A stretch of DNA of 45,776 nucleotides from Actinomycetes bacterium (GTDB lineage Bacteria; Actinomycetota; Coriobacteriia; Anaerosomatales; Anaerosomataceae): contig JAJFTE010000100.1 in assembly GCA_021373175.1 (NCBI GenBank), positions 1 through 45,776 of the forward strand. The letters are read 5' to 3'. Every line of letters starts with the position of its first letter. Within the stretch, counting starts at the first letter, position 1. Both the position numbers and the translations under genes were made by a program. The notes below the pieces were generated by a model. That model saw nothing but the letters and a program-made list of their open reading frames with translations. It ran no database searches and had not been told where the DNA came from. Shown one piece after another: positions 1-45,776 of this stretch.

Positions 1-1322
1 CGCCCGCCGCTCATGGCGTTGATGCGCGCCACGATCGGCGGCTCGCCGCAGCGCAGCCGCGCCTCGAGCTCGCTCACGCTCATCTGCCGCGGCACCACCG
101 CGACGACGACCGTCGGGATGTCCGCCATCGGCAGGGAGCCGCCGCCGGCGCGCGAGACGTCCTCGGCGGTACCCGTGAGATACGCGTCGCCGCACGCCAC
201 CGTGATCGCGTCGGCAAGCCGCACGGCCCGCTCGGCCATCACTTCCTTGCGTGCCGACAGCATCGCGAGCGTGGGGATCTCGCGCTGTGCGCGCTCCTCG
301 TCGAGGTAGAGCCGAAGCGTCGCCTCCAGCGCCGCGAGCGTCATCTTGTCGAGCCGGACGGCGCGCGCGAGCGGATGCTTCTTAAGCGCGGAAACCACAT
401 GCCACTTGCCGGCGATGATGCCCGCCTGCGGTCCGCCGAGCAGCTTGTCGCCGCTGCAGGTGACCACGTCGACGCCGGCGGCGATCGACGCGGCGACCGT
501 GGGCTCGTAGGGCAGGCCCCATGCACGCACGTCGACGAGCACGCCCGATCCCTGGTCCTCCATGACCGGGATGCCGTGCCGCCCGCCGAGCACGACCAGG
601 TCCGCAAGCGAGACCTCCTCGGTGAAACCGACAACACGGTAGTTGCTGGTGTGGACCTTGAGCAGCAGCCCGGTGGCGGGCGTGATCGCGGCTTCATAGT
701 CGCTCAGATGCGTCTTGTTCGTGGTGCCCACCTCTACCATGGTGGCGCCGCTTTCGCGCATGACATCGGGCACGCGGAAACTGCCGCCGATCTCTACAAG
801 CTGCCCGCGGCTGACGATCGCTTCCCTGCCCCGCGCGAGCCCCGCGATGCCCAGCATCACAGCGGCGGCGTTGTTGTTGACGGCCATCGCGGCCTCGGCG
901 CCGGTGAGCTTGCAGATGAGCGCCTCGACGTGGCTGTGCCGGCTGCCTCGCTCCCCGGTCCCCACGTCGTATTCGAGGGTCGAGTACGCGCCAGCTACCG
1001 CCGTCACCGCCTCCACCGCCTCGCGCGCGAGACGCGATCGGCCGAGGTTGGTGTGCACGATGATCCCGGTGGCGTTGATGACGCGTCGCAGCGAGGGCAC
1101 GGCCTTGCGCTCCACGAGCGCGATCACCGCCGAGGCGACCGCATCCTCGGTGACCTCGTGCACCGTGTCGGCGAGGATATCGGCGCGAAGCGTGTCAAGC
1201 GTCTCGCGCACCGCGTCGGTGATGACGCTACGGGGATGCTGTCCGGCAAGCGAGGCGATGTCAGCGCGCTCTAAAAGCCGGTCCACCTTTGGCAGTGCGC
1301 GAAGAAGCGATTGCGTGTCCAT
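1..1322 (-). CDS. selA: L-seryl-tRNA(Sec) selenium transferase SelA, 3' end outside window
   Basis: SelA is a cytoplasmic PLP enzyme that converts Ser-tRNA(Sec) to Sec-tRNA(Sec) using selenophosphate from SelD. The ATG at 1322 opens a frame beginning MDTQSLLRALPKVDRLL, the usual SelA N-terminus. The PLP-lysine motif SGDKLLGGPQAG is present, with the lysine at residue 293, close to Lys295 of the E. coli enzyme. About 440 codons are visible and the frame is open at position 1; SelA proteins are usually about 460 residues, so only a short C-terminal tail is missing. It is the third gene of a selD - yedF-like - selA run, with 80 bp after the yedF stop. selB and selC are not in the window and may lie further left. 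The identification is secure. Confidence 0.95.
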   Translation of the reverse strand, partial: MDTQSLLRALPKVDRLLERADIASLAGQHPRSVITDAVRETLDTLRADILADTVHEVTEDAVASAVIALVERKAVPSLRRVINATGIIVHTNLGRSRLAREAVEAVTAVAGAYSTLEYDVGTGERGSRHSHVEALICKLTGAEAAMAVNNNAAAVMLGIAGLARGREAIVSRGQLVEIGGSFRVPDVMRESGATMVEVGTTNKTHLSDYEAAITPATGLLLKVHTSNYRVVGFTEEVSLADLVVLGGRHGIPVMEDQGSGVLVDVRAWGLPYEPTVAASIAAGVDVVTCSGDKLLGGPQAGIIAGKWHVVSALKKHPLARAVRLDKMTLAALEATLRLYLDEERAQREIPTLAMLSARKEVMAERAVRLADAITVACGDAYLTGTAEDVSRAGGGSLPMADIPTVVVAVVPRQMSVSELEARLRCGEPPIVARINAMSGG

Positions 1323-1402
1323 GGGGCTATTCTAACGCGACATCGCCGTTTGAAGCTCGAACCCGGGCGGGAACGGGTCCGCGAAGTGCACGCCCCCGAT
1401 CC

Positions 1403-1741
1403 CTACCCGACGCTCACGACATCGTCCGCGGCCATGAGCATGGCGGCCGAGTCGTTCATGTTGCCGACCACGCCCACCGCAAGCGATTCTCGAAGGCCCA
1501 GCCAATCCAGACACGTGCCGCAGGAGTACACAGCCACACCGTCCGCAGCGAGCAGCGCAAGATCCTCCACGGCAACCGATCCTTCACAGGTCAGCCGTAC
1601 GCCGGTGTTCATGAACACGAGCGCCTCGGGTTTGATCGGCGTGCGCGCAAGCGAGTACAGGAATGATCCCATGAGCCTCGCGCCCAGATCGGCATCGCCG
1701 GTGCCGATGCGCTCCGAATTGATGAAGACGACCGTGCCCAT
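1403..1741 (-). CDS. YedF-like DsrE-family selenium-metabolism protein
   Basis: This 112-residue protein begins MGTVVFINSERIGTGD and contains VYSCGTCLDWLGL near residues 71-83, the cysteine motif of the C-terminal DsrE-like domain of YedF. YedF proteins of selenium users typically have a TusA-like N-terminal domain before the DsrE domain; here only the DsrE part exists, so it is a short stand-alone version. A GGAGG lies 7 nt before the ATG, which fixes the start, and the longer upstream frame overlaps selD and is not needed. It sits 16 bp after selD and before selA, so a role in delivering or trafficking selenium (or sulfur) is likely, although the biochemical role of YedF is not established. 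Confidence 0.85.
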   Translation of the reverse strand: MGTVVFINSERIGTGDADLGARLMGSFLYSLARTPIKPEALVFMNTGVRLTCEGSVAVEDLALLAADGVAVYSCGTCLDWLGLRESLAVGVVGNMNDSAAMLMAADDVVSVG

Positions 1742-1757
1742 CGTGGTACCTCCGTGT

Positions 1758-2786
1758 TCAGACGATGCTGATGAGACCCGCCCTGCCCTCCACGACCGTG
1801 CCGACGACCGCGCCGGACTCCCCTCGCGCTTCGAGCGCGTCGAGGAGCGCGCGCGCCTTGTCGGCTGCAACCGCCATGAGGAGCCCGCCGCTCGTCTGCG
1901 GGTCGGCAAGCACGCCGCGCCACGCCTCATCGGCGGGACCCCACATCACCCACGGTTCCAGGAACGAGAGCACGTCGGCCGTGCGCCCGGGCTTCACGCC
2001 GTCCGCCGAGTAGGCCAGCACGTCGCGCCACACCGGCACCGCCGTAAGATCCAGCTCAACGGCCATGCCGCTCCCGAACGCCATCTCGCGCGCGTGACCG
2101 GCAAGCCCGAAGCCCGTGATGTCCGTCGCGGCGTTCACGCCGACTTCCATCATCGCCTCGCTCGCGGCGCGATTCAGGTGGGCCATGTTCTCGATGACCT
2201 CGGCAAGCGTGCCTTCGGTCTCGAGTCCCTGCTTGAGCGCGGTGTTGAGGATGCCCACGCCCAGCCGCTTCGTGAGCACGAGCACGTCGTTCCTGCGCGC
2301 ACCGACGTTGCGCACCACCCTGTCGGGATCGCAGACGCCCATCACCGAGAGCCCGTACTTGGGTTCTTTGTCATCGATCGTGTGGCCGCCGACGATCACG
2401 GCGTCGGCCTCGCGGACCTTGTCGGCGCCACCCTGCAGCACGCGAGCGGCTATCTCTGGCGGCAGCGAGCAGGGCATCGCGAGCAGATTCATCGCCGTGA
2501 GCGGCCGTCCGCCCATGGCGTAGATGTCGGAGAGCGCGTTCGCGGCGGCGATTCGCCCGAAGTCGTAGGGGTCGTCCACCATCGGCGTGAAGAAGTCGAC
2601 CGTCAGCAACACCGCGGAATCGCCGAGACGGTAGACCGCGGCGTCATCCGAGGTCTCGAAACCCACCATGAGGTCATCGGAAGTCCCCGGCGACACGTGT
2701 TCGAGCACGGCGGCGAGGTCTCCCGGACCCCACTTGGCGGCTCAACCGGACTTGGACGAGAGCTGGGTGAGACGAACCTGCTCCAT
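1758..2786 (-). CDS. selD: Selenide, water dikinase SelD, selenocysteine-containing
   Basis: SelD makes selenophosphate from selenide and ATP. The true start is ATG 2786, preceded by an AGGGAG ribosome site. The frame reads MEQVRLTQLSSKSG, then TGA at 2744-2742, then AAKWGPGDLAAVL and on through the full SelD body (DDAAVYRLGD, TVDFFTPMVDDPYDFGRIAA, TDITGFGLAGHA). In SelD the residue at this spot is Cys or Sec (Cys17 in E. coli, with the essential lysine three residues later); here UGA is codon 15 and the lysine is residue 18. The gene is therefore read as 342 residues with Sec15. A caller that treats TGA as stop would report only 316 residues from ATG 2708 and lose the active site. Hairpin and promoter are listed separately. 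Confidence 0.95.
2715..2731 (-). promoter_or_regulatory. Candidate SECIS hairpin of selD
   Basis: In the selD mRNA, 10 nt after the UGA, GGGGUC pairs with GACCUC (six pairs, one G-U) around the five-base loop CGGGA, which carries guanines near its start. Bacterial SECIS elements lie immediately 3' of the UGA with guanine in the first bases of the apical loop, so position and loop both fit. Folding was done by eye. Confidence 0.6.
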
Positions 2787-2842
2787 GATGCTCCCTGGCA
2801 CGACGAGCGGCGACAGCCGCATAAGCGGACCTGATATCAGTC

Positions 2843-2848
2843 ATTATA
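2843..2848 (-). promoter_or_regulatory. -10 element upstream of selD
   Basis: A perfect TATAAT on the minus strand lies 57 bp before the selD ATG in an otherwise GC-rich stretch. No good -35 hexamer was seen 16-18 bp upstream. It is the likely promoter of the selD - yedF-like - selA operon. Confidence 0.5.
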
Positions 2849-2874
2849 GCGCGAACATGACGGCATGCGGAGTC

Positions 2875-2958
2875 CTACGCGTCCGGGAGCACGTCCTCGT
2901 CGGCCGGAAACGGCAGAACCGGCTCGGTGAACACGAAGCCCTGCCCGAACTCGACGCC
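2875..2958 (-). pseudogene. Possible remnant of an EAL-domain C-terminus
   Basis: The 262 bp between selD and the GH-fold gene hold no intact gene. One minus frame reads GVEFGQGFVFTEPVLPFP and then an acidic tail and TAG. This resembles the end of EAL phosphodiesterase domains (G-[DE]-x-x-QG-[FY]-x-F-x-x-P). The frame has a stop just upstream, so if the likeness is real it is a fragment, perhaps of a decayed c-di-GMP gene. The match is short and could be chance. Confidence 0.3.
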
Positions 2959-3048
2959 TCTAGGCGCACTTTAGCGAGGCGCTGCAGCGAGCCGTATCCG
3001 GCACCCCTCGCGTGTATCGTACATGCGCCGATATGCCCCCGGTTCTTG

Positions 3049-5004
3049 CTAGCCGAACTTCACCCGCAGTGCCGCGACACCGTTCGGGCCGAGCGGAACG
3101 CCGAAAGTCCTACCGCCCACCTCGGCCGGAGCGCCGCCCCGCACGTCTTGCACGGTCGCGACCGTACGCGGCGTCGTCAACGTGACGGTCATCTTCTCGG
3201 CATTGTGACTCAAGACGAGCAGGATGTCGTCATCTTCTCCGAGGAAGTGAGCGATCTCGGCTTCCGGCATGTCGCATTCGAGCAGCGCGCCCGCGCCCGC
3301 CGCGCCCGCGACCGTGCCGTACACGGTGCGCACAAGATGACGCACCGGCGTCGGCGTCGCCCACGGGTCGTTCTGCGCGATCGCGCGCTCCACCGGCGCG
3401 GCGATGAAGACCGCCTTGCCCTGGCCGTACTGGTTGACGGTGAGCAGCGGACTGCCGGTCGCATCGGTTGCGACCACCGTGGCGCCGCTTGGTGTGATGA
3501 GCGCGTGGTGCGAGAGCTCCATTCGCACATCGAACGAGCGAAGGTCGCCCAGAACGCCCGGCTGCGCGATGCGGCACGAGAACGCCTGCCGCGGCCCGCC
3601 GTCGCCGTTGAACTCCACGCCAAAGATCTCGCGCAGCGCCGGGTCGACGTCGTCACCGCCGTAGGAGAGCACGACAGAGCCGCCGCCCTGAACGAACGCG
3701 CCCAGGTCCGCCCACATCAAGGGAGTGAGCTTGGCGGGTGACGGCAGATAGAGCACGTGATACCCGCCAAGCGGATCGCCTTCGCGCGCGACCGTCACCG
3801 GCACGTGCGCCTCCTTCGCGGCGATGTACGCCTGCAGGCACGCTCGCGGGTCGTACAGGCCCGCGAGCGACGGCAGCGGCTCGTACCGCTCGGCGGGGAC
3901 GACGACCGCCGCGCGCTCGGGCGCGAGCGCGTAGCGCCGCGGGTCGAGACGCGCCGCGACCGCGACGAAGCGCTTGACCTCGGCAAGCGTGGGCTTGGGA
4001 GCACCGGTGACGTCAACGACGCCCACGAGCACTTCGAACGGGTCGCGGAAGTACGGCTCGCGCTTCTCGGTCTCAAGGTCGCCCCAGCGCCGGAGCATCA
4101 CGCCGCTCGCGCGGTTCATGAGCGCCGAGTACAAAGCGGTGCGAACGTACGCCGCCTCCTCGGCTGCCGAGACGTCGAGCGCATGAACGCCGACGCCGTC
4201 GACCACGACCGGCAGGCCGCGGAGCGCGGCGCGCAACAGGAACGAGTCGGTGTACGTGGCCGGCCCGGACGTCACGGGCCCCTCGGCGATGTACGCGCGA
4301 TACGGCGCGGTGAGGTGGCTCCACGCGCGCTCGGTGAGGTCGATCGCGCCGCGCGGGTCCACGCCGGTCTCGCGCAGGAGCGTCTCGGGATCCGTGCCGA
4401 CCAGGACCGGCCGGTCCGGGTCGACCTCGCGCACGGCCTCGCGCAGCTCGGTCACCCACTTCTCAAGCGCTGCCTCGGTGGTAAATCCCGCGCAGAACGC
4501 TTCGTTGCCCAGGTCCCACGCCTTGATGACCGGCTCGGCCCGATAGCGGTTCACGACCCGCTGTACGAGTGAGATCTCGCGCTGGATGAGGTAGTCGTCG
4601 GTGCGCGGGTCGCGGCCTTTGCCCCAGGGGACCTCGTTCATCTCGGCAAGGCGGTCATCGGCGAAGAAGCACACGATGAGTTTGAGGTCGTGAGCGCGGG
4701 CGGCCTCCACGATGCGCTCCAGGCGTTCGGCCGCGTCCTCGTCGTACTGTCCCACTTGCGGCTCAAACGCACGCCACGATACGAACACGCGCACGTCGCT
4801 CACGCGAGAGGCCGCCATCGCCGCAAAGTCCGACGCCACGTCGCGGTCGTACCAGTCGCGCCACGAACGGCGCTCCTCATCGAGGGGGTAGTAGTCAACG
4901 CCAACCGGGAAGTCTGGGTTGCGCGTGACCGCGTACTCGACGGGCTCGGACGCCGCCGCGGGCTTCCTGGCTGTCGGCTTCTTCTGCGCTTTCCCCTCGG
5001 CCAT
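3049..5004 (-). CDS. Glycoside-hydrolase clan A-like protein, probable catalytically altered
   Basis: This 651-residue protein has a TIM-barrel GH-A look: VGVDYYPLDEE (35-45), DVRVFVSWRAFEP (70-82), AWDLGNEAF (162-170) with the Asn-Glu pair N167-E168 that is the acid/base motif of the clan, and a barrel end ending in VDVTGAPKPTL (330-340). The second half (about 360-530) resembles the trimerisation/amidotransferase-like domain of GH42 (LGAFVQGGGSVVLSYGG). At the usual nucleophile site (P-x-x-x-E-[FW]-G) the sequence is PVVVDGVG (265-272), lacking the glutamate. No signal peptide is seen; the N-terminus is Lys/Ala-rich, so it may be cytoplasmic. Start ATG 5004 shares one base with the TGA of the TPR gene upstream (TGATG). 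The substrate is unknown, and hydrolytic activity is doubtful. Confidence 0.7.
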   Translation of the reverse strand: MAEGKAQKKPTARKPAAASEPVEYAVTRNPDFPVGVDYYPLDEERRSWRDWYDRDVASDFAAMAASRVSDVRVFVSWRAFEPQVGQYDEDAAERLERIVEAARAHDLKLIVCFFADDRLAEMNEVPWGKGRDPRTDDYLIQREISLVQRVVNRYRAEPVIKAWDLGNEAFCAGFTTEAALEKWVTELREAVREVDPDRPVLVGTDPETLLRETGVDPRGAIDLTERAWSHLTAPYRAYIAEGPVTSGPATYTDSFLLRAALRGLPVVVDGVGVHALDVSAAEEAAYVRTALYSALMNRASGVMLRRWGDLETEKREPYFRDPFEVLVGVVDVTGAPKPTLAEVKRFVAVAARLDPRRYALAPERAAVVVPAERYEPLPSLAGLYDPRACLQAYIAAKEAHVPVTVAREGDPLGGYHVLYLPSPAKLTPLMWADLGAFVQGGGSVVLSYGGDDVDPALREIFGVEFNGDGGPRQAFSCRIAQPGVLGDLRSFDVRMELSHHALITPSGATVVATDATGSPLLTVNQYGQGKAVFIAAPVERAIAQNDPWATPTPVRHLVRTVYGTVAGAAGAGALLECDMPEAEIAHFLGEDDDILLVLSHNAEKMTVTLTTPRTVATVQDVRGGAPAEVGGRTFGVPLGPNGVAALRVKFG

Positions 5005-6170
5005 CACGCATCCGCCTCCCCCGCGTACGCGTCGTACAGCGACCAGAAGGTGCCTTGACGCCGTGTGTCGTAGTAGGCGGCGCGGCGGATCTCCCACTGC
5101 GCCTCGGCGTAGGCGCCCTCGGTGAGGCGCACGGCCGCCAATCCGAAGCGAGCGCGCACGCACGCCGGGTCGAGCCGCACCGCTGCGCGGTACGCCTGCT
5201 TCGCCTGCCCGTAGCGCTGCAGGCCGAGAAGCGATTCGGCAAGCAGCACGTGGGTGAGCGAATGCTGCGGCGCGGCCTTCGCGAGCGCGATGAAGACGCG
5301 CGCCGCATGCCGGGCGAGCCCCGGGAAGCGGCTGTAGACGACACCGAGCGTGTAAAGCGCCATCGGCAAGTCGGCCGAGTACGTGAGCGCGCGAAGGGCG
5401 CACGCCATCGCCTCGTTGGCGGCCTCCTGCTTCAGGTACGCGTACGCCGCCAGCGCGAGCGCATCCGCATCCGCCGGGTTCTCGCCCAAAAGCAGCCCCA
5501 CCAGATCGCTCGCGGCGAAGAAGTCCTCGCGCCGCAGCAGCATCCCGGCGGCGGCGAGGCGTGCCCCACGCTCGGGCTTCACCTGCGCGGCGTCAAACTC
5601 GATCCTTGCCGCGGGCAGGCCGAGGAGTGCGAAGAAGAGCTCGTCTTGGCTGGGATCGAGCTCGCCGGCTTTACGGATGGTCGGCAGCGCGGTGGACATG
5701 CCTTCGCGCTTGAGCGCGGCGATCGCGAGGTTGTACTGCGCACGCGAGTGCTTCGGGTCGAGTTCGAGCGCGCGCCGCCAGCTGTCCACGGCCTCCTGTT
5801 CGAACCCGGCCGCCGCGAACGCCTCGCCAAGCTGCACGTGAGCCGTCACGAGGTCCGGGACCACCTCGGCAAGCTCGTGCCACACCAGCACCGACTGATC
5901 CCACATGCCGCCGCGCCGATCGTACGCCAGGCCAAGCGCGAGATACGCCGGACTGCAGCCGGGGTCGAGCTCGATCGAGCGCGTGGAGGCCTCGATCGCC
6001 TCGTCGTAGAAGTCGCCTTCCAGCATGAGATGGCCGAGAAGCGCGTGCACGAACGGGTCGCGATCGTCGATGGCGAGCGCCTCGTAGCATGCGGCGACCG
6101 CGGCCGAAAGCCGGCCCCGCCGGGCGAGTTCTTCGGCCACGCGGAGCTGCGATGAGCGCCGGCCCGTCAC
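5004..6170 (-). CDS. TPR-repeat protein
   Basis: The 388-residue product is built almost wholly of tetratricopeptide repeats, with clear units near 9-40, 43-75, 77-110, 112-145, 225-260, 265-297 and 300-345 (for example ALELDPKHSRAQYNLAIAAL and AYRAAVRLDPACVRARFGLAAV). TPR arrays are protein-binding scaffolds. No signal peptide or membrane segment is visible. It starts with GTG at 6170, overlapping the stop of the B12-binding gene by four bases (GTGA), and ends in a TGATG overlap with the GH-fold gene, so the three products are probably made together in fixed ratio. It may hold the GH-fold and B12-binding proteins in one assembly; this is inference. Confidence 0.85.
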   Translation of the reverse strand: MTGRRSSQLRVAEELARRGRLSAAVAACYEALAIDDRDPFVHALLGHLMLEGDFYDEAIEASTRSIELDPGCSPAYLALGLAYDRRGGMWDQSVLVWHELAEVVPDLVTAHVQLGEAFAAAGFEQEAVDSWRRALELDPKHSRAQYNLAIAALKREGMSTALPTIRKAGELDPSQDELFFALLGLPAARIEFDAAQVKPERGARLAAAGMLLRREDFFAASDLVGLLLGENPADADALALAAYAYLKQEAANEAMACALRALTYSADLPMALYTLGVVYSRFPGLARHAARVFIALAKAAPQHSLTHVLLAESLLGLQRYGQAKQAYRAAVRLDPACVRARFGLAAVRLTEGAYAEAQWEIRRAAYYDTRRQGTFWSLYDAYAGEADA

Positions 6171-6865
6171 GCCGCACCCTCGCCGAGAAGCTCTTCGCGC
6201 ACGCGTGCGAGCAGCTTGAGGGCGGATTCCGCGCTGGCGACGACCCCGTTTGCGCCGATCGCGCGGGCGAGTCCCGGGTCAGCGGCGAACGGACCGCCGC
6301 AGACGAGCAGCACCACGTCGTCGCGGTTCTCCGCGGCGAGCAGGTCGCGCACGCCGGCCACGGCTCGGGCGGTCGCGAGCATCTCGGCGCATGCGATCAC
6401 GATGCGCGAACCCGTCTCATCAAGCCGTTCGAGGAAGTCGGGGGCGCGCACGTCCACGCCAAGGTCGTTCACGCGATAGCCGGCTTCTTTGAGCGCCGAG
6501 GCCACGATATCCTTCATGACGCTGTGGCGGTCGCGATGCATCGTGCCGATCACGACGCTCACGCCGGTATCGGCGCGAGCGACCGGCGGCATAACGAAGC
6601 TGCCGATCTGCTCGGCCACCACAGAGGCCTGCGTGAAGACGACCTCGTCGATGGCGCCCTCGGCCCACGCGCTGCCGAGAAGCGACATCGCGGGGACGTA
6701 CAGAACGTCGAAGAGCAGCTGCTGCGGCACACCCGACGAGCGGACACGCTCCACCACCTGGATCGCCGCCGCCGGGTCCTGGCTCACGAACGCCTCGTAG
6801 AGGAGCGCCACATCATCGCTGGCCACGCGGTTGCTCCTCTCCGCCGCCTCGACGTTCACGCGCAT
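6167..6865 (-). CDS. Cobalamin (B12)-binding domain protein
   Basis: This 232-residue protein has the two-part architecture of methionine-synthase and corrinoid-protein B12 modules: a helical cap (about 18-95, with AMSLLGSAWAEGAIDEVVFTQ) and a Rossmann-like B12 domain (about 103-222). The lower-ligand motif D-x-H-x-x-G appears as D112-R-H114-S-V-M117: Asp and the cobalt-binding His are kept but the Gly is Met. No methyltransferase, HTH or radical SAM domain is attached. CarH-type photoreceptors share this cap and domain but carry a MerR head, absent here. It is the first gene of a coupled trio with the TPR and GH-fold genes. It may be a cobalamin-dependent sensor or a corrinoid carrier. Confidence 0.85.
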   Translation of the reverse strand: MRVNVEAAERSNRVASDDVALLYEAFVSQDPAAAIQVVERVRSSGVPQQLLFDVLYVPAMSLLGSAWAEGAIDEVVFTQASVVAEQIGSFVMPPVARADTGVSVVIGTMHRDRHSVMKDIVASALKEAGYRVNDLGVDVRAPDFLERLDETGSRIVIACAEMLATARAVAGVRDLLAAENRDDVVLLVCGGPFAADPGLARAIGANGVVASAESALKLLARVREELLGEGAA

Positions 6866-6944
6866 TCAAGTATCGCAGACCTCACGGCCACGTCACCACG
6901 CGACCCCGACGAACGGTCGTCCGCCTGAGCCGCGGTTCATCATC

Positions 6945-7031
6945 TGGTAGCGGCGGTGGGAGTCGAACCCACATAGCCTTTCGGCCAGAGGCTTTTAAGG
7001 CCCCCTCCTGTGCCAATTCGGATACGCCGCC
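6945..7031 (-). tRNA. tRNA-Leu (anticodon UAA)
   Basis: An 87-nt tRNA including an encoded CCA end. The acceptor GGCGGCG pairs with CGCCGCT (one G-U), the anticodon loop is CTTAAAA giving UAA, there is a long variable arm (TGGCC GAAA GGCTA) typical of class II tRNAs, and the T arm is GTGGG TTCGACT CCCAC. Its first base follows directly after the ppx stop codon, with no gap, so it may be processed from a ppx transcript. Confidence 0.95.
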
Positions 7032-7991
7032 TCACCGGTCCGGGTCCGCCGCATCAGCTGCCACACGCGCGCGGTCGAGGAGCATCCCATAGAGGATATC
7101 GTGCTCGCTCACGAGCGTCGAATCGAGCCCCGCCATCGCCAGCACCATCTCGAGGATGAGCGCCCCTGCGACGATCACGCCCGCACGCGCCGGCTGCAAG
7201 CCCACCACCGCGCGCCGCCGCTCAAGCGGCATGCCCGCAAGCATCTCGCGCATGTCGGCCAACGCGTGCGCGCCGAGGCGGTACCCGTGCACCCTCGCGG
7301 GGTCGTACGGATCGAGCGCCAGGTCGATCGCGACCAGGCTCGTGGCGGTTCCGGCGACCGCTACCATCAGGCGCGGCCGCGTCCTCAAGCCGTCGAAGTA
7401 GGGCCGCAGCTCCTCGGCCACATATGCCGTCGCCGCATCGAGCTCGCGGTGGGTCGGTGGGTCGGCGTGCAAGAACAGCTCAGTCACGCGCTTGGAGCCC
7501 ACGTCGATGGAGCGCGCGGCCTCGATGCGGGTAACGCCGTCTTCTCCGATGCTGCCCAGGACGAGTTCGCTTGAGCCGCCGCCGACGTCGGCCACCAGGA
7601 TGTCCTCGCCCTGGCGCCCGTACGTCGCGCCGAGAAACGACAGGCGCGCCTCGGTGTCGCCGGCGATGATCGCGGGCTTGAGTCCGACACGCGCAAGCGC
7701 CTCGAGGAACTCGTCGCCGTTTCCCGCATCGCGCGAAGCGCTGGTAGCGATGCCGAACGTCTCACCCGCGCCGAGGCGGCGCGCCTCGGCCACGAACTCG
7801 CCGACGGCGCTGGCCACCCGCGCGATGCCGTCCGCCGAGAGCAGCCCGGTCTGCGTCCAGCCGTCGCCGAGTTGCGTGATGACCGAGCGCCGCGTGATCT
7901 CGCGCACCCCGTCAGGCCCGACGTCGGCCACGAGCAGCCGCGTGGTCACCGTACCGATGTCGATGGCGCCGTAGCGCTTCGTCGGCAGCAT
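7032..7991 (-). CDS. Exopolyphosphatase / guanosine pentaphosphate phosphatase (Ppx/GppA)
   Basis: The 319-residue protein has the ASKHA-fold motifs of Ppx/GppA: YGAIDIGTVTTRLLV at the N-terminus, IATSASRDAGNGDEFL, and the second phosphate loop DVGGGSSELVLG. The family hydrolyses inorganic polyphosphate or pppGpp in the cytoplasm; this is the short form without the C-terminal HD-like domain. ATG 7991 is preferred because GGAG lies 5 nt upstream and homology begins there; a longer in-frame extension exists but reads as non-family sequence. It follows DUF501 and divIC, a common actinobacterial order, and its stop codon touches the tRNA-Leu gene. Confidence 0.92.
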   Translation of the reverse strand: MLPTKRYGAIDIGTVTTRLLVADVGPDGVREITRRSVITQLGDGWTQTGLLSADGIARVASAVGEFVAEARRLGAGETFGIATSASRDAGNGDEFLEALARVGLKPAIIAGDTEARLSFLGATYGRQGEDILVADVGGGSSELVLGSIGEDGVTRIEAARSIDVGSKRVTELFLHADPPTHRELDAATAYVAEELRPYFDGLRTRPRLMVAVAGTATSLVAIDLALDPYDPARVHGYRLGAHALADMREMLAGMPLERRRAVVGLQPARAGVIVAGALILEMVLAMAGLDSTLVSEHDILYGMLLDRARVAADAADPDR

Positions 7992-8095
7992 CAGCGCTCC
8001 GAAGAGAGCAGCCGGTCGATATCGAATCCCGCCGAGAATGGGTTGACGGCGCTCACACCGTCGTACTGCATGACTGCCAAGAAGTCCTCCGACAC
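7991..8095 (-). CDS. Possible small ORF coupled to ppx
   Basis: In the 221 bp between DUF501 and ppx a frame reads VSEDFLAVMQYDGVSAVNPF and stops in a TGATG overlap with the ppx start. From GTG 8095 it would give 34 residues, from ATG 8071 26. The amino-acid composition looks protein-like and the overlap is the one used throughout this window for coupled genes. No family is recognised; it could be a leader ORF or the tail of a decayed gene. Confidence 0.35.
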   Translation of the reverse strand: MSEDFLAVMQYDGVSAVNPFSAGFDIDRLLSSER

Positions 8096-8193
8096 CAGCG
8101 TCCCCGCACGTTCCAGCCGGGCGCGCGAGCACCTGCACGGACACCGCGCTCCCCGGTCACCGCCTTACCGGTGGCTGAACGAATGCTGACTTC

Positions 8194-8217
8194 AGTGATG
8201 TGTAACTATACATCACT
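8194..8217. promoter_or_regulatory. AT-rich operator-like dyad after DUF501
   Basis: A 24-bp near-palindrome with perfect 8-bp arms AGTGATGT and ACATCACT; ten of the twelve symmetric pairs match. It overlaps the DUF501 stop codon and lies about 200 bp before ppx. No U-tract follows, so it looks more like a protein-binding site than a terminator. The minus strand inside it also contains TATAGT, a possible -10 for ppx. Confidence 0.45.
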
Positions 8218-8704
8218 CCGTCGTCGTGACACCGCACCGTCCATCCTCGCATTCGCACCGCATCGCACCCAGGATCGCCAGGCCAACGGGGTCATCGATA
8301 CCCGCTAGCGCGGTCGCCACGTGCGCATGCAGGCATTTCGTGCCGAGCGGATCGCGTTGACCCGCGATGCCCACGCTCGCGCACGCGTCCGCGCCGCCGC
8401 TCTCAGCCGCGCGTGCCGAGCGATACGCCGCGTCCGCCTCGCGCATCCGCTCGGCACGCGGGGGGTCACCCGCGAGCCGCGCTGCCCACGCCTCCACCTC
8501 GCCTGCTGACTCGAGCCGCCCGACGCTGTCGCGAAGGTACGGGCAGGTGAGCCAGAAGAGCGTCGGGAACGGCTCGCCTGACGGCAAGGGCGAGGACGTC
8601 GCGATCACCGACGGGTAGCCGAAGCCGCAGCGGACCGCCACGCGCCAGGCGCCTCTCGGCGGACGAGCCAGCTGACGCTCGATAGTCTCGGCGTCGGAGG
8701 GCAT
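8213..8704 (-). CDS. DUF501 family protein
   Basis: The 163-residue product from ATG 8704 (MPSDAETIERQLARPPRG) carries hallmarks of the DUF501 family: FGYPSVIATSSP, FPTLFWLTCPYLRDSVGRLES and, near the C-terminus, GTKCLHAHVATALAG. The Cys and His residues (CLHAH, then CECEDGRC) hint at metal binding, but the function of the family is unknown. The start overlaps the divIC stop (TGATG), and ppx follows; this divIC - DUF501 - ppx order is common in actinobacteria, often next to eno. Here eno lies about 19 kb away. Confidence 0.85.
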   Translation of the reverse strand: MPSDAETIERQLARPPRGAWRVAVRCGFGYPSVIATSSPLPSGEPFPTLFWLTCPYLRDSVGRLESAGEVEAWAARLAGDPPRAERMREADAAYRSARAAESGGADACASVGIAGQRDPLGTKCLHAHVATALAGIDDPVGLAILGAMRCECEDGRCGVTTTE

Positions 8705-9249
8705 CACCGGAAACCGAAGACGGCGTCGAGCACTTTGGTCCACACGGAGGTCTCTGATGCCGTGATGCTGCGGGTCTGCTCGCCCACCTGGGGCTCGGGC
8801 GGCCGCGTCGTCTCACCGTCGGTCACGATGTACACCCGCTCGCCCTTCTTCACCAGGCCGAGGCTTTCGCGCGCGGCCTCCTCGACACCTGCCGGCGTTT
8901 TGAGGCGATCCACCTGGGCGCGCAGCGTCTGATTGCGGTCCTTGAGCCCGGCCAACTCCTGCTCAAGCGACGCCTTTTCGCGCTGCTGCTGGTACTGCAG
9001 CCTGAGCACGGGATACAGCGTCCACGCTGCTAGCACAAGCGTGCCGATGAGGATAGCCGCGATCGCGCGATGGCTGGCACGGGGACGGCGAACGACGGTA
9101 CGGCCGGCGGGCTTTCGCGTCGAAGCCGCGGTTCGCCGGGGGGCGGGCGCGCGTCGCGACGCCCGTGCCGGAGCCTTCCTCGCCGCCGAGGAGGTCCGCC
9201 GAGCGCCCGCTTTAGCCCCGTTCTGCGTCTTTCGCGCTGCTGTCATCAT
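8704..9249 (-). CDS. Septum formation initiator family protein (DivIC/FtsB-like)
   Basis: The 181-residue protein has a very basic Ala/Arg/Lys-rich cytoplasmic N-terminus (1-60), one membrane span (about 61-82, AIAAILIGTLVLAAW), a coiled coil (about 85-120, QQQREKASLEQELAGLKDRN) and the DivIC signature GVEEAARESLGLVKKGE. DivIC/FtsB links FtsL and FtsQ/DivIB in the division machinery, with the coiled coil outside the membrane. Two adjacent ATGs (9249 and 9246) could start it. It is the first gene of the divIC - DUF501 - ppx operon and has a promoter about 70 bp upstream. Confidence 0.88.
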   Translation of the reverse strand: MMTAARKTQNGAKAGARRTSSAARKAPARASRRAPAPRRTAASTRKPAGRTVVRRPRASHRAIAAILIGTLVLAAWTLYPVLRLQYQQQREKASLEQELAGLKDRNQTLRAQVDRLKTPAGVEEAARESLGLVKKGERVYIVTDGETTRPPEPQVGEQTRSITASETSVWTKVLDAVFGFR

Positions 9250-9291
9250 TCCAACTTAGTGCTGCGTGAAGGCACAAGCGACCGTATTCGA

Positions 9292-9309
9292 GACGTGTAT
9301 TCACACGTC
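9292..9309 (-). promoter_or_regulatory. 5'-UTR hairpin of the divIC operon
   Basis: Perfect 7-bp arms GACGTGT and ACACGTC enclose a four-base loop. It begins just after the predicted transcription start of the divIC promoter, so it may be an operator or an mRNA leader hairpin. Confidence 0.4.
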
Positions 9310-9317
9310 CACGAGGC

Positions 9318-9346
9318 ATCATAGCACAAATTCGACGGCGTGTAGA
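9318..9346 (-). promoter_or_regulatory. Sigma-70-like promoter of divIC - DUF501 - ppx
   Basis: On the minus strand TCTACA (4/6 match to -35) is followed after exactly 17 bp by TATGAT (5/6 match to -10). It lies between pyk and divIC and points at divIC. Confidence 0.6.
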
Positions 9347-9393
9347 TTAAGGGTCAGGTCGAGGTAGAGACACTCACCGGCCACAGCGACCGC

Positions 9394-10794
9394 CTAGACC
9401 CGTGTCACCTGCACCAGGTTCGTCGTTCCCGGCACACCCACCGCCACGCCCCCGGTGAGCGCCACCATCTGACCCGGGAGCGCGAACCCCGCGGCTTTGA
9501 TAGCCGCGACCGAGTACGCCAGCATCTCGTCGATCGTGCCGTGCTGCTCTACGACCAGCGCGGTCACGCCCCATACGATGGCGAGTCGCCGCGCAACGGC
9601 GGCTTCAGGCGTCACGGCGACGATCGGCGTTCGCGGCCGGTGCGCCGCCACCGCGAATGCCGTCGCGCCGGACTGCGTGGCGGTCACGATCGCCGCCAGC
9701 TCCAGGTCCCACGCCAGCTCAGAGACCGCCGTGCTCACGGCGCGCGTGACGTCATCCCGGCCGCCGGGCGTAGGTGCCGCAGCCGCCCGATCGGCAAGCG
9801 AAGCCTCGGCCACCGTGGCGATGCGCGCCATCGTGGCGGCGGCCTCGACGGGATGCTCGCCCACGGCCGTCTCACCGGAGAGCATCACGGCGTCGACCTC
9901 GTCGAAGATCGCGTTGGCCACATCGGAGGCCTCGGCACGCGTGGGCCTGGTGGAGACGGTCATCGATTCGAGCATCTGCGTCGCGATGATCACCGGGCGC
10001 CCGGCGGCCCGGCATGCCCCGACGATCTGCCGCTGGACGACGGGGACCTGCTCTGTGGCCGTCTCTACCCCCAGGTCGCCACGAGCGACCATCACCGCAT
10101 CGGCGACGGCGATGATCTCGTCGATGGCGGCCACTGCCTCGTGCTTTTCGATCTTCGCGACGATCGGCACCGGGCGCTCGCCCATGAGCGCGCGCAGCCT
10201 GAGCACGTCGGTGGCGGAACGGACGAACGACTGCGCGACGAAATCAACGCCCACGCCGATTCCCCACGCGAGGTCCTCGCGGTCCTTCTCGGTGATGGCA
10301 TCCAAGCCCAAGCGGACGCCGGGCACATTCACGCCTTTGTGGCTGCCGAGCGGCCCGCCGATGCCGACCTCGGTCACGAGCGCGTCGTCGCGACGACCGG
10401 TCACCGTGAGTTCGATGCGCCCATCGTCGATGAGCAGCCGCGCCCCGTCGGGCACGTCCGCCTGCAGATGCGGATACGTCACGCACGCGTGGCGGCTGTC
10501 GCCCACGCACTCGCTCGTGACGAGCTCGAACCGGTCTCCCGCCACCAGCACGGTGCCGGGAACGACCTCACCGACCCGCAGCTTCGGTCCGCCCAGGTCG
10601 AGCATGACAGCCACATGCTTGTGAGCGGCTTGCGCCGTGGCGCGCACGGCCGAGAAGCGCCGCTCCAGGTCCCGGCGTGACGTGTGCGACGCGTTCAGAC
10701 GCGCCACCGAGACGCCGGCGTCGATGAGCGCGCGCAGCGTCTCGGGTTCGTCACAGGCGGGGCCGATCGTCGCGATGATTTTCGTGCGGGGCAT
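9394..10794 (-). CDS. pyk: Pyruvate kinase
   Basis: Pyruvate kinase transfers phosphate from phosphoenolpyruvate to ADP in the last step of glycolysis. The 466-residue protein starts MPRTKIIATIGPACDEPETL and contains LDLGGPKLRVGEV, the catalytic lysine region PIVAKIEKHEAV, the metal-site motif MVARGDLGVE and RPVIIATQMLESM, followed by a regulatory C-domain. ATG 10794 has GGAGG 8 nt before it. It lies 40 bp after dusB on the same strand and may be co-transcribed. Length is normal for the short bacterial type without the extra C-terminal domain. Confidence 0.95.
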   Translation of the reverse strand: MPRTKIIATIGPACDEPETLRALIDAGVSVARLNASHTSRRDLERRFSAVRATAQAAHKHVAVMLDLGGPKLRVGEVVPGTVLVAGDRFELVTSECVGDSRHACVTYPHLQADVPDGARLLIDDGRIELTVTGRRDDALVTEVGIGGPLGSHKGVNVPGVRLGLDAITEKDREDLAWGIGVGVDFVAQSFVRSATDVLRLRALMGERPVPIVAKIEKHEAVAAIDEIIAVADAVMVARGDLGVETATEQVPVVQRQIVGACRAAGRPVIIATQMLESMTVSTRPTRAEASDVANAIFDEVDAVMLSGETAVGEHPVEAAATMARIATVAEASLADRAAAAPTPGGRDDVTRAVSTAVSELAWDLELAAIVTATQSGATAFAVAAHRPRTPIVAVTPEAAVARRLAIVWGVTALVVEQHGTIDEMLAYSVAAIKAAGFALPGQMVALTGGVAVGVPGTTNLVQVTRV

Positions 10795-10834
10795 GCGGCA
10801 GCCTCCTTCAAGTAGCTCAGCCGATGGTACCCGA

Positions 10835-11860
10835 TTACCGCCCCAGCGTCGCCTCTTCGGCAGATCGGCTCTCAAGCCATGCTCGGTACTCGGCAAGCAG
10901 CGCGACAAGCCCGCCATAGCTGGAGACCTCGTTCACGCGCGCCCGCACATGCGTTGCCCCCGGGACGCCCGCGATGTACCACCCCACATGCTTGCGCATG
11001 CGCGCGAAGCGCTCTTCGCCCGCGAACGCCACGAGCGCGGCCGCATGCTCGAGCGCCACATCGATCCGCTCGAACGCCGAGGGTGGCGCGATGCGCTCGC
11101 CTGCGTCGATGAGCGCGCGCGCCTGCGCGAAGATCCAGGGATTACCCTGCGCGCCACGAGCGACCATCACCGCGTCGACGCCGGTGCGCTCAAGCATTCC
11201 GAGCGCGTCGTCTGCCGAGAAGACATCGCCGCTGCCGATCACCGGCACCTCCACAGCGGCCTTCACGCCGGCTATCACGTCCCGGTCGGCACGGCCGTGG
11301 TAGAACTGGTCGCGTGTTCGGCCATGTACGGTGAGCGCCGCGGCTCCTGCCGCCTCCATCGCGCGCGCGAACTCGACCGCGTTCACGCTGCCGGCGTCCC
11401 AGCCGCTGCGGAACTTCACGCTCACCGGCACGCTCACCGCCGAGACGACCCGCGAGACGATCCTGGCCGCAAGGGCCGGTTCGCGCATGAGCGCGCTTCC
11501 CTCGCCTTTGGCAACGACCTTCGTCACCGGGCAGCCCATGTTGATGTCGATGAGCGCGACGTCATCCCCATAGCGCTCAACGATCCGGGCGGCCTCCTCG
11601 GCCATGACGGCCGGGTCCGCGCCAAAGAGCTGCACGCCGCACGGCGTCTCCTCGGGCGCGAAGGTGAGCAGCGCGCGGGAGACGCGCGAATCCGGGTTGA
11701 AGTGCAGGCCCGTCGCGCTCACCATCCCGGTGAACGTGAGGCCCGCGCCCATGCGCTTGCAGATCGCGCGGAACGGCGACTCGGTGATGCCGGCCATCGG
11801 GCCGAGCACCACGTTACGATCGGCGAGGAGCGCACGTAGGTGAGTAGCAGACGTGGTCAT
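10835..11860 (-). CDS. tRNA-dihydrouridine synthase (DusB-like)
   Basis: This FMN enzyme reduces uridines in the D loop of tRNA. The 341-residue protein has the Dus barrel: NVVLGPMAGITESPFR, VQLFGADP, IDINMGCPVTKVV with catalytic Cys110, the SVKFRSGW strand, LTVHGRTRDQFY and the FMN phosphate site VMVARGAQGNPW. ATG 11860 is chosen because the family homology begins just after it; no strong ribosome site precedes it, and the mRNA may be nearly leaderless. It precedes pyk. The DusB assignment rests on overall motifs; another Dus subgroup is possible. Confidence 0.92.
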   Translation of the reverse strand: MTTSATHLRALLADRNVVLGPMAGITESPFRAICKRMGAGLTFTGMVSATGLHFNPDSRVSRALLTFAPEETPCGVQLFGADPAVMAEEAARIVERYGDDVALIDINMGCPVTKVVAKGEGSALMREPALAARIVSRVVSAVSVPVSVKFRSGWDAGSVNAVEFARAMEAAGAAALTVHGRTRDQFYHGRADRDVIAGVKAAVEVPVIGSGDVFSADDALGMLERTGVDAVMVARGAQGNPWIFAQARALIDAGERIAPPSAFERIDVALEHAAALVAFAGEERFARMRKHVGWYIAGVPGATHVRARVNEVSSYGGLVALLAEYRAWLESRSAEEATLGR

Positions 11861-11899
11861 GCAGCCATGATACGACGCGCGCCTCGCCACCGGCGCACG

Positions 11900-11933
11900 G
11901 ATGCCCGCGCGGAGCAGATTCCGCCCGGGCATC
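11900..11933 (-). terminator. Hairpin after nuoN
   Basis: GATGCCCG and CGGGCATC form an 8-bp stem, extended by GCGGA/TCCGC inside. It lies about 30 bp after the nuoN stop and before dusB. There is no U-tract, so it may be an mRNA end-stabiliser or a weak terminator. Confidence 0.4.
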
Positions 11934-11965
11934 CGGTCGACAGCCACGCAAACGAAGCCGGGATC

Positions 11966-13420
11966 CTAGAAGAGCGCCAGCACCGAACTCAAGAACGAGA
12001 GCCCGTAGAAGAACGGCAGGACGCCGATGGCGAGCACACACACAGCCAGAACGATGGTGGCCCATTCGGCCTTCATGTCCGGCGTGGCCCCTGCCGGCGC
12101 GCTGTCCGTTTCAACCACACTCGGCTCCTCAAGATACATGGACCTGATCACCCCGCCATAGTATCCGAACGACACCACGGACCCGAGCAGACCTACCGCG
12201 GCAAGCCAGGCGTGCCCTGCGGTCGCCGCGTCGCCGAAGGCCAGGAACTTTCCCCAGAATCCGGCGGTCAGCGGAATGCCCGTAAGCGACAGCATCATCA
12301 CAGTAAGTGCTGCCGAGAGGGCGGGCCGCTTACGGCCGACCCCCGCCAGACCAGCTACCGTGCCATCCCATGTTGGCATTGCCGAGCGGACCGCCTGCGC
12401 GCCCATGAAGGCACCGGCTGCGGCCACCGCGTAGGCGAGCCCCGCCACGAGAACGGCGAAGCCAGTGCGCTGCGGAAGAAGGAAAGCCGCTGCCGCGCCC
12501 ACGAGCGCGTAGCCCACCTGCGCGATGCCCGAGTATGCGAGCATGCGTGTGAACGAGGTCTGCTTCAGGCCGGTGAAGTTACCGAAGACGATCGACGCCG
12601 TCGCAAGCAGAGCGAACAAGAAGAACCCGGACGTCGCGAACTCCTCGGCCGAAAAACCGATCATCGGGAAGACGAGCATGAGCGATGCAAGGATCGCCAG
12701 CTTGGGCGCCGTGCCCATGAACGCGGTGACCGATGGCGTCGCTGTCTCGTAGGCATCGGGCGCCCACGAGTGGAACGGGAACGCGCTCAGCTTGAACGCG
12801 TACATCCCCATCAAGAGCGCCATAGCCACCAACGCCGGACGTCCCGCGCCGGTGAGGCTCTTGGCGATCTCGGGCAGGAAGACGCTCCCGCTGAACAAAC
12901 CGAAGATGATCGACAGCGCGTAGAGTGCGAATCCGGTAGCCACAGCACCCTGGATGAAGTACTTCATCGCCGCCTCGTCGGAGCGACGCTGCCGACGTGC
13001 GGATACGAGCGCATAGCTGATCATCGCGATGGCCTCAAGCGCGATGATCACGATGAGGAGGTCCAGCGTTGAGGCCATGAGCGAGGACGCCGCGGCCAAC
13101 AGTGCCGTGAGCACCGCCACCTGCCCGCCCGTGGAAGCATCCGCAAGGACCTTGCTGCCACCGACGAGCGTGATGGCCGCGATAAGGAACACGACCGCTG
13201 AGATTGCGGAGTATCCCCTGCCAACAGCCATGTTCGTCACGTTTATCAGCGTCGGGCTGTAGACGATCGCCAGCCAACCGCTCACGACACCAGCTGCCAG
13301 CAGGCCTGCCGAGACAACGCCGATGGCGAGCCCGCGGCGGTCGAACGCGTCGAACGCAAGGCCGAGTATCGCGCCCGCAGACGCCAACAGAATGGGGGAA
13401 AGTGAGAGCCACAGGCTCAC
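11966..13420 (-). CDS. nuoN: NADH-quinone oxidoreductase subunit N
   Basis: NuoN is one of three antiporter-like membrane subunits of complex I that pump protons. The 484-residue protein is very hydrophobic with about 14 spans and has family motifs such as KYFIQGAVATGFALY, FHSWAPDAYE, and LAYSGIAQVGYALVG, including the membrane lysine and glutamate region. It starts at GTG 13420 in a GTGA overlap with the nuoM stop, with AGGAGGT upstream inside nuoM. It is the last gene of the operon. Confidence 0.93.
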   Translation of the reverse strand: MSLWLSLSPILLASAGAILGLAFDAFDRRGLAIGVVSAGLLAAGVVSGWLAIVYSPTLINVTNMAVGRGYSAISAVVFLIAAITLVGGSKVLADASTGGQVAVLTALLAAASSLMASTLDLLIVIIALEAIAMISYALVSARRQRRSDEAAMKYFIQGAVATGFALYALSIIFGLFSGSVFLPEIAKSLTGAGRPALVAMALLMGMYAFKLSAFPFHSWAPDAYETATPSVTAFMGTAPKLAILASLMLVFPMIGFSAEEFATSGFFLFALLATASIVFGNFTGLKQTSFTRMLAYSGIAQVGYALVGAAAAFLLPQRTGFAVLVAGLAYAVAAAGAFMGAQAVRSAMPTWDGTVAGLAGVGRKRPALSAALTVMMLSLTGIPLTAGFWGKFLAFGDAATAGHAWLAAVGLLGSVVSFGYYGGVIRSMYLEEPSVVETDSAPAGATPDMKAEWATIVLAVCVLAIGVLPFFYGLSFLSSVLALF

Positions 13421-14838
13421 AGCGCACCTCCTGTCACAGCAGCCAGTGCCCTCAGAGCCGGCTCGGCCATCCCTGTCACGAACTGCGGCCACACACCGAC
13501 GACCACGATGCCCACGGCAAGCGGAGCGACGGCCAGCCACTCGGCAAGACCGAGATCCGCGATGCCGGCGAACTCCTCGGCCACCGGACCGTGATTGACG
13601 CGCCGAACCGCCGTGAGGTTGTAGGCCGCGGAGAAGACCACGCCGAGTGCGGCAAGCGCCGTCCACCAGCCGATGGAGCCCCACGATTCGAGCACGGCCG
13701 CAAGCTCACCGGGGAAGCCCGAAAGCCCCGGAAGGCCGAGGCTCGCCAGCGCCGCAAAGGTGAAGGCGGTCGCCCAGGCCGGCAGCACCTTGCCGAAGCC
13801 GCCAAGGCGCGACATCTCGTAGGTGCCCGTGCGCTCGTACAGCTGACCTGCAAGCAGGAAGAGCATGCCCGCGACAAGGCCGTGGCTGATCATCACGAGC
13901 ATGGCCGCGCCCAGCGCGAGCGGCGTGCCGATGCCGATGGCCAGCACGACGAAGCCCATGTGCGCGATCGACGAGTACGCGATCAAGCGCTTGAGATCGC
14001 TTTGCGCTAGCGCTACGAGCGCGCCGTAGATGATGCCGATGATGCCGAGCGCGACAAGCACAGGCCGCGCGGCGTCGTAGGCGGCCGGCGCGATCGGGAT
14101 CGCGATACGCAGAAGCGCATACGCGCCCATCTTTGCAAGCACACCCGAGAGCAGGATCGAGCCGGAGGTGGGTGCCTGCGTGTAGGCGTCCGGCTGCCAC
14201 GTGTGCAGGCCCACGACCGGGAGCTTCATCAGAAAACCGATGGAGAGCAACCAGAAGACCGGTCCCTGCAAGCCGACGGACAGAGGAGTCGACAACAAAT
14301 CCCCCATAGCGAAGGCGTTGCCCTGGAACATAGCGATGATGAGTCCCACAAGCATGAGCGCGCTGCCGGCAAAGGTGTAGATGAAGAACTTCATCGCGGC
14401 ATGGCGCCGGTTCTCGGCACCCCAGATCCCGATGATGAAGTACATCGGGATGAGCACCGCTTCCCAGAACGCATAGAAGAGCACCAGGTTGCCGGCGAGG
14501 AACACGCCGGACACGCTCGCCTGCACCGCGAGCAGCAAGGCATAGTGCGCGGCGGGCGAACGTGTCTCGCTTCGTGCGGCGAGCACCGCGATCACGCCAA
14601 GGAAGCCGGTGAGCAGCAGCAGCGGGGCAGCGATCCCGTCCATGGTGAGCATCCACCACTGGGCCGCGCCCGATGCCGCCTGGCTGCCCGATGAGGTAGC
14701 AACGGCGGCGATGACAACGCCGAAGGAAGCGAGTGAAGCGAGAAGCGCGAGAACGCGCGCGACCTTAGCAGAAAGCCGCCCGAGCAGCGCGACGATCAAG
14801 CTGCCGAGCAGCGGAGTGAGAATCACAGCGGTTAACAC
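13417..14838 (-). CDS. nuoM: NADH-quinone oxidoreductase subunit M
   Basis: A 473-residue antiporter-like proton-pumping subunit with about 14 membrane spans. Family motifs include FYAFWEAVLIPMYFIIGIWG (with the conserved membrane glutamate), KFFIYTFAGSALMLVG, LPVVGLHTWQPDAY and AYSSIAHMGFV. The preferred start is GTG 14838, 5 bp after the nuoL stop and 7 nt after GGAGGTGA; an ATG at 14859 would overlap nuoL and lacks a ribosome site. It lies between nuoL and nuoN. Confidence 0.93.
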   Translation of the reverse strand: MLTAVILTPLLGSLIVALLGRLSAKVARVLALLASLASFGVVIAAVATSSGSQAASGAAQWWMLTMDGIAAPLLLLTGFLGVIAVLAARSETRSPAAHYALLLAVQASVSGVFLAGNLVLFYAFWEAVLIPMYFIIGIWGAENRRHAAMKFFIYTFAGSALMLVGLIIAMFQGNAFAMGDLLSTPLSVGLQGPVFWLLSIGFLMKLPVVGLHTWQPDAYTQAPTSGSILLSGVLAKMGAYALLRIAIPIAPAAYDAARPVLVALGIIGIIYGALVALAQSDLKRLIAYSSIAHMGFVVLAIGIGTPLALGAAMLVMISHGLVAGMLFLLAGQLYERTGTYEMSRLGGFGKVLPAWATAFTFAALASLGLPGLSGFPGELAAVLESWGSIGWWTALAALGVVFSAAYNLTAVRRVNHGPVAEEFAGIADLGLAEWLAVAPLAVGIVVVGVWPQFVTGMAEPALRALAAVTGGAL

Positions 14839-14843
14839 GCCCG

Positions 14844-16724
14844 TCACCTCCCCAACCATCCGAGTATGGTTTCAAGCGCCCCGGGCGAGATCGCCAGAGC
14901 GACAAGCACGACCGCACCAAGTCCCATGAGCACCGCATAACGCTGACCGTCACCCGTCTGGAGCCGGGCGAACCAGGCGCCGAGCTTCCGGGAGACAACA
15001 GCCGAACCTTCGACGATCCCGTCGAACACCGCACGGTCGAAGAAGGCGTACAGGCCCTGCGCGGCGGCGGTCACCGGTGCAACGATAAAGCGCCCGGCAG
15101 CCGCATCGGCGTAGTACCCGGCGCGTGAAGCGCGCCATAGGCCGCCGAGGGAGCCCTCAAGCGACGTATCGGCAGCCGGACCGCGCCGGTACAGAAGAAC
15201 CCCGACCACGATGCCAATGAGAGCCACCGTTGTGGAGATCGCAGCCACGGTCATTGACAGCGCTTCGTGCTCGCCGCCAAGCGTTGTGGCGATGCCGCTG
15301 GCCGCAAAGCCCAGCCCTGCGGCCGGTATGGCAAGGGCCACCAGCGGCAGCCACATCACCGGACCACCTTCGTGCGGGTGGTTGGACCCACGGTACGAGC
15401 CGAAGAACGTGAGCACCGTGGCTCGCGTGATGTAAAACGCGGTGAACGCCGCGGCGATCACCAGCGCCACGAAGGCCACCGGAGAGGCCAGCATGACGCC
15501 ATGGAGGACTTCGTCTTTCGCGAAGAATCCCGAGAACAGCGGTACCCCGGCAAGCGCCGCGGCACCCACGATCCAGGTGAACGCGGTGATCGGCATCGTC
15601 TTGGCAAGACCGCCCATCTCACGCATGTCCTGGGTATCGGACCCGTGGATCACCGAGCCCGACCCGAGGAAGAGGAGCGCCTTGAACGACGCGTGCGCCG
15701 CGAGGTAGAAGATGGCGGCGCGCCACGCACCGGCACCGAGCGCGGCGAACATGAAGCCGAGCTGGCTGATCGTGGAATACGCGAGCACCTTCTTGATGTC
15801 GTTCTGGCCCACGGCGATCGTTGCCGAGGCAAGAGCCGTGAACGTGCCGATCACCAGCACCACGGTAAGCGCCGCCGGAGAGGCCGCGAAGACCGGCCAC
15901 ATGCGCGCCACAAGGAACACACCCGCGGCGACCATGGTGGCGGCGTGGATGAGTGCCGAGACCGGCGTGGGACCTTCCATCGCGTCCGGCAGCCATATAT
16001 GGAGCGGGAACTGCGCGGACTTACCGGCCGCGCCGATGAAGAGCAGGATAGCCACTGCCGTGACCAGGCCCCCGGAGAGCTGCGGGAGCGCGGCGATGAT
16101 GCCGGCGTAGCTGGTCTCACCGGTGGTACCCCACAGGATGGCGAGCGCCACGAACAGTCCTACGTCGCCGATGCGGGTGACGATGAACGCCTTCATCGCG
16201 GCTGCCGCAGCTGATGGCTTGTTGAACCAGAAACCGATCAACAGATAGCTGCATGCGCCCACGAGCTCCCAGAATACGAAGAGCCCGACGAGCCCGTCGG
16301 CGATCACCAGGCCCGTCATGGAGGCCGTGAACAGTGACAGGAGCGCGAAATAGCGCGCCTGGCCGGGATCGTCAGCCATGTACCCCACCGAGAACACCAT
16401 GACCATAAGGGCTACGAACCCCACGACCACCAGCATCACGGCGGTGAGGCCGTCCACGGCGTAGCCGATCTTGAGTGCGAAATCACCCACGCTGATCCAA
16501 GTTAGCGAGCCTGCCGCTGTCGTGGCGCTCACGAACGGCGCCGTGACCCCGCCAGAGCCTGCAGCGCCAAGGTGAGCTATACCCGTGCCGAGAACCGCGA
16601 GCGGCCCTAGCATGGCCAACCAGCGCATGAACGGCGCCAGCCGCGAGCCGCCTGCGCCCACCACGAGCGCAAGCCCCAGGGGAAGCGCTACGGCGATCCA
16701 GGGTGCATCGAACCAGACGCCCAT
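14844..16724 (-). CDS. nuoL: NADH-quinone oxidoreductase subunit L
   Basis: NuoL is the distal proton-pumping subunit of complex I, with a C-terminal lateral helix. The 626-residue protein has FVFWELVGACSYLLIGFWFN, KAFIVTRIGDVGLFVAL, FPLHIWLPDAMEGPTPVSALIHAATMV (shown in part) and YSTISQLGFMFAALG, all typical. The C-terminal about 120 residues fit the lateral helix and last span. ATG 16724 overlaps the nuoK stop (TGATG). Confidence 0.95.
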   Translation of the reverse strand: MGVWFDAPWIAVALPLGLALVVGAGGSRLAPFMRWLAMLGPLAVLGTGIAHLGAAGSGGVTAPFVSATTAAGSLTWISVGDFALKIGYAVDGLTAVMLVVVGFVALMVMVFSVGYMADDPGQARYFALLSLFTASMTGLVIADGLVGLFVFWELVGACSYLLIGFWFNKPSAAAAAMKAFIVTRIGDVGLFVALAILWGTTGETSYAGIIAALPQLSGGLVTAVAILLFIGAAGKSAQFPLHIWLPDAMEGPTPVSALIHAATMVAAGVFLVARMWPVFAASPAALTVVLVIGTFTALASATIAVGQNDIKKVLAYSTISQLGFMFAALGAGAWRAAIFYLAAHASFKALLFLGSGSVIHGSDTQDMREMGGLAKTMPITAFTWIVGAAALAGVPLFSGFFAKDEVLHGVMLASPVAFVALVIAAAFTAFYITRATVLTFFGSYRGSNHPHEGGPVMWLPLVALAIPAAGLGFAASGIATTLGGEHEALSMTVAAISTTVALIGIVVGVLLYRRGPAADTSLEGSLGGLWRASRAGYYADAAAGRFIVAPVTAAAQGLYAFFDRAVFDGIVEGSAVVSRKLGAWFARLQTGDGQRYAVLMGLGAVVLVALAISPGALETILGWLGR

Positions 16725-17023
16725 CAGCCCTCCACCTCCGTCAGTTCATCGACACGACTGCGGTCGCTGTGCCGTGCCACGGTGACCAGCAGGCCAAGAC
16801 CGATGGCGGCTTCCGCCGCCACAAGCACGAGAAGCACGAGCCCGATCGCCTCGGTCAGCGCTGGATCGGCGACTCCAGAACTCATGGAGAGTCCGATGAG
16901 CTGCACGGTCGCCGCACCGAGCATGACTTCGATGCTCGCCAGAACACCCACGATGTCGCGACGTACCAGAATACCGTACACGCCCAGGGAGAATAGCGCC
17001 GCGCATACGACAAGGATGCTCAT
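16724..17023 (-). CDS. nuoK: NADH-quinone oxidoreductase subunit K
   Basis: A 99-residue, three-span membrane subunit, normal length for NuoK. The second and third helices hold the conserved glutamates (GVLASIEVMLGAATVQ and LVLVAAEAAIGLGLLV) that take part in proton translocation. It starts in a TAATG overlap with nuoJ and ends in a TGATG overlap with nuoL. Confidence 0.95.
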   Translation of the reverse strand: MSILVVCAALFSLGVYGILVRRDIVGVLASIEVMLGAATVQLIGLSMSSGVADPALTEAIGLVLLVLVAAEAAIGLGLLVTVARHSDRSRVDELTEVEG

Positions 17024-17508
17024 TACCGCTCACCCCCTGTGATCGCGAGAACCGCCACGAGGCCCGCAAGCAGCAGGCCACCGACGATCTCGAAGTGCGG
17101 CAGTAGTGCGCCGAGGAGCATGTCGCCCACGGCGGGAATCCCCGCGCCCGCAACGGACGCGGTACCCGGGGCAACGACGCCCGAGAGCCCGAAGACGAGC
17201 AGGCCGAAGAGCGCGAGAGCCACCACGGCGGCGCCGAAGGTATTCCGGTTGCTCAGAACCGGTTCGGATTCCACCGAACGGTGGACGGTCATGATGGCGA
17301 CGACGACCAAGACAAGCACGCCGCCAACGTAGATGAAGATCTCGGCGATGGCCAGAAACGTTGCCCCGTAGAAGAGGTAGTAACCAGCCACCGAGAGCAG
17401 GAACGCGCCAAGGCCGAGCACAAGGCGCATGACGTCGCGCGTGGAGATCACGACGATGGCGCCGGTGATCGCTACGGCGGCGAGGAGATAGAAGAGCACT
17501 GTGCTCAT
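17023..17508 (-). CDS. nuoJ: NADH-quinone oxidoreductase subunit J
   Basis: A 161-residue membrane subunit with about five spans and the conserved segment FLAIAEIFIYVGGVLVLVVV (helix 3, with the pi-bulge glycine region). ATG 17508 overlaps the stop of the large nuoI fusion by four bases (ATGA). Confidence 0.94.
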   Translation of the reverse strand: MSTVLFYLLAAVAITGAIVVISTRDVMRLVLGLGAFLLSVAGYYLFYGATFLAIAEIFIYVGGVLVLVVVAIMTVHRSVESEPVLSNRNTFGAAVVALALFGLLVFGLSGVVAPGTASVAGAGIPAVGDMLLGALLPHFEIVGGLLLAGLVAVLAITGGER

Positions 17509-19586
17509 GTGGTCTCCCCCTTCGAGGCATGGTCGGCTGCGGCGTCGGCGCCCGTTGCTCTGGTGCCGCTGACATCACGGAGCATCTCGCCCTTGTCGAA
17601 GAGCGTGAGGTCCCTGTTATAGAACGAGAGCTCGTATTGACCCGACATCTGAAGCGCACCCGTTGGGCATTGCTCGGCGCACAGACCACAGAAGCAGCAC
17701 TTGGAAAGGTCGAGATCGTACTTGGTGACCATCCGGTCGCCAGGATCGTCCCGGCGCTCAACGGTGATGCAGTAATCGGGACACGTCCGAGCGCAGAAGG
17801 TGCATCCCACACAGATGTTCGTCTCACAGCGTAGGCAGCGAGCACCCTCCGCGAGACCCTCTTCGACGGTAAGCCCCAACTCCACGTTCCGGAAGTCCTT
17901 CGACCGCTCGTCCGGATCGGAGAACGGCATCACGGCACGCAGCCGTGAAGGTTCTACGTGATCGAGGTTCGCGGGAGCGTATTTGTCGTAGGCAAGCAGC
18001 GTGCGGGCGACACGGTCATCGCTCACGCTCTCGCCGGACAAGAAGCGGTGGACCGACGTTGCAGCTTCGTGGCCGGTCGCTATCGAAGCGATGGCGCTGC
18101 CCGGTCCGGTCACGCACTCGCCCGAGGCGAAGATCTTCGGCACGGCCGTCGTGAACACCGAACGGTCGGAAGGGAGGTTGCCCCGCTGGTCGAGCTCAAG
18201 GCCCGTTCCGGCGACGATGTCTTTGAGGTCAGAACCCTGGCCGATCGCCATCACCACCGATTGCACGCTCAGTTCCGTGAAATCATCGCCGAACGTAGGA
18301 TTGAACCGGCCGGTCTCGTCGAAGACAGACAGGCACGTCTGAAGGCGCATGCCCCTCACGTGGTTGCTCTCGTCCACCAGCACTTCGTTCGGGCCGTTGC
18401 CGCACATCATCACAACGCCCTCGTCGAGTGCCTCTTCGACTTCCCACGGGTGCGCCGGGAGCTGCTCATCCGACTCGAGCGAGGCCATGTAGACCGTCTT
18501 GGCGCCCACTCGCAGAGCGCACCGAGCCGCGTCGACGGCCACGTTGCCGCCTCCGATCACGAGAACGTTCTGACCGCGCACGCCCGCTTCGCCCCTATAG
18601 TTCGAGTCCTTAAGGAAGTCGAGGGCTCCCCGCACGCCGATCGCGTCCTGGCCTTTCACCCCGGGGAAGCGGCTGATCTGCAGGCCGGCAGCGATGATGA
18701 TCGCGTCGTAATCGGCCATGAGTTGCTCGGGAGAGATGTCCACGCCGATCTTCGTACTGCATTGGATCTCGACACCCATCGTGACAAGGTCGTCGATCTC
18801 GCCGTGAAGGATGTCACGCGGCAGGCGGTACGCCGGGATGCCGTAGTAGAGCGCCCCACCCGGTTTGTCTTCCTTCTCGAAGATCTTGACCTCGTAGCCG
18901 AGCTTGACGAGATCGTACGCGGCGGCCAGGCCAGAGGGACCCGAACCGATGATGGCGACCTTCTTGCCCCGCGTCTTGGGCAGCGGCTTCACGTACTGGG
19001 CCTTCACCGGGTTCCACTGCTCGTAAGCCACCCGGTGCAGCGGCCGGATCGCGATAGGCTCGTCGTAGAAGTTGCGCTTGCACGCCGTCTCGCACGGGTG
19101 GTGACAGATGCGACCGAGCGTCCCGGGCATGATGTTGCGCTCGCGGACCAGCTGGTACGCCTCGACCCACCGGCCCTCGGCGGCGTGATAGTTCTGGCCA
19201 CGCGCATCCACGTTGGCCGGACAGTTGCCCTGGCACGGCGCCAGGTGGTCCGTCGCATACGCGTCGGCGATGAGCCCGTTGTACTCGAGCGAAGACGCCT
19301 CCATGAGCGGAACCTCTGTGGTGCCCATAGCGCTCACGAGACGAGGAGCACCGCGCCAGCGCTCGGGCATCGGTGCCTTCTCGCGCGGGTATTGGATAGT
19401 AACGGGCTTAGTGAATGCATGCTTTGCGGTGATGCCAAGGCCGGTAGCCAGCGACTTCCACGCGCCGACGAAACCCGCGACGCCCGCTTGATCGGTGGTA
19501 GCCGCCGAAACGGTACCCTGCGTCACCTTCGGCTCGGACGATTCTCCGGTGTCGATCTCCGGTGTGTCGACGTCATCTACAGCCAT
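17505..19586 (-). CDS. nuoI: NuoI with an inserted GltD-type NAD(P)H oxidoreductase
   Basis: At 693 residues this is roughly four times a normal NuoI. Residues 39-84 are the NuoI N-terminus (AWKSLATGLGITAKHAFTKP, then TIQYPREKAPMPERWRG). A GltD-like flavoprotein follows: Fe-S cysteines C118, C122, C161, C165 and C169; FAD loop GSGPSG (214-219); a second nucleotide loop GGGNVA (345-350); and ASGECVTGPGS near 487-497. NuoI then resumes with two [4Fe-4S] motifs, C592/C595/C598/C602 and C630/C633/C636/C640, plus a linker pair C584/C587, ending ELSFYNRDLTLFDKGEML. It occupies the nuoI slot between nuoH and nuoJ, overlapping nuoH by 10 bp. Since nuoEFG are absent, the insert probably takes electrons from NAD(P)H and passes them to the NuoI clusters; that is inference. 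Confidence 0.92.
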   Translation of the reverse strand: MAVDDVDTPEIDTGESSEPKVTQGTVSAATTDQAGVAGFVGAWKSLATGLGITAKHAFTKPVTIQYPREKAPMPERWRGAPRLVSAMGTTEVPLMEASSLEYNGLIADAYATDHLAPCQGNCPANVDARGQNYHAAEGRWVEAYQLVRERNIMPGTLGRICHHPCETACKRNFYDEPIAIRPLHRVAYEQWNPVKAQYVKPLPKTRGKKVAIIGSGPSGLAAAYDLVKLGYEVKIFEKEDKPGGALYYGIPAYRLPRDILHGEIDDLVTMGVEIQCSTKIGVDISPEQLMADYDAIIIAAGLQISRFPGVKGQDAIGVRGALDFLKDSNYRGEAGVRGQNVLVIGGGNVAVDAARCALRVGAKTVYMASLESDEQLPAHPWEVEEALDEGVVMMCGNGPNEVLVDESNHVRGMRLQTCLSVFDETGRFNPTFGDDFTELSVQSVVMAIGQGSDLKDIVAGTGLELDQRGNLPSDRSVFTTAVPKIFASGECVTGPGSAIASIATGHEAATSVHRFLSGESVSDDRVARTLLAYDKYAPANLDHVEPSRLRAVMPFSDPDERSKDFRNVELGLTVEEGLAEGARCLRCETNICVGCTFCARTCPDYCITVERRDDPGDRMVTKYDLDLSKCCFCGLCAEQCPTGALQMSGQYELSFYNRDLTLFDKGEMLRDVSGTRATGADAAADHASKGETT

Positions 19587-20527
19587 GCGATCACCACCCC
19601 AACGATCACGATCTGCACCAGTGCCATGGGTGTAAGCACCTTCCAAGAGGTAGCCATGAGCTGATCCGGACGCATGCGGGGGAAGGTCCACTTCGCCCAC
19701 ATGAACGCGATAACAAGCAGGACGGTCTTGACGAGCAGCACCAGCACACCCAGCACGCCGGAAAGCGGCCACGTGCCGCCGAGGAAGACCACCGAGCCGA
19801 AGAGCGCGGCTGCGGTCATGCCGCCATACTCGGACATCATGAACATGGCCCAGCGAATGCCGCTGTAGTCGGTGAAGTAGCCGCCAACGAGCTCGGAGTC
19901 ACACTCGGCCAGGTCGAACGGCCCGCGGTTGAGCTCGGCGATCGATGCGATGAAGTACACCACGAACGCGATCAGCGTGACCGGCAGCCACCAGATCCTC
20001 CATTCGCCCATCAGCGTCACTGGCTGCATGGTGCCGGCGAGCATCACGACAGCGAGGACCGAAAGCGATCGCGGGACCTCGTAAGAGATCATCTGCGCCG
20101 CGCCCCGGAGTCCGCCGAGCGATGCGTACGTGTTGCGCTGCGACCAGCCAGCGAAAAGAACGCCGAGCACGGAGATCGAGGGGACCGCGAGGAAGAACAG
20201 GATGCCGATCGACGTATCGAGCGGTGCCCAGCCGGCGGCGAACGGGATTATCACCAACGAGGAGATGATCGGCGTGGTCATGAAGAGCGGGGCGATGTTG
20301 AACAGGCCCCGCCGCGCCTGCTTAGGATGGATGTCCTCTTTGGTGAGCAGCTTGAGCAGGTCGTACACGAGCTGGAAGATGCCGAAGACCGGCGCCGTGT
20401 TCGGCCCGTAACGCTTCTGGATGTGGCCGGCGACTTTCCGCTCGCCCCAGACGCCCAAGATCGTGGAGATCCCGACAAGAACGCCCGCACCGAGGCCCCA
20501 GACAACGCCACCCCAGTAGCCGGTCAT
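19577..20527 (-). CDS. nuoH: NADH-quinone oxidoreductase subunit H
   Basis: NuoH joins the peripheral and membrane arms and helps form the quinone chamber. The 316-residue, about eight-span protein has GERKVAGHIQKRYGPN, ISYEVPRSLSVLAVVM, the acidic loop AELNRGPFDLAECDSELVGG (E-rich loop 1-type region) and FPRMRPDQLMATSWKVL. ATG 20527 overlaps the nuoD stop by four bases. Confidence 0.95.
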   Translation of the reverse strand: MTGYWGGVVWGLGAGVLVGISTILGVWGERKVAGHIQKRYGPNTAPVFGIFQLVYDLLKLLTKEDIHPKQARRGLFNIAPLFMTTPIISSLVIIPFAAGWAPLDTSIGILFFLAVPSISVLGVLFAGWSQRNTYASLGGLRGAAQMISYEVPRSLSVLAVVMLAGTMQPVTLMGEWRIWWLPVTLIAFVVYFIASIAELNRGPFDLAECDSELVGGYFTDYSGIRWAMFMMSEYGGMTAAALFGSVVFLGGTWPLSGVLGVLVLLVKTVLLVIAFMWAKWTFPRMRPDQLMATSWKVLTPMALVQIVIVGVVIAWL

Positions 20528-21672
20528 CGGTCCACCTCCCCAAAGACGGGGTCGAATGACCCGACGATGATCACGAGATCAGAGATCGTGTGGCCGACGG
20601 CCAACGTTCCTACCACCGACAGGTTCGTGAAGGCGGGAGAACGGACTTTCATCCTCCAGGGACGAACGCTCCCGTCAGAGACCAGGTACACGCCAAGCGT
20701 GCCACGTGCGGACTCTATTCGCTCGTACACTTCGCCCGCAGGCGGTGCGATGAGGCGCGGGATCGATGGGGCCGTCGTGCGTCCCGGCTCCATTTGGTCG
20801 AGCGCCTGCTCGATGATGCGAAGCGACTCGTAACACTCAAGCAGCCGGCAGCGCGAGCGCTCAAAGGAGTCTCCGCTCTCGCCCACCACAACATCGAAGC
20901 TGAACCTGTCGTAGACCGAGTACGGCTCGTCACGACGCAGGTCGAAGTCGACACCGCTTGCGCGGAGACTCGGCCCTGTCACACCGGCGGCGATCGCGTC
21001 TTCAGCTGATAGAACGCCGATGCCCTTGGTGCGGTCCTTGGCGATCACGTTGCCGAAGAAGAGCCGGTCGAGCTCCTCAAGCGCCGCGGGTGTCTTCTTA
21101 CACAACGCGCGAAGATCCTCGACCCAGCCGTCCTCGGGAATGTCAAACGACACACCGCCGGGACGCACGTAGTTGTAGGTGAGCCGAGAGCCCGAGAGGC
21201 GGGCAAGCAGATCGACGACCTGCTCCCGGATCCAGAACGCCAGCACGAAGAACGACGTGGCGCCCGCGTCGTTGCCGGCGGATCCCACTGCCATCATGTG
21301 GCTCGCAACCCGCTGCAGCTCGCAGGTGATCACGCGCAGATACTCGGCGCGCTCGGGCACTGTGATGCCCATGAGCTTTTCAACCGCGCGGGAGTACGCC
21401 CAGTTGTTGTACATGGAACCCACGTAATCCAGACGGTCAGTGAGCGGCACGACCTGGAGGTACGTGCGGTTCTCGGCGATCTTCTCGATGCCCCGGTGAA
21501 GATAGCCGATGACCAGATCGGCCTCCGTCACGACCTCACCATCGAGGTGCGTGATGATGCGACACACCCCGTGAGTGGAGGGGTGCGACGGCCCGACGTT
21601 GACCACCATCTCGCGGACGGAAGGACCGTCGCTTACGATCTCGGCGGCAGTGCCCTGTGCGTCATTCGTCAT
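20524..21672 (-). CDS. nuoD: NADH-quinone oxidoreductase subunit D
   Basis: The 382-residue peripheral-arm subunit forms part of the quinone site with NuoB. It has VNVGPSHPSTHGVCR (the conserved His pair loop), IGYLHRGIEKIAENRTY, YNNWAYSRAVEKL, a conserved YNYVRPGGVSFDIP and the C-terminal RSPAFTNLSVVGTLAVGH and SFDPVFGEVDR. The cysteines of true hydrogenase large subunits are missing, as expected for complex I. It lies 12 bp after nuoC. Confidence 0.95.
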   Translation of the reverse strand: MTNDAQGTAAEIVSDGPSVREMVVNVGPSHPSTHGVCRIITHLDGEVVTEADLVIGYLHRGIEKIAENRTYLQVVPLTDRLDYVGSMYNNWAYSRAVEKLMGITVPERAEYLRVITCELQRVASHMMAVGSAGNDAGATSFFVLAFWIREQVVDLLARLSGSRLTYNYVRPGGVSFDIPEDGWVEDLRALCKKTPAALEELDRLFFGNVIAKDRTKGIGVLSAEDAIAAGVTGPSLRASGVDFDLRRDEPYSVYDRFSFDVVVGESGDSFERSRCRLLECYESLRIIEQALDQMEPGRTTAPSIPRLIAPPAGEVYERIESARGTLGVYLVSDGSVRPWRMKVRSPAFTNLSVVGTLAVGHTISDLVIIVGSFDPVFGEVDR

Positions 21673-21684
21673 TCGTCACACCTC

Positions 21685-22146
21685 CTAGATGTAGTCGGGA
21701 CGAGGGATGATGTTCTCGTCGACGTAGTCTTTGCGAAGCGGCGACCCCTCGAAATCAAACGGCATCATGATCCGCCGCAGGTCGGGATGACCCCTGAACT
21801 CGATGCCGAACAGATCGTAGACCTCACGCTCGAGCCAATCGGCGGCCGTATAGAGATCCACCATCGACGCCACCCATGCGGCATCTCTTGGCACGAACGT
21901 CCTCACCCAGATGACGACCTTCATTCCGAGAGAGTGAAGGATGTAGACCACTTCCAGGTTCTCGCCGCGGTCCACCGCGGTAACCATTTCAAACTGATTG
22001 AAGCCGAATCCCTTCAGCCTCTCGATGGTGTCATGCACGACATCGGAGGACACCGTCACAACGGCCTCTCCCTTGTCAATCGAGAACGACGAGGCCAGAT
22101 CCGGAAACTCTTTCAGGAGCCGTTCGCTCAGATCCTCGGCTTTCAC
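21685..22146 (-). CDS. nuoC: NADH-quinone oxidoreductase subunit C
   Basis: A 153-residue, 30-kDa-subunit family protein of the peripheral arm. The C-terminal signature is clear: [20 protein letters not shown] and [14 protein letters not shown]. NuoC and NuoD are separate here, not fused. ATG 22146 overlaps the nuoB stop (ATGA). Confidence 0.94.
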
Positions 22147-22721
22147 GCGCTTTCACCTCGATCCTCAATAGCAACGCGGGGCGAGGACGTGGGCAGGAGG
22201 AGCTTGTGCTCGTAGGTGCGCCCCCCGGCGACTGACTCGTTGCGAATCTTGTCACGCAGCTGCAGGATCGCATCCTGAAGGGCCTCCGGGCGTGGGGGGC
22301 AGCCGGCGATATAGACGTCCACCGGAAGGAACGAGTCCACGCCGGGCATGACTGCATACGTGTCGTAATGGAAGATCCCGCCCGAAACCGTGCAGTTGCC
22401 CATTGCGATGCACCAGCGCGGCTCGGCCATCTGCTCCCAGACGCGCAGGACTGCGGGTGCCATCTTTCGGGAGATCGTCCCGGCAACGACCATCACGTCA
22501 ACGGAGCGCGGGTCGGCTCGGGGAAACGTGCCGTGCCGGTCGAGGTCGAACTTGGAGAACGAAGATGCGATGAGTTCCATCGCGCAACACGCTGTGCCCA
22601 TAGGCTGGGACCACAGCGAGTGACCCCGGCTCCAGTCGAGCAGTGCGTCGAACGAAGTGAGGATGACACTGCCCCCGGGCATCTTCTCAAGCGTCTGGCC
22701 GAGGTCGTCGATTATCGCCAC
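22143..22721 (-). CDS. nuoB: NADH-quinone oxidoreductase subunit B
   Basis: NuoB carries cluster N2, the last Fe-S cluster before quinone. The 192-residue product has the paired cysteines in GTACCAMEL, a third in [13 protein letters not shown] and a fourth in [16 protein letters not shown] 22721 is preferred: GGGAG lies 7 nt upstream, whereas the in-frame ATG at 22742 has no ribosome site. It overlaps the end of nuoA by 10 bp. Confidence 0.94.
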
Positions 22722-23095
22722 TGCAGCGCTCCCTTCTTCCATGCGTAGAACAGACCGAACGCGAGGAACGCGGCGAAAGCGCCACCCTCGATCAGCCCGG
22801 TGAGGGATCCCCGCAACCGGGTAGCGATTGCGAAGAGCAGGATCGATTCGGCGTCGAAGAGCACGAACAGCAACGCGATGGTGGAGAACCGTACGTTGTA
22901 GTTCGCGTGCGGCTCGCCGGCCTGTTCCATGCCACACTCGTACGGCAGGTTCTTGGCGGTGGATGGTCGCTTGGGCGCAAGGAGGCCACCCATTCCGATC
23001 ACCAAGCCGATGAAGCCGAGCGTGGCCGTGAGCAGGCCAAGAACAAACATCAGATTCTGCGATGCACCCAACTTCTCACCCCTCTTCAGACTCAT
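22712..23095 (-). CDS. nuoA: NADH-quinone oxidoreductase subunit A
   Basis: A 127-residue, three-span membrane subunit with the typical KNLPYECGMEQAGEPHANYN loop and FVLFDAESILLFAIA helix. It is the first gene of the operon. ATG 23095 gives an N-terminus of MSLKRGEKLG; an internal TTG at 23071, with AGGGGTGA just before it, is a credible alternative start and would shorten the protein by eight residues. Confidence 0.92.
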   Translation of the reverse strand: MSLKRGEKLGASQNLMFVLGLLTATLGFIGLVIGMGGLLAPKRPSTAKNLPYECGMEQAGEPHANYNVRFSTIALLFVLFDAESILLFAIATRLRGSLTGLIEGGAFAAFLAFGLFYAWKKGALQWR

Positions 23096-23143
23096 ATCCG
23101 ATCAGAGCACACGCTGAACCTTTACCCATAAGGTACGCCGCAA

Positions 23144-23168
23144 GGCTGGAAGCGCTCGGCTTCCAGCC
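23144..23168 (-). terminator. Strong hairpin upstream of nuoA
   Basis: Perfect 10-bp arms GGCTGGAAGC and GCTTCCAGCC around a five-base loop, between the SDR stop and nuoA. No U-tract follows. It may end the SDR transcript or act as a leader element for nuo. Confidence 0.45.
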
Positions 23169-23182
23169 CCACTGCGTATCAA

Positions 23183-23200
23183 TCGGCCTCGAAAGGCCGA
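23183..23200 (-). terminator. Second hairpin after the SDR gene
   Basis: Perfect 7-bp arms TCGGCCT and AGGCCGA around a stable four-base CGAA-type loop, 20 bp after the SDR stop. With the neighbouring 10-bp hairpin it forms a tandem structure; U-tract absent. Confidence 0.45.
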
Positions 23201-23220
23201 ACCTTACTGCATTTCCAGGC

Positions 23221-23976
23221 TTAGCGAGTCGTCCAGCCGCCGTCTACAACAAGCAGCGAACCGGTCGAGAAACTGGACTCGTCGGAAGCAAGGAAGAGCG
23301 CCGCGGCGGCCATCTCTTCCGGCTTGCCCCAGCGAGGCATGAGCTGACCGCTCTTGATGAGCGCGTCTGTGGCCTCATCGGCCGCCAGGTCCTTGGTCAT
23401 GCCGGTGAGAATGCCACCCGGACAGAACGCGTTGATGCGAAGCCCCTGGCCCGAGAACTCGGCAGCAAGCTGGCGCGTAACGCCAACGACGCCGTGCTTG
23501 GACGCGGTGTAGGCCACGCCGCCGCCGTTGGCGACGAGCCCGGCGATGGACGCCGTGTTGACGATGGAGCCCTTGCCGTTCTTGAGCATCTCCGGAATGA
23601 CCCGGCGAGCGACAAGGAAGACGCCCTTCAGGTTGATGCCGATCACGCGGTCCCACAGCGCGTCATCGGTATCGAGGGTGGGAGTGAACCCGTCGAAAAC
23701 ACCCGCGTTGTTGCACAGGACGTCGATCTTGCCATACGCGTCGGCTACGGCGGTGACCATGCGGTCGACGTCGGCAGTCTTCGAAACGTCACAGGCGACG
23801 CTCATGCCCTCGCCACCGGCAGCCTTGAGCATGCTGACGGTCTCCTCGGCGGTAGCGGCCATGTAATCAACTGCAGCGACCTTGGCACCCTCTTTCGCGA
23901 AGCGCAGCGATATCGCGCGTCCGATACCTGACCCCGCCCCGGTGACGATTGCGACCTTGCCTTCTAGTGCGCCCAT
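23221..23976 (-). CDS. Short-chain dehydrogenase/reductase (SDR) family oxidoreductase
   Basis: A 251-residue classical SDR. It has the nucleotide-binding motif TGAGSGIG (12-19), an acidic residue in AAVDYMAA after the second strand that suggests NAD(H) preference, NNAG, the serine NTASIAG, the catalytic pair YTASK, and the C-terminal [18 protein letters not shown] precedes ATG 23976. Substrate cannot be told; 3-oxoacyl-ACP reductase-like and sugar/alcohol dehydrogenases share this form. It lies upstream of nuoA, separated by two hairpins, so it is probably its own transcript. Confidence 0.88.
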
Positions 23977-24257
23977 GTTGAACCCCTTTCTCGGATTCTC
24001 CGATGCCGTTCTACGGCACCATTGGTACTCGAGAAACTTTACAACTATTGTTACTACCGCGCAACAGACTTTCCGTAAGCCTTGTTACAATCTCTGGTCT
24101 TTTTCCGTGTCAGTTCAAGGCGCGGCCCGGCAGATGAGCCACTCTGTGCTCGTAGTGGCGGATAGCTTCCCCGGTCCAATCTCACAAGAGGTTCGAGGAG
24201 GGCGGCGATGAGCGGGGTGAGAGACGCTTGGCCGGTCAGTCGATCACCGATTCTGAC
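23977..24257. other. Non-coding region upstream of the SDR gene
   Basis: This stretch has no convincing gene. The first 120 bp are AT-richer than the surroundings and hold a candidate SDR promoter and two copies of TTGTTAC (24048 and 24082). Beyond that lie short frames without family likeness. Confidence 0.4.
24036..24064 (-). promoter_or_regulatory. Possible promoter of the SDR gene
   Basis: On the minus strand TTGCGC (3/6) and TAAAGT (4/6) are separated by 17 bp, about 60 bp before the SDR start, in an AT-rich patch. Weak by consensus, supported mainly by position. Confidence 0.3.
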
Positions 24258-24497
24258 TCACTGCTGCCGAGGGGATATCTGCTCAGCACCGCCCCTGACT
24301 GTCGCGCTGAGCACAGCCAGCGTTTCGGCGACAATGGCGACAGCAGCAGCGGCAAGCACGTCGGAGAAACGCTCGAGCATCTGCTCGATGAGGCCCGAGC
24401 CGCCAGGCATCGGGTCCCGGAGCACCGCATCGACCTCCTCCCGATCGACATGACCGATCACCAGCAGCCGAAGGTCATTGCGGTCATTGCGATGCAT
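24258..24497 (-). CDS. Possible small hypothetical protein
   Basis: A 79-residue frame starts at ATG 24497 (MHRNDRNDLRLLVIGHVDRE) after a strong GGAGGGAGGGAC ribosome site. It has an amphipathic, Ala/Val-rich C-terminal half (DVLAAAAVAIVAETLAVLSA) that could be a helix. No family is recognised. It is divergent from the ABC exporter, with 109 bp between the starts, so it could be a local regulator or membrane-associated peptide. It ends in TGA, after which the same frame stays open for about 68 more codons. Confidence 0.4.
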   Translation of the reverse strand: MHRNDRNDLRLLVIGHVDREEVDAVLRDPMPGGSGLIEQMLERFSDVLAAAAVAIVAETLAVLSATVRGGAEQISPRQQ

Positions 24498-24606
24498 GTC
24501 CCTCCCTCCCCTTCTCTTCGCGATTCGCGCTACACTGTCTCAGGTCGAAATCCCGGCGCAAGACCCGTCGCCGAAATCCGCGCAGAATCAGAAGGGAACC
24601 TGAAGC

Positions 24607-26985
24607 ATGCTTCAAGTCAAGAACATCACCAAAAGCTACACCGCCGGCGATTTCACGCAAGTCGCCTTGAACGATGTCACCCTGGACTTCCCAAAGAGCG
24701 AATTCGTCGCCATTCTCGGCCCCAGCGGCTCCGGCAAGACCACGTTCCTCAACGTCATCGGCGGTCTGGACAAGTACGACAGCGGCGATCTCATCATCAA
24801 CGGCAAGTCGACGAAAGACTTCCAGGACTGGGAATGGGACGCCTACCGCAACAACAGCGTCGGCTTCATCTTCCAGACCTACAACCTCATCAACCATCTA
24901 AGCGTGGTCGACAACGTGGAGATGGCGATGACCTTAAGCGGTGTACCCGCATCGGTCAGGCATGCGAAGGCGATCGAAGCGCTCGAGCGGGTGGGGCTTA
25001 AAGATCACATACATAAGAAGCCGAACCAGCTCTCCGGCGGGCAGATGCAGCGCGTCGCGATCGCCCGCGCGCTCACGAACGACCCTGACATCATCCTTGC
25101 CGATGAGCCCACCGGCGCGTTGGACACTGCCACAAGCGCGCAGGTCCTTGATCTCATCAAAGAGATCGCCGCCGACAAGCTGGTCATCATGGTGACCCAC
25201 AACCCCGAGCTAGCCGAGCAGTACACCGATCGCATCGTACAGTTCCTCGACGGCCGGGTGGTGTCCGACAGCAACCCCCGCGAGTCCGGTGGACAAGAGG
25301 CCGACTATCAGCTGAAGCAGACCGGCATGAGCTTCCTCACGGCGCTCAAGCTTTCCGGCAGGAACATCGCCACCAAGAAGTGGCGAACCGCGCTCACCGC
25401 CTTCGCCTCCAGCATGGGCATCATCGGCATCGCCCTTATTCTCAGTCTCTCAACCGGCTTTCGGCAGCAGGTCGACGGCTTCCAGAACGACGCGCTCTCC
25501 GAATTCCCCATCATCGTCTCGCCTACCTCCATGAAGCTGGACTCGGCGACCATGGCCCAGGTGCGTGGCGAGGTGTCATCGACCCTGCCCGAGAACCGGC
25601 AGGTGTCCAACGCTCAAGCGGTCACACTCTATGACCCAGCCGAGGAAACTATCTCGCACGTCAACGTGATCACCGACGAGTACATCAAATACGTGCAGGC
25701 CGTGGACCCGAAGATCTGTAACAGCGTCGGCTACCTGCGCATGACGGGGATGAACCTGCTGCGCCGAACCGACGGCACGGTCACACCCGCGGCGATCGCG
25801 ATAGGTACGACGAGCGACATGAGCAACATGCAGTCCGTCTCGCTCGACATGGCAAGCCTTTCGAGCATGAACGGCCTGGGGCTTGCCTCCTATCCCGAGA
25901 CCCTGGACAGCGAGTCCACGCCTTACCTGGAAGCGAACTACGACCTGCTTGCAGGGGCATACCCGAAGGCTGACACCGACCTGGTGCTGGTGCTCGATAA
26001 TCAGAACCGTGCGACCTATAAGGTCCTGCAGAACCTTGGATTCGATACCAAGGATGTGAAGAGCATCCCCTTCAACGACATCGTGGGCACCGAGCTTAAG
26101 CTCATCGACAACGACGACTACTACGTCCAGACCAAGATGGGTACCTTCGCCCCCGGCACCGGCTACGCCAAGATGTACGACGCGAAGGCCAGCACCACGC
26201 TCAAGATCAGCGGCATCCTGCGCCTCAAGCGCGACGTCTTGAGGGGCCTCGTCGGCAACGGCGTCGCCTATAGCGACAAGCTGGTGCAGCGCATCTGCGA
26301 CAACGCAGCGGATTCCGCCATCGTGAAGGCACAGCGGGCGTCAGACTACAACGTGATGACCCTGGAGCCGATCGATGAGGCCACCAAGCGTACGATGCTC
26401 GCGTATCTTGGAGGAGACAGCCTGCCGTTCATGGTGTTCCTCTACCCCACCGACTTCGAGTCCAAAGACGCCGTTCTGGCGTACCTGAACAAGTACAACG
26501 TGGGGCGTCCCGAGGCGGACACGATCGTCTACACCGACCTTGCCAGCTCCATCACCGAGATGTCCGGCGGCATCATGGACGGCATCACGCTCGTGCTCAT
26601 CGCGTTTGCGGCCATCTCCTTGGTGGTGTCGCTGATCATGATCGGCATCATCACGTACATCTCTGTACTGGAGCGCACAAAGGAGATTGGTGTCCTTCGC
26701 GCCCTGGGCGCGCGGAAGAAGGACATCACCCGCGTGTTCACCGCGGAGACCTTTATCATCGGCATGGCTTCTGGCCTCATGGGCATGGCTATCGCCTATC
26801 CGCTCACCATCCCCATGAACGCGATCATCAAGAACCTGACCGATCTGGTGGATGTGGCGCAGTTGCCCGTCTGGTACGCCGTTGGCCTTGTGACGATCAG
26901 TGTGGCCCTCACCCTCGTCGGCGGTGCCATTCCGGCACGGATCGCGGCCGAGAAGGACCCGGTGGAGGCACTGCGAACCGAATAG
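24607..26985 (+). CDS. MacB-like ABC exporter, ATPase fused to FtsX-type permease
   Basis: A 792-residue fusion. The N-terminal ATPase (about 1-225) has Walker A GPSGSGKT (38-45), signature LSGGQ (142-146), Walker [10 protein letters not shown] (162-170) and H-loop His198. A membrane span at about 262-285 leads to a large external domain (about 290-650), then three spans with the FtsX signature [20 protein letters not shown]. This is the MacB/LolCDE type, exporting peptides, lipoproteins or drugs, or driving cell-wall enzymes. No partner genes (MacA, two-component system) are adjacent. It is the only long plus-strand gene in its region and is visibly less GC-rich than its neighbours, suggesting transfer. 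Confidence 0.9.
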
Positions 26986-27035
26986 CGGGACAGCTGCGGC
27001 TGTTCTCTCCAGTCGCGTCCTCCCCCGCACGCGGA

Positions 27036-27057
27036 GGGGTGCCCACCCGGGCGCCCC
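27036..27057. terminator. Hairpin between the convergent ABC exporter and eno
   Basis: GGGGTGCCC pairs with GGGCGCCCC (nine pairs, one G-U) around the loop ACCC. It lies between convergent genes and could end both transcripts, although no long U-tract follows on either strand. Confidence 0.45.
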
Positions 27058-27082
27058 TTCGTCACTCGCATGTCTCCCGCGC

Positions 27083-29817
<2,735 letters not shown>

Positions 29818-29850
29818 GGCGCCCCCCGCGTGTTCCACGCAGCCGGTATG

Positions 29851-30861
29851 CTAGTTGCCGCTTGTCGGGGTCGTGGTGTCCACCTTGACCGCGGCAAGCG
29901 TCTTATCCAGGATCTCGATCTTCGCGACCTTCTTGAGCTTGTCCAGATACGCATTGAACGCCTTGCCGCGCTCTTCTTGGACGATGGACTGCGAGATCGT
30001 GTCCTTGACCTCTTCCAGCGTCTGCTGGGCGGCGGGCTTCTCATCCACCTTCAGGATGATGTGGTAGCCGAAGCTGGTCTTGACCAGGCCGCTCATCTGG
30101 CCCTTCTTGAGCTTGTCGGCAGCGGCTTTGAACTCGGCCACGTACGAGTCGGTCGTCGACCAGCCGAGATCGCCGCCGGCGTCCTTGGAGCCCGGATCCT
30201 CGGAGTACTTCTTGGCCAACGTGGCGAAGTCCGCGCCGCCCTGAAGCTGCTTGAGGACCGACTCGGCTGTGGCTTTCGCCTTCGCAGCCTGCTCTGGCGT
30301 AGCGGTGGCCGTCACCGAGATGAGGATGTGCGACAGCTGTGCCTGCGCGGCCTTCTGGAACGTCGCCTTGTTGGCGTCGTAGTACGTCTGGATCTGGGCG
30401 TCGGTGACCTTCGGCGCCGGGGCGACCTTGTCGTAGAGCGCCTGATAGGTAAGCTGGTCCTTGATGCTGGACGTCAGCTGCTCAACCGTCATACCTGCGG
30501 ACTTGAGGGCGTCGTTGAAGGTGGCGTCGTCCGCGAAGCCTGACTTGATCTGTGTCAGCTGCGCCTGCACGTCCTTGTCCGCGACCGTGACACCCTGCTT
30601 CTTGGCGTCCTGGCGCACGAACTCGTTCTCAATCATGCTGTCGAGCACCTTGCGCCGGAACGTGAGCAACTCGGGGCTGCCCGCAGTGGCCGAGGCGACC
30701 GTCGAGTCTTGCTTCTGGGCTGCCTCGGCAAGCCCTTCAAACTCGGTCTTCGTGATCCCCACGCCGTTGACCTTCGCGACGTACGTGGTGCCGCAACCCG
30801 CCAGCGAGGCGATAACGGCGACGGCGAGCAGTGCCGCCGCGATGCGGGTCATCTTCTTCAC
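29851..30861 (-). CDS. Peptidyl-prolyl isomerase lipoprotein (PrsA/PpiC/SurA-like)
   Basis: A secreted foldase of 336 residues. GTG 30861 has AAGGAGG 6 nt upstream. The signal peptide ends in the lipobox SLAGC, making Cys23 the lipid anchor. An N-terminal SurA-like helical region (to about 170) is followed by a parvulin PpiC domain with LSHILISV, AKKYSEDPGSKDAGGDLGW and TSFGYHIILKVDE. It catalyses proline isomerisation in exported proteins. It lies between mfd and mazG, an order also common in other Gram-positive bacteria. Confidence 0.92.
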   Translation of the reverse strand: MKKMTRIAAALLAVAVIASLAGCGTTYVAKVNGVGITKTEFEGLAEAAQKQDSTVASATAGSPELLTFRRKVLDSMIENEFVRQDAKKQGVTVADKDVQAQLTQIKSGFADDATFNDALKSAGMTVEQLTSSIKDQLTYQALYDKVAPAPKVTDAQIQTYYDANKATFQKAAQAQLSHILISVTATATPEQAAKAKATAESVLKQLQGGADFATLAKKYSEDPGSKDAGGDLGWSTTDSYVAEFKAAADKLKKGQMSGLVKTSFGYHIILKVDEKPAAQQTLEEVKDTISQSIVQEERGKAFNAYLDKLKKVAKIEILDKTLAAVKVDTTTPTSGN

Positions 30862-30932
30862 GCGATTCCTCCTTAGGCGTGGCAGTCGCACTTCCGCGAC
30901 GGACCACTCGAACGGACCAACGAACGCGACGC

Positions 30933-33900
30933 TTAGGCGCCGGACGGTTCTCGGACTGCCGAGAGTATAACACCGAGCGCGCGGAGCGCTGCATCCGTCG
31001 CGGACTCTTCATAACTCTGCGGGAAGAGCACCGCGTTACCACGCGTCTCGAAGATCGCACCCTGTGCCGAGACACGCCCGCGCTCCTCGGCTGTGAACTC
31101 CACCGGCTGCACGCGAACGCGCTTGCGCACGAGCGAGACCGACGTCGCGCCGATGTCGCCGGCGAGCGCCCGGATGCGGGCGACCGCCACAAGCTCGCGG
31201 GCCGGAAGCGGCGGCGCGCCGGCGGTCTCGGCCATCTCGGCGGCGACCGCTTCCACCGCCTCGGGGGTGAGCGCGCCGGCCAGCCGGCGGTACACGCGCA
31301 CGCGCTCGTCCACGTCGGCGATGTACTCCTCCGGGATGAACGCGCTCACCGGCAGGTCGACCTTGATCTCCGGGAACGCGACGATCGGCTCGCCGCGTGT
31401 CTCGGCCACCGCCTCGCGCAGCATTTGCGCGTACAGGTCGAAACCAACGGCGCTCACGTTCCCGCTCTGCTCGGCGCCGAGAAGACTGCCCGCGCCGCGG
31501 ATCTCCAAGTCGCGCATGGCGATCTTGATGCCGCTGCCAAGCACGGCGTTGTCCTGCACCGCGGCGAGGCGCTCGTACGCCTGGTCGGTGAGGCTCACGG
31601 TGCGCGGGAAGAGGAAGTACGCGTACGCGCGAACGTGCGAGCGGCCGACGCGGCCCTTGAGCTGGTAGAGCTGCGCCAGGCCCAGGCGCTGCGAGTCCTC
31701 GATGATGAGCGTGTTGGAGTGCGGGTTGTCGATGCCGGACTCCACGATGGTCGTGGCAACGAGCACGTCGATCTCGCCCGCCGCGAAGCTCTCCATGACG
31801 CGTTCGAGCTGGCTCTCGGACATTTGGCCATGCCCCACGCCGATGCGCGCCTCCGGAACTGCTTTTCGCACGCGCTCCACGGTGTCGTCGATGCTCTTCA
31901 CACGGTTGGAGATGTAGTAGACCTGACCGCCACGCTCCAACTCGCGCCTGACGGCGCCGGAGACCACGTCGGGATCGTACTCGCCCACGTGCACCTTCAC
32001 GGGGAAGCGGTTTGGCGGCGCCGTTTCGATGATGCTGAAGTCCCGCACCCCCGAAAGCGACATCTGCAGCGTGCGCGGGATAGGCGTCGCGGTGAGTGTG
32101 AGGACGTCCACCTGCTCGCGCAGGTGCTTGATGTGCTCCTTATGCTCCACGCCAAAGCGCTGCTCCTCGTCGATGATCACGAGCCCGAGGTCCTTGGGCG
32201 ACACGTCCGCCGAGAGGAGCCGGTGCGTGCCGATGAGGACGTCGACCGTGCCGTTCGCGAAGCCCTCGATGGCGGAGAGCTGCTGCTGCTTGCTGCGGAA
32301 ACGCGAGAGCACCTCGACCTTTATCGGGTACGGGGCGAAGCGGTCCGAGAAGGTCGTGAAGTGCTGCTGCGCGAGAATGGTCGTCGGGCAGAGCAGCATC
32401 ACCTGCTTGTCGTCCTGCGTCGCCTTGAACGCCGCCCGGATCGCGACCTCGGTCTTGCCGTAGCCCACGTCGCCACAGACCAGCCGGTCCATCGGCGAGT
32501 CCGACTCCATGTCGGCCTTCACATCCGCGATCGCCACCAGCTGGTCGGGCGTTTCCTCGAACGGGAACGCCGCCTCCATCTCGCGCTGCCACGGCGTGTC
32601 GGGCGAGAAGGCGAAGCCGGTCACTGCCGCCCGGCGCGAGTACAGGTCGACGAGGTCGAACGCGAGCTTCTTGGCCGCTTTGCGCGCCCTCATGGTTGCG
32701 CGAGACCAGTCGGCGGTGTCCAGGCGCGTCACGCGCGGCGTGCCGCCCTCCGGGCCCACGTACTTGGTGACGCGGTCGAGCTGCTCAATGGGGACGTACA
32801 GCCTGTCACCCTTGGCGTATTCGAGCATCAGGTACTCCCGCTCGAAGCCGAGCACCTCTTGACGGACGACGTCTCTGAACAGCGCCACGCCGTGGGTCGC
32901 GTGCACCACATAGTCGCCCGGGCTATAGGAGAAGGTGAGTCGCGTGGGGTCGTCCGCCGAGCGTGACCTGCCAGTGGTGGCTCGGGGGTAGACGTCATCC
33001 ACGCTCACGATTGCGAGCCGGGCACCCGCGATGACGTAGCCGGATGGCACCTCGGCCTCAAGCACGATGACGGCGCCTCGAGCTGGAGTCGCGTGCGGGT
33101 CGACAGCGAGATCGACCACCGAGAGCCCCGCGCTCGTGAGCGCATCGCGCACCCGGCGACGCGAGCGGTGGTCGCGCGCGGCAACCATCACGGTGTACCC
33201 CGCCGAGAGAAGCGCGCGGACGCCGCCGGTGAAGGCCTCCTCGCCACCCGCGACGTCGGGGCGGCGCGACACGATCTCGGCGTCGATGGAGCCGCCGGCA
33301 CGCAACATCGAGAGCAGCGTGAGGCGCTGCCGCGATCCGAGGTCAAGCGCCGCCGGGCCGAGGAAGAGCCCCTCGGCGCTCGCACCGGCTGCCTTCGCCT
33401 TCGCGAGTACGTCGTCGTGGTACCGCGCGGCATCGTCAAAGATCGAGCGCGGCTCAGCGACCACGATCATCGCCGTGGGCGGCACGTAGTCGAGCACCGC
33501 GCCAGCCGATTTGTAGACGTAGGGCAAGAACCGCTCGACGCCGTTGAAGTGGATGCCCGCCTCCACGCGCTCGAGTTCGAAGGCCAGCGTATCGTCCTCT
33601 CGTGCCTGCTTCTCAAACGTCCGCCGGATGGATTGCGCCGCGCGCGTGCCGAGCATGATGTCCCGGCATGGGAAGACCTCCGCGGCACCCGCATCCCCGA
33701 TCGTCTGACCGGTCGTGGGCACGTAGCGCTTGAGCGACTCCACGTCATCGCCAAAGAACTCGGCGCGCACCGGGTACGACGCGTCGGAGGCGAACACGTC
33801 GAGCGTGCCGCCGCGCACCGCGAACTGCCCGCGATCGGTGGCCTTGTCCACTCGCTCGTATCCCATTCGCGCGAGACGCTCGGCGACCTCCGGCAGGTCG

Positions 33901-34346
33901 AGGGTGCTGCCGACCGCTATCTGAAGCGGCTCGAAGACATGCGAGCCCTGCGGAGGGAGCACGCGCGTGAGCGCACGTGCGCTCGCCACGACCACCACCG
34001 GACGTCCGCGGTCGAGCGAGTACAGCGCGCGGGCACGGGAACCGACGACCTCAAGGTCGGGCGCCGAGATGTCCCACGGCATATCCTCACGCAAAGGCAG
34101 CCGAAGCACCCGTTCCTTTGGCAGGTAAGCTCGCAAAAGACGGGCATACCGCTCGGAGGCTTCCTCGCCCGAAACAACGACGAGCGCCGGCCGTTCGCGC
34201 CCAGCAAGGAGCGCGGCGATGACCGGCGGTCGGACGAGCATGTTGGCGGCGACGGTGGCGTCGCGACCGTCGTCGAGGAGCCTCCGTACCCGCGCGAGCG
34301 CCGGTTCCCGCTCAAGCGCGGTCATGATGTAAGAGAAGAAGGGCAC
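30933..34346 (-). CDS. mfd: Transcription-repair coupling factor Mfd
   Basis: Mfd removes stalled RNA polymerase and recruits UvrA to lesions. The 1137-residue protein shows, in order, UvrB-like N-domains (VVSGEEASERYARLL, DRGQFAVRGGTLDVF), the RNA-polymerase interaction domain (YSPGDYVVHATHGVALFRD), and a superfamily 2 translocase with VCGDVGYGKTEVAIRAAF (motif I), VIIDEEQRFGVEHKE (DEEQ, motif II), LTLTATPIPRTLQMSLSGVRD and GRVGRSHVRAYAYF, then the TRCF C-domain. GTG 34346 is preferred because GGAGG lies 6 nt before it (N-terminus PFFSYIMTALERE); ATG 34325 is the alternative. Full length for the family. Confidence 0.97.
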   Translation of the reverse strand: MPFFSYIMTALEREPALARVRRLLDDGRDATVAANMLVRPPVIAALLAGRERPALVVVSGEEASERYARLLRAYLPKERVLRLPLREDMPWDISAPDLEVVGSRARALYSLDRGRPVVVVASARALTRVLPPQGSHVFEPLQIAVGSTLDLPEVAERLARMGYERVDKATDRGQFAVRGGTLDVFASDASYPVRAEFFGDDVESLKRYVPTTGQTIGDAGAAEVFPCRDIMLGTRAAQSIRRTFEKQAREDDTLAFELERVEAGIHFNGVERFLPYVYKSAGAVLDYVPPTAMIVVAEPRSIFDDAARYHDDVLAKAKAAGASAEGLFLGPAALDLGSRQRLTLLSMLRAGGSIDAEIVSRRPDVAGGEEAFTGGVRALLSAGYTVMVAARDHRSRRRVRDALTSAGLSVVDLAVDPHATPARGAVIVLEAEVPSGYVIAGARLAIVSVDDVYPRATTGRSRSADDPTRLTFSYSPGDYVVHATHGVALFRDVVRQEVLGFEREYLMLEYAKGDRLYVPIEQLDRVTKYVGPEGGTPRVTRLDTADWSRATMRARKAAKKLAFDLVDLYSRRAAVTGFAFSPDTPWQREMEAAFPFEETPDQLVAIADVKADMESDSPMDRLVCGDVGYGKTEVAIRAAFKATQDDKQVMLLCPTTILAQQHFTTFSDRFAPYPIKVEVLSRFRSKQQQLSAIEGFANGTVDVLIGTHRLLSADVSPKDLGLVIIDEEQRFGVEHKEHIKHLREQVDVLTLTATPIPRTLQMSLSGVRDFSIIETAPPNRFPVKVHVGEYDPDVVSGAVRRELERGGQVYYISNRVKSIDDTVERVRKAVPEARIGVGHGQMSESQLERVMESFAAGEIDVLVATTIVESGIDNPHSNTLIIEDSQRLGLAQLYQLKGRVGRSHVRAYAYFLFPRTVSLTDQAYERLAAVQDNAVLGSGIKIAMRDLEIRGAGSLLGAEQSGNVSAVGFDLYAQMLREAVAETRGEPIVAFPEIKVDLPVSAFIPEEYIADVDERVRVYRRLAGALTPEAVEAVAAEMAETAGAPPLPARELVAVARIRALAGDIGATSVSLVRKRVRVQPVEFTAEERGRVSAQGAIFETRGNAVLFPQSYEESATDAALRALGVILSAVREPSGA

Positions 34347-34393
34347 GCGAGACCTCCGGTGTGGCGAACAGCACGAAAGCCCGCAACCGGAGT

Positions 34394-34431
34394 CCGGTGC
34401 GGGGTCGCCCAAGTCTACGGCCCCGCACCGG
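34394..34431 (-). terminator. Hairpin after the lipoprotein gene, upstream of mfd
   Basis: Perfect 11-bp arms CCGGTGCGGGG and CCCCGCACCGG around a 16-base loop, between the lipoprotein stop and the mfd start. It probably ends the lipoprotein transcript, although no U-tract follows. Confidence 0.5.
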
Positions 34432-34449
34432 CATGGTCAACGCGGGGCG

Positions 34450-35709
34450 TCAGTTGGTGGCAACGGTGTAGCGTCGGATGCACAGCGGGGCCTTCGCGGC
34501 CGCCTCCGGGGAGTCCGCGAATGGAGCCAGGTCGTTCGAGACCACGAAGGTGTCCTCGCTGTACGGGGAGACCATCGGCAGCCTCCACCAGGCTCCGTCT
34601 TCGGGGTCGCCTTCGATGATCGTGAACGTCGTGTTGGTCTCAGTGTCGTACCCGCCGAGCATCGTGAGGTTCTTGCGCATGCCCACGCCGTTCGGCACGA
34701 CGTGGATGCCGGTGTAGAAGACGTAGCGACCCACGTGTTGGGGATTCGACGTGCCCCGACGGACCGCGCGCGTCACGCCGTCGGTGCCGCGGTAGAAAAG
34801 GTCGGGATAGGTGAGCGTGTCGGACGTGTACACCGTCCAGGCGAGCGCACCGTCGTGCACCTGGGGGAAGTGCGACAGCCTCGCCGTGTTCCTGAGGTCG
34901 AGCGACCAGGCGTTCTGCGCGGTCGCGGGGTCGATGACGCGCAGCAGGGCGCGCTCGGAGGTGCGACCCATCTCGTCGACGATAACCTTGCCCTGCTGGA
35001 CGCTCATCGTGCGCCAGTGCGCCGTGGTCTCACACACCACGGTGGTGACGCCGCTTACAAGGTCGCGAGACTCGACGAGAGCCCCATCCACCACACCTTC
35101 TTGCCGACGGTTCGGCGTGCTGTTGGTCATCCAGTAGACCAAATCGCCATCCACTTGGAGGAGGGGCCTCGAGTGCATCGAGACCTCGGACTCGTCGACG
35201 AGCACCGGTTTGCCGAGCTTCATGGACCCGGCGTCGATCTTCGCCGCGTAGAGCTTCCAGAGGACCTCGAAGGGTTCTGCCTGCTCGTCCCCCTTGACCT
35301 CTTCCCAAGCGACCCAGTGGTCGTTGCTGCTCACGCCGAGGATGTCGAAGCCGTCTTCGAAGTTCACCGCCGAATCGACGATTCGCGCCCACTTCGCCGT
35401 CGTGAAGTCGAGTATGCTGAGCGTCGTTGGCTGCCCTTCGGCTCGAGGCGTGTACTTGATGGTCGCGAACCGCTCACCGTACCCCTCGAAGTCGCCCCAC
35501 CCCGGCACCTGGTACTCCTTGTACGTCAGCGCCGGCGCCGTCCCCTCTGTCGAGGTGACGGCCACCGGGTAGACGACCGCCGTTGACTCGGCGGACGCGC
35601 GCTGGACCTTCGGTTCTGCGGGTCGCGCACCCGCCCCACTGCACCCGCCAACACATGCGACCGCCACCACCAGGCTCCCCGCGATGACTGCCCTCAACCG
35701 GTGCCTCAT
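34450..35709 (-). CDS. Putative lipoprotein, beta-propeller-like
   Basis: A 419-residue secreted protein. The N-terminus is basic, then hydrophobic, then the lipobox VGGC with Cys23 as anchor. The remainder has repeating Trp/Tyr-rich strands (VAWEEVKGDE, LVYWMTNSTP, LAWTVYTSDT, YVFYTGIHVV) spaced like TolB or YWTD propeller blades, with segments about 45-60 residues apart. No catalytic motif is recognised. GAGGGGGAAC precedes ATG 35709, the same sequence used by the C39-like gene just upstream. The two may be co-regulated, and a role at the cell surface is likely. Confidence 0.75.
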   Translation of the reverse strand: MRHRLRAVIAGSLVVAVACVGGCSGAGARPAEPKVQRASAESTAVVYPVAVTSTEGTAPALTYKEYQVPGWGDFEGYGERFATIKYTPRAEGQPTTLSILDFTTAKWARIVDSAVNFEDGFDILGVSSNDHWVAWEEVKGDEQAEPFEVLWKLYAAKIDAGSMKLGKPVLVDESEVSMHSRPLLQVDGDLVYWMTNSTPNRRQEGVVDGALVESRDLVSGVTTVVCETTAHWRTMSVQQGKVIVDEMGRTSERALLRVIDPATAQNAWSLDLRNTARLSHFPQVHDGALAWTVYTSDTLTYPDLFYRGTDGVTRAVRRGTSNPQHVGRYVFYTGIHVVPNGVGMRKNLTMLGGYDTETNTTFTIIEGDPEDGAWWRLPMVSPYSEDTFVVSNDLAPFADSPEAAAKAPLCIRRYTVATN

Positions 35710-35731
35710 CGTTCCCCCTCCCTCGATGGAA

Positions 35732-35762
35732 CCGGCTGCGAGCCTGGATGGCCCGCAGCCGG
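35732..35762 (-). terminator. Hairpin between C39-like gene and lipoprotein gene
   Basis: Perfect 9-bp arms CCGGCTGCG and CGCAGCCGG around a 13-base loop, 9 bp after the C39-like stop. On the minus strand it is followed by TTCCATCG, with only a short T-run, so it may attenuate transcription into the lipoprotein gene. Confidence 0.45.
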
Positions 35763-35770
35763 CAAAGACC

Positions 35771-36514
35771 TCAGTACACGACCGCCTTACGGAAGTGGTT
35801 CATCACCGCGTTCGCGATCTGCCCCGACGGGTAGGTGGTGTGCCCGCCGGTGTAGCCGCCACCCGCCTGCCACTCGTGCTCGTCATACGGGTCGTTGATG
35901 CGGATGGTGAAGTACCGCCAGTCGAACGCCTCGATCGGGACGATGTGGCCAGCATGGTTGTAGACGTAGTTGTTCATGTCGCCGCCGTCGATCTTCATGT
36001 CCGTCGCCATCGGGTGCAGCCTCGTGCCGAGTCCGTACGCCACCCGGTAGTTGAAATCGGAGGTCGACGCGCACGGTCCGTAGTACACGTAGTTCTGGCC
36101 GGCGAAGTAGTTGATGGCGTTGTCCACGAGCGAGAAGTTGGTGTCGTGCGTGGTGTACGTGCCGAGGTACTTCGCGATCGTGGTCTGAGACGCCGGTGTA
36201 CCCCAGTAGTCGTCGATGATCTGCACGGTCGCCGGCCCACAGTAGTAGTTGGTCTCCTGCATGTGCGTCGGCGTGTAGAAGTACTTGTATGGCGCCTCGA
36301 TGAGTGTCGGGCGCGCGGAGAGCGTCCCCTTGCCCACCGGTCCCTGGCGACGCAGCCAGGCCTGGTACTGCGCTTCCACCTGCGCGTCGAGTGCGGTGGT
36401 GACGTTCTTCGTCGGTCGCGGGTCATCGCCCGTGCCTTGTGCGAGCGCGGCTGCCGGATGCACCAGCAGCGCGAGTGCGACAGCGGCTGTCGCTAGCCTT
36501 CGGGTAAATCTCAT
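35771..36514 (-). CDS. Secreted C39-like family peptidase
   Basis: A 247-residue protein with a Sec signal peptide (MRFTRRLATAAVALALLVHP, cleavage near ALA-Q). The papain-like C39 core has NYYCGPATVQII with catalytic Cys92, HAGHIVPIEAF with His190, and INDPYDE with Asp208. C39 peptidases cleave double-glycine leaders when fused to ABC transporters; secreted stand-alone relatives like this one are mostly uncharacterised. ATG 36514 has GAGGGGGAAC just before it, matching the downstream lipoprotein's ribosome site. A 240-bp gap separates it from divergent nth. Confidence 0.82.
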   Translation of the reverse strand: MRFTRRLATAAVALALLVHPAAALAQGTGDDPRPTKNVTTALDAQVEAQYQAWLRRQGPVGKGTLSARPTLIEAPYKYFYTPTHMQETNYYCGPATVQIIDDYWGTPASQTTIAKYLGTYTTHDTNFSLVDNAINYFAGQNYVYYGPCASTSDFNYRVAYGLGTRLHPMATDMKIDGGDMNNYVYNHAGHIVPIEAFDWRYFTIRINDPYDEHEWQAGGGYTGGHTTYPSGQIANAVMNHFRKAVVY

Positions 36515-36754
36515 GGTTCCCCCTCGTACTCGGTACTGCATGTCCGAGGTGTTGCCGACGGGGGGCGCCCGGCCACCCGAGGGCCCGTCGAGGTCCCTCC
36601 ACACCCGGCTCGCCCCCCAGCGCGCCAGGTCCTAAGCAAGTATGCCTCGGCATCCTTAACCGGAACTTACCAGCAACTGTACCGTCACCAGTCTGTCATG
36701 GCAGTGTCAGCATTCGGGTACCATCACAAGCGTCAGCGATCCGAAGGGAGCCCC
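36515..36754. other. Intergenic region between the C39-like gene and nth
   Basis: No gene is seen. The half nearer the C39-like gene is very GC-rich; the half nearer nth is AT-richer and holds the short dyad ATGCC-TC-GGCAT (36642-36653). It should contain the divergent promoters, but no clear consensus pair was found. Confidence 0.45.
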
Positions 36755-37411
36755 ATGGAGCGGCAACAACGCGCGCGTGAGATCATGCGACGCCTGGGCG
36801 AGCTTTACCCCACGGCACACATCGCGCTCGACTTCGCCGGCCCGTTCCAGCTCCTGGTTGCGGTAATCCTCTCGGCACAGACCACGGATGTGGGCGTCAA
36901 CAAGGTCACGCCCGTGCTCTTCGAGCGATTCCCCACGCCGGAGGCGCTTGCCTCAGCAGACGTCCTCGAAGTAGAGCAGATCGTGCGGCCTACCGGCTTC
37001 TTCCACAATAAGACAAGGCTCATCATAGCCACGGCGCGGATGCTGGTGACCGACTTCGGCGGGCGCGTGCCGGACACGATGGAGGACCTGATGCGACTGC
37101 CCGGCGTGGCCCGCAAGACCGCCAACATCGTGATCGCCAACGCGTACGGCAAAGTGGAGGGCATCGCCGTTGACACGCACGTCTTGCGCGTCGCACACCG
37201 CTTAGGGCTTTCCGCCGACAAGGACCCCGACAAGGTCGAGCGCGACCTTATGGCGGTCATCCCGCGCGACGATTGGTTCGCCGTGAACTATCGCTTCATC
37301 GACCACGGGCGCGCGGTCTGCACCGCGAAGCGCCCCGCGTGCGGGATCTGCGCCCTTTCGGACATCTGCCCCTCGGCATTCACCGTCGCGGGATGGCGAG
37401 AGGTGCTCTAG
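36755..37411 (+). CDS. nth: Endonuclease III
   Basis: A base-excision repair glycosylase/AP lyase for oxidised pyrimidines. The 218-residue protein has the helix-hairpin-helix LPGVARKTANIV with catalytic Lys121, Asp140 in VDTHVLRVAHRLGL, and the C-terminal [4Fe-4S] loop C189-x6-C196-x2-C199-x5-C205. AAGGGAG precedes ATG 36755. Its stop codon lies within the palindrome CTAG, which on the other strand ends the convergent DUF554 gene. Confidence 0.96.
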   Translation: MERQQRAREIMRRLGELYPTAHIALDFAGPFQLLVAVILSAQTTDVGVNKVTPVLFERFPTPEALASADVLEVEQIVRPTGFFHNKTRLIIATARMLVTDFGGRVPDTMEDLMRLPGVARKTANIVIANAYGKVEGIAVDTHVLRVAHRLGLSADKDPDKVERDLMAVIPRDDWFAVNYRFIDHGRAVCTAKRPACGICALSDICPSAFTVAGWREVL

Positions 37412-38157
37412 CCCCAGATCGCCGCGATGAGTGCGGCGACGAACACGCCCGGCAGCATGTCGCCGTACGGCAGGCGCTTCACGTCGGTGAGGTCGAGGCC
37501 GATGGCCAGGATGAGCGCGCCGCCGACCGCCTGCAGCGCGTGAATCACCGGCGGCGTCATGAGCGGCTGCACGGTTCCCGCCCCAAGCGCGATGCCGCCC
37601 TGGATGACCAGCACCGGGATGATCGAAAGCCCCACGCCGGCGCCGAAGCTTGTGGCGAGCGCGATAGCGGCGATGCCGTCCAGAAGCGCCTTCAGGTACA
37701 GCAGCGACGGGTCACCCAGACCGCTCTGGATGCTGCCAAGGATCGTCATGGCGCCAACGCAGAACAGGAGGCTCGCCGTCACGAAACCTTCGACGATCGT
37801 GTGACCCTTGGCTCCGGGCTGCTCGGCAGGCCCGGGCGCGAAGAGCTTGATGTTGTACGTCTTCTCCTGCAGGAAATGACCGAAGCGCTCCAGCCCGCGC
37901 TCGATGCCGATCGCCTCACCGAGAAGGCCCCCGACCACGAGTCCGCCCACGAGCACGAGCGGCGCGAATTCCCCCAGACGTGATTCGCCCAGCGCCCCGA
38001 GACCGCCGATGCTCATCGACGCGCCGATCACGAGCACCGCGAGGCCCACGCCGCGAAACGCGATCTCGCGCAGCTTCTCGTTGATGAGACCGCCGAAGAA
38101 CAGGCCGATGGCGCTGCCGACGACGATCGCCACGACGTTCACAAGTACTCCGAGCAT
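37408..38157 (-). CDS. DUF554 family membrane protein
   Basis: A 249-residue protein with about seven membrane spans. It fits the DUF554 (YdfK/YqgA) family: GVLVNVVAIVVGSAIGLFFG at the start, VEGFVTASLLFCVGAMTILGSIQ and a second GxLGxxxG-type repeat. The family is thought to be a transporter-like membrane protein of unknown substrate. ATG 38157 is one base after the stop of the NYN-domain gene, with GGGGAGTGAC in front. Confidence 0.9.
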   Translation of the reverse strand: MLGVLVNVVAIVVGSAIGLFFGGLINEKLREIAFRGVGLAVLVIGASMSIGGLGALGESRLGEFAPLVLVGGLVVGGLLGEAIGIERGLERFGHFLQEKTYNIKLFAPGPAEQPGAKGHTIVEGFVTASLLFCVGAMTILGSIQSGLGDPSLLYLKALLDGIAAIALATSFGAGVGLSIIPVLVIQGGIALGAGTVQPLMTPPVIHALQAVGGALILAIGLDLTDVKRLPYGDMLPGVFVAALIAAIWG

Positions 38158-38158
38158 G

Positions 38159-38632
38159 TCACTCCCCGTCTTTGAGCCAGAGCTTCTTCAGTTCCTCGGT
38201 GATCGTGTTCGCGCCCTTCGGCAGCCCGGCTGAGGCGGCCGGATACCTGCCGCGCGCGTGACGCGCGGGACGCACCGCGTCGAAGAGCGTCTCGCAACCC
38301 AGCACCCGCGCGCGACCGGCGGCCCGCACCCGCTCCGAGAGTTCGCGGTCCGCGGTCACCACCGTGACGTCGCCACGCTCGAGCGTAGCACGCCGCACGA
38401 TGACGTCATCGGCGCTCTCGTCGCCCGAGAAGCGCACCTCGACGCTGCCGCGAACGGTGGCGATGCCGGCGGCCCGCCCGTCGAAGACGACCGTGACCGT
38501 CCCCGCGCCCAGCATCGCCGCACCACGCACGGCGAGTCTGCCGATCAACGCCTCACGTTGCTCCTCGGCCGAAAGCGCGCGCGTCGCGGGATCGGACATC
38601 GTCACATTGTAGCCGTCGATGAGGTAGCGCAT
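38159..38632 (-). CDS. NYN-domain (YacP-like) RNase
   Basis: The 157-residue protein begins YLIDGYNV, typical of the PIN-like NYN/YacP fold, with further acidic residues in VVFDGRA, DESADDVI and VTADRELSERV that would bind the catalytic metal ions. YacP (Rae1) of Bacillus is a ribosome-associated endoribonuclease; this protein keeps the core acidic pattern. It is followed one base later by DUF554. The function is inferred from the family. Confidence 0.85.
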   Translation of the reverse strand: MRYLIDGYNVTMSDPATRALSAEEQREALIGRLAVRGAAMLGAGTVTVVFDGRAAGIATVRGSVEVRFSGDESADDVIVRRATLERGDVTVVTADRELSERVRAAGRARVLGCETLFDAVRPARHARGRYPAASAGLPKGANTITEELKKLWLKDGE

Positions 38633-38647
38633 CGCCGTCGCGCTCCG

Positions 38648-38869
38648 CTAGCCGGCCGACGTATGCTCGACACGCTCTTTGACGCTCAGAAGCCACGCGG
38701 CCAGATCGCTGTCGCCGCCGTCGAGCAGCCCGAAGTGCTGGATCGCGCATCCCTCGGCAGGCTCCACGCCAAGGTCGAGGTGCTCCAGCACGCGCCAGTA
38801 CACGCACGCATGCTCGTCGCACGCGACGCCCTCGATGCCGTTCGCACGCCGCAGTTTGCATTCAGTCAT
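38648..38869 (-). CDS. Small four-cysteine protein
   Basis: A 73-residue product from ATG 38869 (MTECKLRRANGIEGVACDEH). Four cysteines at 4, 17, 22 and 41 and an aromatic-rich core (CVYWRVLEHLD, CAIQHFGLL) suggest an Fe-S or zinc site. No family name is known to me. AGAGAG lies ahead of the ATG. It is divergent from the selenocysteine peroxiredoxin with only 79 bp between starts, so a shared redox role is possible but not shown. Confidence 0.75.
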   Translation of the reverse strand: MTECKLRRANGIEGVACDEHACVYWRVLEHLDLGVEPAEGCAIQHFGLLDGGDSDLAAWLLSVKERVEHTSAG

Positions 38870-38948
38870 CGCAGTTCTCTCTCTCTCGATGAGTAGAAGC
38901 ATGGTAGCAGAGGTAGATACCGCATGTATCTTCGGAAAGGAGCACACA

Positions 38949-39419
38949 ATGGCTGATCGGCACATTCCAGCAGTCGGCGAGGCGGCGCCGCCCATTTCCG
39001 CGGCCATCACAGGAGACGGCACCTTTGAGCTTTCCTCACAGCTGGGCACGTGGGTCGTTGTCTATTTCTACCCGCGCGCGAACACCCCCGGTTGAACGCA
39101 CGAAGCGAAGGACTTCCAAGCGCACAAGAGCGAACTGGAAGCCCTCAACGCCCTCGTCGTGGGCGTCAGTGCCGACAAGCCCGAGGTGCAGCAGCGCTTC
39201 ATCGACAAGTTCGAGCTCACGTTCCCCATGGTCTCGGACACCGGCAAGGCCATCATAGACGCGTACGGGGCGCGTGAAGTTCTGGGCGTCACCGCGAAAC
39301 GCAGCACGTTCCTCATCGGCCCGGACGGTCGCATCGCGCGCGTATGGCCAAAGGTGCACGTGGAAGGTCACGCCGAGGAGGTCGTTGCCGCTATCCGCGA
39401 ACTTGCGACGGCAGTCTAG
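38949..39419 (+). CDS. Selenocysteine-containing peroxiredoxin (BCP/AhpC-TSA type)
   Basis: Peroxiredoxins reduce peroxides with a catalytic Cys. From ATG 38949 (AAAGGAG upstream) the frame reads VVYFYPRANTPG, then TGA at 39093-39095, then THEAKDFQAHKSEL and the rest of a complete peroxiredoxin ending at 39419. In the family this position is the peroxidatic Cys of NTPGC-T, so TGA encodes Sec49 in a 156-residue product. The resolving Cys usually five residues later in PrxQ/BCP is Lys here (U-T-H-E-A-K), so it is 1-Sec and needs an external reductant. Treating TGA as stop would split the gene. selD and selA in the window support Sec use. Confidence 0.93.
39097..39122 (+). promoter_or_regulatory. 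Candidate SECIS hairpin of the peroxiredoxin gene
   Basis: Directly after the UGA, CGC pairs with GCG and GAAG with CUUC around the seven-base loop CGAAGGA, separated by a small internal loop. Distance from the UGA and a guanine at loop position two fit bacterial SECIS rules. The stem is weaker than that of selD; folded by eye. Confidence 0.5.
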
Positions 39420-39424
39420 ACGAA

Positions 39425-39443
39425 GCATCAGCACGCTTGATGC
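39425..39443. terminator. Hairpin between peroxiredoxin and threonine aldolase genes
   Basis: Perfect 6-bp arms GCATCA and TGATGC around a seven-base loop between two convergent genes. It could serve both directions; U-tracts are short. Confidence 0.4.
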
Positions 39444-39449
39444 GTTGGC

Positions 39450-40487
39450 TCACCGCCCCGCGAGAGCGTGCGCCGCTTCGGCGAACCGGTCGATGTCCTC
39501 ATTCGTCGTGTCCCACGAGGTAACCCATCGCACCTCGCCGGTGCGCTCGTTCCACACATAGAAGCCCGACACGGCCTGCAACGGCTCGATGAGTTCGAAA
39601 GGCACGCGCGCGAAGACCTCGTTCGACTCGACCGGCTGTGTGATCTCGATGCCCTCGATCCCGCCCATCGCCGAGGCAAGGCGGCGCGCCATCTCGTTGG
39701 CGTGCGAGGCGTTACGCAGCCATAGGTCCCCGCCGAAGAGCGCCTCGAACTGCGCCGAGACGAACCGCATCTTGGAAGCAAGCTGCGCGCCGTTCTTGCG
39801 CACGAACTTGAACCCGCCCGCAAGCGCCGGGTCGAGGAACACCACGGCCTCTCCGAACATCAGGCCGTTCTTCGTCCCGCCCAGCGACAGCACATCAACG
39901 CCAGCGCCGGTGATCATCTCGGCAAGCGTGCAGCCAAGAAACGCCGCGGCGTTGCTGATTCGTGCGCCGTCCACATGCAGTACGAGGCCGTTGTCGTGCG
40001 CGACGCTTGCGATGGCGGCCAGCTCCTTGGGCCGGTACGTCGTGCCGCACTCGGTTGCCTGCGTGACCGAGACGACCCTCGGCTGCGAATGGTGCTCGAC
40101 GCCCTTGCCGGCGAGCGCGCCTTCAACCAACGCAGGCGTGAGCTTGCCGTCCGGCGTCGGCGTGGCGATGAGCTTGCCGCCCGTGAATCGCTCCGGCGCG
40201 CCGCACTCGTCGGTGTTGATATGCGCGGTTTCGGCGCAGATCACCGCATCGTACGTGCGCATCACTGCCGAGAGGCCAGTCACGTTCGCACCGGTGCCGT
40301 TGAAGACGAAGAACGGCTCCGCGTGCTCCCCAAAATGCCGCTTGATCGAGGCGACCGCACGCCGAGTCCACTCGTCGTCGCCGTATGCGTGCGCGTGGCC
40401 GACGTTGGCCTGAGCGATCGCCGCGACTACATCGGGATGCGCTCCCGATGCGTTGTCACTCGCGAACATGCGTGTACCATTTCCCAT
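39450..40487 (-). CDS. Low-specificity L-threonine aldolase
   Basis: A PLP enzyme that splits threonine (and allo-threonine) to glycine and acetaldehyde. The 345-residue protein has SDNASGAHPDVV, FNGTGANVTGL (PLP phosphate and ring contacts), LHVDGARISNAAA and the PLP-lysine motif SLGGTKNGLM (Lys206). GGAGG lies just ahead of ATG 40487. A beta-eliminating lyase of the same fold is a less likely alternative. Confidence 0.92.
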   Translation of the reverse strand: MGNGTRMFASDNASGAHPDVVAAIAQANVGHAHAYGDDEWTRRAVASIKRHFGEHAEPFFVFNGTGANVTGLSAVMRTYDAVICAETAHINTDECGAPERFTGGKLIATPTPDGKLTPALVEGALAGKGVEHHSQPRVVSVTQATECGTTYRPKELAAIASVAHDNGLVLHVDGARISNAAAFLGCTLAEMITGAGVDVLSLGGTKNGLMFGEAVVFLDPALAGGFKFVRKNGAQLASKMRFVSAQFEALFGGDLWLRNASHANEMARRLASAMGGIEGIEITQPVESNEVFARVPFELIEPLQAVSGFYVWNERTGEVRWVTSWDTTNEDIDRFAEAAHALAGR

Positions 40488-40510
40488 GAGTCCTCCAAAG
40501 CCGCTGCCGG

Positions 40511-42904
40511 TCATTCGTATGCTATCGCATCGCGAACGCTCACCTGACTCGCGCGGAACGCGGGCAGAGCGCTGGCCATGACCGAGATGACCGCGATGAT
40601 CCCCAGCCAGGAGCTCACGCCGGTCCAGGAGAACCGGTACGACAGCGGGAGCCCGATCGCGCCCGAGAGGAGCGCGGTGAGGCCGTAGCTCATCGGATAC
40701 GCGGCAGCCGTGCCGATCGCCCACGACATAAGACCGACCACGAGTCCCTCGGTGATAAAGATCCGGTAGATCGACCCGTGACGGGCGCCGATGGCGCGCA
40801 TAACGCCGATCTCCCGCGTGCTCTCGATGACGTTGATGGTCATCGTCCCGGTCAAGCCGATCACTCCCACCGCCGCGAGCAGCACCGCCATGATCACCAG
40901 GAACGCGACGAGGATCCCCAGCTCGCTTGCGATCTGGTCGCGGAGTTCCGCCTGCGTCCGCGTGCTTGCCACGCGATAGCCGGACTCCTCGAGTCTGTTC
41001 TCGGCAACATCGAGCACGCTGCGCTGCGCCGCCGAATCGCTCGACGCCATCTTCACGAGCGTCTGCGTGATGCCCGCTTGGGGCAGCAGCGGGGCAAGCG
41101 CCGCCCGGTCCATGTAGAGAGCCGGTCCGCTGAGCTGCCCCTTTATGAGACCGACGACTCGCACGACCCGCGCTTCTCCCCCGATCTCGAGCGTCACGCG
41201 CTGCCCCACATCGAGCGTCGCCTCCGCCTGCCTGGCGTCGGTGTTCACCACGATCGCGTCGGTATCGCCCGCCTGCAACCAACGCCCGGCGAGCACGGTG
41301 GGTGCAATGAATGTGGTATTGTACGGCACGCCCAAAAGACCGATCCCCTCCATCGTCGTGCCATCCGGACGATCGAGGGTCGCTAAGGCGCCGATCCAGC
41401 TCTCCACGCCGGTGACCCCCGGCGTTGAGGCCACCACCCGCTCGGTCGCTGCCTGAGCGGTGGGCTGCGGGTAGCGGATCTGCGCGTCATACCGCCACCA
41501 CGCGTCGAGGTCATCGGTAGTCTGGTTGATCGACGCCTGGACGCTGAAGACGCTCATGACAACGGCCGAGGCGAGCGAGAGCGTCGTGAGCGTCAGCAGC
41601 AGACGGCCCTTGCGCAGAAACGTGTTGCGGAGCGAGAGCGCGACCGGCCTGGGCAGCCCGCGGAGCAGCCCGAGCGCGCGGTCGACGATGCCGTGCCCGA
41701 ACGATGTCGAGTCCACCCCCGTGTCCGTGAGTGCCCGGACGACCGATGTGCGCGTGCCCAAACGGATCGGCACGATCGCGGCGAGCAGCGGCACGACAAG
41801 TCCCACGCCGACCTCGAGCGCCGTGACCCAGTCGGGCGGCACGTACGACGAGACCCGGAAGTTGAGGACGCCGGCCGCATACTGGATGAACCGCTTCCCT
41901 GCCCACGCCGCCGACGGAACGCCGATCACCACGGCGAGCGTGCCGTAGATTCCCACGAGCCCAAGGTACATCCAGGTCACCTGGGACGCCCGGCCCCCGA
42001 TCGCCTTCATGATGCCGATCTGCCGCACCTGCTGGGCGATGAGCGCCGATACCGTGTTCACCACCAGGAATCCCGAAAGAAGCAGGCTCAGCAGCCCGAG
42101 CGCCAGCAGCAGGAGCGACACCGCCTTGAAGATGTCGCCCAGGAAGTGGCTCCCTGGTTTTGGCACATACACGCCAAGGACGGCGATCCCGTTGTTCCCG
42201 AGCACGTCACGCTTGATGTCCTCGGCCAGAAGGGACGCTTCGCGCTGGGTGAGATCCGTGCCCTTCATCGCCACGAGCAGCTCATTGTATGACTCGGCCT
42301 CACTGATGTCCGGGAGCGTCTCGAACGAGACATAGCCCGTCTCGGCCCCGATGAACTGCGCGGGCACCGCGTTGATGTCGTGGGCGAAGCCGCTCACGGT
42401 GAGCGTCTTCTTCTCCCCCGTCCGCGTCTCGACCACGAGCGTGTCGCCGATCTTGTACGCGCCCACCTGGAGCGCCGCGCGCTCCAGCACCACCTCGTCC
42501 CGTCTCGGTGGCCAGCTCCGAACGTCCTCGGGCACGATGCGCTGCACCGTGACGTCATGGAAGTCCTTGATCGCCACCACCAAGAGGGAACGCGGCGCAT
42601 CGGAGCCCGGCCATCGGTAGCGCAGCGTCGCCGTGTGCCGTCCCATCGCCTCGGCCACGCCCGGATAGGCCCTCGCGCGTCGCACGATCTGGTCGCCGAA
42701 CGGCATCGTGAAGAAGTCAGCGTTGAGCGGCACCGACGCCGTGAACTCAGCATTGAACTCGCGCAACAGGATCGCTCGGCCGCCCATCACCACGCCAACG
42801 GCGAAGATGCCGGTCGCGATCGAAAGCACCACAAGCACCGTGCGGAAACGGTGGCTCACAAGGTCACGAAGGACCTTTCTCCAGCGGACGAAACGCACCG
42901 TCAC
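40511..42904 (-). CDS. ABC transporter permease with two FtsX domains
   Basis: A 797-residue membrane protein with an N-terminal span (about 22-45), an external domain, a block of spans at about 265-400, a second leading span near 445, another external domain, and three C-terminal spans (about 660-790). The FtsX signatures [15 protein letters not shown] and [15 protein letters not shown] occur once in each half. It is the permease for the LolD-like ATPase directly upstream, overlapping by four bases (GTG start at 42904). Such pairs export lipids, lipoproteins or peptides. Substrate unknown. Confidence 0.9.
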
Positions 42905-43635
42905 GCTCCCACTCTGGGTCGATGCACGCGCTCTTCCACGATCTCGCCATCGCTCACATGGAGCGCACGGCGCACGCGGTTCGCCATGTCGTTGTCGTGG
43001 GTGACCATGATGATCGTCTTATGATGCTCGACGAGGCGCTCGAACAGACTGAAGACGGCGTCGGCGGTCTTGGAGTCCAGGTTGCCGGTGGGTTCGTCGG
43101 CCGCAAGGATCGGCGGGTCGTTGGCAAGCGCGCGCGCTATGGCCGCGCGCTGCTGCTGCCCGCCGGAAAGCGCTGCGGGGAGCTTGTTCGCCTGGTCCGC
43201 CAGCTCCACCTGCTCGAGCAGGTTCATGGCGCGCTCCACACGTTCTTTCGGCGCCCACATGTGGCAGAAGTCCATAGGCAGCACGATGTTCTCGAGCACG
43301 GTGAGCGTCGGCAGCAGCTGGAAGAACTGGAAGACGACACCGATCGTCCGGCCTCGCCACCGCGCGAGGTCGTTCTCGCCGAGGCGATGCACGGGCGTCC
43401 CATCGATGATGATCTGCCCCGAGGTGGGATGGTCGATACCGGTGATCATGTTGATGAGCGTCGTCTTGCCGCTACCCGATTTGCCGATGATGCCCACGAA
43501 CTCACCGGTGTGCACGTCTAGGTCGATGCCCTTGAGCGCGGTGAACGGGACATCACCGCTGTCGTAGACCTTCACGACCTCCCGGAGCTGCAAGAGCGTG
43601 CCTTCCGGTGAGCCGGGCGCGATGATCTCGGACAT
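42901..43635 (-). CDS. ABC transporter ATPase (LolD/MacB type)
   Basis: A 244-residue ATPase with Walker A GKSGSGKT (51-58), Q-loop [18 protein letters not shown], signature LSGGQQQR, Walker [14 protein letters not shown] and H-loop MVTHDND. The NLDS motif after Walker B is typical of LolD/FtsE-like proteins that pair with FtsX permeases. It is coupled to the downstream two-FtsX permease. A short dyad covers its ribosome-binding site. Confidence 0.93.
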
Positions 43636-43639
43636 GATT

Positions 43640-43654
43640 CGAACGCTCCGTTCG
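43640..43654 (-). promoter_or_regulatory. Dyad overlapping the ribosome-binding site of the LolD-like gene
   Basis: CGAACG and CGTTCG flank a three-base centre; the GGAG ribosome site lies in the centre and right arm on the mRNA. It could mask the site or be a small operator. Only six base pairs, so chance is possible. Confidence 0.3.
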
Positions 43655-43743
43655 TCGCGGCTGCCAGCGAAAGAACGCGGTGGCCTCCAGGATATACCCG
43701 CGTCGATAGGCGGACACGCTCCCGGAGAGCCCGCTCGCGCCTC

Positions 43744-44514
43744 CTACCACGCCTTCGCGGCAGCGATGCGGTAGCCGGCCTCGGTGGGCACCAGCCAGTA
43801 CTGCCGCTTCTCGGTGCCCCGCGTCCAGGTCTGCGTCGTCTTCACCCAGAACGAACCGTCGGACTGCTCCGTGGAGCCGTCGATCGCGAAGTTCTTGAAT
43901 CCGCCGTTGGACGCGTCGGCCCCTGCGAATGGCTCCACGGTGAACGCGCGCGCATCGTCTTGGCGGTCTTGCATCACGGCCTTGAGGTAGCCGGTCACGA
44001 TCGCCGCCGCTTCCTCGGCCGAGGACATCTCGGTCTGCGAGCTACCGGGGGAGGAATCGTTGGAGACGTCGAGCCGACGTTCGGCCGTGACGCCCCACGA
44101 GCCGTCGGCGCCCTTGCTGACCGTCACCTCGGCGACGAATTCGCTCGCGGGAGGCCCGATCCAGAACCTCACCCGCGCGCCGCTCTCCTCGGACACCGTG
44201 TAGATCCAGTCGCGACCGTACTCGGGCAGCTTTGCCTTGAGCGCGTCTTCGGCAGTGGCGAAACCCGCCGCCGGCGAGGTCTCGACCGTTGCCGTCGGTA
44301 CCGGTGCGTGGCCGGTGGTCTTCGCCAGCCTGGAGACCGGGGTGCCGAGAGGGCCGACCACTGCCACGGCGATGCCGATCACGGCAAGCACACCCCCCGC
44401 TATGGCGATGATGGGTCCCACCGTGTGCCTCCTGGCGGCAGACAACGACTCGCCGCATGTGGCACACACGCCTTGACCAGGCTCGTAGGGAGCGCCGCAT
44501 TCCGGACACCGCAT
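43744..44514 (-). CDS. Zinc-ribbon membrane protein of unknown function
   Basis: The 256-residue protein starts MRCPECGAPYEPGQGVCATCG, a zinc ribbon with Cys3, Cys6, Cys17 and Cys20. One membrane span follows (about 33-56, VGPIIAIAGGVLAVIGIAVA), then an outside domain of about 190 residues without known motif, resembling extracellular parts of zinc-ribbon membrane proteins in Gram-positives. AAGGAGACGC precedes ATG 44514. It lies upstream of the LolD/FtsX pair with a gap of 108 bp, and may or may not act with it. Confidence 0.75.
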   Translation of the reverse strand: MRCPECGAPYEPGQGVCATCGESLSAARRHTVGPIIAIAGGVLAVIGIAVAVVGPLGTPVSRLAKTTGHAPVPTATVETSPAAGFATAEDALKAKLPEYGRDWIYTVSEESGARVRFWIGPPASEFVAEVTVSKGADGSWGVTAERRLDVSNDSSPGSSQTEMSSAEEAAAIVTGYLKAVMQDRQDDARAFTVEPFAGADASNGGFKNFAIDGSTEQSDGSFWVKTTQTWTRGTEKRQYWLVPTEAGYRIAAAKAW

Positions 44515-44585
44515 CGCTTGCGTCTCCTTGCTCAGGCAACGTCGTACTCGACGAGCCTAGAGTCCCGGAGGGCCCGCGTAAAGGG

Positions 44586-45776
44586 TCACGCGCAGGCGAG
44601 GTCGAGGCGGCCTTGCGCGATCGAGCTTGGACCCGCCCCCGTGCGGCGCAGCGCCATGATCGCCACGTCGTCGTCGAGCCGTCCCTCGGCGAACGAGAAT
44701 GCCGAGAGGAACAGCGACTCCGGCACCTCTTCGGCGGGCTCGCCGGTACACATCGCGACGCCCTCAAGAAGCCGCTCGGTCCCGAACCGCTCGCCGTGCC
44801 GATTCTTCGCTTCCGTGAGCCCGTCGGTGTACAGCACGAGCAAATCGCCGGGATCAAGCGTCGTCTCGCTCGCGTCATAGCGGGCATCGGCGGTCGCTCC
44901 CAGCACGATCTGCGGCCTGGCGAGCAGGACGGGGTCGGCACCCTCGCGCACCAGAACCGGCGAAGGATGCCCCGCCAGGCAATACGAGAAGTGGCCGGTG
45001 ATGTTGTCGAGCAGGCCGAAGAACGCCGTCGCGAACTCCTCCGGGGCCCCGCGCAGCATGATCTCGTTCGCGTGTCCCAGCACGCTGCCTGGCAGCGGCA
45101 GGCGCATGGCCTCGGCACGCATAGCGCTCTTGATGAGCGTCGTGATCCCCGCGACTTCTACGCCACGGCCCGCTACATCGCCCACCATCATGCCGACCCG
45201 GTCGTTCTTCAGCGGGATGATGTCGTAGAAGTCGCCGCCCACATGCGCGCCTGCCGACGCCGAGTGGTACAGATGCCCCAGCTGCAGCCCGGGTGCCGAG
45301 GATGGCGCGGTAAAAAGCGCTGACTGGAGCGTGCGCGTGATCTGCCGCTCGGCGTCGTACAGCCGGGCGTTTTCCAGGGCGAGCGAGAGCGACACCGCAA
45401 GCTTCTCGGCCAACTCAAGCATCGCGGCTGTGAACGGCGTCTCCGTGTCCCAGCAAAACCCCATCACGGCGGTGGTCTGCCCGCGGTGCAACACGGGAAC
45501 CATCACGAACGCACCGATGTCATGCCGCTCCATCAGCTGGCGATGCTCGGCTGTCGCGTTCTGCGTCCCGCTCGCGTGCTCGACCGAAGCGCTGCGCGCG
45601 GCAAGCGAGGGCAGCGAAAGCTCGTCCTCGCGAAACGACAGCCCGATCATCTCGGTGGGCCAGCCGTGCACGTTTCGGAACACCCACGCGCCGTTCTCCC
45701 GCTCGGCAAGCCAGCCCCAGTCGGCCTTGAACGCCTCGGTCGCTTCAACGAGCACGCGCTGCAGGATCTCCTCGCG
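44586..45776 (-). CDS. GAF-domain SpoIIE-type PP2C phosphatase, 5' end outside window
   Basis: The frame is open at the right edge; about 396 residues are visible. The first part (to about 150) looks like a GAF sensor domain (MVPVLHRGQTTAVMGFCWD, LAVSLSLALENARLYDAERQ) running into a linker helix. A PP2C_SIG/RsbU-like phosphatase follows with GGDFYDI, MVGDVAGRGVEVAG, YCLAGHPSPVLVR and LYTDGLTEAKN, whose aspartates bind the metals. Such proteins dephosphorylate anti-anti-sigma factors in partner-switching stress control. More sensor domains may lie beyond the window. Confidence 0.9.
   Translation of the reverse strand, partial: REEILQRVLVEATEAFKADWGWLAERENGAWVFRNVHGWPTEMIGLSFREDELSLPSLAARSASVEHASGTQNATAEHRQLMERHDIGAFVMVPVLHRGQTTAVMGFCWDTETPFTAAMLELAEKLAVSLSLALENARLYDAERQITRTLQSALFTAPSSAPGLQLGHLYHSASAGAHVGGDFYDIIPLKNDRVGMMVGDVAGRGVEVAGITTLIKSAMRAEAMRLPLPGSVLGHANEIMLRGAPEEFATAFFGLLDNITGHFSYCLAGHPSPVLVREGADPVLLARPQIVLGATADARYDASETTLDPGDLLVLYTDGLTEAKNRHGERFGTERLLEGVAMCTGEPAEEVPESLFLSAFSFAEGRLDDDVAIMALRRTGAGPSSIAQGRLDLACA

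Follow-up and report, generated by a model that had tools for sequence, protein, structure and literature searches.

We describe a complex I operon whose NuoI subunit carries a GltD-type flavoprotein module within its own chain. The operon comprises an eleven-gene core, and we consider it probable, at roughly three chances in four, that a GltD-type NAD(P)H dehydrogenase built into NuoI replaces the NuoEFG input of the complex; this reading is drawn from the anatomy of the sequences.

A GltD-Type Module Nested within NuoI

The fusion gene lies on the minus strand of the window (the whole stretch of DNA analyzed, 45,776 nucleotides) as a single open frame that starts at ATG and has 693 codons; the plus strand over the same region contains many stops. 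Its parts, and the residues discussed below, are as follows.

17505..19586, minus strand: nuoI-gltD-nuoI fusion gene, 693 aa, stop at 17505-17507 (frame and domain searches)
19329..19481, minus strand: NuoI N-terminal segment, aa 36-86, helix and PVTIQYPxEK..RWRG strand (matches to NuoI chains in the PDB)
17823..19253, minus strand: inserted GltD-type module, aa 112-588, with Fer4_20 cluster domain, FAD and NAD(P) Rossmann domains and C-terminal RCxxC (domain and structural matches)
19035..19037, minus strand: His184, at the place of StnC K170 (alignments)
18474..18479, minus strand: L370-E371, at the place of the NfnB Arg-Arg pair (alignments)
17826..17840, minus strand: R583-C584-L-R-C587, predicted to supply the last two ligands to the distal GltD cluster, ahead of NuoI ligand C592 (alignments)
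17568..17822, minus strand: NuoI two-[4Fe-4S] ferredoxin and tail, aa 589-673, with C592/595/598/640 (N6a) and C602/630/633/636 (N6b) (NCBIfam and alignments)

Pfam recognizes Fer4_20 (116-189), Pyr_redox_2 (208-505), and Fer4_7 (592-644) in the protein, and the module contains the motifs of GltD/PRK12771-type proteins, namely the Fer4_20 cluster domain, the FAD GxGxxG, and the NAD(P) GGGN. The PRK12771-type GltD profile matches aa 111-648 (E = 3.6e-138) with 461.6 bits, short of its curated cut-off of 516 bits; judged by this score, the inserted module is a divergent PRK12771 relative. The flanking sequence belongs to NuoI: the NuoI family TIGR01971 matches aa 589-666 (E = 9e-28), and aa 1-111 alone, searched against the PDB, match only NuoI/TYKY chains (best 2.1e-6, residues 37-82). 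When the two flanks are spliced without the insert, the resulting chain retains the N-terminal helix and strand and the two [4Fe-4S] motifs of a NuoI, and aligns in one piece and collinearly with residues 4-143 of Thermus Nqo9 (E = 7.5e-28); the insert follows the RWRG strand and precedes the first NuoI cluster motif. Because the spliced NuoI is collinear with Nqo9 and the N-terminus is itself NuoI-like, the arrangement is a nested insertion and not an end-to-end joining of neighboring genes. A first-pass annotation of this DNA had proposed a GltD module nested in a 693-codon gene at the nuoI slot, which the frame, the domain searches, and the Nqo9 alignment bear out; it was also right to single out insertion within NuoI as the unusual point, for which StnC, with GltD inside a NuoG-like chain, offers a precedent in principle.

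An AlphaFold2 model of the fusion has a mean pLDDT of 78.8, exceeding 90 over most of the GltD module and falling to about 30-70 in the NuoI parts; it does not fix how NuoI is placed against the module. The modeled module (aa 112-589) superposes on Caldicellulosiruptor NfnABC 9bov_A (Z 45.1; VIA) and on StnC 8oh5_C (Z 43.6, 465 residues, 2.8 A).

An Eleven-Gene Complex I Operon without NuoEFG

All eleven genes of the core were recognized by Pfam, or by NCBIfam for NuoA, in the order A-B-C-D-H-I-J-K-L-M-N. The fusion gene shares 10 bases with nuoH and 4 with nuoJ (ATG at 17508), and thus sits within a tightly packed operon.

22712..23095, minus strand: nuoA (NCBIfam)
22143..22937, minus strand: nuoB, open frame extending back into nuoA, true start probably near 22720; N2 cysteines CC, C, C
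21685..22146, minus strand: nuoC (Pfam)
20524..21672, minus strand: nuoD (Pfam), quinone-site motifs HPSTHG and RLDY kept
19577..20527, minus strand: nuoH (Pfam)
17023..17508, minus strand: nuoJ (Pfam)
16724..17023, minus strand: nuoK (Pfam)
14844..16724, minus strand: nuoL (Pfam)
13417..14859, minus strand: nuoM (Pfam)
11966..13684, minus strand: nuoN (Pfam), open frame, true start probably near 13420

Alignments confirm the N2 ligands of NuoB and the quinone-site His and Tyr of NuoD. An apparent N-terminal extension of NuoB by about 80 residues was rejected as a probable start-site artefact, given its overlap with nuoA. The gene order, lacking E, F, and G, had been read in the same way in the first-pass annotation, and the Pfam and NCBIfam searches of the window agree with it: no nuoEFG was found in the operon or elsewhere in the window, setting the operon apart from a canonical 14-subunit complex I with its NuoE, NuoF, and NuoG input module.

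To follow the suggestion that the rest of the genome be checked for nuoEFG, the host genome (2.15 Mb, 98.9% complete) was searched family by family, and the resulting genome-wide statement covers NuoE and NuoF. Neither NuoE (PF01257) nor the iron-sulfur domain of NuoF (PF10589) has a match anywhere in the genome; the same searches were each positive in 7 of 14 control genomes. The genome does encode a second complex I-like operon (L053, G000:C13, 2209-11843), which likewise lacks NuoEFG and whose NuoI is an ordinary, separate protein, as well as a separate NfnAB pair (G000:C115). Homologues of NuoF occur in 18 of 69 relatives. Their pairing with the fusion was rejected for the one genome checked (L055, G031:C198), where the NuoE/F-like genes adjoin Wood-Ljungdahl genes and a separate nuoB-CD-H-I-K-L set, all on one strand with genes for a corrinoid protein, a GltD-Fd, a MetV-like protein, and a methyltransferase. 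PF10589 matches in the more distant fusion genomes fall in frames of 561-1103 aa, which is longer than respiratory NuoF, and the loci inspected have no adjoining nuo core except L187 (see below); L188 shows weak NuoB/D-like matches.

With respect to the quinone, no match to the MqnA/D domain was found in the genome, which has two UbiA-family genes. UbiD-, UbiA-, and UbiX-like genes stand together at one locus (L192, G000:C3, 26-2866), the UbiD- and UbiX-like frames being judged by eye. Quinones were reported as undetected in two cultured members of the order (PMC9686372). The missing MqnA/D domain and the undetected quinones, like the second operon with its ordinary NuoI, weigh against the reading favored here.

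Cluster Ligands and a Predicted Electron Path

The cysteines named here are kept in 54-56 of 56 aligned fusions. In NfnB, the cluster ligands follow the pattern RCxxCx4Cx3CP and then a second motif (PMC6405883); in the fusion, the Cx3CP part corresponds to C118/C122, and the RCxxC part lies at the other end of the module (R583-C587), as in StnC. In StnC, K170 is an unusual ligand of the FAD-adjacent cluster (PMC10482914), and the equivalent position 184 is His in 47 and Lys in 9 of the 56 fusions. We infer that the proximal cluster is held by C122, C161, C165, and probably H184. As this cluster would take three of the five N-terminal cysteines together with a non-Cys ligand, the distal cluster would be left with C118 and C169, completed by C584 and C587.

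The spacing between C587 and C592 is exactly five residues in 55 of 55 readable fusions, and five residues span not much more than about 17 A. If both cysteines ligate their clusters, this fixed spacing places the distal GltD cluster adjacent to N6a. For comparison, electrons in StnC pass from NADPH through FAD, C7, and C6 onward over distances of 9-18 A (PMC10482914). In the proposed mechanism, the FAD in the inserted module would accept a hydride from NAD(P)H (in this organism, most likely NADH), and single electrons would pass from it to the proximal and then the distal [4Fe-4S] cluster and directly on to N6a and N6b of NuoI. From there they would reach N2 in NuoB and a quinone at the NuoB/NuoD site, and this flow would drive the H-J-K-L-M-N proton pump. 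Where the distal cluster of NfnB is the predicted docking place for a free ferredoxin, the "ferredoxin" would here be NuoI itself, permanently tethered. That the module serves as the input in place of NuoEFG, as first proposed in the earlier annotation, is thus supported anatomically, by the absence of NuoE and NuoF, the conserved architecture, and the continuous series of predicted cluster ligands.

Coenzyme Specificity

Two arginines of NfnB form hydrogen bonds with the extra phosphate of NADP (PMC6405883). At this 2'-phosphate site, the present protein has L370-E371, and the readable fusions that do not belong to family f39 likewise have Leu-Glu; in contrast, the seven readable f39 fusions (L153-L156 and L159-L161) have Arg-Arg, together with Lys instead of His at position 184. 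An acidic residue at such a position in Rossmann folds normally selects NADH. Owing to this difference, we predict that the present protein favors NADH and that the f39 fusions use NADPH, in which case the Arg-Arg and Lys of f39 would possibly represent a natural coenzyme switch within the same architecture. It should be noted that Leu-Glu is also the rule among unfused PRK12771 relatives and is hence inherited; an NADH-specific selection caused by the fusion was rejected for this reason.

Distribution and Evolution of the Fusion

The search for the same domain order, suggested in the first-pass annotation, found the fusion in 60 of 69 genomes of the same order at 55-64% identity, two of the 60 being cut by contig ends; 80 genomes of the class from outside this order all lack it. 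Using an alignment as query for distant relatives, we found 13 further full-length fusions among 396 sampled genomes of the phylum Actinomycetota, in six other families and at 41-48% identity, and one in an Elusimicrobia MAG at 49-50% identity; as this is the only case in 295 sampled Elusimicrobiota genomes, transfer or mis-binning is likely there. Almost every locus examined has the fusion gene in place of nuoI in an A-B-C-D-H-I-J-K-L-M-N operon, with nuoH and nuoJ as its usual neighbors; rearranged operons are present in G189 and G428. Internal TGA or TAA codons in distant fusions were not adopted as recoding, since in the two f39 cases checked the frame ends normally there. In one MAG, the fusion gene lies in two frames (L166, G382:C124, 4695-6541), possibly through a sequencing error or a true split.

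In a tree of GltD modules, the fusions form one group (98% aLRT), which also holds two unfused f39 paralogues; a single origin of the fusion remains compatible with this topology, and the fusion may have arisen once. In the NuoD tree, a branch with a weak support of 78 separates the fusion operons from the second complex I. The nearest sequence relatives of the module are unfused PRK12771-type GltD-ferredoxin proteins (about 40-44% identity), and close unfused paralogues sit in Wood-Ljungdahl operons beside genes for a corrinoid protein, MetV/MetF-like proteins, and a methyltransferase (AcsE); of these neighbors, the corrinoid protein and methyltransferase were assigned by profile, and MetV/MetF and CODH by position and eye. 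These paralogue neighborhoods suggest anaerobic C1 metabolism as the source from which the module was taken.

Two further GltD arrangements were observed. At L187 (G428:C28, 6084-11534), nuoA-B-C-D are followed by a 645-aa protein joining a NuoF-type 4Fe-4S domain to a GltD module and then by a NuoG-like protein, which is a second, different way of attaching GltD to complex I. At L190 (G372:C17, 7362-10448), a 1028-aa protein with NuoE-like, NuoF, and GltD domains is encoded beside Wood-Ljungdahl genes.

Alternative Explanations

An assembly artefact, a frameshift, or a decaying fusion can be practically dismissed: the frame is uninterrupted, its neighbors overlap it by only a few bases, and dozens of independently assembled genomes, one of them in a single contig, show the same order, which rules out the erroneous joining of two genes that the first-pass annotation had named as a hazard. 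The one distant MAG with a split gene (G382) lends no support to it here. Highly improbable, too, is a flavin that bifurcates or confurcates, sending part of the electrons from NAD(P)H along the NuoI/quinone path and the rest to ferredoxin or another second acceptor. In its favor, R254 of the fusion, which corresponds to NfnB R201 and StnC R239, is invariant, but StnC also keeps this arginine, and the FAD of StnC, the closest solved module, is reported to be non-bifurcating (PMC10482914). Moreover, the operon has no NfnA-like partner with [2Fe-2S] and a second FAD, NfnAB being encoded separately, and a single cluster path leads out of the module, leaving the bifurcating complex envisaged earlier without support.

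Two other alternatives retain the same complex. Its physiological donor could be NADPH, which the characterized structural relatives NfnB, StnC, and GltD bind and for which the f39 fusions keep the arginine pair; we regard this as improbable for the present protein, where the NfnB arginines align with Leu-Glu as in the readable fusions outside f39, and the earlier suggestion of a possibly NADPH-linked enzyme is accordingly not supported for this protein. Somewhat less improbable, yet still unlikely, is a complex working mainly in reverse, in which the proton motive force and reduced quinone would reduce NAD+ at the GltD flavin and so supply reductant for CO2 fixation in H2 or formate lithotrophs. 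Complex I is reversible, and the second NuoEFG-less complex I of the genome could run forward. Isolates of the order have been grown on either H2 or formate together with Fe(III), sulfur, or thiosulfate (PMC9686372). However, the direction is not set by sequence, and the architecture fits forward flow equally well. We therefore favor an eleven-gene complex I fed by NAD(P)H through the module within NuoI.

Implications

The electron donor of complex I without NuoEFG is an open question (PMC11238625). The architecture described here gives a testable answer for one widespread group, namely that the donor enzyme is encoded within NuoI, and it favors a replaceable input module of complex I; in these anaerobic, mostly uncultured bacteria, the electron-input end looks like a swappable plug-in. 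As a single-polypeptide wire from NAD(P)H to N6b, it would be useful to structural and engineering work. We tentatively suggest, at a little short of even odds, that GltD modules have joined complex I repeatedly (inside NuoI, and as the NuoF-type 4Fe-4S fusion by nuoABCD in G428), that the coenzyme has switched within the NuoI-insert family between NADH (Leu-Glu, His) and NADPH (Arg-Arg, Lys), and that the input end is hence an exchangeable cassette in evolution.

Comparison with Known Systems

The isolates of the order are reported to have no NuoEFG, and ferredoxin was put forward as their hypothetical donor (PMC9686372). The available portions of that paper do not mention the fusion, nor do those of a survey of complex I variants (PMC12361115) and of a survey of archaeal fusions (PMC11237513), and a search of the open-access literature, the scope of which excluded subscription papers, found no report of a NuoI fusion with GltD or glutamate synthase.

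The closest parallel is StnABC/NfnABC (StnC; PDB 8oh5, 9bov, and 9n5u; PMC10482914), where a GltD-type module likewise lies inside a complex I-type subunit (aa 102-565 of the NuoG-like StnC) and shares the fold (Z 42-45), the Cys pattern, and the C-terminal position of RCxxC in the module. StnC differs in that its host subunit is NuoG-like, soluble, and without a membrane arm, in its coupling to the bifurcating HydBC-like StnAB, and in having Arg-Arg (NADPH) and Lys where the present fusion has Leu-Glu and His. The 11-subunit enzymes lacking NuoEFG (Desulfitobacterium, PMC11238625; NDH-1, Fpo/Fqo, and Campylobacter) share the core nuoABCDHIJKLMN, whereas their donor, where known, is ferredoxin, flavodoxin, or an additional subunit (FpoF), as opposed to a pyridine-nucleotide flavoenzyme within NuoI. 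The flavin domains of NfnB, GltD, and dihydropyrimidine dehydrogenase have the same FAD, NAD(P), and Fer4_20 fold, but their RCxxC ligands are N-terminal, and they carry NADPH arginines and have other partners. Most PRK12771-type GltD-ferredoxin proteins share both the Leu-Glu and the RCxxC, and differ in being unfused to NuoI.
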